DNA of 64,000 nt from Sneathiella aquimaris (GTDB lineage Bacteria > Pseudomonadota > Alphaproteobacteria > Sneathiellales > Sneathiellaceae), in assembly GCF_026409565.1 (NCBI RefSeq), contig NZ_CP112881.1, forward strand, positions 1,411,501-1,475,500, in the 5' to 3' direction. Positions 1 to 64,000 of this stretch are shown here, piece by piece. The position numbers were made by a program, and so were the translations under genes. The notes beneath the pieces are model-generated. The model did no database searches. It worked only from the letters and a program-made list of their open reading frames with translations, and was not told the DNA's origin. The stretch's first letter is position 1. Each line of letters starts with the position of its first letter.

Positions 1-72
1 TTTATTTCTGATTTCCTTGGTCGGCCCCCTGTTTCCAGCGTCGCAAAAGCGTTAAAAAACAAACTGGACTAG
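1..72 (+). CDS. 3' end of an unidentified gene (partial)
   Basis: Frame 1 is open from the window edge to a TAG at 70-72 and encodes about 23 residues ending in KNKLD. It is on the same strand as the next gene, 32 bp away, which suggests a shared transcript. Frame 2 is also open for 54 bases, so the frame choice is not certain. Too little is present to name a family. Confidence 0.3.
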   Translation, partial: FISDFLGRPPVSSVAKALKNKLD

Positions 73-104
73 GCAGAACCGGCAATCCGCGTTATTTAAT
101 AAAG

Positions 105-539
105 ATGACTGTACATTTAATTAAAGTATGCGTTGGGGTTAGCTCGATTGACCAGCTGCGCTCCACTCAGGAAAGACGTTTGATTGCGGGGCCACTGTGT
201 CATGCGACAAAACAACGACCTCAGCGAGAGGCAGAGCTTCTTGATGGCGGGTCTCTTTACTGGATCATAAAAGGCAATATTGCTGTTCGTCAGAAAATCA
301 CTGAATTACAGCGCCTTATTGACCACGAAGGGGAAAAATGCGGACTAATTCTGGACCCTGAACTTGTTGAGACAGAGTTGGTCAAGCGGGGCCCTCATCA
401 GGGATGGCGTTATCTGGAAGATGAAGATGCCCCCAAAGATTTGCGCGATCTGGTTGAAGAAGCAAACGAAGATGAAGACAGTGAAGGGGAGTTATCCCCG
501 GAAATGGCTGCCGAACTCAGAGAACTGGGGTTGCTGTAA
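105..539 (+). CDS. DUF1489 family protein
   Basis: A 144-residue protein that opens MTVHLIKVCVGV and carries the patterns CHATKQRP and GGSLYWIIKG, which I recognise from the DUF1489 family of alphaproteobacteria. The length matches the family. The C-terminal third is very acidic (runs of E and D after residue 110). No signal peptide or membrane segment is seen. The function of the family is unknown. The ATG follows a weak AAAG and lies 32 bp after the partial reading frame at the window edge. The family call is from memory of the conserved N-terminus; the function is left open. Confidence 0.85.
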   Translation: MTVHLIKVCVGVSSIDQLRSTQERRLIAGPLCHATKQRPQREAELLDGGSLYWIIKGNIAVRQKITELQRLIDHEGEKCGLILDPELVETELVKRGPHQGWRYLEDEDAPKDLRDLVEEANEDEDSEGELSPEMAAELRELGLL

Positions 540-563
540 CGCCGGCAGCCTGTGGGTTTCCTG

Positions 564-1358
564 TTAGCTGAGAAGCAGACTGTCGTCTGACAATTCTTCA
601 CCGTGGGTTTTTTCAAACATTTTGATCAGATCCGCTACATCCAAGCCATCGCGCTGGGTTCCTGAGACATCTAAAACAACACGTCCCTTGTGAAGCATGA
701 CGGTTCTGTCGCCATAATCCAGTGCCTGCCGCATGGAGTGGGTTACCATTATGGTTGTCAGGTTGTTTTCCCGCACGATGTCTCGGGTAAGATCCATGAC
801 AAATGCCGCTATGCGGGGATCGAGTGCCGCCGTATGCTCATCAAGCATCAGAACGCTGGAAGGTTGCAAAGACGCCATAAGCAGGCTGACTGCCTGTCTT
901 TGGCCACCTGATAGTAAGCCAATTAAATCCCCCAGGCGGTTTTCAAGCCCTAGCCCCAGACGCTCCAGCTTGGTTCTGAACTCGTCCCGCATGGAACGTG
1001 ACAATGCGCGTCCGATCCCTCGGCTTCGTCCTCTGGAGTAGGCGAGGGACATATTCTCTTCGATGGTCAGGTTTTCGCAGGATCCCGCCAGTGGGTCCTG
1101 AAAGACGCGGGCAACCAGTCCTGTGCGTTTTGGGGCAGGCCAGTTGGTAATATCCGTATCGTCTACAATTATCTTGCCGGTATCCACGCTCAATTCACCA
1201 GCGATGGCATTTTGAAGCGTTGATTTTCCGGACCCGTTTGATCCTATGACACAAACAAACTGACCCCTTGGGACGGACAGATCCAGTCCCGACAGGGCGC
1301 GTGTTTCCATCACAGTTCCTTTGTTGAACGTGATGTGAAGATTTTCACAGCGGATCAT
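564..1358 (-). CDS. ABC transporter ATP-binding protein (TrpXYZ-type importer)
   Basis: This is the 264-residue ATPase of the importer encoded by the next two upstream genes. Walker A (GSNGSGKST) lies near residues 39-47, the signature LSGGQ at 149-153 and Walker B with its catalytic Glu at about 168-174 (VLMLDEHTAALD). The signature-helix context and a gene order of binding protein, permease, ATPase match the PF04392-linked importers sometimes annotated as tryptophan/tyrosine transporters. Its ATG overlaps the permease stop by 4 bp, so translation is probably coupled. The family is clear; the transported solute cannot be read from the sequence. Confidence 0.9.
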   Translation of the reverse strand: MIRCENLHITFNKGTVMETRALSGLDLSVPRGQFVCVIGSNGSGKSTLQNAIAGELSVDTGKIIVDDTDITNWPAPKRTGLVARVFQDPLAGSCENLTIEENMSLAYSRGRSRGIGRALSRSMRDEFRTKLERLGLGLENRLGDLIGLLSGGQRQAVSLLMASLQPSSVLMLDEHTAALDPRIAAFVMDLTRDIVRENNLTTIMVTHSMRQALDYGDRTVMLHKGRVVLDVSGTQRDGLDVADLIKMFEKTHGEELSDDSLLLS

Positions 1359-2263
1359 TTGGCCGCTCCTTTACGAAACAAGCGGCCAAAGCGGCTGCCC
1401 GGCAGGACAAGGGCGCAAGCCACCAGCAACGCCGTGACAAGTTTAAGATCCTGAGCTTCCAGTCCAATGAAATCAGCATTTAAAGCCAGACTGACGGCAA
1501 GCCAATAGGTGATTGACCCCAATATGCAGGCTAGCGTTGCGCGTGTAATTCCTTTGGGGGTAAGCAAAGCCTCCCCGCCAATGACGGACGCCAAGCCAAT
1601 GACAATCACACCTACACCCATTGTTACGTCGGCGGAACCCTGACTTTGCGCAAAAACTGCCCCGGCAAAAGCAACGAGGCCGTTGGCCATAGCCATACCA
1701 AGCAAGATCATTTTGCCGTCAAAAATACCGTTCGCACGGGCCATTTTCGCATTGGCGCCAGTGGCCCGCATGGCAAGACCAATTTCTGATCCCAAAAACC
1801 AATCAAGCGAAAATTTGATCAACGCTGCAATAACAAGAAAAACAATGGGCATGAGCATGTAACTGCTGATACCCAGCATATTTGCCAAGTCAGCAAAGGG
1901 GGTCAGAATTGTCTCTTCGGTGATAAGGGCAATGTTCGGTCGACCCATGATGCGCAGATTTATGGAATAAAGCGCGATCATTGTCAGGATACTGGCAAGT
2001 AAATGAAGAATTTTCAGTTTTACATTCAGCCAGGCAGTAACAAAACCGGCCAGACACCCAGCGGCAATTGCAATCGCGGTCGAAAGATAGGGATTGTACC
2101 CCGCCACAATCAATGCAGCCGAGACGGCAGCGCCCAACGGAAAAGATCCATCGACTGTCAGATCCGGAAAATCGAGGATCCGAAAGGATATGAAAATACC
2201 GAGGGCGACCAAACCATAGATAAATCCAAGTTCAATCGCCCCGAGAAAAGCAATAAGGCTCAA
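1355..2263 (-). CDS. ABC transporter permease (TrpXYZ-type importer)
   Basis: A 302-residue, highly hydrophobic inner-membrane protein with about eight to ten predicted membrane segments, of the branched-chain/LivH-like permease class. The motif RATGANAKMARANG near residues 180-195 is the cytoplasmic coupling loop that docks on the ATPase. The early LDFPDLTVDGSFPLGAAVSA stretch is typical of the permeases paired with PF04392 binding proteins. It sits between the binding-protein gene (23 bp upstream) and the ATPase gene (4 bp overlap), forming one operon. The substrate is unknown. Confidence 0.9.
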   Translation of the reverse strand: MSLIAFLGAIELGFIYGLVALGIFISFRILDFPDLTVDGSFPLGAAVSAALIVAGYNPYLSTAIAIAAGCLAGFVTAWLNVKLKILHLLASILTMIALYSINLRIMGRPNIALITEETILTPFADLANMLGISSYMLMPIVFLVIAALIKFSLDWFLGSEIGLAMRATGANAKMARANGIFDGKMILLGMAMANGLVAFAGAVFAQSQGSADVTMGVGVIVIGLASVIGGEALLTPKGITRATLACILGSITYWLAVSLALNADFIGLEAQDLKLVTALLVACALVLPGSRFGRLFRKGAAK

Positions 2264-2286
2264 TTTATGACCCTAACGAGTGAATG

Positions 2287-3270
2287 TTACTTTACAACTT
2301 CTTTGGCTGACGCAACGATGTCTGCCGGTAGGGTTAGCCCCATTTTCTCTGCTGCCGTCGGATTGACAAACAGTTCCAGAATAGTGGGGAGTTCCACGGA
2401 TAGATCTCCGGGATTAGCGCCTTCAAAAATCTTGGCGACAAGCTGTCCTGTTTGGCGGCCAACATCATAATAATTAAAGCCAAGAGCAGCAACAGCGCCG
2501 CGCTTCACACTGGCAGTATCGCCGGCAAAGACAGGAATCTGTGCATCAATACCAACTTTAACAACCGCCTCGAAAGCGGACACGATAGTGTTGTCCGTAG
2601 GAACATAAATGGCATCGGCCTTGCCCACGAGGCTGCGCGCAGAAGAAAGAACAGCGCCACTGTTATTGGCACCGGCTTTTACAATTTTCAGGCCAAGCGC
2701 GGGGGCTTCTGCCTCCAGTGCTTCAATCAATGTCAGCGAGTTGGCCTCGCCCGGGTTATGAAGCACGCCAACAGTTTTTGCGTTCGGCATGATCTGTTTA
2801 ATCAGTTCCAGATGCTTCCTGATCGGTGACATATCCGATGTCCCGGTGATGTTTCCGCCGGGTTTTTCAAGGTTGCTTACCAATTTTGCGCCGACAGGAT
2901 CAGTAACCGCAGTAAAGACAACAGCCTGACTTTTTGGTGCTTTGGCTGCAATAGCCTGGGCAGATGGTGTTGAAATCCCAACAATAACGTCTGGTTCAGC
3001 CCCGACAAATTTACTTGCAATCTGAACGGTGGTTGGAATGTCCCCTTGTGCGGTTTGGTGTTGAACCGTCAGGTTTTTCCCTTTTTCGTATCCCAGCTTT
3101 GCCAACTCATCGACCAGTCCTTTGTGGACGGCGTCCAGGGCAGGGTGCTCGACGATCGCTGTAACGGCCAGCGTTTTATCTGCTGCGAATGCTGCAGGCA
3201 TGCCTGTAAAGGACGTTGCAATCAGCGCACCAAGTACAATTGATTTTAAAAACTTGCGTTTGTTATTCAT
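2287..3270 (-). CDS. ABC transporter substrate-binding protein (PF04392 type)
   Basis: This is the periplasmic binding protein of the importer, first gene of a three-gene operon. The chosen ATG at 3270 gives 327 residues and is preceded by a good ribosome site (GAGGAAACCTG); the open frame extends 19 codons further upstream without support. The start is followed by MNNKRKFLKSIVLGALIA and a signal peptide ending near AFA-ADK. The VVFTAVTDPVGAKLVSNLEKPGGNITG region and the YVPTDNTI region are typical of the ABC_sub_bind family. Relatives are annotated as tryptophan or tyrosine binders, but specificity is an inference. Confidence 0.88.
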   Translation of the reverse strand: MNNKRKFLKSIVLGALIATSFTGMPAAFAADKTLAVTAIVEHPALDAVHKGLVDELAKLGYEKGKNLTVQHQTAQGDIPTTVQIASKFVGAEPDVIVGISTPSAQAIAAKAPKSQAVVFTAVTDPVGAKLVSNLEKPGGNITGTSDMSPIRKHLELIKQIMPNAKTVGVLHNPGEANSLTLIEALEAEAPALGLKIVKAGANNSGAVLSSARSLVGKADAIYVPTDNTIVSAFEAVVKVGIDAQIPVFAGDTASVKRGAVAALGFNYYDVGRQTGQLVAKIFEGANPGDLSVELPTILELFVNPTAAEKMGLTLPADIVASAKEVVK

Positions 3271-3389
3271 CAGGTTTCCTCGAATTTTTTTATGGCCAAT
3301 ATTGTAGCGGATACTGCGCAAGAACAAAGGAGAATATGCAGAAGTTTTTGTCTTCTGCTCTGGTTTGTTAAGTAGCTAATTTACAAAGG

Positions 3390-5459
3390 CTAATTGGGTT
3401 TTATCCAAACGGCGGTATCGTGAAAGGCTGCCCCTCCGTTCGGTTTGGCGGCATCTGACCCAACTAATATATTAATTCCAACTTTTTCGATGAAGAATTT
3501 CCCAGGCCAAATTCCTTCAACAATTACGGTTCCAGGCTGCATGCCATCAAAAATTTCGACGTGGATGAGCACCGAGCCACGCTTGTTTCCAATCCGCACG
3601 ATATCCTCTTTTGACACCTTCAATCGAGATGCATCCTCGGGATGGATCATTACGGTCGGCTTCTTTTCTTTCTTCAATGAAGAGGGCGTTGCCGTAAAGG
3701 ATGTATTGAGGAAGTTACGAGAGGGCGCAGTGACAAGTCGGAACGGTGTCTCGTCTGTAGCTTTTTCAATAACGTCCCAGTGATCTGGAAAGGACGGCAT
3801 TCCGGAAAAATCGGCTCCAATGCGCGACCAGTCTGCGGCGAAATGAAATTTTTTGTCTTTGTGACCAAAGCCTTTCAGATAGTGGGACTGTTCAAAAGAG
3901 GGTTGTGTGTTCTTCCATTTATCCTGACGGAGAGTTTCAACATCCGGCCACCCCGAGGCCTTGAGGGTTTCGTCGATAATTTCAAGAGGGGTCATTTCAA
4001 AGCCCCGGTGTTTTGCACCCAGCCGTTCGGCAAGGGCGCAGATAACATCATGATTGGAGCGGGCTTCCCCAAGAGGTTCGATAACTTTGGGGCCAAGCAT
4101 AATATGGTTCTGGGCGCCGCCTTGATAAATATCATCATGTTCAACGAAGGTTGTCGCAGGCAGGATAATATCCGCCATCTTGGCAGTTTCGGTCATGAAT
4201 TGTTCATGAACGGCAACGAACAGGTCCTCGCGGGCGAAGCCTTTATGTACTTTTGCAAGATCGGGCGCGACATCCATCGGGTTGGTACTTTGGATCAACA
4301 GCGCCGTCACAGGAGGGCCATCATCGCCCAAATCCTGCTTATTGCCAGTTAGCACTTCCCCAATCCGGGACTGGTCGAGCATTCTGACTTTGGGATTTAC
4401 GACATCCAATCCTTCAATCAGCTTTTTATTCCAATGGTAGATTGCTGAATTGGTGTGTAATGCACCGCCGCCTTCATATTGCCAGGCACCGGTAACCGCC
4501 GGGATACAGCTTGCCGCATGCATGTTCACTGCGCCATTTCGGCTGCGCGAAAAGCCATAGCCTAAACGGAAAAAGGATTTTGGTGTGGTACCAACAAGAC
4601 GGGCAAATTCCCGGATCTGTTCGGCAGGAACTCCTGAGATTTCCTCGGCCCATTCGGGTGTACGTGTTTCCAGATGCGCTTCAAATTCAGCATGGTTTGC
4701 CGTAAATTTATCCAGATAGGCGCGATCCGCCAGATTTTCCTTGAACAAAACATGCATAACCGCACAGGCAAAAGCACCGTCTGTTCCAGGTTTGACCATA
4801 ACGTGCATGTCGGCAGATAGCGCAGTTGCGTTCCGATAGGGATCAATGACGACAATCTTGGCGCCCCGCTCTTTCCGGGCGCGGGTTGCGTGGGTCATGA
4901 CATTAATCTGCGTATGCACTGCATTAGTGCCCCAGATGACAACAACGTCTGATTTTGCAATTTCAGTCGGGTCTGCTCCCCGATAGGCACCGGCACCTGC
5001 CATCCAGCCAGCGAAGGCTAGATTTACACAGATTGTTGAAAATTGGCCTGAGTAATTTTTTGCATGTCTGAGGCGATTGATACCATCCCGCATGACCAGT
5101 CCCATCGTTCCTGCATAGTAGTAGGGCCATATGGTTTCTGAACCGAACGCTTCTTCGCGTTTGTTGAATTCCTGAACAATGGTGTCGAGTGCTTCATCCC
5201 AGCTGATTTGTTCCCACTCTCCTGACCCTTTTGGGCCCGTTCTTTTCAAAGGGTGCAAAATTCGATCTGGATGATGGGTTCTTTCGGCGTAGCGTGCGAC
5301 TTTCGCGCAAATGACCCCGGCGGTATAGCTGTTGTCAGAGGCGCCCCGGACGCGGCCAATTTCCTGTGGGCCCAGCCGCTCGATTTCAAGGGCGCAGGTG
5401 GATGGACAATCATGGGGACAGGCTGAGGCTCTGACTTCTATAGAATTTGCAGTTTTCAT
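3390..5459 (-). CDS. molybdopterin-dependent oxidoreductase, single subunit
   Basis: A 689-residue protein of the DMSO reductase superfamily. It starts with a Cys motif for a 4Fe-4S cluster (C14, C18, C22, C51), followed by the HHPDRILHPLKRTG and WEQISWDEALD blocks shared by these enzymes. The C-terminal part is the molybdopterin-dinucleotide-binding domain (VMIHPEDASRLKVSKEDIVRIGNKRG). No twin-arginine signal is visible, so it is probably cytoplasmic. It has no partner iron-sulfur or membrane subunit next to it. It resembles the broad family of alphaproteobacterial oxidoreductases opening with CPHDCPSTC; the substrate is unknown. Confidence 0.88.
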   Translation of the reverse strand: MKTANSIEVRASACPHDCPSTCALEIERLGPQEIGRVRGASDNSYTAGVICAKVARYAERTHHPDRILHPLKRTGPKGSGEWEQISWDEALDTIVQEFNKREEAFGSETIWPYYYAGTMGLVMRDGINRLRHAKNYSGQFSTICVNLAFAGWMAGAGAYRGADPTEIAKSDVVVIWGTNAVHTQINVMTHATRARKERGAKIVVIDPYRNATALSADMHVMVKPGTDGAFACAVMHVLFKENLADRAYLDKFTANHAEFEAHLETRTPEWAEEISGVPAEQIREFARLVGTTPKSFFRLGYGFSRSRNGAVNMHAASCIPAVTGAWQYEGGGALHTNSAIYHWNKKLIEGLDVVNPKVRMLDQSRIGEVLTGNKQDLGDDGPPVTALLIQSTNPMDVAPDLAKVHKGFAREDLFVAVHEQFMTETAKMADIILPATTFVEHDDIYQGGAQNHIMLGPKVIEPLGEARSNHDVICALAERLGAKHRGFEMTPLEIIDETLKASGWPDVETLRQDKWKNTQPSFEQSHYLKGFGHKDKKFHFAADWSRIGADFSGMPSFPDHWDVIEKATDETPFRLVTAPSRNFLNTSFTATPSSLKKEKKPTVMIHPEDASRLKVSKEDIVRIGNKRGSVLIHVEIFDGMQPGTVIVEGIWPGKFFIEKVGINILVGSDAAKPNGGAAFHDTAVWIKPN

Positions 5460-5668
5460 AGGGGTACCATTACATTTTTGCAGAAAAATCGTTTGCGCCG
5501 CATCGTTGTTTTATTTTGCAGACTAATGGCTTCGGAGTGGGGCCGCAATATCAGATTAAATTTGCGAAGCTGTTTTGTTGCAATTTCGTGCAAAGAGTCT
5601 GGCGTTAGCGGCTACTAAAAGATATATGCTTGTTTTGATTCTGATTACACGGGTGTACATCTGTCGAT

Positions 5669-6394
5669 ATGTTTAGGCGGTTCCTTAAAAGTGATGCGAT
5701 TAAAGGCCTGGCAGGTTTACTTGCTGCGCTTTACATCTGGTTGGTTTATCGAACGAGCCGCTGGACTGTTATGAACGCAGGGCAAGCCCACCGATATTTG
5801 GCAAACGAAGACCCGTTCATACTGGCCTTTTGGCATGGTCGGCTTTTGATGATGCCGACGGTGGTTCTGAAAAAGTCTAAAGTTCATGTGCTTATTTCTC
5901 ATCATGCAGACGGTGAAATTATTTCTCGGGCCATAGGACATTGGGGGCAGAAAAGTATCCGTGGTTCGACTTCCAAGGGAGCGCTTCCCGCGATAAAGGA
6001 TATGCTGCGCGTCCTGAAAGATCGAGAAATTGCGGTTATTACTCCTGATGGACCTCGCGGCCCTCGCATGCGGGTTCAGGACGGCGTAATCAGAATGGCG
6101 GCTATGTCCGGAGTGCCTGTAATTCCGGTTTCTTTTTCGTCAACTCGCGGAAAATGCCTGTCGAGCTGGGACCGGTTTTTTGTTGCAAAGCCTTTTGGCA
6201 AAGGAGTTGTTTTGTGGGGAGACCCAATTCACGTGCCGCGCAAAAATGAAGATGGCGCTTATGACAACGCAAAAAAAGAAATCGAAAATCAATTAACTGA
6301 ATTAACACAACAAGCGGATACTCTGTGCGGACAGGTTCCGGTTGAACCAGACGATTGCAGTCCATCTCAAGAATTCAAGAACAAGGTAACGTGA
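5669..6394 (+). CDS. DUF374 lysophospholipid acyltransferase-like protein
   Basis: A 241-residue protein that opens with a hydrophobic anchor (about residues 10-27) and carries FWHGRLLMMP, SHHADGEIISRA and TPDGPRGPR, the hallmarks of DUF374. This family belongs to the glycerolipid acyltransferase fold. Its place as first gene of a waaA-lpxK-lpxL-like operon points to lipid A or Kdo-lipid assembly, as in other alphaproteobacteria. The stop overlaps the GTG of waaA by 4 bp. No clear ribosome site precedes the ATG. The acyl acceptor is not known. Confidence 0.88.
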   Translation: MFRRFLKSDAIKGLAGLLAALYIWLVYRTSRWTVMNAGQAHRYLANEDPFILAFWHGRLLMMPTVVLKKSKVHVLISHHADGEIISRAIGHWGQKSIRGSTSKGALPAIKDMLRVLKDREIAVITPDGPRGPRMRVQDGVIRMAAMSGVPVIPVSFSSTRGKCLSSWDRFFVAKPFGKGVVLWGDPIHVPRKNEDGAYDNAKKEIENQLTELTQQADTLCGQVPVEPDDCSPSQEFKNKVT

Positions 6395-7671
6395 CCACAA
6401 TGAATTTGTTTATGTATAATAGCTTGTTGTGGCTTACCTCTCCCTTTGTAAAGGCGCATCTTAAAAAACGAATGGCTGACGGTAAGGAAGACGCAAATCG
6501 CTTTTATGAACGGTTTGGGGAACCTTCTCGTGTGCGTCCCGGTGGTCAGATTGTCTGGATCCATGCAGCCTCGGTTGGTGAGGCGATGTCAGCGCTGCCA
6601 CTCATTCAGGCCTTGCTTCTTATCAAACCGGACCGTGTTGTTCTTTTGACAACCGGCACCGTAACGTCAGCCCGTTTAATGGAAGATCGTCTGCCAACGG
6701 GCGCTTTTCATCAATATATTCCCATTGATACGAAGGAAGCGGTTTGTCGTTTTCTGGACTATTGGCAGCCACAGATCGCGATCTTGATGGAATCGGAAAT
6801 ATGGCCTAACCTGATAAATCAGACTGCTGCGCGGCAGATTCCAATGTTGATGCTGAACGCGCGCATTACAACCTCTTCGTTTAATCTTTGGCGAAAAACG
6901 GGTGGACTGGCGAAGAAACTTATAAAAAAGTTCAAATACATTCATGCTCAGTCCGAAGTGGCAGGAGAGCGTTTGAAATATCTGGGCGCTGAAAAGGTTG
7001 AAGTTCTTGGGAACCTGAAATTCTGCTCACCTCCTTTACCGTTTGTAAAAGAGCCATTTTCGATTTTAAGACAGGCCCTTGATAACAGGAAGGTTTGGCT
7101 GGCTGCCAGCACCCACAAAGGCGAGGAAGCCATTGTTGCTGCGGCACATCTTGAATTGAGAAGCAAGATTAAGAGATTGGTGACCATTATCGTACCCCGT
7201 CATCCGGAGCGCGGTGATGAGATCATGGCAAAGTTGCAAGAGGCGGGTTTTAATGTTGCCCGTCGTTCTTTGGGTCAGGGGATTGCTGAAGATACAGAGA
7301 TCTATCTTGCTGATACAATCGGTGAGTTGGGTCTGTTCTATCGTCTGTGCGATGTGGTCTTTATTGGTGGGTCGCTTGTGCCGAAAGGCGGCCAAAATCT
7401 TTTGGAGGCAGCCCGACTGCATTGCGCTATCATGCATGGTCCGGACATGAGCAATTTTGAAGAAATTGCAGAAGACATGAAAAACAGTAATGCTGTTGTG
7501 ATGGTCAAGGATGGAAGTGAGCTTATTCATGCAACACATAGATTATTGTCTGAAACACGAATTCGCGGTGAGCTGGCGAGCAACGCAACTCAAGTCGTTA
7601 AATCGGGCGAGTCTTTGCTGGCCCACCTCGTGTCGGTTATCGAACGGGAATTGGTAGAGGCAAATAAGTGA
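6391..7671 (+). CDS. waaA: 3-deoxy-D-manno-octulosonic acid transferase
   Basis: Transfers Kdo from CMP-Kdo to lipid IVA at the inner membrane. The motif HAASVGEAMSALPLI holds the expected catalytic Glu (E64 counted from the chosen start). IMESEIWPN and the later GGSLVPKGGQNLLEAA are the acceptor- and donor-side family signatures. I chose the GTG at 6391 (426 residues), which overlaps the upstream stop as GTGA with AAGG four bases before; the ATG at 6400 is the alternative, and the open frame reaching back to 6355 is unlikely. The gene ends in a GTGA overlap with lpxK, so the operon is tightly coupled. Confidence 0.93.
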   Translation: MTTMNLFMYNSLLWLTSPFVKAHLKKRMADGKEDANRFYERFGEPSRVRPGGQIVWIHAASVGEAMSALPLIQALLLIKPDRVVLLTTGTVTSARLMEDRLPTGAFHQYIPIDTKEAVCRFLDYWQPQIAILMESEIWPNLINQTAARQIPMLMLNARITTSSFNLWRKTGGLAKKLIKKFKYIHAQSEVAGERLKYLGAEKVEVLGNLKFCSPPLPFVKEPFSILRQALDNRKVWLAASTHKGEEAIVAAAHLELRSKIKRLVTIIVPRHPERGDEIMAKLQEAGFNVARRSLGQGIAEDTEIYLADTIGELGLFYRLCDVVFIGGSLVPKGGQNLLEAARLHCAIMHGPDMSNFEEIAEDMKNSNAVVMVKDGSELIHATHRLLSETRIRGELASNATQVVKSGESLLAHLVSVIERELVEANK

Positions 7672-8654
7672 GAGCACCAGAATACTGGATAAAAGGGTCG
7701 CAGTCGGTTTTACCAACGATACTGACGCCTTTCAGTATGCTTTACGCCCTGATCGATGGCATCAATCGAAAAATGACCAACACCCGATCTGTTGACATCC
7801 CCGTCGTCTGTATCGGAAATATTGTTGCTGGGGGGGCCGGAAAAACGCCAGTTGCGATCGAAATTGCACGCTTTCTAATCCATTCAGGTTGGTCTGTTCA
7901 TTTTCTTTCTCGCGGGTATGGCGGAAAAGAAAAAGGCCCTTTGTGCGTTTCACTGGATGTGCATCGCGCAGAAGATGTTGGGGATGAGCCGCTCATTTTG
8001 GCATCCGTTGCACCAACATGGATAGCGTCCGATCGATATGCCGGGGCTACAAAAGCAGTTGAAGCTGGTGCTGATATAATTCTGATGGATGATGGCTTTC
8101 AAAATCGATCGTTGAAGAAGGATCTGTCACTTTTGGTTATTGATGCCGGATATGGGATCGGAAACGGTCGGTTGTTACCGGCAGGGCCCTTACGCGAAAC
8201 AGTGGCCAGCGCCTTGCAGCGAACTGACGGTGTTATTGTGGTTGGCGAGAAGACCGACTTTTCGTTTTTAAAAGGAGTATCTGTACCGGTCTTTTCTGCC
8301 CGTATCGTCCCGCATGCTCTGCAAAAAGAACTGGTCGGTGAAAAGGTTGTGGCATTTGCCGGTATCGGTCGACCCCAAAAGTTCTTTGATAGTCTGATAG
8401 ATGCTGGTGCTGAAGTGATTGAAGCACTCGAATTTCCGGACCACTACTCATTCAAGCGTGATGACATTATGAAACTTGTGGAAAAAGCAGCGCTTCACAA
8501 TGCAGCTCTAGTGACAACACGGAAAGATTATGTTCGTTTGTCCGATGAAGCCCGCATGATGACAACCGTATTTGATATTGATTTGATGTTCGAACAGCCA
8601 GACCGTTTACAGCAGCTTCTCAAAGGTATTACGGGGAGCCGCGAGCATGCCTGA
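7668..8654 (+). CDS. lpxK: tetraacyldisaccharide 4'-kinase
   Basis: Phosphorylates the 4' position of the lipid A disaccharide. The 328-residue protein has the expected membrane-associated N-terminus and a P-loop AGGAGKTP at about residues 54-61, followed by LSRGYGG and the DDGFQNRSL block, all LpxK signatures. The TTRKDYVRL motif near the C-terminus is also conserved. The GTG start overlaps the waaA stop (GTGA), and its 3' end overlaps the next acyltransferase gene by 8 bp. Length is normal for the family. Confidence 0.95.
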   Translation: MRAPEYWIKGSQSVLPTILTPFSMLYALIDGINRKMTNTRSVDIPVVCIGNIVAGGAGKTPVAIEIARFLIHSGWSVHFLSRGYGGKEKGPLCVSLDVHRAEDVGDEPLILASVAPTWIASDRYAGATKAVEAGADIILMDDGFQNRSLKKDLSLLVIDAGYGIGNGRLLPAGPLRETVASALQRTDGVIVVGEKTDFSFLKGVSVPVFSARIVPHALQKELVGEKVVAFAGIGRPQKFFDSLIDAGAEVIEALEFPDHYSFKRDDIMKLVEKAALHNAALVTTRKDYVRLSDEARMMTTVFDIDLMFEQPDRLQQLLKGITGSREHA

Positions 8655-9534
8655 AAAAACAGGTTCGCGGATTTCGCTGCGCTATCGCATAGAGTGGTTG
8701 GCAGTCGTATTCTTTTTTTGGTTTTTCAAACTGCTTGGGCAAAAACGCGCTTCTTCATTTGGTAGCTGGATTGCCAGAAAAATCGGTCCGTATCTAAAAG
8801 CCGATAAAACGGCACGCAAAAATTTGTCGAAAGCGTTTCCAGACTGGTCGCCGGAAAAGCGGGAAGAGGTTCTGGATAGGATGTGGAGCAATCTAGGCCG
8901 CAATGCTGCAGAATTGCCGTTTATAAAGGATATGGATTTTCAGGATCCGGATGTTGAACTGGTTGGCGGAGATTACCTTGATGCGTATGTAAAAGCACCG
9001 CAAGCCGCATTTTTTCTGACCGGGCATTATGGTCCTTGGGAATTGACGATTGCGGCAGGAAAATACTGCAAAGTTCCGTTGAGTATTATTTATCGGGCGG
9101 CCAACAATCCGTTGGTGGATGCGTATTTCCAGCAAGAACGGTTTAGCCGCGACTACAGCTTTATTCCAAAGGGAACGGCTGGTGCCCGTGGGATTTTGAA
9201 AGCAATTAAGAAAGGCGAAGCCATCGCCCTGTTAAATGATCAAAAGCAGAATACCGGGCTTCCTATTCCGTTCTTTGGTCGCGATGCCATGACAGCGCCG
9301 CCTATTGCGGAACTCGCCTGTAAATTTGACCTGCCGATTTATCCCATACGGGCTGAACGCCTGGACGGTGGGAAAAAGAGGGTAACCGTGTCGGCACCCA
9401 TTTTCCCACCATCGTCTGGAAATCGGGAAAAAGACGTGGTTGCATTGCTCACAACCATCAACGAATTATATGAACAATGGATAACTGAAAAACCTGATCA
9501 TTGGTTTTGGGTCCATAATCGTTGGCCAGAATGA
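8647..9534 (+). CDS. LpxL/HtrB-type lipid A acyltransferase
   Basis: A 295-residue membrane-anchored acyltransferase (hydrophobic segment around residues 17-30) that adds a secondary acyl chain to Kdo-lipid A. The catalytic HxxxxE motif is seen in TGHYGPWE, and LLNDQKQNTGLPIPFFGRDA is the second family block. It is the last gene of the lipid A operon and its start overlaps lpxK by 8 bp. LpxL, LpxM and LpxP cannot be told apart by eye. The stop lies 6 bp from the convergent leucine dehydrogenase stop, with no clear terminator between. Confidence 0.92.
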   Translation: MPEKTGSRISLRYRIEWLAVVFFFWFFKLLGQKRASSFGSWIARKIGPYLKADKTARKNLSKAFPDWSPEKREEVLDRMWSNLGRNAAELPFIKDMDFQDPDVELVGGDYLDAYVKAPQAAFFLTGHYGPWELTIAAGKYCKVPLSIIYRAANNPLVDAYFQQERFSRDYSFIPKGTAGARGILKAIKKGEAIALLNDQKQNTGLPIPFFGRDAMTAPPIAELACKFDLPIYPIRAERLDGGKKRVTVSAPIFPPSSGNREKDVVALLTTINELYEQWITEKPDHWFWVHNRWPE

Positions 9535-9540
9535 TATATT

Positions 9541-10617
9541 TTAACCAGTTAATTTCATTTTAGCAGATTCGGCTTTTTTTGCTTTTACGGATGCGATGCG
9601 TTCCATGGCCAACAAGTCAGCAACTTCTGCTGTTGGGCGATTATCCTGGTCCGCCCGTTCAAAAATTCTCAAAGCAGTATCATAAATACCGGCCACTTGA
9701 TCCATCGCTGACTGGCGATCAAAACGCGGCCCTTCGTGACTTATAATAATGATCCCGCCGGCATTTATTGCATAGTCGGGGGCATATAGAATATTTCTGT
9801 TTTTCAGCATTGCACCATGCTTGCTTTCGGCCAGCTGGTTATTTGCAGCACCGGCAACAACTTTCGCCTTCAGGGTTGGAATAGTGTCGTCGTTAAGGAT
9901 CGCGCCCAAAGCACAGGGTGCAAGGACGTCCACATCCTGAGACAGTATGTCTTTAACGCTAACTGCCTTCGCGCCAAGCTCCTGAACGGCCCGGTTCACG
10001 GATTGATCATAGATGTCTGCAACAACAAGCTCGGCACCTGCGTCTTTAAGATGGCGACATAAACCGTAACCCACTTGCCCCAAGCCTTGAACTGCAACCG
10101 TCAAACCGGATAGATTTTCTCGTTTAAGCCGGTAATGAACCGCGGCTTTCAGACCATTAAACACGCCCCAGGCCGTCGCTGGAGACGGGTTGCCCACATT
10201 CCCTTCCGAGATCCCGGAAATATGAGGCGTAACCTGTCGGGCAATTTCCAGATCACTGACACCGATCCCCACATCTTCAGCAGCAATATACTGCCCGTTC
10301 AGACTATCAACCGCTTTACCAAATGCTTTGAACAGTGCCTCGGATTTATCTTTATGCGAGTTTGCAATGATGACTGATTTGCCGCCGCCAAGGTTAAGGC
10401 CCGCCAGCGCTGATTTAAATGTCATGCCGCGAGACAGACGAAGGACATCTTCCAAGGCTTCATCATCGCTTGCATAAGGCCACATGCGTGTCCCTCCAAG
10501 GGACGGGCCCAGCGTCGTGTCATGGACCGCAATAATTGCCTTTAGTCCCGACGTCGCGTCGTTATAGAATAAAACGGCTTCGTGGTCATCGTAGCCTTTG
10601 GATGCAAATACAGACAT
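9541..10617 (-). CDS. leucine (Glu/Leu/Phe/Val) dehydrogenase
   Basis: NAD-dependent oxidative deamination of branched-chain amino acids to 2-oxo acids. From the chosen ATG (358 residues) the catalytic lysines fall at K68 (GMTFKSALAGL) and K80 (LGGGKSVIIA), the same numbering as in studied leucine dehydrogenases. The Rossmann motif is GLGQVGYGLCRHL. GAANNQLAE is also typical. The start at 10617 has GAGGAAAAT just before it; the frame six codons further upstream is less likely. A 9-bp perfect inverted repeat lies 32-62 bases upstream of the start. It stands alone, with no branched-chain keto-acid dehydrogenase nearby. Confidence 0.92.
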   Translation of the reverse strand: MSVFASKGYDDHEAVLFYNDATSGLKAIIAVHDTTLGPSLGGTRMWPYASDDEALEDVLRLSRGMTFKSALAGLNLGGGKSVIIANSHKDKSEALFKAFGKAVDSLNGQYIAAEDVGIGVSDLEIARQVTPHISGISEGNVGNPSPATAWGVFNGLKAAVHYRLKRENLSGLTVAVQGLGQVGYGLCRHLKDAGAELVVADIYDQSVNRAVQELGAKAVSVKDILSQDVDVLAPCALGAILNDDTIPTLKAKVVAGAANNQLAESKHGAMLKNRNILYAPDYAINAGGIIIISHEGPRFDRQSAMDQVAGIYDTALRIFERADQDNRPTAEVADLLAMERIASVKAKKAESAKMKLTG

Positions 10618-10648
10618 AATTTTCCTCACCGCCAATAAAAACTGGTTC

Positions 10649-10679
10649 TCTCCCTGATAGAAATGGTTGGTCAGGGAGA
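10649..10679 (-). promoter_or_regulatory. inverted repeat / leader hairpin before leucine dehydrogenase
   Basis: TCTCCCTGA and TCAGGGAGA form a perfect 9-bp inverted repeat with a 13-base spacer, 32 to 62 bases before the ATG. It has no T-run after it on the gene strand, so it is not a usual terminator. It could be an operator or a leader hairpin. The pairing is seen; the role is inferred. Confidence 0.5.
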
Positions 10680-10859
10680 TTAAAAATCAACGGTTTTTGA
10701 GGAATGTTTCGAAATTCGCAGGAAGATTACGTTTTCCATTCGAAAGACATAATATTAGTTGCGTAAAAGGGAACTGTTTGCGCAATTTTAATTTTGATGA
10801 TTTTGAAGAGGTGAAGTGATTTTACGGGAAAAATTGTGATTCAAGACGAAAATACTGTC

Positions 10860-11951
10860 CTAAAGGCGCTTATTGACTGTTTCCGCGATGGCAAGGCTGG
10901 CCGTTAAACCCGGACTTTCTATCCCGAATAAACAGATTAAACCGGGTATTTGGTGGTCTGCTTCACTTAAAATCTGAAAATCCTGAGCACTGCTTCCGGG
11001 GGATTGGAGCTTTGGCCGGACCCCGGTATAGCCGGGCTGTAAACTATCGTCTTTCAGATCGGGGTAATATCGGCGTATGGCTTCATAAAAGCCGTGAGAG
11101 CGGCTTTCGTCCAGAGAGTAGTCGACGGTGTCCACCCATTCTTGATCTGGGCCAAATCGAATTTGCCCGGCCATATCCAACGTTACATGGATCCCCAGAC
11201 TTGCCGTGTTCGGGACCGGATAAATCAAATGTTTAAAGGGAGAGGGAAAAGATGCGGTAAAATAGGTTCCCTTTGCCAAATATCGGTTCGGTATAAATTC
11301 TGGAGACAATCCTGAAATTCCATGTGCAACCGATTGTGCGCCCAAGCCTGCCGAATTTATCAATCTTTTGCAGCGCAATTGATTATCGCCGCTTGTCACC
11401 AGAAAACCCCCGCTGATGACTTCGGCCTTTGAAAAGGGGGCATGATAGGCAATTGCGCCCATGTTAGACTCAATCTCTCCGACAAGGGAGAGCATATATT
11501 GATGTGTATCGATAATACCGGTCGAAGGTGAGAGCAGTGCGCGTTCACAGCGCAGGTGCGGTTCCAGAAGCGAGACTTCCTTCTTGTTGATAAACTTTAA
11601 ATCCTGAACGTTATTGTCTTGGGCTTTTTTCAAAATACTCTCAAGAACGTCACATTCTTCGGGCGTTGTTGCGACAATCAGCTTACCGGTTCGTTTGTGC
11701 GGAATATTGTGACTTTCGCAATATTGATAGAGCCGGAATTTCCCCTCGACACATAATTTGGCTTTTAAACTGTCTTTTGGATAGTAAATCCCTGCGTGAA
11801 TAACTTCGCTGTTGCGGGACGAAGTTTCTTCGCCAAAGTGGCCATTTTTTTCAAGGACGAGGACATCCTGATCGCTTAGGGCCAGAGAGCGGGCGATGGC
11901 CAGCCCAATAACACCAGCACCTACAACAATTGTTTCAACATCATATTCCAT
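10860..11951 (-). CDS. FAD-dependent oxidoreductase, LhgO (L-2-hydroxyglutarate oxidase)-like
   Basis: A 363-residue DAO-fold flavoprotein. The dinucleotide-binding motif VVGAGVIGLAIARSLA spans about residues 10-25, followed by the acidic strand end LVLEK. SSRNSEVIHAGIYYP, KAKLCVEGK and GYTGVRPKL are signatures of the L-2-hydroxyglutarate oxidase/dehydrogenase family (LhgO/YgaF, L2HGDH). The likely reaction is oxidation of L-2-hydroxyglutarate to 2-oxoglutarate, but other small 2-hydroxy acids are possible. It is single, transcribed away from the DUF3179 gene. The 242 bases between it and leucine dehydrogenase hold only the inverted repeat listed there. Confidence 0.85.
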   Translation of the reverse strand: MEYDVETIVVGAGVIGLAIARSLALSDQDVLVLEKNGHFGEETSSRNSEVIHAGIYYPKDSLKAKLCVEGKFRLYQYCESHNIPHKRTGKLIVATTPEECDVLESILKKAQDNNVQDLKFINKKEVSLLEPHLRCERALLSPSTGIIDTHQYMLSLVGEIESNMGAIAYHAPFSKAEVISGGFLVTSGDNQLRCKRLINSAGLGAQSVAHGISGLSPEFIPNRYLAKGTYFTASFPSPFKHLIYPVPNTASLGIHVTLDMAGQIRFGPDQEWVDTVDYSLDESRSHGFYEAIRRYYPDLKDDSLQPGYTGVRPKLQSPGSSAQDFQILSEADHQIPGLICLFGIESPGLTASLAIAETVNKRL

Positions 11952-12065
11952 AGGTTGGTGTTACCATCTATTCGCAAGGGGTCAAGTGAAGGTTTATCCT
12001 ACCTTCACAAAAGCTTTATCTGCCCAGCATATCAATGTTGATCGCATTCTAATATACTGCCCGGT

Positions 12066-13067
12066 ATGAATACTCTCTTTCGCCCCTTATTTTTGATATC
12101 GATCTGCACCGTTCTTTTTTGTGCGGTTGCTGTTAGGGCTGATCCTGGTTTCTGGAAATATGAGTGGCCGAAAACAGATTTCTCTAAAACCAGTGTGGAT
12201 TTTAAGGAAATATTCTCTGGTGGGCCGCCAAAGGATGGCATTCCGGCAATTGATAATCCAATTTTCAAACCGATCGCTGAGATCAGCGATATCCAGCCTA
12301 CTGAACCCGTTATTGGCGTTGTCGTGGGACAGGCTGCGAAAGCCTATCCGCTTCGGGTCCTGATGTGGCATGAAATCGTGAATGATACGATCGCGGGCAT
12401 TCCGATTTCAGTTACCTTTTGCCCACTTTGTAATACATCCATTGTTTTCGACCGACGGATCACCCACCCGGAAAAGGGTCCTCTCGTTTTGGATTTTGGG
12501 ACGACCGGTAAGCTTCGTAATTCCGATCTTGTCATGTATGATCGACAAACGGAAAGTTGGTGGCAGCAGTTTCTGGGCGAGGCAATTGTTGGAGATTTAC
12601 TGGGACAAAGCCTGAAGATGCTCCCCGTCAGAATCGAATCTTTTCAAAAATTCAAGACCCGAAATCCGGAAGGTCTGGTTTTAATCCCCAATAATATCAG
12701 TATGCGTCAATATGGTCGTAATCCTTATGAAAAGTATGACAGTTCCCCGACACCCTTTTTATACCGCGGGGCCATGCCGGATAGAGTTGCCCCTCTTTCC
12801 CGGGTTGTTGCCAGTGACGGCCAAGCTTGGTCACTTGAATATTTACAAAAGGTCAAACGTGTTGAGACGTCCTCGGGGCTGGTTATTATTTGGGAAAAAG
12901 GGCAGAATTCTGCGCTTGATGCAAGTGTAATCGGGGAGGGGGTTGATATCGGTAATATCACCGTACAGCGGCAGGACGGCAATAAAATGGTTGATGTTCC
13001 CTACACCGTAGACTTTGCTTTTGCGCATCACGCATTTCGTCCGGAAATAGAAATTATAACCGACTGA
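12066..13067 (+). CDS. DUF3179 domain protein, exported
   Basis: A 333-residue protein with an N-terminal signal peptide (hydrophobic about residues 8-22, probable cut after VRA). The blocks AYPLRVLMWHEIVND and the CPLCNTSIVFDR pair of cysteines, then GTTGKLRNSDLVMYDRQTES and WWQQFLGEAIVG, identify DUF3179. The family is common in marine bacteria and has no known activity; the CxxC and nearby His suggest a metal or redox site, which is inference. The start is at an ATG with no strong ribosome site. It is monocistronic. Confidence 0.87.
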   Translation: MNTLFRPLFLISICTVLFCAVAVRADPGFWKYEWPKTDFSKTSVDFKEIFSGGPPKDGIPAIDNPIFKPIAEISDIQPTEPVIGVVVGQAAKAYPLRVLMWHEIVNDTIAGIPISVTFCPLCNTSIVFDRRITHPEKGPLVLDFGTTGKLRNSDLVMYDRQTESWWQQFLGEAIVGDLLGQSLKMLPVRIESFQKFKTRNPEGLVLIPNNISMRQYGRNPYEKYDSSPTPFLYRGAMPDRVAPLSRVVASDGQAWSLEYLQKVKRVETSSGLVIIWEKGQNSALDASVIGEGVDIGNITVQRQDGNKMVDVPYTVDFAFAHHAFRPEIEIITD

Positions 13068-13142
13068 TTTCTATTTTTATTTTGTCTTAATTGTTCCTGA
13101 AAGTTTCGAAAATTATCTTGCTTGTCATGGCTTTGAGCTTGG

Positions 13143-13179
13143 TTTAAGTCTCTTAAATCAGCATGGGGAGTGCTGATTT
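13143..13179 (+). promoter_or_regulatory. two inverted repeats in the mipZ leader
   Basis: TTTAAG-TCT-CTTAAA (13143-13157) is a perfect dyad. It runs into a second one, AAATCAGCA (13155-13163) and TGCTGATTT (13171-13179), a 9-bp perfect stem with a 7-base loop. No T-run follows, so it is not a simple terminator. The position, 29 bases before the ATG, suggests a repressor site or a leader hairpin. Confidence 0.45.
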
Positions 13180-13207
13180 GAGTGTCTGACAATTTCACGT
13201 GGAGTTC

Positions 13208-14083
13208 ATGGTGTCCGTTACTGTTGAAGAGGCAAAGCCTGAAAACAACGCGCAGCCCACTCGGGCCCATATTATTGTTATTGGAAATGCCAAAGGGGGA
13301 TCCGGCAAATCCACAACAGGTATGCATGTTATTGTTTCTTTGTTGACCCTGGGATACCGGGTCGGCGCCATTGATCTGGACGGAAAACAGAAGACACTGG
13401 GCCGGTATATTGAAAACCGACAGGATTTTATCTCGAAAAAGAATATTGACCTGCCGATGCCAGCCTTAAAAGTGATCGAACCCAGTGAAAAGAAAAATCT
13501 GGATGAAGCGCAAAGCGACGAAAGAACGCGTTTTGTGTCGGCGTTGCAGGAGCTGGTATATGCAAATGATTTTGTCGTTGTAGATTGCCCCGGTGCAGAT
13601 AGTTTTATTTCAAAGTTGGGCCATTCTTTTGCAGACACACTTCTAACACCGATGAACGATAGTTTTATTGATCTTGATCTTTTGGCCAAAGTTGATGAAG
13701 CAACGTTTGAGGTGGAGCGGCCCAGTTGGTACTCTGAAATGGTATGGGAACAGCGTAAACGCCGCGCACTGATCGATAAACACCAGATCGATTGGGTGGT
13801 CATGCGGAACAGATTGTCTCACACGGATGCGCACAACAAACGGCATATCGAAAAAATCCTGGAAAAACTGGCGGAACGTATTTCGTTTCGCTCTGCTCCC
13901 GGATTTGGTGAGCGGGTTATCTTCCGTGAACTGTTTCTGAAAGGATTGACAATGCTTGATCTGCAGAAAAAAGGCGTGGGTATAAAAATGTCCATGAGCC
14001 ATGTCGCCGCCCGTCAGGAAGTGCGACATTTGATAAAATCACTCAATCTTCCGGGGGTCAGCGATAAAGCCGAACAGCTTTAG
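13208..14083 (+). CDS. mipZ: division-plane positioning ATPase MipZ
   Basis: A ParA-like P-loop ATPase that, in Caulobacter, forms a gradient from the ParB-bound poles and blocks FtsZ assembly away from midcell. The deviant Walker A motif KGGSGKST is at about residues 29-36, followed by IDLDGKQKTLGRY and FVVVDCPGADS. RNRLSHTDAHNKRHIEKIL and FGERVIFRELFLKGLTMLDL are MipZ-specific blocks absent from ParA and MinD. The ATG at 13208 with GGAG just before gives 291 residues; a GTG at 13199 is possible. Two inverted repeats lie in the leader. Confidence 0.93.
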   Translation: MVSVTVEEAKPENNAQPTRAHIIVIGNAKGGSGKSTTGMHVIVSLLTLGYRVGAIDLDGKQKTLGRYIENRQDFISKKNIDLPMPALKVIEPSEKKNLDEAQSDERTRFVSALQELVYANDFVVVDCPGADSFISKLGHSFADTLLTPMNDSFIDLDLLAKVDEATFEVERPSWYSEMVWEQRKRRALIDKHQIDWVVMRNRLSHTDAHNKRHIEKILEKLAERISFRSAPGFGERVIFRELFLKGLTMLDLQKKGVGIKMSMSHVAARQEVRHLIKSLNLPGVSDKAEQL

Positions 14084-14412
14084 GGCGCTTTGTTACGGTT
14101 CATAAACTGTAAAATTCGAGCAATATTTTCTCGGGTTGGAGCGGTAATCGGCTTTACTATTGCTTGAGGCCGACAAAAAATCCAAATTTGTGATGAATGC
14201 ACACTGACAATTTTTGTATTTTAAAACAGCCGTTTAGGCCGATGATCAAGAAAATTTTACGCAAAATACCTGCCAAATTTAACCTGTATATCTAATATTA
14301 ACGTTTAAACGATATACATAATAAGTATCAGCGATGCACGTAGCATCGGCAACATGTCCCGTTCCTTTTGTTGTATAGGTCCGGCTGAAACTTTAGTTAA
14401 AAGGAGGAGCGT
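14084..14412 (+). other. 329-base gene-free leader region
   Basis: No gene is seen. It contains a perfect 10-bp palindrome CGTTTAAACG (14302-14311) and a small hairpin with arms CGATGC and GCATCG (14332-14348). A strong ribosome site, AAAGGAGGAG, ends it just before the next gene. These would suit a promoter and a structured 5' leader for the small exported protein. No sRNA can be asserted. Confidence 0.5.
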
Positions 14413-14769
14413 ATGTTTAGCTTTAACAACCCAATTAAACGTGATTTTCGCATGCGCTCTGTCATTTCTTTTGGACTTTCAGTGCTAGTACTTGCGGCGA
14501 TGATGGTTTCATTTCAAGTGACAGACGCATCTGCCCAAAATGCCTGTTTTGAGCGGGGAGCATTGATAAAACACTTGGACGGAAAATTCAGTGAAGCACC
14601 GGTCGCCGCCGGCCTTGCTGCAAACGGAAGTGTTCTGGAAGTCTTTACCAGCCCGGATGGTGTAACCTGGACGATCGTGCTTACGCAGCCAAACGGCGCG
14701 ACATGCGTCATGGCATCAGGCGAGTCCTGGATGGGCATTCCAATGCCTAAAAAGGGTAAAGTCAGCTAA
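14413..14769 (+). CDS. small exported conserved protein, function unknown
   Basis: A 118-residue protein with a signal peptide (hydrophobic residues about 15-35, cut near ASA-QNA) and a mature part of about 75 residues. The mature part has two cysteines (NACFERG and ATCVMASG) that could pair. The LIKHLDGKFSEAPVAAGLAANGSVLEVF pattern, read in parts, recurs in small alphaproteobacterial secreted proteins of unknown role. A very good ribosome site (AAGGAGGAG) suggests high expression. It is followed by a clear terminator, so it is a single-gene unit with a long leader. Confidence 0.75.
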   Translation: MFSFNNPIKRDFRMRSVISFGLSVLVLAAMMVSFQVTDASAQNACFERGALIKHLDGKFSEAPVAAGLAANGSVLEVFTSPDGVTWTIVLTQPNGATCVMASGESWMGIPMPKKGKVS

Positions 14770-14799
14770 GTCCCAAAACGTAAGGGTTTAATAGATGAT

Positions 14800-14837
14800 G
14801 GCAGGCGCCTTGTTGATCAGGGCGCCTGCCTTCCTTT
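14800..14837. terminator. intrinsic terminator between convergent genes
   Basis: A perfect 10-bp GC-rich stem (GGCAGGCGCC at 14800-14809 and GGCGCCTGCC at 14821-14830) with an 11-base loop, then TTCCTTT on the plus strand. It lies between the small exported gene and the convergent phosphomannomutase stop. Confidence 0.8.
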
Positions 14838-16215
14838 ATTCGGGTATGAATTCGATACCGGCAGCCGCAAGGTTGGTTTTCATGTCCTGTTTGACAGCGT
14901 CAAGATCTACCAATGTGGCAGCCTCACATCTGGCAACGAGAACGGCCTGGGTATTGGACGCCCGTAAAAGCCACCACCCCCCCTGTGTGGAAACGCGGAC
15001 ACCATCAATATCAGAGAAATCAGCCCCGGCCTTTTTGAGGATTGCCTGCAATCTCTCAACGGCCGCAAATTTTTCTTCATCAGGACAGGGGAAGCGTATT
15101 TCCGGTGTATTGATCATTTTTGGAAGTGCATCAAACATTTCATCAAGCGTCTGATCCGTCTGTCCCAACAGATTTAACAGGCGAAGCCCGACATATATGG
15201 CATCGTCAAACCCGTAAAAATGATCGTTATAAAAGATATGACCACTCATTTCGCCTGCGAGCGGGGCAGACAGTTCGGCCATCTTGGTTTTAATAAGCGA
15301 ATGACCCGTTTTCCACATCACGGGCTTGCCGCCCATACGGGAAATTTCGTCAAAAAGGCTTTTGCTTGCCTTGACATCCGCAATGAAGGCCGCGCCCGGC
15401 TGATTTTTAAGGATTTCCGTTGCCAAAATCGCTAACAACTGATCGCCCCACAGAATATTTCCGCGACTGTCAACGACACCGATACGGTCCCCATCCCCAT
15501 CAAATGCAATGCCCAAATCCGCGTTCATGCCTTTCACGGTTCTGATGAGGTCCTGAAGGTTCTTTTCGACCGTCGGGTCCGGGTGATGATTGGGAAACGT
15601 GCTGTCAATTTCTTCAAAGAGTAAAATATGTCGGCCACTTAGTTTGGATACGACTTTTTTGAGTGCCTCTCCCGTGACTCCGTTCCCGCAATCCCAGACA
15701 ACCGTGAGGTCACTTGGGAACCTGTAATCTTCAAGAAGCCTTGCCACATATCGTTCAAGGAGCGGGTTGTCGCTTACCGTACCGTTTTTGCGGGTCCAGT
15801 TTCCTTCAGCGGAGCAGTGTCCCAGATCCTGAATGTCCTGTCCGAAAAACGGTTTGCCCTCCATAATCATCTTAAACCCATTATGATCTGGTGGATTGTG
15901 GGATCCGGTAATCATAATGCCGTTTTGAGTATTTAATTCATAGGTCGAATAATACAGCATGGGGGACGGGCCCATACCAATACGAATAATGTCAACACCA
16001 GTAGACTGAAGGCCGCTTACCAGTGCCTTTTCCAGATCGGGTGACGTGGCGCGCCCGTCATAGCCCACGGATACAACAGAACCACCTTTTTCCTGCATCA
16101 TCGTACCGAAACTACGGCCAATGGCCTCCGCATCGTCTAAAGAGAGGGTTTGACCGACAATTCCGCGAATATCGTATTCTCTAAGAATAGTGGGATGAAA
16201 CGTATGGCGTTGCAT
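14836..16215 (-). CDS. phosphomannomutase/phosphoglucomutase
   Basis: A 459-residue alpha-D-phosphohexomutase of the AlgC/PMM-PGM type, interconverting hexose 6- and 1-phosphates. The active phosphoserine is S105 in ITGSHNP, the metal loop is FDGDGDRIG at about 239-247, the sugar loop is GEMSGHIFY, and the phosphate-binding loop is near RVSTQGGWWLLRASNTQ. With ugd and galU directly upstream on the same strand, the set would supply glucose 1-phosphate, UDP-glucose and UDP-glucuronate for surface polysaccharide. The start at 16215 is 19 bases after the ugd stop. Confidence 0.93.
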   Translation of the reverse strand: MQRHTFHPTILREYDIRGIVGQTLSLDDAEAIGRSFGTMMQEKGGSVVSVGYDGRATSPDLEKALVSGLQSTGVDIIRIGMGPSPMLYYSTYELNTQNGIMITGSHNPPDHNGFKMIMEGKPFFGQDIQDLGHCSAEGNWTRKNGTVSDNPLLERYVARLLEDYRFPSDLTVVWDCGNGVTGEALKKVVSKLSGRHILLFEEIDSTFPNHHPDPTVEKNLQDLIRTVKGMNADLGIAFDGDGDRIGVVDSRGNILWGDQLLAILATEILKNQPGAAFIADVKASKSLFDEISRMGGKPVMWKTGHSLIKTKMAELSAPLAGEMSGHIFYNDHFYGFDDAIYVGLRLLNLLGQTDQTLDEMFDALPKMINTPEIRFPCPDEEKFAAVERLQAILKKAGADFSDIDGVRVSTQGGWWLLRASNTQAVLVARCEAATLVDLDAVKQDMKTNLAAAGIEFIPE

Positions 16216-16234
16216 GTTTTATCTTTCGTTTGTT

Positions 16235-17557
16235 TTAGGCCTTTTGGGTGGCATGGGGGCGGCCGACACAACTATACTGAATGCCAAGGGAGGCCATTTC
16301 TTCGGGTTCGTAGATGTTTCTCAGGTCAACAAGTATGGGCGACTTCATCAACGACTTGATGCGCGTGAAATCCAAGGCCCGGAATTCATTCCATTCGGTG
16401 ATGATAACTACGGCATCTGCATTTTCCAGTGTGTCATAGCTATTGTCATAAAATACCACATCGGAAAGGAGCTCTTCCGCTTCTTTTCGGCCTTCCGGAT
16501 CATAGGCGTGAATGTGCGCACCAGCCTTCGACAAAGCCGGTAAGATGTCGAGACTGGGGCTTTCGCGCATATCATCCGTATTCGGTTTAAAGGTTAGCCC
16601 CAGAACGGCGATTTTTTTACCATCCACCGAGCCTCCACAGGCAGAAATTACTTTTTCCGCCATTTGCAGTTTGCGTTTTTCGTTTATCTCAATCACCGAT
16701 TTGACAATTTGCAAAGGAGCGTCATTTTCCAGGGAGGTCTGGTACAAGGCTCTGGTGTCTTTTGGAAAACAAGAACCTCCAAAACCCGGGCCGGCGTGAA
16801 GGAATTTCCGACCAATACGGCCATCGAGACCAATGCCTTTTGCGACATCGTGAACATCGGCTCCAACCTGTTCACAGAGGTCTGCCATTTCATTGATAAA
16901 GGTGATTTTAGCGGCAAGAAAGGCGTTGCCCGCATATTTTGTAAGCTCGGAACTTTCAAGAGATGTAAAGAGTAGGGGGGTTTGTATAAGCGACAATGGG
17001 CGATAGATCGCTTCCATTACTTTCTGCGCTTTCTCTGATGTTGTGCCGACAACAACCCGGTCCGGGCGCATAAAATCTTCAATGGCGGCACCTTCTCTAA
17101 GGAATTCAGGGTTTGATACGACATCAAACATATCGGCGGCGCAATGCTCAGCAAGGATAGCCTGGACTTGTTTGCCGGTCCCTACAGGCACCGTCGATTT
17201 ATTGACCACCACGGTGTATCCGTCAATGGCCTCTGCTATTTCTTTGGCGGCTTCAAAGACAAAGGTCAGATCAGCTTGACCACCGCCTCTGCGGCTAGGG
17301 GTGCCCACACCGATAAAAACAGCCTCTGACTGTGCAACAGCATTTCTCAGGTCTGTGCTAAAGGAGAGACGGCCCGCTTTTACATTCTTTTCCACCAAGG
17401 CTTCAAGACCCGGCTCGAAGATCGGAATTTGGCCGTTGTGAAGGGCATCAATTTTGTCTGTATTTTTATCGACACAAATAACTTCGTGCCCAAACTCAGA
17501 GAAACAGGTTCCGGAAACCAACCCGACATAACCGGTTCCAATCATTGCAATACGCAT
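16235..17557 (-). CDS. ugd: UDP-glucose 6-dehydrogenase
   Basis: Oxidises UDP-glucose to UDP-glucuronate with two NAD molecules. The N-terminal Rossmann motif is IGTGYVGLVSG (residues 6-16) and the catalytic thiol is C263 in GPGFGGSCFPKDT. NKSTVPVGTG and LGLTFKPNTDDMRESPS are further family blocks. The 440-residue length is normal. It follows galU by 39 bases and precedes the phosphomutase by 19 bases, so the three make a sugar-nucleotide operon. Confidence 0.95.
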   Translation of the reverse strand: MRIAMIGTGYVGLVSGTCFSEFGHEVICVDKNTDKIDALHNGQIPIFEPGLEALVEKNVKAGRLSFSTDLRNAVAQSEAVFIGVGTPSRRGGGQADLTFVFEAAKEIAEAIDGYTVVVNKSTVPVGTGKQVQAILAEHCAADMFDVVSNPEFLREGAAIEDFMRPDRVVVGTTSEKAQKVMEAIYRPLSLIQTPLLFTSLESSELTKYAGNAFLAAKITFINEMADLCEQVGADVHDVAKGIGLDGRIGRKFLHAGPGFGGSCFPKDTRALYQTSLENDAPLQIVKSVIEINEKRKLQMAEKVISACGGSVDGKKIAVLGLTFKPNTDDMRESPSLDILPALSKAGAHIHAYDPEGRKEAEELLSDVVFYDNSYDTLENADAVVIITEWNEFRALDFTRIKSLMKSPILVDLRNIYEPEEMASLGIQYSCVGRPHATQKA

Positions 17558-17596
17558 CTCTTAAATCCTTTTGGAATAGGGCGACGGCGCGCTGTC

Positions 17597-18478
17597 TTAT
17601 AGGTCAGCCGCCATTTTTCGAATAATATCTTCCATTTCGTGCGACAAATCACTTCGGTTCAATGCAAAAGCAAGATTTGCGTGCAGGAAGCCGATTTTGT
17701 CGCCACAGTCAAAGCGGGTGCCGTCAAATCGTAGTCCGTAAAAACTGGTTGATTTCAGCATATCAGACATGGCATCCGTTAATTGAATTTCATTACCTGC
17801 ACCACGCGCCTGATTTTCCAGAATATTAAACACTGTGGGTTCCAGAATGTAGCGACCGATAACCGCTAAATTAGAAGGTGCTTTCGACGGGTCCGGTTTT
17901 TCAACCAATGCTTTTACTTCTACTTTTTTGCCATCATCATATCCGGGGCTAATAATGCCATATCGAGATGTATGAGCATGGGGGACTTCCATCGCGGCCA
18001 GAATATTGCCGCCATCCATTTGTTCCCGGGTTTCCATCATTTGTGCGAGGCAGGGCTTTTCACTCAGGATCAGGTCGTCCGCCAGAATGACCGCGAACGG
18101 TTCGTTGCCAATGTAGCGTTTTGCGCACCAGACAGCATGACCAAGCCCTTGTGGTTCCTGCTGTCGGATATAGGCCACTGATCCTGTTTTGGGCAGGCCG
18201 TTTTGCAATTCTTCCAAAACATCAGTTTTACCGCGTTCGTTTAAAACGCTTTCCAACTCATAGGATCTGTCAAAATGATCCTCAATGATGACTTTCCCGC
18301 GACCGGTCACGAAAATAAACTCTTCAATGCCAGCTTCACGGGCTTCATCCACCGCATATTGGATCAGTGGTCGATCTACGATCGGCAACATTTCTTTAGG
18401 CATGGCCTTCGTTGCAGGAAGGAAGCGTGTTCCCAATCCCCCTACCGGAAAAACTGCTTTACGTACTTTTTTGATCAT
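17597..18478 (-). CDS. galU: UTP-glucose-1-phosphate uridylyltransferase
   Basis: Makes UDP-glucose from glucose 1-phosphate and UTP. The nucleotide-binding motif GGLGTRFLPATKAMPKEMLPI starts near residue 13 (read as GGLGTRFLP then ATKAMPKEMLP). PQGLGHAVWCAK and ILADDL are the other GalU signatures. The length, 293 residues, is normal. It is the first gene of the galU-ugd-phosphomutase operon. The 67 bases before it show no obvious regulatory site. Confidence 0.95.
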   Translation of the reverse strand: MIKKVRKAVFPVGGLGTRFLPATKAMPKEMLPIVDRPLIQYAVDEAREAGIEEFIFVTGRGKVIIEDHFDRSYELESVLNERGKTDVLEELQNGLPKTGSVAYIRQQEPQGLGHAVWCAKRYIGNEPFAVILADDLILSEKPCLAQMMETREQMDGGNILAAMEVPHAHTSRYGIISPGYDDGKKVEVKALVEKPDPSKAPSNLAVIGRYILEPTVFNILENQARGAGNEIQLTDAMSDMLKSTSFYGLRFDGTRFDCGDKIGFLHANLAFALNRSDLSHEMEDIIRKMAADL

Positions 18479-18545
18479 GAAAACCCCTCTATCATGATGT
18501 GGTGCGTTTTATGGCATTCAAGCACTGGACATGCAAGAACACATC

Positions 18546-19247
18546 TTACCCCTTTGTCAGGATATCTTTAGCCTGATTAATTTTAGCGGCCATATAGGAC
18601 GAACCATTATGGTCTGGATGAAATTTTTTCATCAAACGTTTATGAGCCGCCTTAATCTCCTCTTTGGTTGCCCCTTTGTCCAGTTCCAGTACCTCTAATG
18701 CTTCGGCTTCGCTCATATCTTGCGAATATGAACCTGTCGTTTCTTCAGAATTGGCATGATCTTGCCTAAAATTTGTTTCTTTTTCGTTATCAGCGAAGCG
18801 GCGGTCCATATAGGTTTCCAAAATAGACCGGCTTTGAGCATCATCACTTAATTCTTCGAGCAGGTCATTCAGCTCCCGCGCGTTCAGATCCGAGAGGTTT
18901 TTGTCTTTATAGTTTCCTTGAAGGACGAGCCCATCCATATCCCCGCTATCATGATCAAGAACGGCATGTATCCAATCGGTCTTTACATCAGATTGATTGC
19001 CAGATGATGGTTTCCGGGCGCCTAAAAAGGACCTGTTGCTAAGCAAAAAGATGGCAGCAGCTGCAAGAGGAGGGGCGTAGGCGAAACGGCCTGTGAAAAC
19101 GAAAAAAGTTGCGACGACACCCAAAATAATTGCGGCAGCAATCCTGATTGAGCGAATGATGGTTTTGGGATTCGCCTGTGCGACAGCATTTGCCCCTATT
19201 ATCAGGCCAACAATCAGGGCGACACCAATTATAAAATATCCGAGCAT
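18546..19247 (-). CDS. membrane-anchored J-domain protein
   Basis: A 233-residue protein with two or three N-terminal membrane segments (about 2-22, 34-52 and 55-68) and a C-terminal J-domain. The J-domain has KRLMKKFHPDHNGSSYMAAKINQAKDIL, with the HPD tripeptide needed to stimulate Hsp70. The layout resembles TIM14/DjlA-like co-chaperones that recruit DnaK at the membrane. The middle region is acidic and has QSRSILETYMDRRF. It starts 9 bases after the stop of the VWA gene, so the two are translated from one message. The client is unknown. Confidence 0.85.
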   Translation of the reverse strand: MLGYFIIGVALIVGLIIGANAVAQANPKTIIRSIRIAAAIILGVVATFFVFTGRFAYAPPLAAAAIFLLSNRSFLGARKPSSGNQSDVKTDWIHAVLDHDSGDMDGLVLQGNYKDKNLSDLNARELNDLLEELSDDAQSRSILETYMDRRFADNEKETNFRQDHANSEETTGSYSQDMSEAEALEVLELDKGATKEEIKAAHKRLMKKFHPDHNGSSYMAAKINQAKDILTKG

Positions 19248-19256
19248 GTTTTATTG

Positions 19257-19961
19257 TTACTTGATCTGGTTGGATAATAAAAGGATTTCTCCTCCAGCGT
19301 TTTTGCTGTAGTCCCGTAGGGCTTTTTTCCCGCCGGCTGCGAAGATCGCTACAGCTTTAAGCAGCGACCTGAGATAGGCGGCACTACCGGCATCGAACCG
19401 GCAAAAGGCGCCGTTTGTTAACCGACAGATCTGTTTAAAGCAGGCTTCGGCAATCGGGTCATAACCTTCCTGAAAAATGAACACAGGGACCCCCTTCATA
19501 CCAATTTGACCTGCAAGATGGCATAGATGGTCCACATCTTCTTCAATGCTATCCCCAACATAAACCAACGCATTTACGGGTTTTTCGGTTGTTTGTTTCA
19601 AGGTGTGCTTCAGGACTTTTTCGATTTGAGTCTGACCGCCAAGACAGCTGACTTTCGAAAGCGGCCGGGTCAACGAACGGCTATCCTGGGTCCAACGGGT
19701 TGCTTTAAACTCTCCAAAGCCACGGAAAAATGCGATTTGCAGCTCCAGCTTGCCAACCTCTGCTGCGGTGTTGAACATTTCTCGCTGCAGATGGCTTGCC
19801 TGATCCCAAGTTGGTTGCCTGCTGGCTGTTGCGTCCAAAGCAAAAATTAACCGCCCGGCGTTACCTGATTTTGCGGGGGCAGGTGTGTTCGCAACTTTAT
19901 CAAGAAAGGCTTTCACATTTTGCTCAGCCTCTTTATTGGCTTTATCCAGATTTTTCGCCAT
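19257..19961 (-). CDS. VWA-like domain protein, function unknown
   Basis: A 234-residue soluble protein. LIFALDATASRQPTWDQA near residues 43-60 looks like the start of a von Willebrand A domain, with DATAS in place of the usual DxSxS metal site. ALVYVGDSIEEDVDHLCHLAGQIG is the later acidic strand, and PVFIFQEG another core strand. No signal peptide or membrane segment is seen. It is the first gene of a pair with a membrane J-domain protein. I recall this pairing from other alphaproteobacteria but know of no studied function. Confidence 0.7.
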   Translation of the reverse strand: MAKNLDKANKEAEQNVKAFLDKVANTPAPAKSGNAGRLIFALDATASRQPTWDQASHLQREMFNTAAEVGKLELQIAFFRGFGEFKATRWTQDSRSLTRPLSKVSCLGGQTQIEKVLKHTLKQTTEKPVNALVYVGDSIEEDVDHLCHLAGQIGMKGVPVFIFQEGYDPIAEACFKQICRLTNGAFCRFDAGSAAYLRSLLKAVAIFAAGGKKALRDYSKNAGGEILLLSNQIK

Positions 19962-20061
19962 GACTTCCCAAGATTTTTTTGGATATTCTTATCTATAGTT
20001 AGGCGTATAAGATAATAAATTCAAATCACTTAAGCCGTTTAGAACAACTCAGTGGAAAAAA

Positions 20062-21333
20062 ATGCAAGAAAAACCATTCTGGTGGGAGGCCGCCGCACCA
20101 ATTGAAACTGACAACCAACTTCCAGACAGGTCGGTTGATGTTGCAATTGTCGGGGGTGGTTATACAGGTCTGAATGCCGCGCTGACCCTTTTGGACGCGG
20201 GAAAATCAGTTGTTGTTTTGGAGGCCGAAAAGCCGGGTTTTGGGGCGAGCGGTCGAAACGGCGGGATGATCGGTTATATGCTGAAGCCCGGGCTGGGCGG
20301 ATTGCAGTCTCAATATGGCGCGGAGAAGGGCTGTGCGATTGCAGTTGAAGCGGTTAAATCAATTGATCACGTCCAAGCCGTTATTGCACAAAATGATATT
20401 GACTGTGATCTGACAATGAACGGACGTCAATATCCGGCTGTGCTGGAAAAACACTTGAAATCAATGGCCAAAGAAGCCGAATTGCGGATGAAATATCTGT
20501 CGGTTGACGAACAAATTCAAATCGGCGACGGCTATAAAGAGGATGTCAGTACAGACTTATATGTGGGCGGAATACAACAAGCCCAGACAGGTGGTTTGCA
20601 TCCGGGAAAATATGTAAAAGGTCTGGCCAACGTGGTTCTCGCCAAGGGGGGAATTATTGTCGGCGATTGTCCTGTTGGCGGCCTTAAGAAAGAAAGCTCT
20701 GGTTTCTCCATTACAACACCGTCAGGTCATTTGAAATGCAGTGAAGTTTTAATTGCAACGAACGGGTATGGCGGTAACCTCACGCCTTACTTGCAGAAAA
20801 GGATCATGCCAATCGGAAGCACGATGATTGCCACGGAAGTGTTGGATAAAGAGCGTGTAAAGTCCTTGTTCCCGACGTCACGGATGATCACAGATAGCCG
20901 GAATATGTTGAGTTATTATCGTCCTTCGCCGGATGGCCAGCGGGTCCTTTTGGGCGGGCGGCCTTCCATACTGCCGGCAAGCCCGGCGGTGCAGGCCCGT
21001 GCTTTAAAGAAAAGACTGGCTGAAATATTCCCACAGCTGGCGACAGTTGATATTTCGCATGTCTGGTCTGGATATGTTGCCTATGGCTTTGACGCATTAC
21101 CCGTAATCGGTAAACACGAGGGGCTGTATTTTGCGATGGGATATTGCGGGTCGGGGGTCGCCATGTCAGGGTATTTAGGACATAAAGTGGCCCTGAAGAT
21201 CCTTGGCCAGTCAGAAGGGGATACAGCGTTTGACGATTTGCCGTTCCCTACACGGTTTTATTATAATGGCAGGCCCTGGTTCGTTCCTGTTGCGATGGTT
21301 GGTTACAGCCTTCGGGATCGATTTGGGTTTTAG
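20062..21333 (+). CDS. FAD-dependent amine/amino-acid oxidase, PuuB-like
   Basis: A 423-residue DAO-family flavoprotein. The FAD-binding motif VAIVGGGYTGLNAALTLLDAG lies at about residues 28-48, with VVVLEAE ending the second strand, and GASGRNGGMIGY is typical of the gamma-glutamylputrescine oxidase group. The C-terminal block WSGYVAYGFDALPVIGKHEGLYFAMGYCGSGVAMSGYLG is also shared by that family. The real substrate could be a polyamine derivative or another secondary amine. It is followed after 5 bases by a MATE exporter, so both are probably on one message. Confidence 0.85.
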   Translation: MQEKPFWWEAAAPIETDNQLPDRSVDVAIVGGGYTGLNAALTLLDAGKSVVVLEAEKPGFGASGRNGGMIGYMLKPGLGGLQSQYGAEKGCAIAVEAVKSIDHVQAVIAQNDIDCDLTMNGRQYPAVLEKHLKSMAKEAELRMKYLSVDEQIQIGDGYKEDVSTDLYVGGIQQAQTGGLHPGKYVKGLANVVLAKGGIIVGDCPVGGLKKESSGFSITTPSGHLKCSEVLIATNGYGGNLTPYLQKRIMPIGSTMIATEVLDKERVKSLFPTSRMITDSRNMLSYYRPSPDGQRVLLGGRPSILPASPAVQARALKKRLAEIFPQLATVDISHVWSGYVAYGFDALPVIGKHEGLYFAMGYCGSGVAMSGYLGHKVALKILGQSEGDTAFDDLPFPTRFYYNGRPWFVPVAMVGYSLRDRFGF

Positions 21334-21338
21334 CAGGG

Positions 21339-22658
21339 ATGAAAACAGAAACCGGATTAGTTTCCTATAAAACCGTCTGGCATCTGGCCTGGCCGATCAT
21401 TCTCTCAAATCTGTCTGTCCCTTTGTTGGGCGCCGTTGATACAGCCGTTATCGGTCATCTGCCAGACCCCGTTTATTTGGGTGCCGTTGGTATCGGGGCC
21501 ATGATCTTCAGTTTTCTATATTGGGGGTTTGGCTTTTTGAAGATGGGGACAACAGGTTTTGTCTCGCAGGCGGCGGGGGCGCGTGATTTCGACCAAATCA
21601 AAACTATTTTGGCGCAAGCCCTGATGTTGGGGGGCTTTATCGCTGCATTGATTCTGCTCCTTCAATGGCCTGTATTGACGCTGGCTTTGTCGATCATTGA
21701 CCCGAGTGACGGTGTTGCAGAAGGAGCCAGCCAATATTTTTACTGGCGAATATGGGGCGCGCCAGCCACCCTTGCTAACTATGCGCTTCTGGGGTTCTTC
21801 ATCGGTCTGGGCCGGACAAAGACGGCACTGGTTATTCAGGTTTTAATGAATTTCATAAACATCATTCTGGATTTGGTGTTTGTTGTTTATCTGGATATGA
21901 AGGTCCCGGGCGTGGCCTTAGCTACCGCTATTTCCGAATGGATTGGGATGCTGATTGGGGCGATCTATCTGTATCGGGAATTGACTGTGATCGGTGGGCG
22001 CTGGATTGCCAGTAGTATTTTTAATCTTCAACGCATCTATTCGTTGATGGCCGTAAATACAGATATTTTCATTCGGACAATCATCCTGATTTTCAGCTTT
22101 TCTTACTTCACTGTCGCAGCGGCACAACTAGACGACGAGACATTGGCGGCCGTGACTGTCGCGATGAACTTCGTCTATTTTCTGGCCTTTGGTCTTGATG
22201 GGTTTGCACATGCCGCCGGGATTTTAGTCGGTAAAGCCATCGGTGCAAAAGAGCCCTCTGACCTGACCAAGGCGGTTCGGGCAAGCAATGTAATGGCGGT
22301 ATCGGTAGCCATTGGATATGCGCTGTTTTATGGATTATTCGGGGTGTCTCTTGTCAATCTTCTGACTGATATCCCTTCGGTTCGGGAAACCGCGTATTCC
22401 TATCTACCCTGGCTGGTCGCAACGCCCGTGATCGCGGTCTGGTCCTATCAGTTTGATGGAATATTTGTTGGCGCCATGAAATCTCGAGAGATGCGCAACG
22501 GGATGATCCTCTCGTTTGTCGCCTATTTTGTGGCCATTGAAATGTTGCAGGATTGGCTTCATACAGATGGTCTTTGGATTGCCCTTCTTATTTTCTTTGC
22601 CATGCGGGGACTGACGCTGGCTCTTGTCTATCCCAGAGTCAAGAAGGCCGCTCAGTAG
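21339..22658 (+). CDS. MATE family efflux transporter (DinF-like)
   Basis: A 439-residue polytopic protein with about twelve membrane segments. LAWPIILSNLSVPLLGAVDTAVIGHL is the N-terminal MATE block, and KMGTTGFVSQAAGA and the GRTKTALVIQVLMNFINIILDLVFV block follow. The DinF branch fits best. It would export cationic or amphipathic compounds in exchange for Na+ or H+. The start is 5 bases after the FAD oxidase stop. Its stop lies 4 bases from the convergent AbrB-type gene and no terminator fits between. Confidence 0.9.
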   Translation: MKTETGLVSYKTVWHLAWPIILSNLSVPLLGAVDTAVIGHLPDPVYLGAVGIGAMIFSFLYWGFGFLKMGTTGFVSQAAGARDFDQIKTILAQALMLGGFIAALILLLQWPVLTLALSIIDPSDGVAEGASQYFYWRIWGAPATLANYALLGFFIGLGRTKTALVIQVLMNFINIILDLVFVVYLDMKVPGVALATAISEWIGMLIGAIYLYRELTVIGGRWIASSIFNLQRIYSLMAVNTDIFIRTIILIFSFSYFTVAAAQLDDETLAAVTVAMNFVYFLAFGLDGFAHAAGILVGKAIGAKEPSDLTKAVRASNVMAVSVAIGYALFYGLFGVSLVNLLTDIPSVRETAYSYLPWLVATPVIAVWSYQFDGIFVGAMKSREMRNGMILSFVAYFVAIEMLQDWLHTDGLWIALLIFFAMRGLTLALVYPRVKKAAQ

Positions 22659-22662
22659 TTGT

Positions 22663-23712
22663 CTAGTTTCCAGCGATTTTTTTAAAGAGCGGATACAGAA
22701 CAGGGATTACCGCAATAATAACGGCGATCCGTATAACATGCATGATTGACACAAACGCGACATCAATCCCAAGGGCGAGGGCGACTAGAGACATTTCCGC
22801 AAGGCCGCCGGGTGATAAGGCGAGGACCAGACCGGCGACACTGATGCCGGTAAAAGATGTGGCGAGAAAAGCAAGAGTGGTTGCGATTATCATCATAATG
22901 CCAGTGGATCCGATGCTGAGCAAAATTATGTTTCGTATTTGGGAAACGCTGGTGCCTAGAAACCTGAGGCCGATTGCTGATCCGATAACCAATTGTGCCA
23001 GGTATACCAAAACCATTGGAGGCTTCGCTGTAATGAAGCCCGACATTTCAAAAAGCGCTGCCACAAGGAGCGGTCCCATCAAATGATAGGCCGGGAATTT
23101 GAGTTTTTTTCCTGCAACATATCCGACGATGGCAGCAACCAACAACCATCCATATCCGGGTAAGTCTTCAAGCGTGCCGAATAAAGGGAGCTCTGTTGTT
23201 TGTCCGTGTGTCTGAACGCCATACCTGAAAACCAGGGGAACGGTCATGACCAGTAGAAGAACACGTGTAGCATGGATCAAGGCGATCTTTCTGCCATCGC
23301 CGCCTTTCGCTTCGCCCACCTCATACATGACATTAAAACCACCCGGGGCGGATGAGAAATAGGCCGTTGTTCGGTCAAATCCTCCAACGGTCCTGAAATA
23401 GAAATATGCAGCCGTCATAGACAACACGACCGAGAGCATCAGGATCACAAGGCCGTTTCCCCAGACCATTAAGTTATTCAGGGTGTCGGGAGAAAAACTG
23501 CTGCCCAGCATAACACCAAGCACAGAGGTCATGACTTGTCGTAAGGGCGGATAAACGGCAAGATCCACCCCTTTTACGGAAAGCACAGTCAGCAGGCACA
23601 TGGATCCCATCATCCAGGCCAGTGGGAGATCAAAATAGAAAAAGACCCCCCCGCCGATTGTGCCAAACGCCAGTGATTTCAGTGTTTTAAGAAGTATTTC
23701 CTGCGTCATCAA
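22663..23712 (-). CDS. AbrB/PF05145-type membrane protein
   Basis: A 349-residue protein with about ten membrane segments in two similar halves. FDLPLAWMMGSMCLLT in the first half matches FPAYHLMGPLLVAALFEMSG in the second. SSAPGGFNVMYEVGEAKGGD and LALSPGGLAEMSLVALALGIDVAFVS are family hallmarks. Despite the name (AbrB or AmoA-like in databases) it is a membrane protein and not a DNA-binding regulator or an ammonia oxygenase; the role is unknown, with a transporter most likely. It is the last gene of an operon with a PPOX-fold protein 3 bases upstream. Confidence 0.8.
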   Translation of the reverse strand: MMTQEILLKTLKSLAFGTIGGGVFFYFDLPLAWMMGSMCLLTVLSVKGVDLAVYPPLRQVMTSVLGVMLGSSFSPDTLNNLMVWGNGLVILMLSVVLSMTAAYFYFRTVGGFDRTTAYFSSAPGGFNVMYEVGEAKGGDGRKIALIHATRVLLLVMTVPLVFRYGVQTHGQTTELPLFGTLEDLPGYGWLLVAAIVGYVAGKKLKFPAYHLMGPLLVAALFEMSGFITAKPPMVLVYLAQLVIGSAIGLRFLGTSVSQIRNIILLSIGSTGIMMIIATTLAFLATSFTGISVAGLVLALSPGGLAEMSLVALALGIDVAFVSIMHVIRIAVIIAVIPVLYPLFKKIAGN

Positions 23713-23715
23713 CGA

Positions 23716-24324
23716 TCAATACAGACGTTCGCTATAGGATTTTTCCAGCGACTCGTCCAATTCCAGACTATCCAGGCCGGCGATCTGGTCTGCCAGAATT
23801 TTGCCGAGGGAGGGGAAATCTTTTTGGCTAACCTTATGGGTTTCACCCCAAAGGTCAGACCGAATAATTGCTTTTCCGCAATGCATGTAAGCTTCGCGCA
23901 CAGTCACCTTCAGAACCGTTCTGGGGGTTTTTCCTTTTTCTTTAAACCTGTCCAAAAGATCGGCATCTGCCAAAATCTCGCAGGGGCCGTTGACGCGAAG
24001 TGTTTCACGAATGCCGGGGATAAAAAAAATCAAACCGACCTCGGGATTTTCAATAATATTACGGAGGCTGTCCGTAATGTTATTTCCAATGCGATCGGGG
24101 ATCAAAATAGTCTGGTTGTCAGGCACAAGGACAAAGCCAGCCATATCGCCTTTGGGGGAGGCGTCCGCCCGTCCATTTTTGTCACTCGTTGACATGATGA
24201 GAAAGGGAGATCGAGCAATAAAGTTTTTGCCATGATCTTCAAGTGAAGGCAGGATTTTTTTTAACACTGCTTCCTTAGGCTCTCCGTAAATTGCACGGAG
24301 TTCCTCAAGAGAGTTAATCGACAT
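23716..24324 (-). CDS. pyridoxamine 5'-phosphate oxidase-like FMN protein
   Basis: A 202-residue flavin-binding split-barrel protein. FIARSPFLIMSTSDKNGRADASPKGDMAGFV and the following LIPDRIGNNITDSLRNIIENPEVGLIFFIPG are typical of the MSMEG_1061-type PPOX group. GPCEIL and AYMHCGKAIIRSDLW are also recurrent. Such proteins bind FMN or F420 and reduce or bind varied small molecules, so the substrate is open. It sits directly after the cyclotransferase-like gene (its ATG is one base after that stop) and before the AbrB-type membrane gene. Confidence 0.85.
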   Translation of the reverse strand: MSINSLEELRAIYGEPKEAVLKKILPSLEDHGKNFIARSPFLIMSTSDKNGRADASPKGDMAGFVLVPDNQTILIPDRIGNNITDSLRNIIENPEVGLIFFIPGIRETLRVNGPCEILADADLLDRFKEKGKTPRTVLKVTVREAYMHCGKAIIRSDLWGETHKVSQKDFPSLGKILADQIAGLDSLELDESLEKSYSERLY

Positions 24325-25068
24325 TTAGGCCTCCTGGGGCAGGATGATTTTTTCGTTCGGGCAGGAAAATATTTTTGCATATTGCCCGAATTTATGGACC
24401 CTGTCACGTCTGAGATCGGGGTCCGTTATATTTTCCACGATGAAATCTTCGACGGAGGAGGCGGGAGATACCAGACTGCACATTAACCTTTGAATATTTT
24501 GTTGGCTCATTTCTTGGAACGGTGCCTTCGCAGTATTCAGGTCTTTAATCAAAATAGGATTGTCATTTTGAGCCAGATATCCTCGGAGGCTGATATAGGC
24601 AAATGCTGTTGTTAAAAGACCATTTTGCGAGCATTGTAAAGAGAGGTTCCTCAACTCAGAAAAGCGATAATTTTTGCCAACGGCTTCAGTTTTGTGCATG
24701 TGTCTCAGTTGGGCTTCAGTCAACCATGTGATGTGGCAGTCAGTTCCATGGCCTTTTGCCACCGCCAGCGTTGCCGGAATGGCGCCATAACCGGCGATAT
24801 GAGCCGAATAGCCGATTAAATAGTCTTTTAAATGAGCCTGCGTAACATGGATGGCATCCGTTTCATGACCGCCAAACTTTCTGACAAGCTGTTCCGGTGC
24901 TGCGTTTGATCCACATGCCAAAACCGGGATGCGCCCCAAAGGCCAAAAATCCGGTGGCAGGTCGTGAACCTGATTGCCAGATACTGTGAAAGATCCTTTG
25001 GGCCTTGAATACGGATAATTTAGGGCACGGGTAATATCGTCAGTGTGTTCCTCGGCGGCAGGTTTCAT
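24325..25068 (-). CDS. conserved hypothetical, gamma-glutamylcyclotransferase-like N-terminus
   Basis: A 247-residue soluble protein that I do not firmly recognise. VLACGSNAAPEQLVRKFGG at about residues 49-67 resembles the YGSNMNPxQL loop of the gamma-glutamylcyclotransferase/AIG2 fold. The next part, VTQAHLKDYLIGYSAHIAGYGAIPATLAVA, could be the second core strand and helix. No signal peptide or membrane segment is seen. Its ATG overlaps the response-regulator stop by 4 bp and its stop touches the PPOX start, so it is inside a four-gene operon. The fold is an inference; activity is unknown. Confidence 0.55.
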   Translation of the reverse strand: MKPAAEEHTDDITRALNYPYSRPKGSFTVSGNQVHDLPPDFWPLGRIPVLACGSNAAPEQLVRKFGGHETDAIHVTQAHLKDYLIGYSAHIAGYGAIPATLAVAKGHGTDCHITWLTEAQLRHMHKTEAVGKNYRFSELRNLSLQCSQNGLLTTAFAYISLRGYLAQNDNPILIKDLNTAKAPFQEMSQQNIQRLMCSLVSPASSVEDFIVENITDPDLRRDRVHKFGQYAKIFSCPNEKIILPQEA

Positions 25069-25475
25069 TCTGGTAACGAAAGGGCAGCTCGTAAATCCGC
25101 TAACCGAATTGGTTTGGTGAAACTTTTAATGTCCCGCAACCCTTTAGCGCCTCCCAGGTCTTCTGCCAACTCTGCATATCTGGGATTGAAACCGGTCACA
25201 ATCAAAATACGGGATTGACACTTCTGTTTGGCTAGCCAGCCGATTAATTCAACCCCATCCACGCCGGGCATTACCATGTCCAGGACAATGACAGCGGGCT
25301 CCTGCGCTTGATAGGATTTCATAAAGTCAGACGCATTGTCTGTTACCACGGCTTGAAATCCAAGTTCTTTGCCTACCTCACCGACATAGTCGCCGAAGTC
25401 ACGTTCATCGTCGATGATAAGCAGTTTTTTCGCTTCTGGAGCTGTCCCACTATTTGATGTCATGGGGGTTTTCAA
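25065..25475 (-). CDS. single-domain response regulator
   Basis: A 136-residue receiver domain with no output domain. The acidic pocket is IDDERDFGDYV at residues 21-31, the phosphoacceptor is D66 in VIVLDMVMPGVDG, the conserved Thr is in ILIVTGF and the Lys in FTKPIRLADL. It is the first gene of an operon with the cyclotransferase-like, PPOX and AbrB-type genes. No histidine kinase is adjacent. An 18-bp dyad lies 53-70 bases before its start. The first Met used here may be later (MTSNSG), a minor change. Confidence 0.85.
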   Translation of the reverse strand: MKTPMTSNSGTAPEAKKLLIIDDERDFGDYVGEVGKELGFQAVVTDNASDFMKSYQAQEPAVIVLDMVMPGVDGVELIGWLAKQKCQSRILIVTGFNPRYAELAEDLGGAKGLRDIKSFTKPIRLADLRAALSLPE

Positions 25476-25527
25476 TCATATAACTGGCGGTCCTTTTATA
25501 GTGTCACTCGAGTTTGATTAATAGTTA

Positions 25528-25545
25528 TAAGGTGTTATAACCTTA
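25528..25545 (-). promoter_or_regulatory. dyad upstream of response-regulator operon
   Basis: TAAGGT-N6-ACCTTA is an 18-bp dyad. It also overlaps a direct repeat, GTTATAA at 25524-25530 and 25534-25540. It lies 53-70 bases before the response-regulator start. Repeats and spacing are seen; an operator role is inferred. Confidence 0.4.
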
Positions 25546-25653
25546 AAGTGATCGAAAAATAAAAGCCAGCAAAAGGTAACAATTTTTTATTTACTGTAAT
25601 TAATTTATTACTTTTTGGTGGATTACCGCCAGAGAAATGAATGTCAGGGTTGG

Positions 25654-26421
25654 TTAGCTAACCAAATGCATACCCCCATCAACGATAAGCAATTCACCGG
25701 TAACCAGATCACCCCCGGTAATGAACCATAAGACAGCATCAGCGATGTCTTCCGGCTGCGAAACCTTTGCCAACGGGACGCGTTTGGTCATGGCTACTCT
25801 GTTCTTTTCATAGTTTTCATCCCCCCAACCTTCGCGAAGCCAGCGGGTTTCAATCATCCCGGGACAGATCGCATTAACGGTTATTTCGGGGCCGAGGGTT
25901 CGGGCCAAACCTTTTGTCATGGAATTCAAGCCGCCCTTGGACGCAACATAAGCAAGGGATGAGCCGTGCCCATGGGTACCGGCGACTGAAGAAATCATGA
26001 CAATTCTTCCCTTGCCTGACTCTTTCAGATAAGGGACGCAGGCGCGTGTCATTTGGAAAGGACCGATTGTGTTTACGGCGTAAATATCGTGAAAATCCTG
26101 GGCGTCCAAATCGTCCAGATTTTGATGGGGTACAAACTTTGTGCGCCCGGCATTGTTCACCAGAGCATCAATCCGGCCCCATTTATCAACAGCGGCCTGG
26201 GCCATTGCCCGGCAATCTTCGTCTTTTGAAACGTCCCCTTGAAAGAGAAGGGTGTCTACACCCAGGGCACTAACAGCTTTGGCCGTTTCTTCGGCTTCGT
26301 TCTTACTTTTTGTATAGTTGATTAAGACGTTATATCCTTTTTTTCCAAGAGCCATGGCGATCGCAGCTCCCGTTCCGGTGGCAGATCCCGTGACAATGGC
26401 AACTTTATTTGTGGCGTTCAT
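25654..26421 (-). CDS. short-chain dehydrogenase/reductase
   Basis: A 255-residue classical SDR, FabG-like. The cofactor motif is TGSATGTG (residues 11-18), followed by NNAG near residue 90, the catalytic Ser in MISSVAG and the YxxxK pair in AYVASKGGLNS. The C-terminal block GELLIVDGGMHLV is typical of 3-oxoacyl-ACP reductase relatives. The substrate cannot be assigned. It is divergent from psuG with about 147 bases between. The ATG has a purine-rich site (AAAGGAAAG) before it on the gene strand. Confidence 0.9.
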   Translation of the reverse strand: MNATNKVAIVTGSATGTGAAIAMALGKKGYNVLINYTKSKNEAEETAKAVSALGVDTLLFQGDVSKDEDCRAMAQAAVDKWGRIDALVNNAGRTKFVPHQNLDDLDAQDFHDIYAVNTIGPFQMTRACVPYLKESGKGRIVMISSVAGTHGHGSSLAYVASKGGLNSMTKGLARTLGPEITVNAICPGMIETRWLREGWGDENYEKNRVAMTKRVPLAKVSQPEDIADAVLWFITGGDLVTGELLIVDGGMHLVS

Positions 26422-26568
26422 TTTCTTTCCTTTTTGTTTTACGCGTTGCCTACCCTACCGAACTTCCTCAGGCAGGCGCAACGGTTTAGAATTATTTTCT
26501 TGCGTGAAAAAGAAGGAAGGGGTAGGGGCTTTGCTCATATTTTATCTGTTCATAGTCAGGCTGATCCA

Positions 26569-27477
26569 ATGGAAATAGAATTCTCACCTCAGGTAGCAAA
26601 AGCCCTCGCAGACGGAAAACCAGTTGTGGCATTGGAATCGACCATTATCAGTCATGGTTTTCCCTTTCCAAAAAACATGGAACTGGCGGAACAAATGGAA
26701 ACAGTGATCCGCGAGCAGGGGGCCGAGCCCGCGACGATTGCGCTGATTAACGGTGTAATAAAATGCGGTTTGTCTGTTGAGGAGTTGACGATCCTGGCGA
26801 CTTCAGAAAATGTCGAGAAATGCTCGGTTCGTGATCTGCCTTCCGCGACGGCGCGCAAAATTACGGGTGCGACAACGGTTGCCTCTACCTCCTTTATTGC
26901 GGAACGCGCGGGTATAAAAGTCTTTGCAACGGGTGGTATTGGTGGTGTCCATCGCGGTGAAGAAGGCGGTAACGGTTTTGATATCTCTGCCGATCTTCTT
27001 GAATTATCCCGCTCTCGGGTCGCGGTTGTTGCTGCGGGCGCTAAATCCATTCTGGATTTGCCGGCAACGCTGGAGGTGCTGGAAAGTTATAGTGTTCCTG
27101 TTGTTGGATATAAAACTGACACTTTCCCGGCTTTTCATAGTTTATCAAGCGGCTTGCCACTTCCTGGTACGGCACCTGACATGGAGGCCCTTTGCAAAAT
27201 TGTGAACATGCATTTTCAAATGGGTTTGCCGTCCGGTATTTTGATTTGTAATCCTGTGCCGCATGATCATGCGATGTCGAACGAAGAAGTTGATACCCTT
27301 GTCGATCAGGCACGGTTCGACGCCATCAAAGCAGGAGTTAAGGGCGCAAAGATAACGCCTTATATTCTGGGAGCCCTTAACCGTTTGTCCAATGGAAAGA
27401 CCAGCGAAGTCAATCTTGCGCTGGCCTTGAATAATGCAAAAGTTGCTGCGGCACTTGCAGCGCGTTTAGCGGTTTGA
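26569..27477 (+). CDS. psuG: pseudouridine-5'-phosphate glycosidase
   Basis: Cleaves pseudouridine 5'-phosphate to uracil and ribose 5-phosphate (indigoidine synthase A family). VALESTIISHGFPFPKN at about residues 20-36, then ATGGIGGVHRG and GYKTDTFPAFHS are family signatures, with the active Lys and Glu expected there. The open frame reaches back to 26434, but family alignment places the start at the ATG at 26569 (MEIEFSPQV), giving 302 residues, the usual length. No pseudouridine kinase (psuK) is adjacent. Its last 12 bases overlap the convergent YedE-like gene. Confidence 0.92.
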   Translation: MEIEFSPQVAKALADGKPVVALESTIISHGFPFPKNMELAEQMETVIREQGAEPATIALINGVIKCGLSVEELTILATSENVEKCSVRDLPSATARKITGATTVASTSFIAERAGIKVFATGGIGGVHRGEEGGNGFDISADLLELSRSRVAVVAAGAKSILDLPATLEVLESYSVPVVGYKTDTFPAFHSLSSGLPLPGTAPDMEALCKIVNMHFQMGLPSGILICNPVPHDHAMSNEEVDTLVDQARFDAIKAGVKGAKITPYILGALNRLSNGKTSEVNLALALNNAKVAAALAARLAV

Positions 27478-27879
27478 AAAAAATCTTTTGGCAATAATGA
27501 TACCGGTCACCATCGAGACGACAAAAACGGCAATCTTAGGGTCGGCGTAAGCAAGAGAGCTGACAGCTGGTCCCGGGCACAAACCCCCTATTCCCCAGCC
27601 AGCGCCAAATAAACCCGCGCCGACAAGCAGGCGGGCATCGATATCCTTTTTGCTGGGAAGGTGAAATTTCTCACCGAAAAATGGAATGGGACGCTTCAGC
27701 AGAAGTTTAAAGCTAACGACAGTTACCAGCACTGCTCCGCCCATAACGAAGGCGAGGCTGGGATCCCAGTTGCCGGTGATGTCGAGAAAACCGATGACTT
27801 TGCCCGGGCTCAGCATCCCAGAAATGGCGAGGCCCATACCAAATAGAACGCCGGAAATTGTTGCGATTATGTTGAACAT
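27466..27879 (-). CDS. YeeE/YedE-like half protein (DUF6691 type)
   Basis: A 137-residue membrane protein with about four segments. GVLFGMGLAISGMLSPGKVIGFLDI is the N-terminal block, and GAGWGIGGLCPGPAVSSLA holds the conserved Cys of the thiosulfate/sulfur-transport YeeE/YedE group. It pairs with the next upstream gene, which supplies the other half; together they equal one full-length YeeE. The start is 4 bases after that gene's stop. It probably moves a sulfur species across the inner membrane. Its 3' end overlaps psuG by 12 bases. Confidence 0.87.
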   Translation of the reverse strand: MFNIIATISGVLFGMGLAISGMLSPGKVIGFLDITGNWDPSLAFVMGGAVLVTVVSFKLLLKRPIPFFGEKFHLPSKKDIDARLLVGAGLFGAGWGIGGLCPGPAVSSLAYADPKIAVFVVSMVTGIIIAKRFFSNR

Positions 27880-27883
27880 TTGA

Positions 27884-28342
27884 TCAGCCTCCTACAGCGG
27901 TGCGAATAACGAAAACGACAATACCGGCAACAGCCATGAAGGTCAGGGTCGCAGCGATTGAGCGCACGGAGAGTCTGCCGATACCGCAGACCCCATGTCC
28001 GCTTGTGCATCCCCCTCCAACTTGCGTGCCGATACCGACCAGAAGTCCGCCAGCAATTAACGCGGCGAAGTGTAATTGGTCGGCAAATCCGTACGGGTTT
28101 AGGGAAATGTAGGAAATATCTCCCCCGATAATCGGATACAGAGCTGCGCCGCCGATTAATCCAAGCAGGAATAAAAGACGCCATTTTTTTTCTGGGTCCG
28201 AAGGTGGTACAAGGCCACCAATGATACCGCTAATACCTGCGATGCGGCCGCCGGCGAAGAGTAAGGTTGCGGAGATGCCGAGAACCAGACCTCCAGCGAG
28301 GGATAAGAAAGGTGTGAAATTTTCCACGATTAGATACTCCAT
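27884..28342 (-). CDS. YeeE/YedE family sulfur-transport half protein
   Basis: A 152-residue membrane protein of about four segments. LLFAGGRIAGISGIIGGL near residues 28-45 and GTQVGGGCTSGHGVCGIGRLS near 104-124 are the hallmarks, with conserved cysteines in the second. These cysteines line the sulfur pathway in thiosulfate-transporting YeeE. It is the N-terminal partner of the DUF6691 half protein that follows. Its first 13 bases overlap the 3' end of the SulP gene. The cluster has a persulfide-sensor-like repressor and a dioxygenase, so reactive sulfur is the likely cargo. Confidence 0.9.
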   Translation of the reverse strand: MEYLIVENFTPFLSLAGGLVLGISATLLFAGGRIAGISGIIGGLVPPSDPEKKWRLLFLLGLIGGAALYPIIGGDISYISLNPYGFADQLHFAALIAGGLLVGIGTQVGGGCTSGHGVCGIGRLSVRSIAATLTFMAVAGIVVFVIRTAVGG

Positions 28343-30090
28343 TCTGGATTGTTCAAGAGCGGGTTTCCTTTTTCAGAAAGAACTTTGAAGGCGTCATAGG
28401 TACTTAAAAACACCTGGATATTTTGATTGTGATTAAAGAAATCAGTTTGTTGCAAACGATCCATGACCGGCCCTTTGACTTCGGCAAAATGCAATATCAC
28501 CCCGCCGTCAGAAAGTTCTTTCTGAACCATCTCCAACGTATGTAGGGCACTGCCGTCAATCGTGTTAATCGCACTGCAAATCAACAGGACGTCCGTGATT
28601 TCCTTGTTTGCGGCTACTTCGGAAAGCAGGAAGGTTTCAAGATAGGTTGCGTTGGCAAAAAACAGGCTTTCATCAATCCTGACAGCCAGTAGATGGGGAT
28701 AGGTTTTCACTTTGTGGCGTTTTATGTTTCTAAAATGCTCGGTATTATCAACCTGACCCACCACGGCAATGTGAGGGCGACTGCTTCGCCAGAAATGTAG
28801 AAGCAATGACATTCCAATTCCAATGGTCAGGCCCGTTTCAATCCCAAGCAGCAGTACCGAAACAAAGGTGACGCCTTCCGCAATCCCGTCGGCTTTATCA
28901 TAGCGGAGATTTTTTAAGAAGCCTTTCACATCCACCAGATCCAGAATGGCAACCAGAATGATGGCCGCCAAGACTGTTTTGGGCACGAAATAGAAGAGGG
29001 GTGTGAAAAAAGCGAGGGTCATTGCGATCAGGAGCGCTGTTATAATTGCAGCTCCCTGCGTATTGGCACCAGCGGCAAAATTGACAACGGATCGGCTGAA
29101 GCCGCCACAAACTGGACTGCCCCCGGTGAAGCCTGAACCTAGATTTGCAAATCCAAGACCCAACGCTTCCTGATTGACGTTCAGTTTTTGGCGGCGTCTG
29201 GCGGCCAGCACTTTGGCAATTGCCACACTCTCTACGTAACTGATCAAGGTAATCAGCAGGGCAGAGGGGAGGAGGTCCGAGACCAAACCAGCGGAAAAAT
29301 CCGGGACCTGAAAGGCAGGAATGCCTTCCGGGATCAAGCCAATGATGGGTACCGCCGCGGTTTCGCTAAGATCAAAGGCCATCACGGTGAAGGTGGTAAG
29401 GATCAGGACGATAAGCGGCCCGGTTTTGGATAAGCCTTGTGCAAATGGATCCAGTGCTGGAATTTTTCTTAAAAGCGCTTCGAGATATTTGCGGAAAATA
29501 TACAGCAGAACCATACTGAATAACCCGATGGCCAGGGTTGTAGCATTGATACCGTTTATTGTGTTTGATATGCCGTTTGGCGAGAATAAATCGAAAAAAT
29601 GAAGCCGTTCGCTGAGCCCTGAAAACGGCGTAAGCTGACTAAATGCAATCATAAGAGCAGCGGCGCTGGTGAAACCCGCCATAACAGGGTGACTTAGAAA
29701 TTCCGTCAGGAAACCCAGCTTCAAGACGCCGATAATCAGAAAGCACAAGGCAATCAAGACAGAAAGAACAAGGGCCGCGGAAAGGTAATCGCTACTCCCT
29801 TGCTCTGCAATTGTCGATAAGGCATAGGCCACCATAAGGGACGCGACAGCCACCGGCCCAACGGCGAGTGTCCGGCTACTGCCAAAAAAAGCATACAGAA
29901 TGGGCGGTGCAATACTGGCGTATAAGCCAACTTCAGGAGGGAGGCCGGCAAGAGCCGAATAGGCCATGGCTTGGGGGATCAACAGAATTGCAGTAATAAT
30001 ACCAGCTGACAAGTCCCCGCTGAATGTGCTGATGGAATAGTTCCGGCCCCAATCCAGAATAGGCAAAAAGCGGGTTAATGAGACAGTCAC
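28330..30090 (-). CDS. SulP family anion permease with STAS domain
   Basis: A 586-residue protein. It has about eleven to twelve membrane segments after LLIPQAMAYSALAGLPPEVGLYAS, the SulP signature, and a C-terminal STAS domain (from about residue 440; ICSAINTIDGSALHTLEMV). It would carry sulfate or a related anion. The GTG at 30090 is chosen because it overlaps the repressor stop (GTGA) and has GAGGA nine bases before; the open frame runs 7 codons further. The operon context with repressor and YeeE halves suggests export or import of a sulfur oxyanion formed in persulfide oxidation. Confidence 0.9.
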   Translation of the reverse strand: MTVSLTRFLPILDWGRNYSISTFSGDLSAGIITAILLIPQAMAYSALAGLPPEVGLYASIAPPILYAFFGSSRTLAVGPVAVASLMVAYALSTIAEQGSSDYLSAALVLSVLIALCFLIIGVLKLGFLTEFLSHPVMAGFTSAAALMIAFSQLTPFSGLSERLHFFDLFSPNGISNTINGINATTLAIGLFSMVLLYIFRKYLEALLRKIPALDPFAQGLSKTGPLIVLILTTFTVMAFDLSETAAVPIIGLIPEGIPAFQVPDFSAGLVSDLLPSALLITLISYVESVAIAKVLAARRRQKLNVNQEALGLGFANLGSGFTGGSPVCGGFSRSVVNFAAGANTQGAAIITALLIAMTLAFFTPLFYFVPKTVLAAIILVAILDLVDVKGFLKNLRYDKADGIAEGVTFVSVLLLGIETGLTIGIGMSLLLHFWRSSRPHIAVVGQVDNTEHFRNIKRHKVKTYPHLLAVRIDESLFFANATYLETFLLSEVAANKEITDVLLICSAINTIDGSALHTLEMVQKELSDGGVILHFAEVKGPVMDRLQQTDFFNHNQNIQVFLSTYDAFKVLSEKGNPLLNNPEWSI

Positions 30091-30395
30091 TGGGAAATAT
30101 CCTCTGAACAATAAAGGTCATAAAGTGTGGCGATCACATTTTTTGCCTCATCCCCCTCAAGGGAATAGAAAATAGTCTGCCCCTCTCTTCTGGTTTTAAC
30201 CAATCCATCTTTTCTAAGAAGGGACAGCTGTTGAGACACAGAAGAGGGGCGCATTTGTAAAATGCTTGCAAGGTCACTGACCGAGCGCTCCGTATCAGCC
30301 ATCTGACAAAGGAGCATAAGCCGTGTTTCACTCGACAACGCTTTCATCAAGGTACTGGCACGCTGCGCGGCAAATTTCATATTTTCAATATTCAT
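30087..30395 (-). CDS. ArsR-family repressor, BigR/SqrR-like persulfide sensor
   Basis: A 102-residue winged-helix protein. RLMLLCQMADTERSVSDLASIL is helix 2-3, and MRPSSVSQQLSLLRKDGLVKTRREGQTIFYSL is the recognition helix and wing. C30 (LLCQM) and C96 (LYCSE) stand where the two sensing cysteines of BigR, SqrR and YgaV are, and no ArsR metal site (ELCVC) is present. So it should form a disulfide or polysulfide link with sulfane sulfur and leave DNA. It is the first gene of the reverse-strand sulfur operon and divergent from the dioxygenase. Confidence 0.88.
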   Translation of the reverse strand: MNIENMKFAAQRASTLMKALSSETRLMLLCQMADTERSVSDLASILQMRPSSVSQQLSLLRKDGLVKTRREGQTIFYSLEGDEAKNVIATLYDLYCSEDISQ

Positions 30396-30409
30396 ACTTG
30401 TTTATCTAC

Positions 30410-30426
30410 ATATATACAGATATATA
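30410..30426. promoter_or_regulatory. AT-rich dyad in the divergent sulfur promoter
   Basis: ATATAT-ACAG-ATATAT (30410-30425) is a near-symmetric AT-rich dyad, 15-31 bases before the repressor start and 66-82 before the dioxygenase start. BigR/SqrR sites are also AT-rich dyads. It may be the shared operator. It could also be a -10 region for either promoter. Confidence 0.45.
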
Positions 30427-30491
30427 GTCAATATGAAAATTTTGGCGATCTGATCATGGATTGTCAGGGACAACCCAGAATGAGGTGCAAA

Positions 30492-31352
30492 ATGAAGCCG
30501 ATCGTGACAGCTTTTTTCCATGAGCCAACGTTTACGGTAACGTATGTGGTCACAGATGGTTCGTCGGGCCAATGTGCAATTATTGACAGTGTCTTGGATT
30601 ATGATCCAAAATCCGGTCGGACGGACACGGAAACCGCTGATGCTATCGTCGATTTCATTAAAAAAGAAGGGATGACTGTCGACTGGATCCTTGAAACCCA
30701 TGTCCATGCGGATCACTTGACCGCTGCGCCGTATTTAAAGGAAAAACTGGGCGGGGCAATCGGTATCGGTGCGGCGGTAACGAAAGTGCAGGCCGTGTTT
30801 ACCGGTGTGTTTAACGTGGCGAATGAAGTTCCGACAGACGGCTCACAATTTGATCAATTGCTGGCGGATGGCGAAACGATTTCCTGTGGGCAGATGGCCA
30901 TAAAAACAATCTCCGTTCCGGGGCATACTCCGGCCTGTGTCGCCTATGAAATTGGCGATGCCGTTTTTGTGGGGGATACTTTGTTTATGCCAGATTTTGG
31001 TACGGCCCGATGTGATTTCCCAGGGGGCGATGCCAAGGCCCTTTACAATTCAATCCGAAAAATCCTGTCTCTGCCTGGCGATACACGACTGTTTATGTGC
31101 CACGACTATGCACCCGATGGGCGAGACTATGTCTGGGAAACAACTGTCGCAGAGCAAAACGCAAAGAACATTCATATCAGCGAAGGTGTCTCACAAGAGG
31201 AATTTGTCAAAATGCGGGAGGCCAGAGATAAAGAGCTGAGCATGCCCGTTCTAATCATACCGTCCGTACAGGTAAATATTCGGGCAGGGCATATGCCGCT
31301 TCCTGAAGGAAATGGCACGCGCTACCTGAAAGTACCAATCAACCAGCTTTAA
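30492..31352 (+). CDS. ETHE1/Blh-like persulfide dioxygenase (MBL fold)
   Basis: A 286-residue metallo-beta-lactamase fold protein. The metal motif THVHADHL places ligands at H70, H72, D74 and H75, with later ligands in PGHTPAC, VGDTLF and MCHDY. PDFGTARCDFPGGDA is the hallmark of persulfide dioxygenases, so it should oxidise glutathione persulfide to sulfite with Fe(II). The ATG at 30492 follows GAGGTG at good distance; ATGs at 30456 and 30480 are poorer. It is divergent from the ArsR repressor and the sulfur transporter genes. No sulfide:quinone reductase is in view. Confidence 0.9.
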   Translation: MKPIVTAFFHEPTFTVTYVVTDGSSGQCAIIDSVLDYDPKSGRTDTETADAIVDFIKKEGMTVDWILETHVHADHLTAAPYLKEKLGGAIGIGAAVTKVQAVFTGVFNVANEVPTDGSQFDQLLADGETISCGQMAIKTISVPGHTPACVAYEIGDAVFVGDTLFMPDFGTARCDFPGGDAKALYNSIRKILSLPGDTRLFMCHDYAPDGRDYVWETTVAEQNAKNIHISEGVSQEEFVKMREARDKELSMPVLIIPSVQVNIRAGHMPLPEGNGTRYLKVPINQL

Positions 31353-31430
31353 GGAGCATTGCTGTCAGCCACAGAAATCAGAATGTTGGCATTCGCTGGC
31401 ACCATTGGAAATCGTTGGAGTGAGGTCGGG

Positions 31431-31460
31431 GCCTGCATGAATTGCAGGCTCCTTTTCTTT
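31431..31460 (+). terminator. intrinsic terminator after persulfide dioxygenase
   Basis: Perfect 7-bp stem GCCTGCA (31431-31437) and TGCAGGC (31443-31449) with loop TGAAT, then TCCTTTTCTTT. It lies 79 bases after the dioxygenase stop. The rest of the gap to 31597 holds nothing I can support. Confidence 0.6.
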
Positions 31461-31597
31461 GGTGCGTATCTTTTAGGATCAACAGATAGGGGCTTTGGGT
31501 TCCACTTGTCGCGGGTGGCAATCGGTGCCCATAGGCTATGCCTTGAAAGAAAGGCTGATCCGCCTTGCATGGTTTGAATAATCAGGCGCGGGATGGT

Positions 31598-32833
31598 CTA
31601 GTTGCGGTCAGCCACACGAACGAGGTTGCCGGTGCCCGCTGAAACAACAAAGCATGTCATTGATTTACGCTCAAGTGCCTTGCATAGATTGCGGGCGCCC
31701 TGTTCGTTAAAGCCGACCATCTGGGCGCGGTAAATGGCGGTGCCATTTTGTGTCACGCGTTGGATGTTGAACTGACCGTTATCAAGCAAGCCATTGCTTA
31801 GCCTGTTTGCTTTGTTAAGCTGACTGCGGGCTTTGTCTGCGCGGGAAAATGCGCCGACCTGAATACCCCAGGTTCCTTCGCCAATCGCTGTTTTCTTAAT
31901 CGCGGCGACAGTGCCCGGTGTATCAATATTGCTTCTGGCAATCTGAACTGCAGGTTTGCTTTTATGGGACGTTCCCAATGCAATCCGCAAGGGTCTGGTT
32001 GTTGGCGTGGGTATGGTTGTTGGATATATGGTTTCGATCTTGGTGAAGCCTTTATCCAATAGCTTTTTCATGTGACGGTCGCGGCTTTTGGCGGAGCGCC
32101 CACCAAAAACGACACCGATCAATCGATTGCGTCCACGCTTTGCTGAGGCAACCAGATTAAAGCCAGAGGCCCGGATATACCCGGTTTTAATTCCATCGGC
32201 ACCTTTGTATTTTCCGAGCAGGTTGTTGTGATTTTTATAGGCCTTGCCTTTATAATCAAACTTCTGCAGTGACAGGTAATTGTAATAATGCGGAAAGTCG
32301 TGAATCATGGCAGCGCCAAGGATAGCCATATCCCGTGCGGTGCTTTTTTGACGACGATTGGGCAGGCCGCTTGCATTTCTAAAAGAAGTGCGCTGCATGC
32401 CTAGCTTCCGCGCTTTTTCCGTCATTTTACGAGCAAATGCAGCCTCTGTGGGCGCCATCGCCTCAGCAAGAACGGTAGCTGCGTCATTGGCTGATTTTGT
32501 GATAAGACCGAAAACGGCGTCCCGCACGCTGATGCGGCCGCCTCTTTTCAGGCCTAGCTTTGTGGGCGCTTGCCCTTCAGCCCGCTTGGAGACGACTAAC
32601 ATCTGGTCAAAGCGCAGCTGTCCTCGATCCAGGGCTTCGAAAGTCATGTAGAGTGTCATGATTTTCGTCAACGATGCCGGGTAAAGTTTCTTGTCAGCAT
32701 TTCGAGAATAGATAACCTGGCCGGTGCGGCTGTCCATAACGACTGAGGCGTAACGTGCAAGGGTGTCGCCAGGGAACAATGTAATCGCGAGCAGAATGAG
32801 TGCAAGGGTCGACAATAGTGCTTTGTTGATCAT
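31598..32833 (-). CDS. D-alanyl-D-alanine carboxypeptidase with SPOR domain
   Basis: A 411-residue penicillin-binding protein of the DacA/PBP5 group. From the ATG at 32833 a signal peptide ends near TLA-RYA (residues 1-26). The active Ser and Lys are S54 and K57 (PASLTK), SxN is SAND near 111, and KTG is in DGIKTGYIRAS. A SPOR domain fills the C-terminal 75 residues (GTWGIQVGAFSRADKARSQL) and would bind denuded septal peptidoglycan. The longer open frame starting at 32929 would hide the signal peptide and is rejected; a GGGGGA site precedes the chosen ATG. Confidence 0.9.
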   Translation of the reverse strand: MINKALLSTLALILLAITLFPGDTLARYASVVMDSRTGQVIYSRNADKKLYPASLTKIMTLYMTFEALDRGQLRFDQMLVVSKRAEGQAPTKLGLKRGGRISVRDAVFGLITKSANDAATVLAEAMAPTEAAFARKMTEKARKLGMQRTSFRNASGLPNRRQKSTARDMAILGAAMIHDFPHYYNYLSLQKFDYKGKAYKNHNNLLGKYKGADGIKTGYIRASGFNLVASAKRGRNRLIGVVFGGRSAKSRDRHMKKLLDKGFTKIETIYPTTIPTPTTRPLRIALGTSHKSKPAVQIARSNIDTPGTVAAIKKTAIGEGTWGIQVGAFSRADKARSQLNKANRLSNGLLDNGQFNIQRVTQNGTAIYRAQMVGFNEQGARNLCKALERKSMTCFVVSAGTGNLVRVADRN

Positions 32834-33169
32834 CTTGGATCCCCCGCCCTTTTTTTGACGTAATTCACTCATACGGTCGAAAATGCAATTCTGTGTGTAC
32901 TGTTCACTCAAGGAAAACCTACTTTTCATTGCTTGACCGGCTAAAATCGAACTTTTTTGTCGTTATAACTCTAGAGTGTAAAAAAAGAAGCGAATCATGT
33001 CTACCAAAATCGGAAAAAACATTTAGATTCATGGTCAAACACAAACTTTCTAAGAAATTATCTCATATCCAGAATAATTGAATATTTGCTGAACGGTCAT
33101 ATAGTATCCGTTCAAGGTTAATAAGTCGTAAGTGCACATCGAGATCATTCCAGTCGATAAGAGGCGAAA
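32834..33169. other. 336-base intergenic region with divergent promoters
   Basis: No gene is seen between the divergent carboxypeptidase and lipoprotein genes. On the plus strand a TTGAAT and TATAGT pair with 16-base spacing sits inside a 7-bp inverted repeat (see 33078-33114). The rest is AT-rich without a clear structure. Confidence 0.5.
33078..33114 (+). promoter_or_regulatory. promoter with inverted repeat around the -10 box
   Basis: TTGAAT (33078-33083), 16 bases, then TATAGT (33100-33105). TGAACGG (33090-33096) and CCGTTCA (33108-33114) are perfect 7-bp arms that flank the -10 box. This geometry suits a repressor. Motifs are seen; activity is inferred. Confidence 0.5.
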
Positions 33170-33847
33170 TTGAAGCGAAAAATTCTAGGCATTTTAGGAG
33201 CAATGGTTCTGAGTGGATGCACAGCCAATGGCGGTACGGACAATCCGCTTGTCCGGCCATTCCAGTATTTTTCATATCTAAATGGCGATGATATTCGAAA
33301 TAGCTGCACTGATGGCAGCGACTCTCGTTATCGCCTCGTTTTTAACGGTTTATATGAACAGCAGGTGCGAACATATGATATCCGTCAGCCGGCAAATGCT
33401 AGAACGGGCGTTCAGACGACCCGTGTGTTTGCCCGTGGAATTGGCGCCAACTTTTCAATTGGCAGGGATGGGATCGACTTTCAGGGAACGTCGAACAGCA
33501 CCGAGGTTCTGACCTATGATGATCTATTGGCGATCGATAAGGCGTTAATTGAGGCAGGTTTTGAGCGTCCCAGTTTGGATGGCCAGATTTTACACTCAGA
33601 TGAGTTTTATTGGATCGCCATGGTTTGCAGGTCCGGGGCGTTCAAGTATTTTGCCTGGACAAAGGATATGGTCGATATAGAGGGGCTCCCTCTATTGGAA
33701 GCAGTTTCGCGGAAAGACCTAACTGATATTGAGCCGGTTCCAATTCGTGAGCCGATCATTCATGACAGGGGCGGTCGCAATCAGGTTGGGTTGGAAGGTG
33801 GTAGTTATTTTTCACTAGAGGTGGGTGATAACGGTTTGAAGCTTTAG
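33170..33847 (+). CDS. putative lipoprotein, function unknown
   Basis: A 225-residue protein that starts at a TTG with AGAGG five bases before. The start is supported by a full lipoprotein signal: MKRKILGILGAMVLSGC, lipobox LSGC with the modified Cys at position 17. The next ATG would fall inside that signal. The mature part has GDDIRNSCTDGSDSRYRLVFNGLYEQQVRTYD and one further Cys (VCRSGAF), which may pair with the first. I do not recognise a family. It would sit in the inner leaflet of the outer membrane or in the inner membrane. Confidence 0.75.
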   Translation: MKRKILGILGAMVLSGCTANGGTDNPLVRPFQYFSYLNGDDIRNSCTDGSDSRYRLVFNGLYEQQVRTYDIRQPANARTGVQTTRVFARGIGANFSIGRDGIDFQGTSNSTEVLTYDDLLAIDKALIEAGFERPSLDGQILHSDEFYWIAMVCRSGAFKYFAWTKDMVDIEGLPLLEAVSRKDLTDIEPVPIREPIIHDRGGRNQVGLEGGSYFSLEVGDNGLKL

Positions 33848-33941
33848 AAAGTGAGTTGTTTATATCGCTTGTGCAAATTTTTTTCGAGTTGTTTTGATTG
33901 ATGATGAAAAAAATTCATATAAAACAATAGATTAGATATTA

Positions 33942-33956
33942 TTGTGCGCTGCACAA
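33942..33956. promoter_or_regulatory. TGC-rich dyad upstream of phasin promoter
   Basis: TTGTGC-GCT-GCACAA is a perfect 6-bp inverted repeat just upstream of the phasin -35 box. It has the TGC/GCA make-up of PhaR sites as I recall them from Paracoccus and Rhodobacter. A PhaR role is inference. Confidence 0.5.
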
Positions 33957-33962
33957 AAAGTA

Positions 33963-33992
33963 TTGACAAAACAGGTTTATTGAATATATAAA
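33963..33992 (+). promoter_or_regulatory. sigma-70-like promoter of phasin gene
   Basis: A perfect TTGACA (33963-33968) is followed by 16 bases and TATATA (33985-33990); TATAAA overlaps at 18. The transcript would start near 33997, giving a leader of about 50 bases with AAAGG before the ATG at 34048. Confidence 0.7.
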
Positions 33993-34002
33993 TAGCACAT
34001 TG

Positions 34003-34016
34003 TTGCAGTGCAGCAT
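34003..34016. promoter_or_regulatory. second TGC-rich site at the phasin start point
   Basis: TTGCAGTGCAGCAT repeats TGCAG and TGCAGC just after the likely transcription start. With the dyad at 33942-33956 it brackets the promoter, the arrangement expected for a repressor such as PhaR. Confidence 0.4.
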
Positions 34017-34047
34017 GATTTGAGATGTAACCTGAAAGGTCAAACAA

Positions 34048-34623
34048 ATGAGCAACACAACTACTAAAGCGAAAACAGCAACGACTGCTAAAAAAGAAGC
34101 TGCTGATATCACAAAAGATTTTGAAGTCCTGATGACTGCGAACCGCAAGACATTACAGGACGCCTTTAAGTCCGGTACAGACGCCGCAGAAAGCGCGTTT
34201 AAATCAGGTAGTGAAGCTTTCAAAGCAAACTACGAAAAAGCTGTAAAAGACGGCAAGGCAAACGTTGAAAAAGCCACCAAATCTCTAAGCGAAGTTCCTT
34301 TTTACGATGCTGAAGGATCAGAATCCTTCATGAAAGTTGGAGCAACTGCTGTTGAGAAAGGCGAAAAGATTAGTGCAGAAATCGTAGAATTCAGCACTGA
34401 GCAAGTATCTGAGTATTTCTCTGTAACGCGTTCCTTGATTGAAGCTGAAGACGTTCAGAAAGCAATTGAATTGCAATCTGAGTACGCTCGCAGTTCAGTA
34501 GAAACCTATGTCAGTGAATTTGGCAAACTGAACTCAATGTTCGTTGATGCCGCCAAAACTGTTATGGAACCATTTGGCGCACAGTATGCAGCCAATATGG
34601 ACAAGTTCCTGAACCGCGCATAA
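34048..34623 (+). CDS. phasin family protein
   Basis: A 191-residue, Ala/Lys/Glu-rich, largely helical protein without signal peptide. The repeats DAFKSGTDAAESAFKSGSEAFKANYEKAVK around residues 38-68 and the C-terminal LQSEYARSSVETYVSEFGKLNSMFVDAAKTVMEPF are typical of the Phasin_2 family. Such proteins coat polyhydroxyalkanoate granules. Its first 20 residues are basic, as in several alphaproteobacterial phasins. It has a strong consensus promoter and terminator of its own, so it is probably highly expressed. No phaC or phaZ is in the window. Confidence 0.9.
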   Translation: MSNTTTKAKTATTAKKEAADITKDFEVLMTANRKTLQDAFKSGTDAAESAFKSGSEAFKANYEKAVKDGKANVEKATKSLSEVPFYDAEGSESFMKVGATAVEKGEKISAEIVEFSTEQVSEYFSVTRSLIEAEDVQKAIELQSEYARSSVETYVSEFGKLNSMFVDAAKTVMEPFGAQYAANMDKFLNRA

Positions 34624-34654
34624 ATCAGACTAAATCAGTTCTATCATCTCACAG

Positions 34655-34682
34655 AAAGGCCCGGCTTGTCCGGGCCTTTTTT
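34655..34682 (+). terminator. strong intrinsic terminator after phasin gene
   Basis: Perfect 10-bp stem AAAGGCCCGG (34655-34664) and CCGGGCCTTT (34670-34679) with a 5-base loop, then a T-run. It lies 32 bases after the phasin stop. Confidence 0.92.
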
Positions 34683-34858
34683 GCTGTTTGATCGACATCA
34701 ACAATGAAAAATAATGACGAAAACCGCCAAAAAATAAAAAAATACAAAATTCCTTTAGGACAATTCATCATTTTTTTTGAATTTCCTGCTATGATCTCTA
34801 ACTATGTATAGAGGGGCAAAGTAACGAGTCATCTGAAATAGGATAAAAAATACCGGAA

Positions 34859-35218
34859 ATGAAGTATACCAGTTCGCTGATTAAAATGACGGATGATACG
34901 GATGGCAATAACAATGGTGGGGATGCGGACACTGGGGTTGTTACCAAGACCAAACCGAAAACAAAGAAACCATCAATGTGGCGCGTCCTGTTGTTAAACG
35001 ATGACTATACACCGATGGAGTTTGTCGTGTTCGTGTTGCAGCGCTTTTTTGGAATGGACGAGCAGACCGCCGCACAGGTAATGCTGCACGTCCATCATAA
35101 AGGTGTCGGGAATTGTGGTGTTTTCCCGTATGAAGTCGCTGAAACAAAAGTAGCCCAGGTAATTGATTTCGCACGCGAAAATCAACATCCTCTTCAATGT
35201 ACAATGGAGAAAGAATAG
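34859..35218 (+). CDS. clpS: ATP-dependent Clp protease adaptor ClpS
   Basis: An N-end-rule adaptor that feeds proteins with bulky N-terminal residues to ClpAP. A charged tail of about 37 residues precedes the core, [24 protein letters not shown]; the [10 protein letters not shown] motif lines the N-degron pocket. [25 protein letters not shown] is the rest of the core. The start could be the second ATG at 34886, giving a shorter tail. Its stop shares one base with the GTG of clpA (TAGTG), a classical clpS-clpA pair. Confidence 0.94.
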
Positions 35219-37581
35219 TGCCAGGATTTTCTAATTCCCTCGAAGAAAGCTTACATCGTGCGATGGCTTTGGCGACTTCTCGTCGTCATGAGTTTGCGAT
35301 GCTGGAGCATTTACTTTTCTCCCTTACAGAAGATCAGGATGCAGCCGCTGTCATGCGGGCGTGTAATGTGGATCTGGAGTTGCTGAAAAAAGAACTCGAT
35401 CAGTTTATCACGGATGAACTGGACGATCTGGTCATGGATAGTTTTGTGGAGGCGAGACCGACCCTCTCGTTCCAGCGTGTCGTTCAAAGGGCGTTGATCA
35501 ATGTGGAAAGCTCCGGCCGTGAAGAAGTAACCGGCGCCAATGTTCTTGTCGCGATTTTCTCGGAACGCGAAAGCCATGCCGCCTATTTTCTACAAAAACA
35601 GGATATGACCCGTCTGGATGCAATCAGTTATATCAGCCACGGTGTTGCGAAAGCACCAGGCCATGAATCTGCGCGCATTGTGCGCGGTGCAGATGATCCG
35701 GCAGACGATGAGCATCATGATCCACATTTGGAGTCTGGTGAAGAGGGCAACAGCAAGACGGAGTCCTTAGATGCCTATTGTGTCAATCTGAATGAAAAAG
35801 CTTTCAACGGTAAAATCGATCCTTTGATCGGCCGTGAAGAAGAAGTTGAGCGGACAATCCAGATTTTATGCCGCCGATCAAAAAACAATCCCCTGTATGT
35901 TGGCGATCCGGGCGTTGGTAAAACAGCCATTGCAGAAGGTTTGGCAAAACGGATTGTGGACGGGGATGTCCCCGAGGTTTTGCTTCCCGCTGTTATTTAT
36001 TCGTTGGATATGGGGTCCTTGCTGGCCGGTACGCGGTATCGCGGGGATTTTGAAGAACGCCTGAAAGCGGTCATGACAGAACTTGAAGGGATGGATCATG
36101 CCATCCTGTTCATCGACGAGATACACACCATTATTGGTGCCGGTGCGACAAGTGGCGGTGCAATGGATGCGTCAAACTTACTGAAGCCCGCTCTTGCAAG
36201 TGGCGCGATACGGTGTATTGGATCGACGACCTACAAAGAGTTTAGAAGTCATTTTGAAAAAGATCGGGCTTTATTGCGCCGGTTCCAGAAAATTGATGTT
36301 CATGAACCCAGCATTCCTGACAGCATTAAGATTTTGAAGGGTTTAAAACCTTATTTTGAAGAGCATCATAAGGTTCGCTACACGGCGGATGCCATTAAAA
36401 CATCGGTTGAGCTGGCAGCGCGCTATATCAATGATCGCAAATTGCCAGATAAAGCAATTGACGTGATTGATGAGGTTGGTGCCGCACAAATGCTGAAACC
36501 GGAAAGCCGTCGCAAGAAGGTGATTGGTGTTCGGGATGTTGAGGAAATCGTGGCTAAAATCGCCCGCATTCCACCGAAATCTGTTTCCAAAGAAGATACT
36601 GAAAGCTTGCGGAAGCTTGATGTTGAATTGAAACGGGTGGTGTTTGGACAGGATGCTGCAATCGAAGCGTTGGCAAGTTCCATCAAGCTTGCCCGCGCCG
36701 GATTAAGAGAGCCTGAAAAACCGATCGGTAATTATCTGTTCTCTGGCCCTACTGGTGTGGGTAAGACTGAAGTTGCGAAACAGCTGGCCTCTATCATGGG
36801 GGTGGAGTTAATCCGTTTCGATATGTCTGAATATATGGAGCGCCATACAGTCAGCCGTTTGATCGGGGCCCCTCCGGGCTATGTTGGGTATGATCAAGGT
36901 GGTTTGCTGACTGATGCAATCGACCAGCAACCTCATGCGGTTCTTTTACTGGATGAAATTGAAAAAGCTCATCCGGACCTTTTCAATATTTTATTGCAGG
37001 TTATGGATCACGGTAAACTCACTGACCATAACGGCAAGCATGTGGACTTCCGGAATGTTGTTTTGATCATGACATCCAATGCCGGTGCCCAGGAAATGAG
37101 TAAGCAGGCGATTGGGTTCGGTAATCCCGTTCGCGAAGGCGAGGACGAAGAAGCCATCAAGCGTCTGTTCACGCCTGAATTCAGGAACCGTCTGGATGCC
37201 GTCGTGCCGTTTTCACCGCTGCCACCAGAAGTTGTCTCGCGGGTTGTTGAAAAATTTGTTCTGCAACTGGAAACACAGCTTCAAGATCGCAATGTGACCT
37301 TGTCCCTGACCGATGCGGCGGCCTCGTGGCTTGCTGAAAAAGGCTATGATGTTCTGAACGGTGCTCGGCCACTTGCCCGCGTTATACAAGAGCATATTAA
37401 AAAGCCGCTTTCCGAAGAGCTTCTGTTTGGCAAACTGTCGAAGGGTGGTCATGTCAGTATCGGATTTAAGAAGGGCGAATTGACGTTCAATATCGAAAGC
37501 GCTGAAGAAGTGAACGAGCGTGAAAAACTTGATAAAGACGATAAAAAGCGAAACGACAAAAAAGACAGCGAAGCTGTTTAA
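35218..37581 (+). CDS. clpA: ATP-dependent Clp protease ATP-binding subunit ClpA
   Basis: The AAA+ unfoldase of ClpAP. The N-domain opens [18 protein letters not shown]. Walker A motifs are [15 protein letters not shown] in the first ATPase domain and [15 protein letters not shown] in the second, with Walker B in LFIDEIH and [10 protein letters not shown]. Length is 787 residues. I chose the GTG at 35218 because family members begin MPxFS and GGAG lies before it; an ATG 7 codons upstream lies inside clpS. The C-terminus is a highly charged tail. It is followed by a strong terminator. Confidence 0.95.
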
Positions 37582-37583
37582 TG

Positions 37584-37614
37584 AAAAGCGGGGCCAGATC
37601 GGCCCCGCTTTTTT
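37584..37614. terminator. bidirectional terminator after clpA
   Basis: Perfect 12-bp stem AAAAGCGGGGCC (37584-37595) and GGCCCCGCTTTT (37601-37612), loop of 5 bases, T-run on the plus strand and A-run on the other. It separates clpA from the convergent diiron protein gene. Confidence 0.92.
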
Positions 37615-37639
37615 GTCACTTTATTGATGAGGCAACAAT

Positions 37640-38743
37640 CTATTTTTGCCCGATTACCCGACGGCCGGAATTGATCTGTTTTAGATATTCAATACCTTCA
37701 TCAGCAATGGCATAGCCGACCATATCCTCACCTTCCTGATCAATTTCATCCATATCGATCCAGTGGGAATAGAGGGGGCGTGTGCGATCTGTGATAATGC
37801 CAGATTTAAGAAGCGTTTTGACCAAGACCCGGAAGATATTGGTGGATTCTTTGAGGGAATCCCGACGGTCGTTGTCCGTGTAAACTTCACGGCATGCATC
37901 ACGAACCCATTCCCATTCCAGTCCGAATTGTTGGTAAATTACCTGTTTCTGACGAATGTTGACCAGATTGAACAGCACAGTTTCAAAGCATTTTGCCGCC
38001 CAGTCTTCGACGATGTCATGTTCTTCGCGAGAGAGTTTCGGAATGGTTCTGTCAGCCCAGATTTTTCCAAATTTATGGTGAAACGCTTCGTCCGTCATGA
38101 CGAGCTGGGTCAGTCGTTTCAGCAGTGGATCATTTGTTTTTGCGTGGAAATTGGCAAAGGCGCCCATTGCGAGACCTTCAATAAGCATTTGCATTCCGAC
38201 CAGTTTTTTATAAACCTGCTCAGCACCAACCAGTTCATTCATCAAACCACCGAGGGCTTCTCCAACAGGGTAGGGGCTTCCCCAGCGGGTCTGAATGTAA
38301 CGGCTAAATGCTGTCACATGCCTCGCTTCCTCTCTGGTTTGGTTGGAGGCATATTCCTGAGCCCCCGGATCCAGCAGGATATGGCACAGGCTCGCACTCA
38401 GGGAGAGCGCGCCTTGTTCGCCATGTAGAATACCTGAAACGCCCCAGCGTACGCTTTCATTTGCCAGCTTGATCTGTTGTCCTTCATCAAGTCTGTCGGC
38501 GACGGCGCTTTGCAATTCCGGAATGGTTTCTTTTGGCATGATCATTTCATTTTTCATGTCAAAAGGCGTTGAAAAGTCGATATAGGCAGTATCGAGAGGA
38601 TCCCAGAAATGATCATGGGTTGCCGAGATGATTTTATCAAATGCATCCGTTCTTTTTCCATAGCGGACTGTTTCAAGCATGGCTGGAAAATCAGATGGGG
38701 CAACCGAGTCGTATATTTCATCCCGAGTTATATGTTCGTTCAT
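37640..38743 (-). CDS. diiron ferritin-like protein (R2/AurF-type), function unknown
   Basis: A 367-residue all-helical protein with the ligand pattern of a non-haem diiron oxidase: E109 (HGEQGA), E139 and H142 (REEARH), E189 (LIEGLA) and E219 and H222 (TDEAFHH). That is E, ExxH, E, ExxH, as in ribonucleotide reductase R2, AurF and bacterioferritin. It is too long for a storage ferritin. The N-terminal 60 residues and the C-terminal 100 residues do not match a family I know. It stands alone, after a 16-bp palindrome. An oxygenase or desaturase role on a lipid or amine is possible but unproven. Confidence 0.75.
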   Translation of the reverse strand: MNEHITRDEIYDSVAPSDFPAMLETVRYGKRTDAFDKIISATHDHFWDPLDTAYIDFSTPFDMKNEMIMPKETIPELQSAVADRLDEGQQIKLANESVRWGVSGILHGEQGALSLSASLCHILLDPGAQEYASNQTREEARHVTAFSRYIQTRWGSPYPVGEALGGLMNELVGAEQVYKKLVGMQMLIEGLAMGAFANFHAKTNDPLLKRLTQLVMTDEAFHHKFGKIWADRTIPKLSREEHDIVEDWAAKCFETVLFNLVNIRQKQVIYQQFGLEWEWVRDACREVYTDNDRRDSLKESTNIFRVLVKTLLKSGIITDRTRPLYSHWIDMDEIDQEGEDMVGYAIADEGIEYLKQINSGRRVIGQK

Positions 38744-38789
38744 TGGGTTTCCTCTCAGTTTGCTCTATTTTGAGCTTTCTTATTGCTTT

Positions 38790-38805
38790 ACGTTTACGTA
38801 AACGT
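38790..38805. promoter_or_regulatory. 16-bp perfect palindrome upstream of diiron gene
   Basis: ACGTTTACGTAAACGT is a perfect 16-bp palindrome 47-62 bases before the start. It resembles TTTACGTWAACGTWAA-like sites I recall for LiuR-type regulators of branched-chain amino-acid use. No regulator gene is nearby. Confidence 0.6.
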
Positions 38806-38892
38806 TAATTACAGTTTACACTATTTGTTAGTAAAAGACAATAAAGGGATCATGTTAAGTGACGCAGCGTTCGCAAGGAACTGTGTCTGTCT

Positions 38893-40038
38893 TCAGTTTT
38901 TTTTATAAGGCGAGTGATTGTTTAAATACTGGATTTCGGCGTTCATATCCCGAGTTTCTGCTTTCAGAAAGTCACCAACGGCGTCGTGAAAACCCGGATC
39001 CCGCATCCAGTGCGCGGAATAGGTTTTTGTTGGGAGGTAGCCCCGTGCAAGTTTATGAGGGCCTTGGGCACCCGCCTCCACGCGTTTCAATCCATGCTCG
39101 ATTGCATAGTCGATTGCCCGGTAATAACAGGTCTCAAAGTGAAGAAAACGATGGTCTTCGATGCAGCCCCAGTAGCGACCATAAAGGCATTCATCACTTT
39201 TAAGGTTCAGGGCGGCGGCAATGTAGCGGCCTTCGCGTTTCACCAAGAATAACACAACATCTGATCCCATGGCAGGCCCCAGAAGACTGAAGAAGGATCG
39301 TGTTAAATAGGGGGTGCCCCATTTGCGATTTCCCGTGTCGATATAGAATGCAAAAAATGCGTCCCAATGTTCCTCGGTAATCTCAGCCCCTTGTTTAATC
39401 TCGAAAGTCAGATCCGCGTGGTTGGCTTCTTTTCTTTCTTTTCGGATGGCTTTGCGTTTGCGGGATGATAGCTGGCTTAAAAAGTCGTCAAAGTCAGTAT
39501 AATCTTGATTGACCCAGTGAAACTGTTCACCGGTGCGGATCAGATACCCGTTGTCTTCAAGAAGGGGAAGGTCATGTTCCTGAACGAAGGTCGCATGAAC
39601 AGAGGAAATTCCCAGTTTTGTTGCAATTTGTTTTGCCCCGGACATAAGCAAGGATTTGTACTCGTTCTCCTTTTCTCCGCCAATGGCAAGGAAGCGGGGC
39701 CCGGTGACCGGGGAAAAGGGAATGGATAGCTGCAGTTTAGGATAGTAGCGACCGCCGGCTCGTTCGTAAGCATGAGCCCAGCTGTGATCGAAAACATACT
39801 CTCCCTGACTATGGCCTTTGATATATTGAGGGGCAACGCCCACAACTTTATCGTGGTCTCTAAGGACCAAGTGGTATGGCATCCAGCCTGTTTCAGCGGT
39901 CGCAGAGCCGCTTTCTTCCAGAGCGTTTAGAAAACCGTATTGAATAAACGGGTGGTTGCTGCTGACGCACTTATTCCATTCCTGTTCTTCTACTTCTGAA
40001 ATAGTTTGAAGGGTCGAGATGGAAAGTGGGTTTGTCAT
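38893..40038 (-). CDS. FemAB/COG3146-like GNAT-fold protein
   Basis: A 381-residue soluble protein of the COG3146 (PF04339) family, with a FemAB-like acyltransferase fold. NHPFIQYGFLNALEESGSA is the N-terminal block, and FDHSWAHAYERAGGRYYPKLQLSIPFSPVTGPRFL is the diagnostic middle. YGRYWGCIEDHRFLHFETCYYRAIDYAIEHGLKRVEAGAQGPHKLARGYLPTKTYSAHW is the C-terminal signature. Members are often called peptidoglycan biosynthesis proteins, but acceptor and donor are unknown. It follows the GDPD gene by 33 bases and is probably the last gene of that operon. Confidence 0.85.
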   Translation of the reverse strand: MTNPLSISTLQTISEVEEQEWNKCVSSNHPFIQYGFLNALEESGSATAETGWMPYHLVLRDHDKVVGVAPQYIKGHSQGEYVFDHSWAHAYERAGGRYYPKLQLSIPFSPVTGPRFLAIGGEKENEYKSLLMSGAKQIATKLGISSVHATFVQEHDLPLLEDNGYLIRTGEQFHWVNQDYTDFDDFLSQLSSRKRKAIRKERKEANHADLTFEIKQGAEITEEHWDAFFAFYIDTGNRKWGTPYLTRSFFSLLGPAMGSDVVLFLVKREGRYIAAALNLKSDECLYGRYWGCIEDHRFLHFETCYYRAIDYAIEHGLKRVEAGAQGPHKLARGYLPTKTYSAHWMRDPGFHDAVGDFLKAETRDMNAEIQYLNNHSPYKKN

Positions 40039-40071
40039 AATACCAGAACCAGACGAAGCTTTGTTACAAGA

Positions 40072-40860
40072 TTAGCGGATATGATCTACAGGCAGGCTTT
40101 CAAATATAATATTGTCGGCCCGTTTTTTTGCGATAGCCAGATGGTCTTCTGTTTGAACAGTCCACGCTAGAAGCTTCATATTGTGTTTTAAGGCACTTTT
40201 TACCACCCAATAACTGATATCTTTCACATCATACCCGATATAGTGCGGGCGGCTGATGAAATTCGTTAGAAGGTAACGCATCATGATTTTCTTGAAAAAC
40301 GAGACATGGGCTGGCGGGTGTTTCATCGCCAATTGGCCTCTGATGACATCAGGGGCATTGAGACGAAACCACTTCAAGATATTGGGATCAAAGCTTTGAA
40401 TGCAGAAAGCGCCAGAATAGTCTTTCAGGCATTCCCATACTTTTGCCGCCAGCAACAGGTTATCGATTGGACTTCTTTTAAGTTCAATAACCAGCGGAAC
40501 GGCGCCGTTCACCAAGGCCAATACGTCTTTGAGGGACGGAATGGTGTCTTGGGAGTTGTTCAGGCGTATATGATGCAGCTCTTCAGACGGAACCTCTGCA
40601 ATGGATCTGCTGTCCGCAGTCATCCTGGACAGTGCCGTATCGTGAAAAACGAACGGGACCAAATCCGCCGAAAGATGAACATCCAATTCGATTGCAAGGT
40701 CGGCATCCATGGCTTTTTTAAAGGCCGTCAGGCTGTTTTCTTCTGCGCCCGATTGTGCATCATGAAGGCCACGATGCGCAATCGGTATAGCTGTTAGCCA
40801 ATCAGGAAGCGTGGCGGGCTTACTTGATCTCAAAAACAGCATCAATTTCAACAGCAACAT
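40072..40860 (-). CDS. glycerophosphodiester phosphodiesterase family protein
   Basis: A 262-residue GDPD-fold enzyme that would cleave glycerophosphodiesters to glycerol 3-phosphate and an alcohol. IPIAHRGLHDAQSGAEENSLTAFKKAMDADLAIELDVHLSADLVPFVFHD holds the catalytic His and the metal-binding Glu/Asp of the family. The first 13 residues may be an anchor or may not be translated: the frame overlaps the ridA gene by 41 bases, and an ATG at 40842 is a second choice. No clear signal peptide is seen. It lies between a RidA gene and the FemAB-like gene. Confidence 0.87.
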   Translation of the reverse strand: MLLLKLMLFLRSSKPATLPDWLTAIPIAHRGLHDAQSGAEENSLTAFKKAMDADLAIELDVHLSADLVPFVFHDTALSRMTADSRSIAEVPSEELHHIRLNNSQDTIPSLKDVLALVNGAVPLVIELKRSPIDNLLLAAKVWECLKDYSGAFCIQSFDPNILKWFRLNAPDVIRGQLAMKHPPAHVSFFKKIMMRYLLTNFISRPHYIGYDVKDISYWVVKSALKHNMKLLAWTVQTEDHLAIAKKRADNIIFESLPVDHIR

Positions 40861-41287
40861 TCAAAGGAAGGGCATTTGTACCAACCGCGAAACGCGCATG
40901 TCGCCCCGCATCTCCAAAGACCTCAACCATTAGATCGGATGCACCGTTAATGACCGTCGGTTGTTGTGCAAATCCGTCAACGCAATTTACAAAACCGCCC
41001 AATTTTACACAGCGTGTCACCCGGTCCAGATCTCCGCCGCATGCCGCTTTTACCTGGGCCAGAATATTCAGGGCGCAGACGCGCGCACATTCCGCGCCTT
41101 CTTCGACTGTAAATTCTTTGCCAACCTTGCCCTGAAACGTGATGGCACCATCGACAAAGGGTACCTGTCCCGAAACAAATACAAGGTTGCCAGAAACAGT
41201 GTAGGGAATGTAATTCGCGGCAGGCGCGGCTGCTTCTGGAATTACAAGACCAAGTTTTTCAAGTTGGGCGTCAATTTTTCCTGACAT
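40820..41287 (-). CDS. RidA family protein
   Basis: A 155-residue enamine/imine deaminase-fold protein of the longer RidA subgroup. YTVSGNLVFVSGQVPF, CALNILAQVKAACGGDLDRVTRCVKLGGFVN and GRHARFAVGTNALPLNVAVEIDAVFEI are the family blocks; the Arg near residue 130 would bind the keto acid carboxylate. It follows the aldehyde dehydrogenase by 26 bases and overlaps the GDPD reading frame. RidA-GDPD-COG3146 neighbours are a set I recall from other alphaproteobacteria. The physiological substrate is probably 2-aminoacrylate-like. Confidence 0.88.
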   Translation of the reverse strand: MSGKIDAQLEKLGLVIPEAAAPAANYIPYTVSGNLVFVSGQVPFVDGAITFQGKVGKEFTVEEGAECARVCALNILAQVKAACGGDLDRVTRCVKLGGFVNCVDGFAQQPTVINGASDLMVEVFGDAGRHARFAVGTNALPLNVAVEIDAVFEIK

Positions 41288-41313
41288 GCGTTGTTATTTC
41301 CTCTTTATTTTCA

Positions 41314-42789
41314 TTAACCTCCGGGGCGCCCACCGCCACCATCGGTAATCCGGATCCCTACATTCTTGGTTTGAACGTAATTTAGCAAGGCCTCTTGTCC
41401 TTTTTCTCGACCATACCCCGATCTTTTTGTGCCGCCGAACGGTGTTTCAATGCCGCCCGCGAACCATTCGTTGACGAAAATCTGACCCGCAACCAATCGA
41501 TCAGCAGCCCAATGCGCCGTTGAAAGGTCTTTAGTGTAAAGACCTGCGCAAAGACCATAATCTGTCCCATTGGCAATCGCAATCGCCTCTTCTGGGTCGT
41601 CGTATGTAAGGACTGACAAAACAGGGCCAAATACTTCTTCTTGTGCGATCGTCATAGAAGGGGTGACGTTACTGAAGATTGTTGGTTTGATGAAATGTCC
41701 GTTCATTTCCTCAATGCGGCCACCACCGGTCACAGCTTCAGCACCATCCTGTATGGCCTCTTTGCACATGGCGTCAATTTTTTCCGCTTGCTGTCCTGAA
41801 ATGACGGGCGTGATGTCGTGCCCGTCAATTCCCGCGCCGATCGTCAGACCAGCCGCTTTTTGTGCAAGCTTTTCAACAATCTGATCGCGGAGACTTGCCG
41901 GTACGATAAGGCGAGACTGGGCAGAGCAGACTTGGCCTGCATGGGTGAAAATGCCGGATGCTGTTGAGTTAATCGCCTGATCGATATTTGCGTCCGGGAA
42001 GACGATTCCGGCAGACTTTCCGCCCAACTCCATGATGCAGGGCAGAACACGTTCTGCGGCGGCATGGAGAATGGACTGACCCGTTTTCAGCGAGCCTGTG
42101 AACACGATGTGATCGATGTCCGGATGAGAGACGAGGGAGGCCCCACAGTCATGTCCGTACCCTGATACGATATTAACGGCACCGGCGGGTACACCTGCCC
42201 GGTGACACGCTTCAGCGATGAAATAGGTCGAAAGCGGTGAAAGTTCGGGAGACTTCAAGACGACCGTGTTTGCCGTTGCTAACGCGCAGGCGACCGAGCG
42301 GGCGGCAATTTGAAGAGGAAAATTCCAAGGCACAATTTGAGCAGAGACACCAAACGGAGAGGGGATCGTGTAATCCAGATAATCCGAACCCAGTGGGATC
42401 ATACGCCCTTCTAGCTTATCTGCAAGTCCACCATAATAGGTAAAATAGCGTGCAGCGGCGAGGGCTTCGTTTTTGCCGCCTGTCAGGGTTTTCCCATTGT
42501 CCAGGCATTCCGCCAACGCAATTTCATCCGCCATTTCCGTCATGTGACGGGCAATTTCAAACATCAAGGCACCGCGATTGGTCGGGCGCATGTTGTATAA
42601 TACACGAGAATTGAAGCAGGTGCGTGCAGCCGTAACGGCTAGATCGATGTCTTCCTGTGTTGCGCGGGCGATTTCAGCAATCTGTAATCCAGTCGCCGGA
42701 TTTTCGATTGAGATACGATCACCATTGACGCCATCTACCCAGTTGCCGCCAATATAATTTTTCCAGTATTTTTTAAGTTCTTGTGACAT
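41314..42789 (-). CDS. NAD(P)-dependent aldehyde dehydrogenase
   Basis: A 491-residue ALDH-superfamily enzyme. The catalytic Cys lies in GQVCSAQSRL and the general-base Glu in MELGGKSAGIVF; the binding loop for the coenzyme is FTGSLKTGQSI. PWNFPLQIAARSVACALATANTVVLKSPE is the usual substrate-entry region. Closest by eye are betaine-aldehyde or gamma-glutamyl-gamma-aminobutyraldehyde dehydrogenases; the exact aldehyde cannot be fixed. It appears to be the first gene of a unit with RidA. The 205 bases before it contain no clean operator. Confidence 0.9.
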   Translation of the reverse strand: MSQELKKYWKNYIGGNWVDGVNGDRISIENPATGLQIAEIARATQEDIDLAVTAARTCFNSRVLYNMRPTNRGALMFEIARHMTEMADEIALAECLDNGKTLTGGKNEALAAARYFTYYGGLADKLEGRMIPLGSDYLDYTIPSPFGVSAQIVPWNFPLQIAARSVACALATANTVVLKSPELSPLSTYFIAEACHRAGVPAGAVNIVSGYGHDCGASLVSHPDIDHIVFTGSLKTGQSILHAAAERVLPCIMELGGKSAGIVFPDANIDQAINSTASGIFTHAGQVCSAQSRLIVPASLRDQIVEKLAQKAAGLTIGAGIDGHDITPVISGQQAEKIDAMCKEAIQDGAEAVTGGGRIEEMNGHFIKPTIFSNVTPSMTIAQEEVFGPVLSVLTYDDPEEAIAIANGTDYGLCAGLYTKDLSTAHWAADRLVAGQIFVNEWFAGGIETPFGGTKRSGYGREKGQEALLNYVQTKNVGIRITDGGGGRPGG

Positions 42790-42994
42790 CCCGACCTCGA
42801 TACCCTTAATAAATAGGTTGCTTTTTTTCAGCGTGTAGACCGCTTTTTAGCATTTCCGGTCACGCCGTCCAATATAGATTGTTTCAATTCAAACAGTTTA
42901 TTTTTTGACGTCGCGTAAATAAGTCTTTCATTGCCGCATTAAAGCATTATATCCAACAAGCGTTTTGAGATTATTTCTGACAAAGGCCTCTTCC

Positions 42995-44281
42995 ATGGGC
43001 GTAACGACATCCAGCACCGATCCGAACACTGTATTATTTGCAGCCCGCACAAAAGAAGAGCAGCTTTTTGGCTGGTTGATTGAAGCAGGTATGCATGGGA
43101 TGCGTATTGATCAGCTTATCGCCCAATTTTGCGAAAAGCTAACGGATCTTGGTGTTCAATTGACCCGTGGTAATATTGCATTGAGCACAATCCACCCTCA
43201 AGTAAGCGCCTTTATGTATACGTGGCGCAAAGAAGGAGGCATTGTTGCTAACACCAATGTTTTGCATTCTGAAGAGCCGGGGGAAGGTTGGTTTGCCAGT
43301 CCTTTCTTTTTTATGCTGAACAACCGGGTCAGTTTCATGCAACGATCTTTGGAAAATAGTGAGGAGCTGGATTTCCCCGTGCTTGTGGAATTCCGGGATC
43401 AGGGTATGACTGACTGGTTCAGTCAGATTTTTGATTTCGGATGGGGTTTTCAGGATGATTTCAGGGATCATTCGTCGGGACTGATTACATCTTGGGCAAG
43501 CTCGGCACCCGGTGGTTTTTCAAAAGAAGAGTTGAACCTGTTGAGGCGCGCCATTCCCCTGTTTGCCCTGACGGTTAAAGGTATTGCATCATTTAAGGCG
43601 GCCGAAACTGTTCTGGAAACATATATCGGGAAAGAAACGTCGCGGAAGGTCTTGTCCGGTGAGATTATGCGTGGGAAGGCGAGTAGTATTTCCGCTATTC
43701 TTATTTTCGCAGATCTTCGCGGTTTTACGCGATTATCGGATGTCACGGGGCGCTCTGACGTTGTGGCAACACTGGATCAATATCTGGAGAGAATGGTCGC
43801 GCCAATCGAAGAGGCTGGCGGAGAAATCCTGAAATTCATGGGCGATGGTATTTTGGCGACTTTCGCACTGGATAACGAAGACGAAAAAGAGGTGTGTAAA
43901 AAGGCGCTGGTATCCTCGTTGCAGATGATTTCAGGCGTTAAACAATTGAATAGCGAGAGGCTGGCTCAGGGACGGCGGACAATGGAGCTGGATATAGCGG
44001 TTCATGTCGGTGAGGTCATGTATGGGAATGTAGGGTCCAAAACCCGGTTGGATTTTACCGTTGTCGGACCCGCCGTGAATGAAGTAAGCCGCATCGAAAC
44101 GCTTTGTGATCAATTGGACACGGATCTCCTGATGTCAGGGGCTTTTGTTGAAACCTCCGGACATTTATGTGAGCATCTTGAATCTGTCGGGCTCCATCAC
44201 TTGCGTGGTGTTCAGGAGCCTAAAGAATTGTTCAAAATTCGTGATTGTGACGTCTTTTCGAAAAAACAGGATTTATACTAG
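42995..44281 (+). CDS. class III adenylate/guanylate cyclase domain protein
   Basis: A 428-residue soluble protein. The C-terminal cyclase domain has ILIFADLRGFTRLSD with the first metal Asp, KFMGDGILATF with the second, and LDFTVVGPAVNEVSRIE with the substrate region, so it should be active. The N-terminal 220 residues look like a GAF-like or orphan sensory region (FAARTKEEQLFGWLIEAGMHGMRIDQL). The start at ATG 42995 has AAAGG before it; a TTG at 42965 would add ten residues. Its last 9 bases overlap the 3' end of a GGDEF gene on the other strand. Confidence 0.87.
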   Translation: MGVTTSSTDPNTVLFAARTKEEQLFGWLIEAGMHGMRIDQLIAQFCEKLTDLGVQLTRGNIALSTIHPQVSAFMYTWRKEGGIVANTNVLHSEEPGEGWFASPFFFMLNNRVSFMQRSLENSEELDFPVLVEFRDQGMTDWFSQIFDFGWGFQDDFRDHSSGLITSWASSAPGGFSKEELNLLRRAIPLFALTVKGIASFKAAETVLETYIGKETSRKVLSGEIMRGKASSISAILIFADLRGFTRLSDVTGRSDVVATLDQYLERMVAPIEEAGGEILKFMGDGILATFALDNEDEKEVCKKALVSSLQMISGVKQLNSERLAQGRRTMELDIAVHVGEVMYGNVGSKTRLDFTVVGPAVNEVSRIETLCDQLDTDLLMSGAFVETSGHLCEHLESVGLHHLRGVQEPKELFKIRDCDVFSKKQDLY

Positions 44282-44986
44282 CGATTTGCGGGCCGTTTTG
44301 TCTTTATACATGGCTTCATCAGCAGCCTGCATAACGCTTTCAAACGTGCTCTGGGCATCGTAAATGGCAAGGCCCATGCTGGCAGATATTGTGATCCGTG
44401 AGCGCGGTGCATCAATGCTGCATTGGGAAATCAGCTCTCGAATTTTGTGAGCCCGTGCGATGGCCTGTTTTTGATCTGCTTTTTGGAGCACGAACACAAA
44501 TTCATCTCCGCCTAAACGGGCTACAAAATCAGTACTTCTTAGATTGGTAACGAGTATTTCGGCAAGTTTCTGAAGCATTCTGTCGCCTGCATCGTGGCCA
44601 TGGGTATCGTTAATGGCCTTGAAGTTTTCCAAATCAAGGAAAGCCAGAACGCCTTGTTCGTTGTAGCGGCGGGCAGATGAGATCGTCCGATGCATGAAAT
44701 CTCTTAACGCCCGGCGGTTGGCTAGGCCCGTTAATTCGTCAGTTGTTGAGAGGTTTTCAAGCTCTTGAATACGAGATTGCTGTTCAGCGATATGCTGTTC
44801 AGCACTTGCAGCATAGGCGAGGACGCGATTAATCAGCATCCAGTGTTGTTCGTCGTTTTTCTGTTCCTTGCTATCTAGATCCTTTAGCCGATTGGCGAGA
44901 TCTTCAAGATAGACAGTAACATCCCGATCATGCGGAATTGATAGGTTTTCGTGCATTGTCGCAGCAGAAGAAAACGAACCTGACAT
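44273..44986 (-). CDS. GGDEF diguanylate cyclase
   Basis: A 237-residue cytoplasmic protein. The catalytic GGDEF motif is RLGGDEFVFVLQKA, and an inhibitory RxxD site sits exactly five residues before it (RSTD), so product feedback is likely. The N-terminal 75 residues form a coiled-coil-like stretch (HIAEQQSRIQELENL) without a known sensor domain. The ATG at 44986 is chosen because AAGGAG sits seven bases ahead; two earlier Met codons are too close to it. It is convergent with a cAMP/cGMP cyclase. Confidence 0.88.
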   Translation of the reverse strand: MSGSFSSAATMHENLSIPHDRDVTVYLEDLANRLKDLDSKEQKNDEQHWMLINRVLAYAASAEQHIAEQQSRIQELENLSTTDELTGLANRRALRDFMHRTISSARRYNEQGVLAFLDLENFKAINDTHGHDAGDRMLQKLAEILVTNLRSTDFVARLGGDEFVFVLQKADQKQAIARAHKIRELISQCSIDAPRSRITISASMGLAIYDAQSTFESVMQAADEAMYKDKTARKSLV

Positions 44987-45353
44987 ACTCATACTCCTTA
45001 ACTTGCATGAATGGCTTTGCCATCCCAAATTATGTATCCTGAAAAGGTAATTTCAAACCTTTCCCCAAGTAATAAGCAAAATGCATGCCACGGAGTATAG
45101 GGGTAAGAAAGCAATATTATTCAATATGTTATGGATTTGTGTTGTTGTAGAATATCGAATTTTTCCTACTTGATGGGTAAGATTTACCGGTTACTAAGAA
45201 GAATGATCCCACTTGTAGAGGTGGTATTAACTGAGATTTATTGTTCTTTGAACTTCACAGGGTCCAAATTGCAGTTTATTACTTTCTTTAAATCTACTGT
45301 CGTTTGCCGGTTTGTCTGATCCAATCTGGTTTTGTTATATCAAGGTTACATTT
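44987..45353. other. 367-base intergenic region
   Basis: No gene is supported between the divergent GGDEF and EipB-like genes. A weak dyad AAAGGT-N8-ACCTTT lies at 45043-45062, before the GGDEF gene. A 62-codon open frame at 45131-45319 lacks a ribosome site and family resemblance. Confidence 0.45.
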
Positions 45354-46172
45354 ATGATGCGTTTTAAGAACGGTTTATTTCGTTTGTTCATTGCGGGTTC
45401 ATTCCTGTTTGCCGGATCAGCCATGGCAGGCGGGGAGGTTCCTCTTGCGTCTCATCGCGCCGTCTATGACCTTAGCCTGAAGGAAATAAAGCAGGAAAAT
45501 GGTGTGCAGAATGTTCGCGGGCGAATTGTCATGGAAGTGGACAATCAATGCGAAGGCTATGTCCTCAATCAGCGTATGCTGGTTCAACTGGAAAATGTTG
45601 AAGGCGGCCTGGTGACGTCTGATTTTCATTTATCAACCTGGGAAGACAAAAGCGGTAAAAGTATGCGGTTTTCCATGTCCAGTATATTGGATGGTCAGTC
45701 GGTCGAAGCCTCAGACGGTGTCGCGACACTCGGCGAAAATGACGGGAAGGTTGTGTTCAATGGCGAGGATATTGATACAAAGGAATTGGTTTTGCCAAAA
45801 GGGGTATTGTTTCCAACGGCGCATACCCGCATTATTTTGAAATCTGCAAAAGAGGGGAAAAACCTTGTGTCTGCCAAAGTGTATGACGGAAATGGGCCGG
45901 ACGGGTTGCAGGATACACTTACCGTGATCGGCAAGAAGAGCTTTTCTGATGATTGGTCAGATGCTGACCAGAGAATGAAAGAGATGCCCTACTGGCCAGT
46001 TCAGTTTGCTTTTTTTGACTTAAAAGGGCAAAGCAACGAGCCAGATTATGAGGTGGGGCTAAAAATGTACGAAAACGGTGTCGCTACAGACCTTACACTG
46101 AAATACAAAGAATTTTCATTGAGCGGGGAATTGGTTCAATTGGATTTTCTAGACAAAAATAACTGCCAATAA
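45354..46172 (+). CDS. EipB/DUF1849 cell envelope integrity protein
   Basis: A 272-residue periplasmic protein. From the ATG at 45354 it has a signal peptide cut near AMA-GG (residue 25). LASHRAVYDLSLKE then DNQCEGYVLNQRMLVQLENVEGG are the family start, and the invariant pair C66 and C271 (second last residue) should form the disulfide seen in EipB. The family is a beta-spiral envelope protein needed for resistance to envelope stress in Brucella. The ATG next to it, three bases later, is equally possible; AAGG precedes both. It lies upstream of the YjgN gene by 19 bases. Confidence 0.9.
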   Translation: MMRFKNGLFRLFIAGSFLFAGSAMAGGEVPLASHRAVYDLSLKEIKQENGVQNVRGRIVMEVDNQCEGYVLNQRMLVQLENVEGGLVTSDFHLSTWEDKSGKSMRFSMSSILDGQSVEASDGVATLGENDGKVVFNGEDIDTKELVLPKGVLFPTAHTRIILKSAKEGKNLVSAKVYDGNGPDGLQDTLTVIGKKSFSDDWSDADQRMKEMPYWPVQFAFFDLKGQSNEPDYEVGLKMYENGVATDLTLKYKEFSLSGELVQLDFLDKNNCQ

Positions 46173-46191
46173 CAAGAGCTAGGGGGAAGCA

Positions 46192-47373
46192 ATGCAGTCA
46201 TTTGTGTCTGTGGATATTTCACGGCGCGCTGTAGCTGGTCGATTACTTATAAATAAAATACTGGGGATCCCAACTTTGGGATTTTACCGGTTCTGGGGGA
46301 AAACTCATTTGCGGCGGCTGCTTTGGCAGTCCATCAAAATTGGAGAGGACAGACTTCAATATCATGGTACCGCCAAAGAGCTGTTCATCGGGTTTCTAAT
46401 TGCGCTGGTCATAATGACAGTAATTTTTACCGGATTGGGTGTTCTGCTCGGCATTATCAGTCTGGCAGGCCCCCAATTATCTGCGGTTTCCTCTTTACTA
46501 AACTTTGTTGTTTTATATTGCTTTTGGCAATTTGCTCTTTATCGGTTGTGGCGATATCGCCTGAGCAGAACGTCTCTTCGATCTATCCGGTTTTATTTAA
46601 AAGGCCGTGCCATGGCCTATATGGGAAAGGTGTTCATTTGGTCGGTATTGTCCATAGTAACCCTCGGCTGGGCGTATCCGAAATTATTGGCCGTCCGGGC
46701 AACGTATATGTTGAATAACCTGGCATTTGGCGATCAGGATTTCCACTATTCAGGCAGGGCCGCTGGATTTTACAAAATTTACTGGCCTCTGATCCTGCTG
46801 GGTCAATTTTTTGTGGCTGGTATTCTTGGCTTTCTTGTGATCAGTGAAGAACTCGTCGGGGCCCCGTTGGAAGAGATTGAGCAAAGCATCGTTCATGTGG
46901 GGTTCCTGCCGCAAGTTCAAATCGCGGCGGGTGTTGGTTTTGTGGCTCTCTCTATGATGTTCCTGATTGCACGGGTTCAATCTTTTAAATATCAGGTAAG
47001 CCGGATAGAATTTGCAGGGGCATCCTTTCGATCTGAACTCAGGTTTCGCAAGATCCTTGTAATTCTTGTGGTGATGGGCGTACTGGGTCTTGTAGGCTAT
47101 GCTTTGATCATCGGGATTTTTGTTAGCATTGCGACGCTGATGCAGACCCAGCCGGGCGTAGGTATAGCTGTGATTTTTGGATTGTTTTTAACCATTTATC
47201 TGGTCATGGATATTGTCATGTATCTGCTGCTTTATATTCCTTTGATGAAAGAGATCGGCAAGTCTTTAAAAACAGATGATGAAGACGTATTTGCGAAAGT
47301 AGCGGCCACATCGGTAAATTCTCCAAAATATGGAGAAGGGCTCGCCGACGCACTGGATGTAGGAGCTTTTTAG
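46192..47373 (+). CDS. YjgN/DUF898 family membrane protein
   Basis: A 393-residue protein with about eight membrane segments. LLINKILGIPTLGFYRFWGKTHLRRLLWQSIKIGEDRLQYHGTAKELFIGFL is the hallmark repeat and is seen again as ATYMLNNLAFGDQDFHYSGRAAGFYKIYW, so the protein is an internal duplication. The function of the family is unknown. It precedes an M48 peptidase by 2 bases, an often-seen partner. The start has AGGGGGAAGC before it. Confidence 0.87.
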   Translation: MQSFVSVDISRRAVAGRLLINKILGIPTLGFYRFWGKTHLRRLLWQSIKIGEDRLQYHGTAKELFIGFLIALVIMTVIFTGLGVLLGIISLAGPQLSAVSSLLNFVVLYCFWQFALYRLWRYRLSRTSLRSIRFYLKGRAMAYMGKVFIWSVLSIVTLGWAYPKLLAVRATYMLNNLAFGDQDFHYSGRAAGFYKIYWPLILLGQFFVAGILGFLVISEELVGAPLEEIEQSIVHVGFLPQVQIAAGVGFVALSMMFLIARVQSFKYQVSRIEFAGASFRSELRFRKILVILVVMGVLGLVGYALIIGIFVSIATLMQTQPGVGIAVIFGLFLTIYLVMDIVMYLLLYIPLMKEIGKSLKTDDEDVFAKVAATSVNSPKYGEGLADALDVGAF

Positions 47374-47375
47374 CA

Positions 47376-48485
47376 ATGCAGGCGATCGGGCGATATTTTG
47401 ATGGGAAGACGGCTCAGGAAATTCGGGTAGTTCTGAGGATTATTGAACCGGATTTGTGTCTTTATGACGAGGCAAAAAACCTTATCGGTCGGTGGCCGCT
47501 TGTTGATTTGCGAGATGAAAATGCTCCGCATCGCCCAAACGAATTGAACCTTTCTCATAGTCTTGAAAGTGATGAGCGGCTGGTTGTTACGGACCCTGTT
47601 TTCATAGAGAGCCTAAAAATCGTATCTCCAACCTTGCGTAAACGGCGTAAAGGTGCCGCCGGATGGTGGAAGCCTGTTATCGCATGGACGGCAGCTGTTG
47701 TGATCTGTGTCGGACTTTTCTTTGGGTATGGTTTGCCGGTATTGGCCTATGGAATTGCTAGTCTTGTGCCGTATGATACCCGTTCTAAAATTGGTGAGGG
47801 CGTCGAAAATATTGTTATTCAACGCCTGGCAAAAAAGACGAAAAATAAAGAGGCCGATCCTGTTTGTGAGGGAGCGGTTGCACAGAACGCAATTGAAGGT
47901 CTGGTGCAGGAATTTGTAACGGCGGCGGAGGCAGATATTCTGCCCGTAAAGGTGACTGTTATTTCCAGTAAGGTCCCGAACGCCTTTGCTTTACCGGGGG
48001 GCCGGATGGTGATTACGTCTGCCCTGATCGATATGGCAGAGGAACCGAATGCGCTGGCAGGGGTTTTGGCCCATGAATTTGGGCATCTTGTGGACAAGCA
48101 CCCGATGAGCCTGTTTGTAACGAATGTAGGCATCGCGGCCTTCTTTTCCATGGCTTTGGGTGATGTGTCAGGAGGAACAGTGATTGCAGCCATCGCGCAA
48201 TCTGCATCCGGCGCAGCGTATAGCCGCAGTTATGAAGATGATGCCGACGAAACAGCTGTCAACCTGATGAACAGGCTGGATATGGATATTGCCCCGGTTC
48301 TCCCCCTGTTGAAAAAACTAGGTGAGAAGGTGCCGGAAGCCGGGCTTTTTTCTGTGTTTTCATCGCATCCTGATATGGATAGTCGTATTCAGGCCATTAA
48401 AGAGGCTAAAACAACAGGGACATTGAACGCTTTTTCAGAGCGTGCTTGGGCGGCAATCAAAATTATGTGCAAAGGTAGCGTTTAA
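47376..48485 (+). CDS. M48 family metallopeptidase with N-terminal membrane segment
   Basis: A 369-residue zinc protease. HEFGH is at residues 233-237 and the third ligand Glu is expected in YSRSYEDDADETAVNLM. A cytosolic domain of about 95 residues is followed by one membrane segment (about 101-127), so the peptidase domain is probably periplasmic. It shares an operon with the YjgN protein, which suggests a joint role in envelope quality control. Its stop overlaps the convergent dinB stop by 4 bases. Confidence 0.88.
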   Translation: MQAIGRYFDGKTAQEIRVVLRIIEPDLCLYDEAKNLIGRWPLVDLRDENAPHRPNELNLSHSLESDERLVVTDPVFIESLKIVSPTLRKRRKGAAGWWKPVIAWTAAVVICVGLFFGYGLPVLAYGIASLVPYDTRSKIGEGVENIVIQRLAKKTKNKEADPVCEGAVAQNAIEGLVQEFVTAAEADILPVKVTVISSKVPNAFALPGGRMVITSALIDMAEEPNALAGVLAHEFGHLVDKHPMSLFVTNVGIAAFFSMALGDVSGGTVIAAIAQSASGAAYSRSYEDDADETAVNLMNRLDMDIAPVLPLLKKLGEKVPEAGLFSVFSSHPDMDSRIQAIKEAKTTGTLNAFSERAWAAIKIMCKGSV

Positions 48486-49768
48486 TCGTTTTTAGGCGAC
48501 GGCTTGAACCCCCGGCCTTTTAGGATGATATCCTTTCCGAACTTTGCGCGAACCCTATCCATTGCGGTTTCAATTTCTTTGATTTTACCTTTGTCCTGAT
48601 CCAACAGGTCGGGTGTATCTGCCTCATCCAGTTTCCCAAAGCCGCTAATGCCAACCCCAATCAGCCGAAAGCTTTTCCCCAAGGCTGCATTTTGCAGGAG
48701 GGGAAGCGTTTCCTGATAAAGCGTTTCTGCCAGTTGGGTGGGGCGATCTAAAGTATGGCTGCGTGTGATGCCTTGAAAATTTCCGGTTTTCAACTTTAGA
48801 GTAATCGTTTTTCCCGCTTTTTCCGATTGTTTCAAACGGGCGGAAACCCGTTCGCACAGCGGCCAAAGTCTATCTGCCAGGACATGGATATCCGATATGT
48901 CTGTTCCAAATGTAGTCTCGGCCGAGATGCTTTTGGCTTTTCTTTCCGATTTTACCTTGCGGTCATCCTGTCCGCGAGAAAACTGATAAAGCCGGCTCCC
49001 CATGGTGCCATATCTTTTGATCAGGTCACTTTCATCCCTGTGTTGAAGTTGCCCTATTGTTGTTATGCCTTCTGCGTTCAGTTTTTTATTGAGGGCTTTC
49101 CCCACGCCCCAAATATCCCCTACAGGGCGCGGGGCCAGGAAGGTCAAGGCTTCCGCTTGGCCAATGACTGCATACCCATCTGGTTTATCCAGATCCGAGG
49201 CAAGCTTGGCTAGAGATTTATTGTAGCTCAAGCCCACCGATACAGTAATCCCGATGGTTTGCTGTATTTCCCGGGCGAGCCAAGCCATCGACTGTGCTGG
49301 AGTTCGCCCATGAAGTTTATCGGTACCGGACAAATCCAGAAAAGCTTCATCCAATGAAAGCGGTTCAATCATTGGGGTGAGTTCATCAAACAGCTTATGG
49401 ATTTGTTTGCTCACGGCACTATAGACGTCCATTCTGGGTTTTATTATGACACCATCCGGACAGATTTTCTTTGCTTTGAACAAAGGCATTGCAGAGCGAA
49501 CGCCAGAGATGCGTGCGATGTAACAGCAGGTGCTTACCACACTTCGAGCACCGTCATGTGCCACAATAACCGGTTTATATGCCAATGACGGGTTGTCCCG
49601 TTTCTCGACAGCGGCATAAAATGCATCACAATCCATATGGGCAATGGACAATTGATTTAACTCTGGATGCGAAATTAGTTTCGGGGACTGGCAATGCGGG
49701 CATCTATTCCGGCGGGTATTGTTTGCAACCGCTATTTCTTTCAAGCATTGCCGGCACAGAGTTGTCAT
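48482..49768 (-). CDS. dinB: DNA polymerase IV with N-terminal zinc finger
   Basis: A Y-family translesion polymerase of 428 residues. It has an added zinc-ribbon at residues 5-26 (C5, C8, C23, C26), seen in many alphaproteobacterial DinB proteins. The palm metal site is IAHMDCDAFYAAVE (D46 and D48), with SLDEAFLD for the second acidic pair and GVGKALNKKLNAEGI as the hairpin-helix-hairpin. The ATG at 49768 is chosen; the frame extends 16 codons further without support. No beta-clamp motif was checked. It lies after the ROK gene with 19 bases between. Confidence 0.93.
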   Translation of the reverse strand: MTTLCRQCLKEIAVANNTRRNRCPHCQSPKLISHPELNQLSIAHMDCDAFYAAVEKRDNPSLAYKPVIVAHDGARSVVSTCCYIARISGVRSAMPLFKAKKICPDGVIIKPRMDVYSAVSKQIHKLFDELTPMIEPLSLDEAFLDLSGTDKLHGRTPAQSMAWLAREIQQTIGITVSVGLSYNKSLAKLASDLDKPDGYAVIGQAEALTFLAPRPVGDIWGVGKALNKKLNAEGITTIGQLQHRDESDLIKRYGTMGSRLYQFSRGQDDRKVKSERKAKSISAETTFGTDISDIHVLADRLWPLCERVSARLKQSEKAGKTITLKLKTGNFQGITRSHTLDRPTQLAETLYQETLPLLQNAALGKSFRLIGVGISGFGKLDEADTPDLLDQDKGKIKEIETAMDRVRAKFGKDIILKGRGFKPSPKND

Positions 49769-49787
49769 TTTCGAACCTGTTAAAATA

Positions 49788-50690
49788 TCAGTCGAGCGGC
49801 CAAAGCCAAGCTGCACCCCGGACGCCCGAGGAATCCCCGTATTTCGCCTTTACCAGCTTTGTTTCCAGTGGGCCAGAGAAACTGTAAGCCTGCCAGAGTT
49901 CGGGAACGCGGGTATATAGATTGTCCATATTGGAAAGACCACCACCACAGACAATTACGTCAGGATCCAGAACATTAATAATGCCCGCCAGTGCTTTTGC
50001 CAAACGACGTTCATACGTTGTTATCGTCCGTATCGCAGCGGCATCGCCACGCGCGGCCATGGTGGCAATCTCCTTCGCAGTTGGTCCTTTCGCACCAACT
50101 GGATCATGGGATTTGCTTAAGCCCGGTCCGGAAAGAAAGGTTTCGATACATCCTTTTTGGCCGCAATAGCAGTCGGGACCGGGGCGTTCATTCTGATTAG
50201 CCCAGGGCAGGGGGGTGTGACCCCATTCACCAGCAATGGAGTTAAGACCGGGAATGATTCCACCGTTCACAACGATACCACCACCGACACCCGTTCCCAG
50301 AATGATGCCAAAGACAACAGAAGCGCCTGCCGCCGCACCATCGGTTGCTTCAGATAACGCAAAACAGTTGGCATCATTTGCAAGTCGGGTAGGACGGCCT
50401 GTCATGCGTTCGATATCGCTTTTGAGGTCGTGCCCGATAAGTTCCGTCGTGTTCGCGTTTCCTTTGATTAATCCTGTATCCTTGGAAACGGATCCTGGAA
50501 TGCCGATGCCGATTGAACTTTGGCTGTTTGTTTCTTTTTCCGCTTCAGAAACCAACTCAACGATATTGTCGACAATATCGAAATAGTTACCGCGCGGCGT
50601 TGTTTTCCGGGTGCGAAAACACTCTTCTCCAGCCTCAGAGAGAACAATTATTTCTGTCTTTGTACCACCTAAATCCACCCCAATTCGCAT
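49788..50690 (-). CDS. ROK family sugar kinase (fructokinase/NAG kinase-like)
   Basis: A 300-residue sugar kinase. GVDLGGTKTEI at residues 4-14 is the phosphate loop, GIGIPGSV and the catalytic Asp in ANDANCFA follow. The zinc site is GHTPLPW with CYCGQKGCIETFLSGPGL, a C-x-C-x4-C pattern. The sugar may be fructose, glucose, N-acetylglucosamine or N-acetylmannosamine; these cannot be separated by eye. It lies between a HAD hydrolase gene (6 bases) and dinB (19 bases). Confidence 0.9.
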   Translation of the reverse strand: MRIGVDLGGTKTEIIVLSEAGEECFRTRKTTPRGNYFDIVDNIVELVSEAEKETNSQSSIGIGIPGSVSKDTGLIKGNANTTELIGHDLKSDIERMTGRPTRLANDANCFALSEATDGAAAGASVVFGIILGTGVGGGIVVNGGIIPGLNSIAGEWGHTPLPWANQNERPGPDCYCGQKGCIETFLSGPGLSKSHDPVGAKGPTAKEIATMAARGDAAAIRTITTYERRLAKALAGIINVLDPDVIVCGGGLSNMDNLYTRVPELWQAYSFSGPLETKLVKAKYGDSSGVRGAAWLWPLD

Positions 50691-50696
50691 AAAACG

Positions 50697-51365
50697 TTAC
50701 CTGCTATTTTCAATTTTCTGAACGATATGATTGTGGATGTCCGGCCAACTGTTGAGTCGGACATGGCTGTCTTCCGCCTGTGCCAGCATCCGCGAAAGCC
50801 GATCATCAGCAACATAATGCAAGCGTTCTACATGTTTAGCATGCTTGAGAACAGAGCTATGATTGGTTGGAATATCATCGATGAAAAAAGAGGGGTGTTT
50901 GAGGTGGCGGGTCAGGTATTCAACCACATGCCCCTTGGCGCCAACATTGGCAATCAATGGAAAATCCATGCCATTTTTAACAAGACCCTCGCGCCGTTTA
51001 TCTGCATATTGCGGGGGAATGTTGCTCAGAATAACGATCTGAGCTTTCTGGCTTAATTTTTCAAGCTGTTCAGCGGCACCGGCGACTGCGGGTATTTTAT
51101 GGCAATGAGTGTCAAAAAACTGATCCAGCAAACCGGGGATGGTTTCTTTGGCAACAGGGCTTTTGTCCTCATTATAACGGATATTCCCATGAAGGGCGAA
51201 AGACGACCAGTCGAAAAACATGTCGTTTTCTCGCAGAAAAATTTCCAAGCCGTGCATGAAATTAAAAAGAACTTCATCGGCATCAGAAATGATCAGTGGG
51301 CGATCCGGGTCGACGTCGATGCCCGTCAATTGTGGTTTAACGGCCTCATGAATGTTCACGGGCAT
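50697..51365 (-). CDS. HAD-superfamily hydrolase-like protein
   Basis: A 222-residue soluble protein. LIISDADEVLFNFMHGLEIFL near residues 23-43 is the HAD motif I (DxDxV/T-like, DADEV), VILSNIP is motif II, and FFIDDIPTN is motif IV. The Ser/Thr and Lys positions are plausible but the cap domain is short. Activity as a small-molecule phosphatase is likely. The ATG at 51365 is chosen: GGAG lies before it and it follows the DUF3572 stop by 4 bases; the longer frame overlaps that gene. Confidence 0.8.
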   Translation of the reverse strand: MPVNIHEAVKPQLTGIDVDPDRPLIISDADEVLFNFMHGLEIFLRENDMFFDWSSFALHGNIRYNEDKSPVAKETIPGLLDQFFDTHCHKIPAVAGAAEQLEKLSQKAQIVILSNIPPQYADKRREGLVKNGMDFPLIANVGAKGHVVEYLTRHLKHPSFFIDDIPTNHSSVLKHAKHVERLHYVADDRLSRMLAQAEDSHVRLNSWPDIHNHIVQKIENSR

Positions 51366-51369
51366 AATT

Positions 51370-51642
51370 TTAGTACTCCAATACAGCGCCGGGGAAAAAT
51401 CGGCGGGCTTTTGCGGGCTGAGCGGGATCGATGTTCTGCGCCGAACAAAAGTCAATGAGCATCTCTTCATGAGCGAGCAAAAAATCCAAAACACCTGCCA
51501 GAATTTCAGGAGAGTCAGCGGACTGAATAAAATCCGAAGGAGATAAACCGGTTTCGTTCATCAACCAGTCTCTTTGTTTCTCCTGCCCAAGAATATAGGC
51601 TACTGCCTGAAGGGCCGTAATCTCAGCAAGTTCTTGATTCAT
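51370..51642 (-). CDS. DUF3572 family protein
   Basis: A 90-residue, acidic, helical protein. ITALQAVAYILGQEKQRDWLMNETGLSP and ILAGVLDFLLAHEEMLIDFCSAQNIDP are the two family blocks. It is encoded divergently from divK, as in many alphaproteobacteria, but its function is not known. The stop is 4 bases before the HAD gene start, so it leads an operon with the HAD, ROK and dinB genes. Confidence 0.88.
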   Translation of the reverse strand: MNQELAEITALQAVAYILGQEKQRDWLMNETGLSPSDFIQSADSPEILAGVLDFLLAHEEMLIDFCSAQNIDPAQPAKARRFFPGAVLEY

Positions 51643-51754
51643 CGTAAATTTTAATCTTTCAAAGGCCCAAAGTAACAGAATTTTAAATAAATTTCTGCTA
51701 TTTGTCTGTTGATAATGTCAATAATCTCCTAAAACGAATGATTTCGGGTTATGG

Positions 51755-51769
51755 TTAATAATTAGGTAA
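51755..51769 (+). promoter_or_regulatory. CtrA-like box upstream of divK
   Basis: TTAA-N7-GTAA is one base off the CtrA consensus TTAA-N7-TTAA and lies 78-92 bases before the divK ATG. Cell-cycle control by CtrA is inferred from the known logic in Caulobacter. Confidence 0.45.
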
Positions 51770-51846
51770 ATGTTTGTCTGAAATACTAGGGTAGAATAAA
51801 AATAATCTGATCTGTGTCAGGCATCGGCAAAAAGGCGACCAAAAAT

Positions 51847-52224
51847 ATGAATGCGGAACTCAAGAAAACAGTTCTAATTGTTGAAGACAATGAATTGAAC
51901 ATGAAGTTGTTTCATGATCTTTTGGAAGCGCATGGATATGCTACTTTGCAAACCAAAGATGGCATGGAGGCTTTGTCATTGGCACGCCAGCACCAACCTG
52001 ATTTGATCCTGATGGATATCCAGCTTCCAGAAGTATCCGGGTTGGAAGTTACAAAATGGATTAAGGAAGACGAAGACCTAAGATCGATACCGATCATTGC
52101 GGTTACTGCATTTGCCATGAAAGGTGACGAAGAGAAAATTCGTGAAGGAGGCTGTGAAGCCTATATTGCCAAGCCAATTTCCGTCGGAAATTTTATTGAA
52201 ACCGTTAAAGGCTTTCTGAACTAA
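51847..52224 (+). CDS. divK: cell-cycle response regulator DivK
   Basis: A single receiver domain of 125 residues. [23 protein letters not shown] and [23 protein letters not shown] match DivK closely; the phosphoacceptor is D57 here (D53 in Caulobacter numbering). [28 protein letters not shown] holds the Thr and Lys. In Caulobacter it is phosphorylated by DivJ, dephosphorylated by PleC, and steers CtrA through DivL-CckA. I chose the ATG at 51847 over a GTG 11 codons upstream because it fits the family start. pleD follows after 4 bases. Confidence 0.94.
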
Positions 52225-52228
52225 GAAT

Positions 52229-53596
52229 ATGTCTGCACGCATTTTAGTAGTCGATGACGTTGTCCCGAACGTTAAAATTCTCGAAGCCAAGCTCTCTGTG
52301 GAATATTACGATGTAATAACCGCATATAATGGCCTTGATGCGCTGGAACTTGCCAAAGATAAATCACCTGATCTGGTCCTTCTGGATGTAATGATGCCTC
52401 AAATGGATGGATTTGAGGTTTGTAAACGTTTGAAGGCCGACCCAACAACGGCACATATTCCCGTCGTCATGGTAACAGCACTAAGTGAAGCGGCAGACCG
52501 GGTGCAGGGATTAGAGGCAGGCGCTGATGATTTCCTGACAAAACCGGTTGACGATGTTGCGCTATTTGCGCGGGTTAAATCTTTGTTGCGCTTGAAAATG
52601 ATGATGGATGAGTTCCGCCTGCGTGAGGAAACAAGTCAGGATCTGGGCGTTTTGAACAGCGAGGACCACCCTGAAGCTGTGCATCGCGGTCGCCTGCTTG
52701 CCATTGATGACAACGAGTTTTCCGCCTCTCAGCTTCTGAAAATTTTTAGCGACAATTATGATGTGACAATCGAAGGCAATATGGAAGAAGCGCTGGTTTT
52801 GGCCCGCGGCGGTGATTTTGATCTGGCGATTGTCAGTATGAGCGCCGTTAGTTTCGATCCCTTGCGTCTTTGCTCGCGGATCCGTACCTTTGAAGAAACA
52901 CGGCAATTGCCGATCCTGACGCTTGTCGATGACTCTGATGCGGATAAACTTGTAAAGGGTCTTGATCTGGGTGTTAATGATTATGTTATGCGTCCAATTG
53001 ACAGCAACGAACTGATTGTCAGGACCCGTACGCAGGTATTGCGCAAACAGTACCAGGACCGTCTTCGCCATAATTACCATAGAAGTATGGAGCTGGCTGT
53101 TACAGATGGCCTTACGGGGCTTTATAACCGCCGTTACATGACCAACCATCTTGATACCCAGCTGCAAAAAGTAAAAACCGAGTTTAAATCAGTGTCTATA
53201 CTGATTATGGATATCGACTTTTTTAAAGAGGTGAACGATACGCATGGCCACGAGGCAGGGGACGACGTTTTAAAAGCGTTTTCCGGGCGTATTGGTAAAA
53301 GTGTGCGGGGGATTGATTTGGCCTGCCGCTTTGGTGGTGAAGAATTTGTTGTGGTGATGCCGGACACGGACCTTGCTGTAGCAAATGGGGTCGCAGAGCG
53401 TTTGCGCTGCGAGATTGCTGACTATCCTTTTGAGGTGTCCCGCGGTTCGATTTCGTTGGATATTACGTGCTCTATCGGCGTGACCATGTCGACACCGGAG
53501 GATACCACAGACAGTATTATGAAGCGTGCGGATGATGCACTCTATCAAGCCAAGAGGGACGGTCGTAACCGGGTCGTAACCAACACTGGCGCCTAA
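52229..53596 (+). CDS. pleD: diguanylate cyclase response regulator PleD
   Basis: A 455-residue protein with two receiver domains and a GGDEF domain. The phosphoacceptor is D53 in LLDVMMPQMDG, the second receiver (about 150-270) lacks a proper acidic site, and the output domain has CRFGGEEFVVVMPD with an inhibitory RxxD (RGID) five residues before. The length and layout equal Caulobacter PleD (454). It would make c-di-GMP at the stalk-like pole in response to PleC/DivJ. It is in an operon with divK and ends at a bidirectional terminator. Confidence 0.95.
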   Translation: MSARILVVDDVVPNVKILEAKLSVEYYDVITAYNGLDALELAKDKSPDLVLLDVMMPQMDGFEVCKRLKADPTTAHIPVVMVTALSEAADRVQGLEAGADDFLTKPVDDVALFARVKSLLRLKMMMDEFRLREETSQDLGVLNSEDHPEAVHRGRLLAIDDNEFSASQLLKIFSDNYDVTIEGNMEEALVLARGGDFDLAIVSMSAVSFDPLRLCSRIRTFEETRQLPILTLVDDSDADKLVKGLDLGVNDYVMRPIDSNELIVRTRTQVLRKQYQDRLRHNYHRSMELAVTDGLTGLYNRRYMTNHLDTQLQKVKTEFKSVSILIMDIDFFKEVNDTHGHEAGDDVLKAFSGRIGKSVRGIDLACRFGGEEFVVVMPDTDLAVANGVAERLRCEIADYPFEVSRGSISLDITCSIGVTMSTPEDTTDSIMKRADDALYQAKRDGRNRVVTNTGA

Positions 53597-53647
53597 GATC
53601 AGGCGTCTACCCACTATTTTTTTCTAAAAAATTCCAGGATCACATAA

Positions 53648-53673
53648 AAAACCCCGGCAAAAGCCAGGGTTTT
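53648..53673. terminator. bidirectional terminator between pleD and rpmG
   Basis: AAAACCC-C-GGC and GCC-A-GGGTTTT pair across a loop AAAA (one mismatch). Both sides have A/T tails, so it can serve pleD on the plus strand and rpmG on the minus strand. Confidence 0.75.
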
Positions 53674-53719
53674 GAATAGGATCAGTCGTGTCATACACGC
53701 TGTTCTTGGAAGAGAAAAT

Positions 53720-53887
53720 TTACTTGATTTTCGCTTCTTTGAATTCCACGTGCTTGCGAACAACTGGGTCATACTTCCGCATCACCATTTTCTCAGTCAG
53801 TGTGCGAGGGTTCTTTTTGGTCACATAATAGAAACCTGTACCCGCAGTACTTACCAGTTTGATCTTTAATGTGGTCGGCTTAGCCAT
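53720..53887 (-). CDS. rpmG: 50S ribosomal protein L33
   Basis: A 55-residue protein, [23 protein letters not shown] then [32 protein letters not shown], which is a clear L33. It lacks the zinc-binding cysteines, so it is the zinc-free form. The upstream part of the open frame (ten residues) is not needed; the ATG at 53887 is the family start. It is the last gene of a conserved block after MFS, Nudix, DUF983 and rnr, though 120 bases separate it from the MFS gene. Confidence 0.95.
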
Positions 53888-54007
53888 GTCCGAAACTCCG
53901 TCTTTCGCCTGCCACATCGCAGGAGAATTAAATATTGAAGCCCGGAAAATACGGATTTAATTCAACAAGTCAAGTGCAACATGACCATTTTTGCCGTCAT
54001 TTGCTTT

Positions 54008-55168
54008 TTATATTGATTTCATGGGTTTCCAATAAACTTGCCACACCGACAACAACACAAACAGAAGGCACACCAGGGCGAAGAAAAGGGGCATGCCGTG
54101 TGGTTCATAGACTTTCATGGCATACCCTCCCACAAGAGGGCCAATAAGACCTCCAGCCCCCCACAGGATGCCTGCGGCGGCATTTGCTGTGATGAGATCA
54201 GCCCCCCTGAACAACCGGCCCATGATCACAAGGGCAATTGTATAGGTACCAACGACCGCCCCACCCCAAATCACAAGCATTGGCCACAGTAGATAGGGTA
54301 TGGCGATCAGGAGCGGCAAAAACAGGGCGCCAAGGATGCCTACGACCCCGCAGAAAAGAATCACTTTGTAATGGCCAATTCGGTCGGCAATCCAGCCTAT
54401 GGGAAATTGTAACAGGATATTGCCCGCCAATAAGACACTCGACATCAAAACCGCTGTTTTTTCTGTCATGCCGGATAAAACGCCATAAACCGGCAAGAGT
54501 GTTAAAACCGATCCGTCAAAGATGGCAACCAGCAACGCTGCAGCGCAAATCATCGGAGCAAGTTTCAGGAATGAAAAGACGGAAAAATGGCTTTGCCCTG
54601 AAAGCTTTGGAAACGTTCCGTGGGAATATAAAAACATAACACTTGCAGAAGCAATAATTCCGCCTGCGATGAAAAAGGGCCGATTGCCTTCGGTTCCGAT
54701 GATATTGATGAGGACAGGACCCAAGGCAAATCCAAGGGTCATGAACGAGACGTAGATCGCGACAGTGCGACCCCGTTTGCTGTCTTCTGCCACTTGATTG
54801 ATCCAGGTTTCACTGATCAGAAACAGCGCCGCCATGGCAATCCCCATGGTCAAACGGAGGAAAAACCAGAAAATCAGATTATCATTCAGGCCGAGGGCAA
54901 AAATGGAACCGCTGCACAATATAAGCGCGGCCCAAAGAACGGTGCCTGTCCCAAATTTGTGCGTTAGATGCGGAACTACAGGTGAGAAAAAGAGAAAGGC
55001 AAGTGATGGCATTGCTCCCATGACGCCGATCAGGTCACTTCCAATACCGTTTTTATTCATGGTGAGTGAAATCAAAGGGATAGAAAGGCTGAGAGAAACA
55101 GCCATGACAGTGACGGACGTAATGATAGCGACGATCGCCCGGTTGCGGTCTCTATTGGCTAGATTCAC
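54008..55168 (-). CDS. MFS transporter
   Basis: A 386-residue protein with about twelve membrane segments. MAVSLSLSIPLISLTMNKNGIGSDLIGVMGAMPSLAFLFFSPVVPHLTHKFG is the first half start; GWIADRIGHYKV is the classic loop motif. It belongs to the YcaD-like small MFS group. The GTG at 55168 overlaps the Nudix stop by 4 bp (GTGA). The substrate is unknown; the position between Nudix and rpmG genes is conserved in other alphaproteobacteria as I recall. Confidence 0.88.
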   Translation of the reverse strand: MNLANRDRNRAIVAIITSVTVMAVSLSLSIPLISLTMNKNGIGSDLIGVMGAMPSLAFLFFSPVVPHLTHKFGTGTVLWAALILCSGSIFALGLNDNLIFWFFLRLTMGIAMAALFLISETWINQVAEDSKRGRTVAIYVSFMTLGFALGPVLINIIGTEGNRPFFIAGGIIASASVMFLYSHGTFPKLSGQSHFSVFSFLKLAPMICAAALLVAIFDGSVLTLLPVYGVLSGMTEKTAVLMSSVLLAGNILLQFPIGWIADRIGHYKVILFCGVVGILGALFLPLLIAIPYLLWPMLVIWGGAVVGTYTIALVIMGRLFRGADLITANAAAGILWGAGGLIGPLVGGYAMKVYEPHGMPLFFALVCLLFVLLSVWQVYWKPMKSI

Positions 55169-55803
55169 AGTGTTTCCTGACGAACGACAGATTTTCCTTT
55201 GATATAGGTAAATAGAGAAAAATGGGAAATATTTAAAGATCCATTGTCTGTTGAACGGATCATTTTTTCCAAGACAAACTCGGTGATATCGACCACCGGC
55301 ATGTTGAGCGCGTCATGAAGGCTATACCATCCCAGATCAACCAGTTCGCCGGAGCCGGCCAAATCTCCCTTTGCGTGCTCAGCATCGGCCAGCATGAACC
55401 GGCTATTAAAGCGGATTGGACTTTGTGCAGGTGTGATGGCCCGGGCGAAATAATCGATCCCGGCAAGATCTGCAACCAAAGTATCGTTATGCAAATCGCC
55501 AAGCACAAGTCCGGTTTCTTCCCACGTCTCGCGAACAGCAGCACATGCGAGGGCTGTTGCCATATCTCCTGGATGAGACAGCCGTTGCTTGACATGCGCC
55601 TGCAGGGGGCGTTTGACCGGATGCGAAAAATCACTGGCATCGAGCCGGCCTCCGGGAAACACGTATACATCAGGAAGGAAACGATGGCCTTTGGCGCGTT
55701 TACCCATCAAAACTTCGATGCCGTTGTTACGACTGCGATATAAAACAAGACTTGCAGAATTTTTTGGAACCGCGGGCTTTCCATGCGTTTTTCGTGTCGT
55801 CAT
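55165..55803 (-). CDS. Nudix hydrolase, NUDT19-like (second of a tandem pair)
   Basis: A 212-residue protein. RFLPDVYVFPGGRLDASD is the N-terminal block and AAVRETWEETGLVLG the catalytic half of the Nudix box; the usual GxxxxxE start is separated from it by an insert, as in the NUDT19/CoA-diphosphatase-like group. It is a paralogue of the upstream gene, whose stop its ATG overlaps by 4 bp. The likely substrate is a nucleotide-linked diphosphate such as a CoA species; this is inference. The 3' end overlaps the MFS gene. Confidence 0.87.
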   Translation of the reverse strand: MTTRKTHGKPAVPKNSASLVLYRSRNNGIEVLMGKRAKGHRFLPDVYVFPGGRLDASDFSHPVKRPLQAHVKQRLSHPGDMATALACAAVRETWEETGLVLGDLHNDTLVADLAGIDYFARAITPAQSPIRFNSRFMLADAEHAKGDLAGSGELVDLGWYSLHDALNMPVVDITEFVLEKMIRSTDNGSLNISHFSLFTYIKGKSVVRQETL

Positions 55804-56519
55804 TCCGTTGTAAAAACCCGTTGGCCCCGGACCATCTTAAATAATTTCACTGGTACCTCCGGTTTCCTTCCGGGATGCGTGTCGAGAAACTCTCTGACTT
55901 GGGTCAGGATGTATTCTGTGATCAGGGGGATATCAAGTTCAAGCGCTTCATCAATCGTCACCCACTTCATGTCAAGCAGTTCGCCAGTTCCGCCTAAATC
56001 TCCTGCGATATTTTCGCCATTATAGACAAAAAAACGTGTGTTAAATCGTTTCTTCCGCATAGGAGGGGTGACGGCGCGCGCGATATAATCCAGTTCTGAC
56101 AGGTCTGGCCCGCAGGTCTTGGTTCCAAATTCATTCCAAACCTGAATACGCGATCGACGCGCTCGATCATAAGAAGCAGCGATGCGTAATCCTGTTTCTT
56201 CAAACGTTTCACGAATGGCGGCAACCGCAAGGGCGCGGGCGCGGGCCGGGCTGCACCCGCCCCGTTCAAGGCGGTGCATGACGTCCGGGCGAAGGTCTCT
56301 CGCCGGAATGATACGGGAATCATGTGGATCAACCCGTCCACCGGGAAAAACATAAGTGTTTGGCATAAAGCTGTGCCGACCACTGCGTTCACCCATCAGA
56401 ATCTCGGTTCGGTCTGGTTGCTGGCGGTAAATGATAATTGTGGCCGCGTCTTTTGGCCGAGGCGCTTTCGTATTTGAGCCGCGGTTTTCTGCCACGCTTC
56501 GATTTTTCTTATCGGTCAT
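55800..56519 (-). CDS. Nudix hydrolase, NUDT19-like (first of a tandem pair)
   Basis: A 239-residue protein. RHSFMPNTYVFPGGRVDPHDSRI near residues 48-70 and AAIRETFEETGLRIAASY near 107-124 give the same split Nudix box as its neighbour. The N-terminal 25 residues are basic and disordered-looking. TEYILTQVREFLDTHPGRKPEVPV is the C-terminal tail. Two tandem genes of this type with a shared overlap suggest duplication and divergence. The start at 56519 is 80 bases after the DUF983 stop. Confidence 0.87.
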   Translation of the reverse strand: MTDKKNRSVAENRGSNTKAPRPKDAATIIIYRQQPDRTEILMGERSGRHSFMPNTYVFPGGRVDPHDSRIIPARDLRPDVMHRLERGGCSPARARALAVAAIRETFEETGLRIAASYDRARRSRIQVWNEFGTKTCGPDLSELDYIARAVTPPMRKKRFNTRFFVYNGENIAGDLGGTGELLDMKWVTIDEALELDIPLITEYILTQVREFLDTHPGRKPEVPVKLFKMVRGQRVFTTE

Positions 56520-56599
56520 TCTCTAAACATCCTTTTTGCGCTTAAGGATGCCTTTTATCGAGAAAAAAGTCCAGAGTTGCCTCAGGGAATGGCTGCTGA

Positions 56600-57007
56600 T
56601 TAGTCGATCTGCTGGGCAGAATATCCGGTTGCCTCTTCATCAAACCCATGCATTTTACGAGCCCATTGAAGACCGATCAACGCACCTTTGATATGGGGCA
56701 GTAAAACAAGGGATGACAGAATTGCCACAGGAAACCAGATGACCATATGAACCCATGTTTCAGGACTGTATGTTTTTTCAACGAATAACAGGCCAGACAC
56801 GATAAAATGAAGCACAATCATCATCGTAAAATATGGGGGAGCATCGTCAGCACGTTGATGGAATAACTCCAGACCACAGTGGTCACACGTGTGATTAACT
56901 TTGATATATCCTTTAAAAATCCGACCTTTTCCGCAATCAGGACAGCGGCGCATGAAGCCTTTGCGAAGGGATGTGGCCAAAGATCGTTCCGATGAAGTGT
57001 TGCTCAT
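56600..57007 (-). CDS. DUF983 zinc-ribbon membrane protein
   Basis: A 135-residue protein. GFMRRCPDCGKGRIFKGYIKVNHTCDHCGLELFHQRADDAPPYFTM is the full DUF983 signature with two CxxC pairs that should bind zinc, followed by two or three membrane segments (from about residue 63). The function is unknown. The ATG at 57007 gives the family length; the frame continues 16 codons further upstream. It lies 119 bases after the rnr stop in the conserved block. Confidence 0.9.
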   Translation of the reverse strand: MSNTSSERSLATSLRKGFMRRCPDCGKGRIFKGYIKVNHTCDHCGLELFHQRADDAPPYFTMMIVLHFIVSGLLFVEKTYSPETWVHMVIWFPVAILSSLVLLPHIKGALIGLQWARKMHGFDEEATGYSAQQID

Positions 57008-57126
57008 AGTAGTATAATACTTCCTGTTATTTGCGCAGAGTATAACAGGAAGCATATGTCTTTGGGATCACGAAACCGCCATTGCGACACTCTGCCGCAA
57101 TTTGCATTGATTTGGATCAATGTATA

Positions 57127-59439
57127 TCAGGTATTTCTTGCTTTCTTTGCAGCCGCCCGCTTCTTACCCTTTGGCATCGTTTTTTTCTTCTTGGAAAAGG
57201 ACTTCTTGCCTGGGGCTCCAGGTTTTCCAGAAGCTGCATTGCGTTTTCTCCGCCGTGCCCCCGCGTCATAGGAAGAACGGCCGGAACCGTCTTCAATCGA
57301 GACAATCATACTGCCCGTTGCAATGTCTACTTCGCGAAGTTGTACGGCTAACCGGTCAGATAGTCGATAAGTAACACCTGTCCGTTCGCCAAAAAGAGAA
57401 TGGTTTTTTTCATCATACACAAAAAAGTCATGCCCGATGGTCGAGATAGGAGCAAACGCGTCGGCACCGGTTTCGTCCAGCGAAAAGAACAAGCCCGCCC
57501 GCGTAACACCCGTAATTTTTGCCTGAAAGATTTCATTGACCTTGTTGGCAAGAAAAACAGCCGTGAAACGGTCCATGGTTTGCCGTTCCGCGACCATAGC
57601 ACGGCGTTCAAGTCCAGAGATATGAACCCCAATATCGTCGAGATTTTCGGCGTCTTCATTAGTCAGCCCATCATTGCCCAGCCCAAGGCCGGAGATAAGG
57701 CTTCGGTGGACCAATAGGTCTGCATAACGTCGAATTGGCGAGGTGAAGTGGGCGTAGTTTTTCAGGTGTAAGCCAAAATGGTGCTTGTTATCCGGACTAT
57801 ATACCGCCTGTGACTGAGAGCGCAGGACCAGAGTACTGACCAGCTCTTTGTCCGTCTCGTTTTCGGCTTGCGCTAAAATTCTGTTGAATGTCGCCGTTTG
57901 AAGGACTTGCCCCTTGGCAAAGCTGATGTTCATTTCCGACAGGATTTCCTGCAGTCCTTCCAGCTTTTCACGATCAGGCGGTTCGTGAACCCGGAACATG
58001 CAGGGTCGCCGAAGTTGATTAAGGGTCTCTGCGGCACATACATTTGCCTGAATCATAAACTCTTCAATCATCATATGAGCGGCAAAGCGAACTTTTTTAT
58101 GGACAGCTTTAATAAACCCGTCTTCGTTCAGTTCAATTTTTCGTTCCGGAAGCTCCAGATTAAGGGGTTGGCGTTTATCCCGTGCCTTTTTCAAGGCTTC
58201 ATAGGCGCCAAATAATGGTTTTATAACCGTCTGGGCAAGCTCTTCTGTGACATGGTCAGGATGCCCTTCATAGGCGTTCTGGGCCTGCCGGTATGTGAGG
58301 GACGCGCACGAGTTGATCAGCGCCCGCATAAATTTATGGCGGATCTTGTTGCCGTTTGCATCAAACCACATTTTGACGGCCATGACAGGTCGGTCCACAT
58401 TGTCGTGCAGAGAACACAAGTCGCTAGACAATTCGTGGGGCAGCATGGGCACAACCCTGTCAGGGAAATAAACCGAGTTCCCGCGCAGGCGGGCCGACTT
58501 ATCCAATTCTGACCCAGAGGTGACATAATGGGCTACATCCGCGATCGCCACGATGACCTGCCAGCCGCCAGCGTTTTCAGGACTTTCATCCCGTTGCGCC
58601 CATACGGCGTCATCTCTATCCCGCGCATCTTCAGGATCGATGGTCAAAATAGGCAGATCACGCAAATCCGTGCGGTCCGCAAGTTCTACAGGTTTTGCGC
58701 TTAGTGCTTCTTTTTTAACCGCGTCACTGAATTCGTGGGGAATGCCGTGCGCATGGATGGCAATCAGGCTGAGGGATCGGGAATCGCCTAACGGTCCGAT
58801 ACGCTCTGTCACTTTACCTTCGGGCGTTCCAAAATGACGGCCAGGCAGAATATCGACAAGGACCACTTCTCCCGATTGTGCCCCCATGGAATGTTCTTCC
58901 AAAATGGTAATTTCTTTTTTGTTTTTTCGATCGGTCGGCTGAACACGCCCATTTTTACCGGTGCTGGTATAAACACCAAGCACGGGCCCGCTCGCGGCCG
59001 TCAGGTGACGGATGACGGTTGCTTCATACGAGCCATCTGGCTGCTTGGCCAGCTTGGCCAGATATCTATCGCCAACGGCCACTGCTTTAACGCCTCGCTT
59101 TTTTTGCAGGCCCACATAAATGGTTGGTGCTGGTGTCTCATCGTCCCATTTTACCGGTTTGCCAATGGGCTCGCCATTTTCGTCAAGGCGTATGATGTCA
59201 ATTACGGCTACACTGGGAAGGCTTCCGGCGGCGGCCAATGACTGCCCACGGCCTTTTTCAAGCGCCCCATCCGTAACCAATTCTTTAAGGATTTTTTTTA
59301 AATATATGCGATCGGCACCTTTAATATTAAAGGCTTTCGCAATTTCCCGTTTGCCAACCGGGGCGTCACTTTCTTCGATGAAAGTGCGCACCTGATCTTT
59401 GGTTGGTAAATAACTCGGGTTCTTTATGTCTTTGGTCAA
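57127..59439 (-). CDS. rnr: ribonuclease R
   Basis: A 770-residue 3'-5' exoribonuclease. An N-terminal winged-helix region is followed by cold-shock domains, the RNB domain (ILTIDPEDARDRDDAVWAQ holds the metal Asp residues, HYVTSGSELDKSARLRGNSVYFPDRVVPMLP follows) and an S1 domain (ITGVTRAGLFFSLDETGADAFAPIS). The tail is Lys/Arg-rich, as in RNases R. The start appears to be TTG (59437-59439), without a good ribosome site. It follows topA by 29 bases on the same strand. Confidence 0.95.
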   Translation of the reverse strand: MTKDIKNPSYLPTKDQVRTFIEESDAPVGKREIAKAFNIKGADRIYLKKILKELVTDGALEKGRGQSLAAAGSLPSVAVIDIIRLDENGEPIGKPVKWDDETPAPTIYVGLQKKRGVKAVAVGDRYLAKLAKQPDGSYEATVIRHLTAASGPVLGVYTSTGKNGRVQPTDRKNKKEITILEEHSMGAQSGEVVLVDILPGRHFGTPEGKVTERIGPLGDSRSLSLIAIHAHGIPHEFSDAVKKEALSAKPVELADRTDLRDLPILTIDPEDARDRDDAVWAQRDESPENAGGWQVIVAIADVAHYVTSGSELDKSARLRGNSVYFPDRVVPMLPHELSSDLCSLHDNVDRPVMAVKMWFDANGNKIRHKFMRALINSCASLTYRQAQNAYEGHPDHVTEELAQTVIKPLFGAYEALKKARDKRQPLNLELPERKIELNEDGFIKAVHKKVRFAAHMMIEEFMIQANVCAAETLNQLRRPCMFRVHEPPDREKLEGLQEILSEMNISFAKGQVLQTATFNRILAQAENETDKELVSTLVLRSQSQAVYSPDNKHHFGLHLKNYAHFTSPIRRYADLLVHRSLISGLGLGNDGLTNEDAENLDDIGVHISGLERRAMVAERQTMDRFTAVFLANKVNEIFQAKITGVTRAGLFFSLDETGADAFAPISTIGHDFFVYDEKNHSLFGERTGVTYRLSDRLAVQLREVDIATGSMIVSIEDGSGRSSYDAGARRRKRNAASGKPGAPGKKSFSKKKKTMPKGKKRAAAKKARNT

Positions 59440-59468
59440 ATTATCTTTTTCTGCGGTCAGTACCGCTG

Positions 59469-62111
59469 TTAATCGTCACTCTCTACTGTTTTCTTTTTCG
59501 CAGGAGCTTTTTTCTTTGCTGGTGCTTTCTTCTTGGCAGGTGCTTTTTTAGCCGTGGTTTTCTTCGCTGCGGTTTTCTTCGCTAGCTTGGGTTTCTTTCC
59601 ACTTTTTGCGGCACGGTCTGCCAGAAGCTTAACAGCCTCTTCCAAAGTAATGGTCATCGGGTCAGATCCTTTAGGGATCGTCGCGTTGATGCCACCATGG
59701 GTGACGTATGGTCCATAACGGCCATCTTTTACATTAATATCAGCTTCATCGTCCGGGTGTTTCCCGACAACACGCAAGGGAGGGGCAGCCCGACCTGCGC
59801 CGCCGCGGGTTTTTGCCGCGGCCAGCAGTTCAACCGCCCGGTTCATCCCAACGGTCAGAACTTCCATTCCGCTCGTCAGTTTGCCATATTTTTTATCGCA
59901 TTCCACATAAGGACCGTATCGGCCGAGGCCCGCTGTGATCATTGTTCCTGTTTCTGGATGAGGACCGATTTCCCGTGGCAAGGCCATTAACTGGACAGCC
60001 ATTTCGAAATCGATGTCTTCCAGCGGCATGTCCTTTGGAATGGAAACGCGTTTTGGCTTTTTCTTTGGTTCAGGTTCGCCCAATTGCAAGTAAGGACCGT
60101 AAGGTCCTTTGCGCAGGGTGATCATCAATTCAGTCGCAGGATCGATCCCAAGTTCCTTGGGTCCGTCGTCAACATCGGAGGATCCGTTCTCTGAATTTGC
60201 CGCTCCCAATTGCCGGGTGAAACGACATTCAGGATAGTTCGAGCAACCAATAAACGCGCCAAACCGGCCAGTTTTCAGGGAAAGGCGGCCATCTTCACAT
60301 TTGGTGCAGGCGCGCGGATCTTTACCTTCCTCAACTTCTGGAAAAACATGAGGACCAAGGACGCGGTTCAATTCCTCCAGAACATCCGTTACCCGAAGCT
60401 CTGCTGTTCCATCAACAGAAAGGCTGAAGTCACTCCAGAAATCACGTAAAACCTGCTTCCAGTCAATCTTGGCATCTGAAATATCATCCAACCGTTCTTC
60501 GAGTTGGGCTGTGAAATCATACTCCACATAGCGCGTAAAGAACGAGGACAGAAACGCTGTTACCAACTGGCCCTTATCTTCCGGTTTAAACCGTTTTTGA
60601 TCCAGTACTACATAATCCCGGTCTTGCAGGACGGAGATGATCGAGGCGTAGGTGGACGGCCGGCCAATGCCCAGTTCTTCGAGTTTCTTGACAAGACTGG
60701 CTTCTGAATAGCGCGGTGCCGGTTCTGTGAAATGCTGATCTTCGCGGACAATTTCTGTAGACATGGTTTCGCCTTCAGAGACGGCAGGCAGTCTTTTTCC
60801 ACCTTCGTCGTCCTTGGTATCATCCTGTCCTTCTTCATACAGTTTCAGAAAACCTGCAAAACGAACAACGCTGCCTGTTGCACGCAGAGTTTGACCCGCA
60901 CCATCCTGAAAATCAATGGTCGTGCGTTCCATCTGCGCACTTTCCATCTGGCTGGCAATAGTCCGTTTCCAGATCAGTTCATACAGTTTCAGATGTTCCT
61001 GATCCAGATACCGCGCGGCCTGCGCGGGTGTGCGGGATAAATCGGTCGGGCGGATTGCTTCGTGCGCTTCCTGAGCATTCTTGGATTTTGTTTTGTAAGC
61101 ACGCGGCGAGCCTGGAACAAATTCCGGTCCATATTCAGCGGCGATAACATCCCGGCAGGCGTGGATTGCTTCATTGGCAAGTGTTACGCCGTCTGTCCGC
61201 ATGTAAGTGATCAGGCCGGCTGTTTCTCCGCCTACATCAAACCCTTCATACAGTTTCTGTGCAACCATCATGGTGCGTTTGGCACCAAATCCAAGTTTAC
61301 GCGATGCTTCCTGCTGTAACGTGGATGTTGTAAAGGGGGGAGATGGGTTTCGTTTCGCCGGCTTTTTCGTGACGCTTTGTACATGGAACGTTCCAGCACG
61401 TACTTTTTCTGCGGCGGCTTTTGCCGTTGCTTCATCCGGTAAAGAAAACTTATCGAGCTTTTTGTCGTCAAGATACGTAAGGCGGGCTGTGATTTTGGAT
61501 TTTTTGTCGTTCAGAAAATCCGCATCAATCGTCCAGTATTCTTCGGCCTTGAAGGCCTCGATTTCCAATTCACGCTCACAAATCAGTCGCAGGGCAACCG
61601 ACTGAACCCGTCCAGCAGACTTCGCGCCCGGAAGTTTTCGCCACAAAACAGGTGATAAAGTAAAGCCAACCAGATAATCGAGTGCTCGACGAGCCTGTTG
61701 GGCATTCACCAGATTCATGTCCAGTTCGCGTGGATTTGCAATCCCGTCCAAGACGGCTTTCTTCGTAATCTCGTTAAAGACGACACGGCTTACTTTAGCG
61801 TCTTTTAATTTCTTTTTTTCTTCCATCACCTTCATGACATGCCAGGCAATCGCTTCTCCTTCGCGATCCGGGTCAGTGGCGAGGTACAGGTTTTCAGCGC
61901 CCTTGAGAGCATCTGCTATCGCTTTGATATGTTTGGCAGATTTTGCATCATTTTGATAATCCATTGCAAAATCTTCATCCGGTTTGACTGATCCGTCCTT
62001 AGACGGCAGATCGCGGATGTGACCGTAGGATGCCAGGACCGTATAGTCCGAGCCGAGATATTTATTTATTGTCTTTGCTTTCGCAGGAGACTCAACGACC
62101 ACTACATTCAT
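59469..62111 (-). CDS. topA: DNA topoisomerase I
   Basis: An 880-residue type IA topoisomerase that relaxes negative supercoils. The TOPRIM domain has VVVVESPAKAKTINKYLG and LATDPDREGEAIAW; the active tyrosine is Y303 in ITYMRTDGVTL. A single four-Cys zinc finger lies near CTKCEDGRLSLKTGRFGAFIGCSNYPEC, followed by topoisomerase C-terminal repeats (GPYGPYLQLGE, GRYGPYVECDKKYGKL, GRYGPYVTHGG). The end is a Lys/Ala/Pro-rich histone H1-like tail. It lies between dprA and rnr, a conserved order. Confidence 0.95.
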   Translation of the reverse strand: MNVVVVESPAKAKTINKYLGSDYTVLASYGHIRDLPSKDGSVKPDEDFAMDYQNDAKSAKHIKAIADALKGAENLYLATDPDREGEAIAWHVMKVMEEKKKLKDAKVSRVVFNEITKKAVLDGIANPRELDMNLVNAQQARRALDYLVGFTLSPVLWRKLPGAKSAGRVQSVALRLICERELEIEAFKAEEYWTIDADFLNDKKSKITARLTYLDDKKLDKFSLPDEATAKAAAEKVRAGTFHVQSVTKKPAKRNPSPPFTTSTLQQEASRKLGFGAKRTMMVAQKLYEGFDVGGETAGLITYMRTDGVTLANEAIHACRDVIAAEYGPEFVPGSPRAYKTKSKNAQEAHEAIRPTDLSRTPAQAARYLDQEHLKLYELIWKRTIASQMESAQMERTTIDFQDGAGQTLRATGSVVRFAGFLKLYEEGQDDTKDDEGGKRLPAVSEGETMSTEIVREDQHFTEPAPRYSEASLVKKLEELGIGRPSTYASIISVLQDRDYVVLDQKRFKPEDKGQLVTAFLSSFFTRYVEYDFTAQLEERLDDISDAKIDWKQVLRDFWSDFSLSVDGTAELRVTDVLEELNRVLGPHVFPEVEEGKDPRACTKCEDGRLSLKTGRFGAFIGCSNYPECRFTRQLGAANSENGSSDVDDGPKELGIDPATELMITLRKGPYGPYLQLGEPEPKKKPKRVSIPKDMPLEDIDFEMAVQLMALPREIGPHPETGTMITAGLGRYGPYVECDKKYGKLTSGMEVLTVGMNRAVELLAAAKTRGGAGRAAPPLRVVGKHPDDEADINVKDGRYGPYVTHGGINATIPKGSDPMTITLEEAVKLLADRAAKSGKKPKLAKKTAAKKTTAKKAPAKKKAPAKKKAPAKKKTVESDD

Positions 62112-62179
62112 AGAAATACCACAGACCTTCTTTTTTTAACGGCTCAGTACAAGAGTGCAATTTGCCATATATAGAGAGA

Positions 62180-63301
62180 CTAACTCGCGAAGGAAACCCT
62201 GTTTCCAAAATGGCGTTCTATTCTGCCTGCTAGTTCAAGTTCAAGCAAAATCGTCAAAACCACGCCGGGAGGGAATTCTGTAAGCCTTACAAGTTCATCA
62301 ATATCGATGGGGGTAGGGCTTAAAAGGTGGAGCAGAACAGGGCGAGCCTGATCAAGGGTCTGTTCATTTGGCGACAGGGTTCTGTCAAAGGGCAGGGCGG
62401 GTTGTTCGGGTTCGGACAGGGGGAGGGACTTCAGTCCCGATAATTCCTGAAGAATATCTTGATCACTTTCCACAAGAATGGCCCCGTTTTTTATCAGATT
62501 GTTTGTTCCTTTTGCACGTGGATCCATAGGAGAGCCGGGCACTGCAAAAACATCGCGCCCCTGTTCCGCCGCCATTCTTGCCGTGATCAATGACCCTGAT
62601 TTTGGGGTTGCCTCCATAACGAGTATACCCAGTGCCATCCCGGAGATAATGCGGTTGCGCCTTGGGAAATGCCGAGCCTGTGGCTGGGTGCCAAAGGGCT
62701 GCTCTGCAATCACGCATCCTCCATTTTCGATTTGTGCCTGCAAGTCAGCATTTTCGCGGGGATATTTTACATCAAGGCCACCGCCGACCACAGCAACAGT
62801 CCCTGTTGTCAAGGACGCTTCATGGGCCACTTTGTCGATACCGCGGGCGAGACCGGATGCAATGACTAGCCCATTATTTCCAAGTTTCGAACACAGGGAG
62901 CGTGTCAGATTCTGGGCAACTGCGGACGCGTTTCGGGATCCAACAACTCCTAACATGTTTTTACCAAGGAGATCCGTATGTCCTTTTAAACTGATCACCG
63001 GAGGAGCATCCGGAATATGACGGAGCAACGGAGGGTAGTTCGGTTCACAACTGCCTATCAGTTGCCCACCATACTGGATGACTTGTTCCATCTCGCGCTC
63101 AGCAGCGCCCTTCGCATATATTCTAATTGGTTTTTTGCGTCCGCCGTTCCGGGCAAGTTCAGGGATTGCTTCCAAGGCACGGCCGGCATTTTCAAACCGG
63201 TTTAGAAGCTGAAAGAACGTAATTGGCCCGACATTTTCTGATCGAATAAGGCGTAACCAATTCAGTCTTTCGGCGAATGAAAGTTCAATATTGTGTTGCA
63301 T
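62180..63301 (-). CDS. dprA: DNA-processing protein DprA
   Basis: Binds incoming single-stranded DNA and loads RecA during natural transformation. From the ATG at 63301 there are 373 residues. The Rossmann-like core has GVVGSRNASAVAQNLTRSLCSKLG, VIASGLARGIDKVAHEASL, VAVVGGGLDVKYPREN and SEQPFGTQPQARHFPRRNRIISGMALGILVMEA-like blocks, then GSLITARMAAEQGRDVFAVPGSPMDPRAKGTNNLIKNGA. A C-terminal winged-helix domain follows. A TTG at 63319 is an alternative start. It sits between plsY (upstream) and topA. Confidence 0.92.
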   Translation of the reverse strand: MQHNIELSFAERLNWLRLIRSENVGPITFFQLLNRFENAGRALEAIPELARNGGRKKPIRIYAKGAAEREMEQVIQYGGQLIGSCEPNYPPLLRHIPDAPPVISLKGHTDLLGKNMLGVVGSRNASAVAQNLTRSLCSKLGNNGLVIASGLARGIDKVAHEASLTTGTVAVVGGGLDVKYPRENADLQAQIENGGCVIAEQPFGTQPQARHFPRRNRIISGMALGILVMEATPKSGSLITARMAAEQGRDVFAVPGSPMDPRAKGTNNLIKNGAILVESDQDILQELSGLKSLPLSEPEQPALPFDRTLSPNEQTLDQARPVLLHLLSPTPIDIDELVRLTEFPPGVVLTILLELELAGRIERHFGNRVSFAS

Positions 63302-63375
63302 CAGAAAAATGTGATGCAAATTGATGAACGCGTCAATTGAAAAAATACTTATTTAATGCGCGTTATTGGTAAGTA

Positions 63376-64000
63376 TTATTTTTTTCCGATCTTGGATTCT
63401 TTTCCTTTGACCAGCCGCCCAATATTTTCGTGGTGCCGAATAAAAATAAGGATGGCCATAAAAGCGGTCAATTCGATCCGCTGCAGGTCCCCGTAGTAAA
63501 CAGATCCAAATAACGGTGTTTGAGAAAGGGCATAGATATAAACAGGGGCAAGCGCCGCCGATACCAGCGCAGCCAGGGAAGAATAGCGCATTGCGAAGGC
63601 AACAAGAAGCCAGGTCAGGGCAACTGCAATGCCTGCGGGCCAGGATACGGCGAGCATGACACCAATAAAGGTGGCAACGCCTTTTCCTCCTTTGAATTTG
63701 AGCCAAACTGGAAACAGGTGACCCAGAAAAGCCGCCCCGCCCGCCAGAACGGCATAATCCTGCGTAAGGTAGATGTTGGCAATCAGGACAACGACCGCCC
63801 CCTTGCCGCCATCCAGCAGGAGGGTTGCAAGCGCCAGACCTTTATTGCCTGTCCGAAGAACATTTGTCGTTCCAATGTTACCAGAGCCAATTTTTCGAAT
63901 GTCTCCCAGGCCCGCCATTTTTGTAAGCACGAGACCAAACGGAATGGATCCGAATAAATACCCGATCACGATTGCTGCTAAAAATGGCCATGTGTAACTC
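63376..64000 (-). CDS. plsY: glycerol-3-phosphate acyltransferase PlsY (5' end cut by window)
   Basis: The acyl-phosphate-dependent enzyme that makes lysophosphatidate at the inner membrane. GYLFGSIPFGLVLTK is the N-terminal block, GSGNIGTTNVLRTGNKG is motif 1 and FKGGKGVATFIG is motif 2, with several membrane segments. A GTG at 63969 could start a 197-residue product, but the frame stays open to the window edge and encodes hydrophobic residues that look like the normal PlsY start, so the true start is beyond 64000. It leads the block with dprA. Confidence 0.93.
   Translation of the reverse strand, partial: SYTWPFLAAIVIGYLFGSIPFGLVLTKMAGLGDIRKIGSGNIGTTNVLRTGNKGLALATLLLDGGKGAVVVLIANIYLTQDYAVLAGGAAFLGHLFPVWLKFKGGKGVATFIGVMLAVSWPAGIAVALTWLLVAFAMRYSSLAALVSAALAPVYIYALSQTPLFGSVYYGDLQRIELTAFMAILIFIRHHENIGRLVKGKESKIGKK

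Follow-up and report, generated by a model that had tools for sequence, protein, structure and literature searches.

The diiron gene and its locus

The gene described here encodes a protein of 367 residues and lies in a 64,000-nucleotide stretch of Sneathiella aquimaris DNA (hereafter the window), part of a host genome of 3.94 Mb in a single contig. The original prediction had placed an uncharacterised diiron protein here without giving a strand; the reading frame is real, lies on the minus strand, and has an ATG preceded by GAGAGGAAAC, a good ribosome site. The gap upstream of the gene is 149 bases long and contains a perfect palindrome, a putative operator separated from the ATG by 43 bases, together with a second, overlapping copy (Table 1).

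Table 1. Features of the diiron gene and its upstream region (positions within the window)
Feature	Position	Strand	Remarks
Diiron gene	37640-38743	minus	367-residue open reading frame
E109 codon	38419-38417	minus	proposed ligand
E139 codon	38329-38327	minus	proposed ligand
H142 codon	38320-38318	minus	proposed ligand
E189 codon	38179-38177	minus	proposed ligand
E219 codon	38089-38087	minus	proposed ligand
H222 codon	38080-38078	minus	proposed ligand
Perfect palindrome, putative operator	38787-38802		TTTACGTNNACGTAAA (minus strand TTTACGTAAACGTAAA); TTTACGT-N2-ACGTAAA
Second operator copy, overlapping	38793-38808		one mismatch, 6-base shift
FemAB-like/GNAT gene	38893-40038	minus	adjoins the diiron gene upstream, same strand
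ALDH, RidA-like, GDPD and FemAB-like genes	38893-42789	minus	closely packed genes, all in the same direction, upstream of the diiron gene

The FemAB-like/GNAT cluster occurs near the diiron gene in 34 fetched loci (some genomes being represented twice), and clusters matching the size of the ALDH/RidA/GDPD/FemAB run recur near it in part of the genus. A function read from these genus neighbours (FemAB-like, GDPD, RidA, ALDH and ClpS/ClpA) was rejected, as none of them travels with the diiron gene outside the genus in the clusters inspected. In Reyranella loci the gene is flanked by purine genes, and in Parvibaculum and some further families by mmcB/APH/RegAB-like genes; these neighbourhoods look like inherited position.

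Metal ligands and predicted fold

E109, E139, H142, E189, E219 and H222 had been proposed as a complete diiron site, and all six stand at the positions claimed, with E139-H142 and E219-H222 as the sole two ExxH motifs of the protein. By themselves, two ExxH motifs in 367 residues are weak evidence. What lifts the ligand set above chance is its invariance among homologues: all six residues are unchanged in 163 core homologues, bar one row with X masks at positions 219 and 222, and the same holds for 16 of 16 homologues of a second clade. Beside the ligands, His107 and Arg141 are likewise invariant in both groups. The family profile also aligns all six residues with what we take to be the ligand positions of aldehyde deformylating oxygenase, ADO (4rc6 and others).

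An AlphaFold2 model built with 39 aligned sequences is all-helical (pLDDT 83, pTM 0.85), with weak parts at residues 1-13 and 26-44. Each of the four ligand motifs is predicted to sit on its own long helix (residues 87-122, 126-153, 177-202 and 206-236). The original prediction would fail if the six residues did not come together in the structure, and this placement of the motifs bears on that point indirectly. A helical bundle with one E or ExxH motif per helix is the mark of the ferritin-like dimetal-carboxylate superfamily, to which the modelled protein would belong.

Comparison of the model with solved structures by VIA-align gave matches to AurF (2jcd, Z 18.3, rmsd 4.1 over 272 residues; 3chu, 18.3, 3.6 and 261), to CmlI (5hyh, Z 18.3, rmsd 3.4 over 259), to a putative R2 protein (2rcc, Z 17.9, rmsd 4.0 over 242) and to R2lox structures (Z 17.7, rmsd 3.1-3.5 over 223-231). 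Acyl-ACP desaturase structures were absent from the 50 VIA matches listed, an absence that carries no weight. Since scores differing by less than 1 were treated as tied, the fold cannot choose among AurF, CmlI and R2lox, a choice that the residue tests described below do make. The best 50 of 329 Foldseek rows were all RNR R2 proteins, with a best E of 3.1e-3 and none below 0.001.

An uncharacterised family of dimetal-carboxylate proteins

In searches of Pfam and NCBIfam, the protein stayed below the cut-off for each model matched. The best Pfam match was PF11583 (AurF), with 28.4 bits over residues 32-296 against a cut-off of 29.6. Among the 39 aligned members, Pfam matches at E ≤ 0.01 comprised AurF in 36, Ald_deCOase in 35, RNR small chain in 16, DUF455 in eight and PaaA_PaaC in seven. 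PF00268 matched 16 of the 39 weakly (best 2.2e-4), and the best E for PF11583 was 7e-10; individual PF11583 scores were not listed, so some members may pass its cut-off. For acyl-ACP desaturase there was no Pfam match at E up to 10, a search in which the HMMER filters drop weak matches.

Residue tests sharpen this picture. The radical Tyr of R2 lies four residues after the first His ligand, a position held here by Phe146. Among the 163 core homologues, 152 have F there and 11 have Y, and the 16 second-clade homologues divide into nine with F and seven with Y. AurF carries a seventh ligand, a His that precedes the last Glu ligand by four residues; the corresponding residue here is Val215, and the 163 core homologues have V (135), A (15), T (12) or I (1). 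Storage ferritin and membership of the class I R2 proteins were both rejected on the Pfam and NCBIfam scores and the residue tests. The earlier description therefore holds, by which this is an uncharacterised dimetal-carboxylate protein that belongs with neither the storage ferritins nor the normal R2 proteins. Literature searches yielded no paper recognised as describing the family among the matches listed.

Scores within the family are sharply two-peaked: the 163 core sequences lie at 544-713 bits, whereas the second clade comprises 16 sequences at 78-137 bits and a single outlier at 38; the homologues in these sets are distinct by sequence stretch only, so near-copies remain. Core matches show 54% identity and above, with strong conservation over the whole length. 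A long branch separates the two groups in a tree that combines the protein from the window with 130 sequences, thinned by hand from the 180 of the family, and that drew a long-branch warning. A family match of any kind was found in 50 of 289 alphaproteobacterial genomes and a core match, by hand count, in 41. There are several paralogues per genome, with up to five core copies listed in one, again by hand count. Members of the second clade also come from records of Rhodococcus, Streptomyces, Burkholderia and Nonomuraea. A plasmid search returned six records, five of them distant (24.9-31.7% identity) and one a core member from Tistrella (58.9%), and a phage search with the diiron protein gave no match. 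Metagenome-assembled genomes labelled Betaproteobacteria, Asaia, Rhizobium and Deltaproteobacteria (L045, L073, L096 and L097) have core genes close to alphaproteobacterial ones, and L073 and L096 fall inside the Reyranella group of the tree; these four are probably mislabelled bins.

A palindromic operator upstream of the gene

Because the upstream FemAB-like/GNAT gene is co-directional with the diiron gene, the latter is the only gene here that the operator can serve. With two mismatches allowed, the window contains two sites against 0.14 expected from 100 window shuffles. The copy upstream of the diiron gene is the only perfect one in the whole genome, and at up to one mismatch the genome has sites in three places, with six matches per strand against two per strand for a reversed-pattern control.

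The operator is conserved among close relatives, being found within one mismatch in 22 of 23 orthologues from the genome's family, its far end lying 55-72 bases before the start codon. The remaining orthologue (L020) has no placeable start and was scored as a miss, and a fragment (L028) was left out of the count. One genome of the genus (G015) gave no match. More broadly, the operator occurs at up to two mismatches in 35 of 163 distinct core upstreams against five of 653 other genes in the named loci, and all five of these, as we judge from the coordinates, are turned towards the core gene and have its site in common with it, in one intergenic region. In 1,025 single-base shuffles of core upstreams, none fell below three mismatches.

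The operator is also retained in several other genera, and 16 of 17 motif rows fall within one 22-row clade of the 131-sequence tree (SH-aLRT 99). Upstream of 128 of the 163 distinct core genes it is absent (more than two mismatches), the named loci of Parvibaculum and Reyranella among them, and it thus marks one clade rather than the family.

Other operator sites and the proposed regulon

The second of the three places in the genome is a locus where three copies of the operator, two of them overlapping with a 6-base shift, lie directly upstream of a MerR-family regulator gene, at 6512-6955 of locus L234. This gene is followed by genes for a thiolase, a FadB-like 3-hydroxyacyl-CoA dehydrogenase/hydratase, a FadE-like dehydrogenase and an acyl-CoA dehydrogenase, the last named by eye. 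The third place lies between an SCP2 protein gene and an operon encoding an SDR, a carboxyltransferase (beta), an acyl-CoA dehydrogenase, a biotin carboxylase (alpha) and a further dehydrogenase-like reading frame. The carboxyltransferase scores 791 bits to geranyl-CoA carboxylase (GCC) beta against 543 to methylcrotonyl-CoA carboxylase (MCC). In excerpts of earlier work, the two are told apart by a glycine that is present, and a three-residue insertion that is missing, in GCC (PMC4673880). In an alignment with positions counted by hand, the carboxyltransferase has the GCC-type Gly and lacks the three-residue MCC insertion, and by its sequence the carboxylase is assigned to the geranyl-CoA type.

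Similar targets recur in other genomes. When 20 genomes were scanned with one mismatch allowed, 18 had sites; among the matches listed, the numbers per strand were 0-7 for the operator and 0-5 for the reversed-pattern control. On the same basis, the core carriers G098 and G033 had no site. Among 20 site-bearing regions from nine other genomes, five held the MerR gene, seven the SCP2/SDR-carboxylase locus and three a locus of a FadE-like dehydrogenase, an MBL-fold protein, a crotonase and an SDR (names partly by eye). Targets like those of the host genome thus account for 15 of the 20 regions, the other five being without assignment to lipid genes. The recurrent operator adjoins the FadE-like locus in three other genomes of the genus (L248, L249 and L251); at that locus, the window's own genome has no operator at up to one mismatch.

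The palindrome corresponds to what we take to be the LiuR consensus. An operator common to acyl-CoA catabolic operons and conserved between species is what a LiuR-like MerR regulon would show, and on sequence evidence the conserved operator places the diiron gene in a regulon of lipid and isoprenoid acyl-CoA catabolism. From its position and recurrence, we infer that the MerR protein binds the palindrome. To our knowledge, geranyl-CoA degradation as described (presumably by the Atu pathway) needs no oxygenase, so co-regulation need not mean participation in the same pathway.

In excerpts of published work, LiuR is a repressor from the MerR family that acts on the catabolism of branched-chain amino acids in Proteobacteria (PMC3223726, PMC5343134), and an "ILV box" regulon has been linked, again in excerpt, with butyrate assimilation in Rhodospirillum rubrum (PMC7238569). 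The arrangement here resembles LiuR regulons in its MerR-family regulator and in operator copies placed before the regulator's own gene and acyl-CoA catabolic operons. It differs in its targets, which are beta-oxidation, geranyl-CoA carboxylase and the diiron protein, the likeness to LiuR being one of family; the excerpts of PMC3223726, PMC5343134 and PMC7238569 make no mention of a diiron protein as a target.

Neighbours of relatives and electron donors

Eight nearby proteins were scanned without revealing a reductase or ferredoxin domain, and none of the 13 Fer2 matches of the genome lies in the window, in agreement with the earlier claim that the gene has no such neighbour. From this the original prediction had concluded that electron donor and substrate are unknown, which stands insofar as the gene here has no nearby partner. 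It needs amending in that relatives do have partners and the operator points to a lipid and isoprenoid regulon.

To survey the neighbours of relatives, 60 regions were fetched, of which ten were second-clade and two core regions (L168 and L211) were dropped because the gene caller missed the core gene, leaving 48 usable. Neighbour labels were the best BLAST match to about 25 chosen reference proteins, on genes called outside the window by a simple codon-usage script that leaves some starts and small or high-GC genes unsure. In a first test on all 48 regions, 27 of 192 near genes were labelled against a permutation mean of 16.2, and one of 5,000 permutations reached as high. Two regions that had suggested labels (L174 and L177) were then removed, and 46 remained for within-region permutations. 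Enoyl-CoA hydratase-like genes made up 11 of 180 genes within two genes of the core gene against one of 354 at least four genes away (0 of 10,000 permutations). A four-label acyl-CoA set gave 18 of 180 near against 13 of 354 far (13 of 10,000), and an eight-label set gave 20 of 180 against 16 of 354 (32 of 10,000). AMP-ligase alone was not significant (5 of 180 near against 4 of 354 far; 1,112 of 10,000), nor was P450/Fer2 in all 48 regions (4 of 192 against 2 of 367; 4,034 of 10,000). Among labels tested singly, enrichment was clear for crotonase only.

Individual regions add further detail. In one other genome, three acyl-CoA dehydrogenases surround a core gene. In another (L174, 7717-15314), a row of core, Fer2, P450, P450, GDSL, core and AKR genes forms a candidate alkane or lipid oxidation cluster, and its second P450 matches CYP153A7 (3rwl) at E 1.6e-175. 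In a third (L213 of genome G057, 3620-9162), probably a Tistrella, a PaaA/PaaC-like gene immediately precedes a core gene whose operator has two mismatches, and a radical SAM protein and a Rieske ring hydroxylase are encoded upstream. The Tistrella label comes from a genome under the same genus label whose coordinates equal those of the Tistrella plasmid match.

Some relatives, such as the core genes of L174 with their ferredoxin, have electron donors close by. In three genomes, second-clade genes adjoin, or lie one gene from, members of one reductase cluster, a scanned member of which has FAD, NAD and 2Fe-2S domains, and a second-clade copy in Rhodococcus is followed by FdxA. The 13 Fer2 matches of the host genome include a 359-residue reductase and a 109-residue ferredoxin that resemble these partners of relatives.

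Co-occurrence across genomes

Co-occurrence was counted in the 289 alphaproteobacterial genomes, 41 of them core carriers (assigned by hand at better than 1e-90) and 248 non-carriers, at chosen E thresholds of 1e-80 for CYP153-like P450, 1e-185 for GCC and 1e-60 for PaaE, a catabolic control. Without correction for phylogeny or shared descent, CYP153-like P450s were present in 29 of the 41 carriers against 12 of the 248 non-carriers, and geranyl-CoA-type carboxylase in 17 against 14. PaaE occurred in 10 of 41 against 28 of 248 (odds ratio 2.5, p 0.04). With the genus excluded, the odds ratios were 71 for CYP153-like, 10 for GCC and 1.5 for PaaE; counted by family, a genome with a CYP153-like gene was also found in 15 of 19 core-bearing families. 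Apart from the 3rwl-matched copy of L174, the label CYP153 is our assumption for these P450s. In G134, G220 and G265, some CYP153-like copies have an internal stop codon, their sequences suggesting decaying paralogues.

A search of the host genome found no P450, so the link with CYP153 does not apply to it directly. That search also found no protein of the FA_desaturase family (AlkB-type), and with neither enzyme in the genome the host's diiron protein is no helper of a P450 or FA_desaturase. The idea of CYP153 as a required partner is further weakened by the occurrence of P450/Fer2 within two genes in just two of the 48 regions.

Proposed function and alternatives

These results are most economically explained by a diiron oxygenase that oxidises chains and is controlled by a LiuR-like regulator. 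The 367-residue protein would be a non-heme diiron (possibly Mn/Fe) oxygenase that activates O2 and represents an uncharacterised ferritin-like family at the level of ADO, AurF and R2lox. It would oxidise the chain of a hydrophobic acyl substrate, most likely a long-chain or methyl-branched (isoprenoid) one, and the products would enter acyl-CoA catabolism. A LiuR-like MerR regulator may switch the gene through the palindromes at 38787-38808, together with the beta-oxidation and geranyl-CoA carboxylase operons, and electrons may arrive in trans from ferredoxin or flavin/2Fe-2S reductase proteins encoded elsewhere in the genome. Taken whole, as a diiron oxygenase of fatty or isoprenoid acyl catabolism under such a regulator and with electrons in trans, this account strikes us as probable by a modest measure.

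The ligand set, the fold class, the operator with its conservation, the genes behind the other sites and the catabolic neighbours of some paralogues were all shown by computation. Ligands and fold argue for dimetal O2 chemistry. The operator, which the gene shares with two operons of the host genome for the degradation of fats and terpenes, and the neighbours of paralogues argue for a probable role in fatty or isoprenoid acyl breakdown, and the partners of relatives for an electron supply by ferredoxin or a flavin/2Fe-2S protein. That the enzyme is an oxygenase, and not an oxidase or desaturase, is what we infer, along with its electron donor and substrate class. One-carbon loss of the ADO kind, desaturation and hydroxylation would all fit, and N-oxygenation would fit least.

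A first alternative, which we consider rather unlikely, is deformylation as in ADO, whereby a fatty or isoprenoid aldehyde would be split with O2, leaving the chain one carbon shorter and removing a methyl-branch block before beta-oxidation. Such a reaction would suit a branched-lipid regulon. ADO is also the best sequence match over the diiron core, with 37 of 39 members matching the NCBIfam model at E ≤ 0.01; ADOs come first when the family profile is run against solved structures (best E 7.6e-4), the six ligands correspond one to one, and the motifs GEQ, ExRH and DE..H..FG..W are common to both. However, the protein lies under both cut-offs, with 23.6 bits against 222.65 for TIGR04059 and 22 against 28 for PF11266 (Ald_deCOase). 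The ADO chains matched have 212-265 residues, whereas the protein here has 367, with additional N- and C-terminal helices, and an acyl-CoA catabolic context. Moreover, no acyl-ACP reductase-type gene was found among the eight neighbours scanned.

Quite unlikely, too, is an oxidase or desaturase of fatty acyl chains resembling R2lox, in which O2 would remove hydrogens without insertion of oxygen. The host lacks a membrane FA_desaturase and could therefore find a soluble desaturase useful, and R2lox shares the fold, at nearly as good a Z score, and the six-ligand pattern. Against a desaturase stands the want of any acyl-ACP desaturase match in Pfam. R2lox membership itself was rejected, as the protein scores 20.3 bits against a cut-off of 194 for NF006200 (matched by 16 of the 39 members at E ≤ 0.01) and has no Val-Tyr pair. 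In excerpts of PMC10867098, this pair forms the ether cross-link of R2lox, three residues after the first Glu and five before the third, positions held here by Ala112 (Ala in 163 of 163 core homologues) and Met184 (Met in 158, Leu in five). The excerpts also report alkane oxidation by a Geobacillus R2lox, described as an alkane hydroxylase, whose double ligand mutant had no significant loss of activity, which makes the precedent uncertain (PMC10867098).

The protein might instead be non-catalytic or protective, a sensor of O2, peroxide or iron that is merely induced during growth on lipids. No dedicated electron donor adjoins the gene in the host genome, and gene order beyond the genus is not conserved with it, as this idea would allow. 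It nonetheless appears very unlikely given the whole-length conservation among core matches, the several paralogues per genome, some of them beside catabolic enzymes, ferredoxin or P450, and the relatives near a flavin/2Fe-2S reductase.

Least probable of all is an N-oxygenase acting on an amine in the manner of AurF, which has in its favour the best Pfam match, the lead of AurF and CmlI in the VIA list and a distant relative whose Streptomyces gene cluster includes adenylating enzymes and carrier proteins, but against it a score just under the PF11583 cut-off, the absence of the seventh His in all 163 core homologues, and a regulon and enriched neighbours of lipid catabolism rather than an amine biosynthesis cluster. 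The Streptomyces gene (L136, on a plasmid of Streptomyces sp. NBC_00536) lies among genes for AMP-binding enzymes, carrier proteins, DAHP synthase and anthranilate synthase.

Significance

Ferritin-like diiron enzymes carry out hard oxidations of C-H and C-C bonds, and several of their families are without assigned substrates. What is new here is the predicted control of a diiron gene by a palindromic operator common to lipid and terpene operons. The core clade is strongly conserved and occurs in 41 of 289 genomes, yet the members tested have no Pfam or NCBIfam model of their own. For the diiron oxygenase proposed here, the operator points to acyl-CoAs of fatty or isoprenoid chains as inducers, to growth substrates suited to a knockout and, through relatives, to the kind of electron donor.

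As a more tentative possibility, this may be a new family of soluble diiron oxygenases whose transcription is tied to that of geranyl-CoA carboxylase and beta-oxidation genes. Such enzymes would open saturated or methyl-branched (isoprenoid) chains in bacteria which, as here, show no P450 and no FA_desaturase, and multiplied paralogues could serve different chains in CYP153-bearing degraders. CYP153, AlkB and LadA are entry enzymes of hydrocarbon and lipid breakdown. If the diiron protein does start the breakdown of isoprenoids or alkanes, a soluble enzyme would join these three in the marine turnover of hydrocarbons and lipids.
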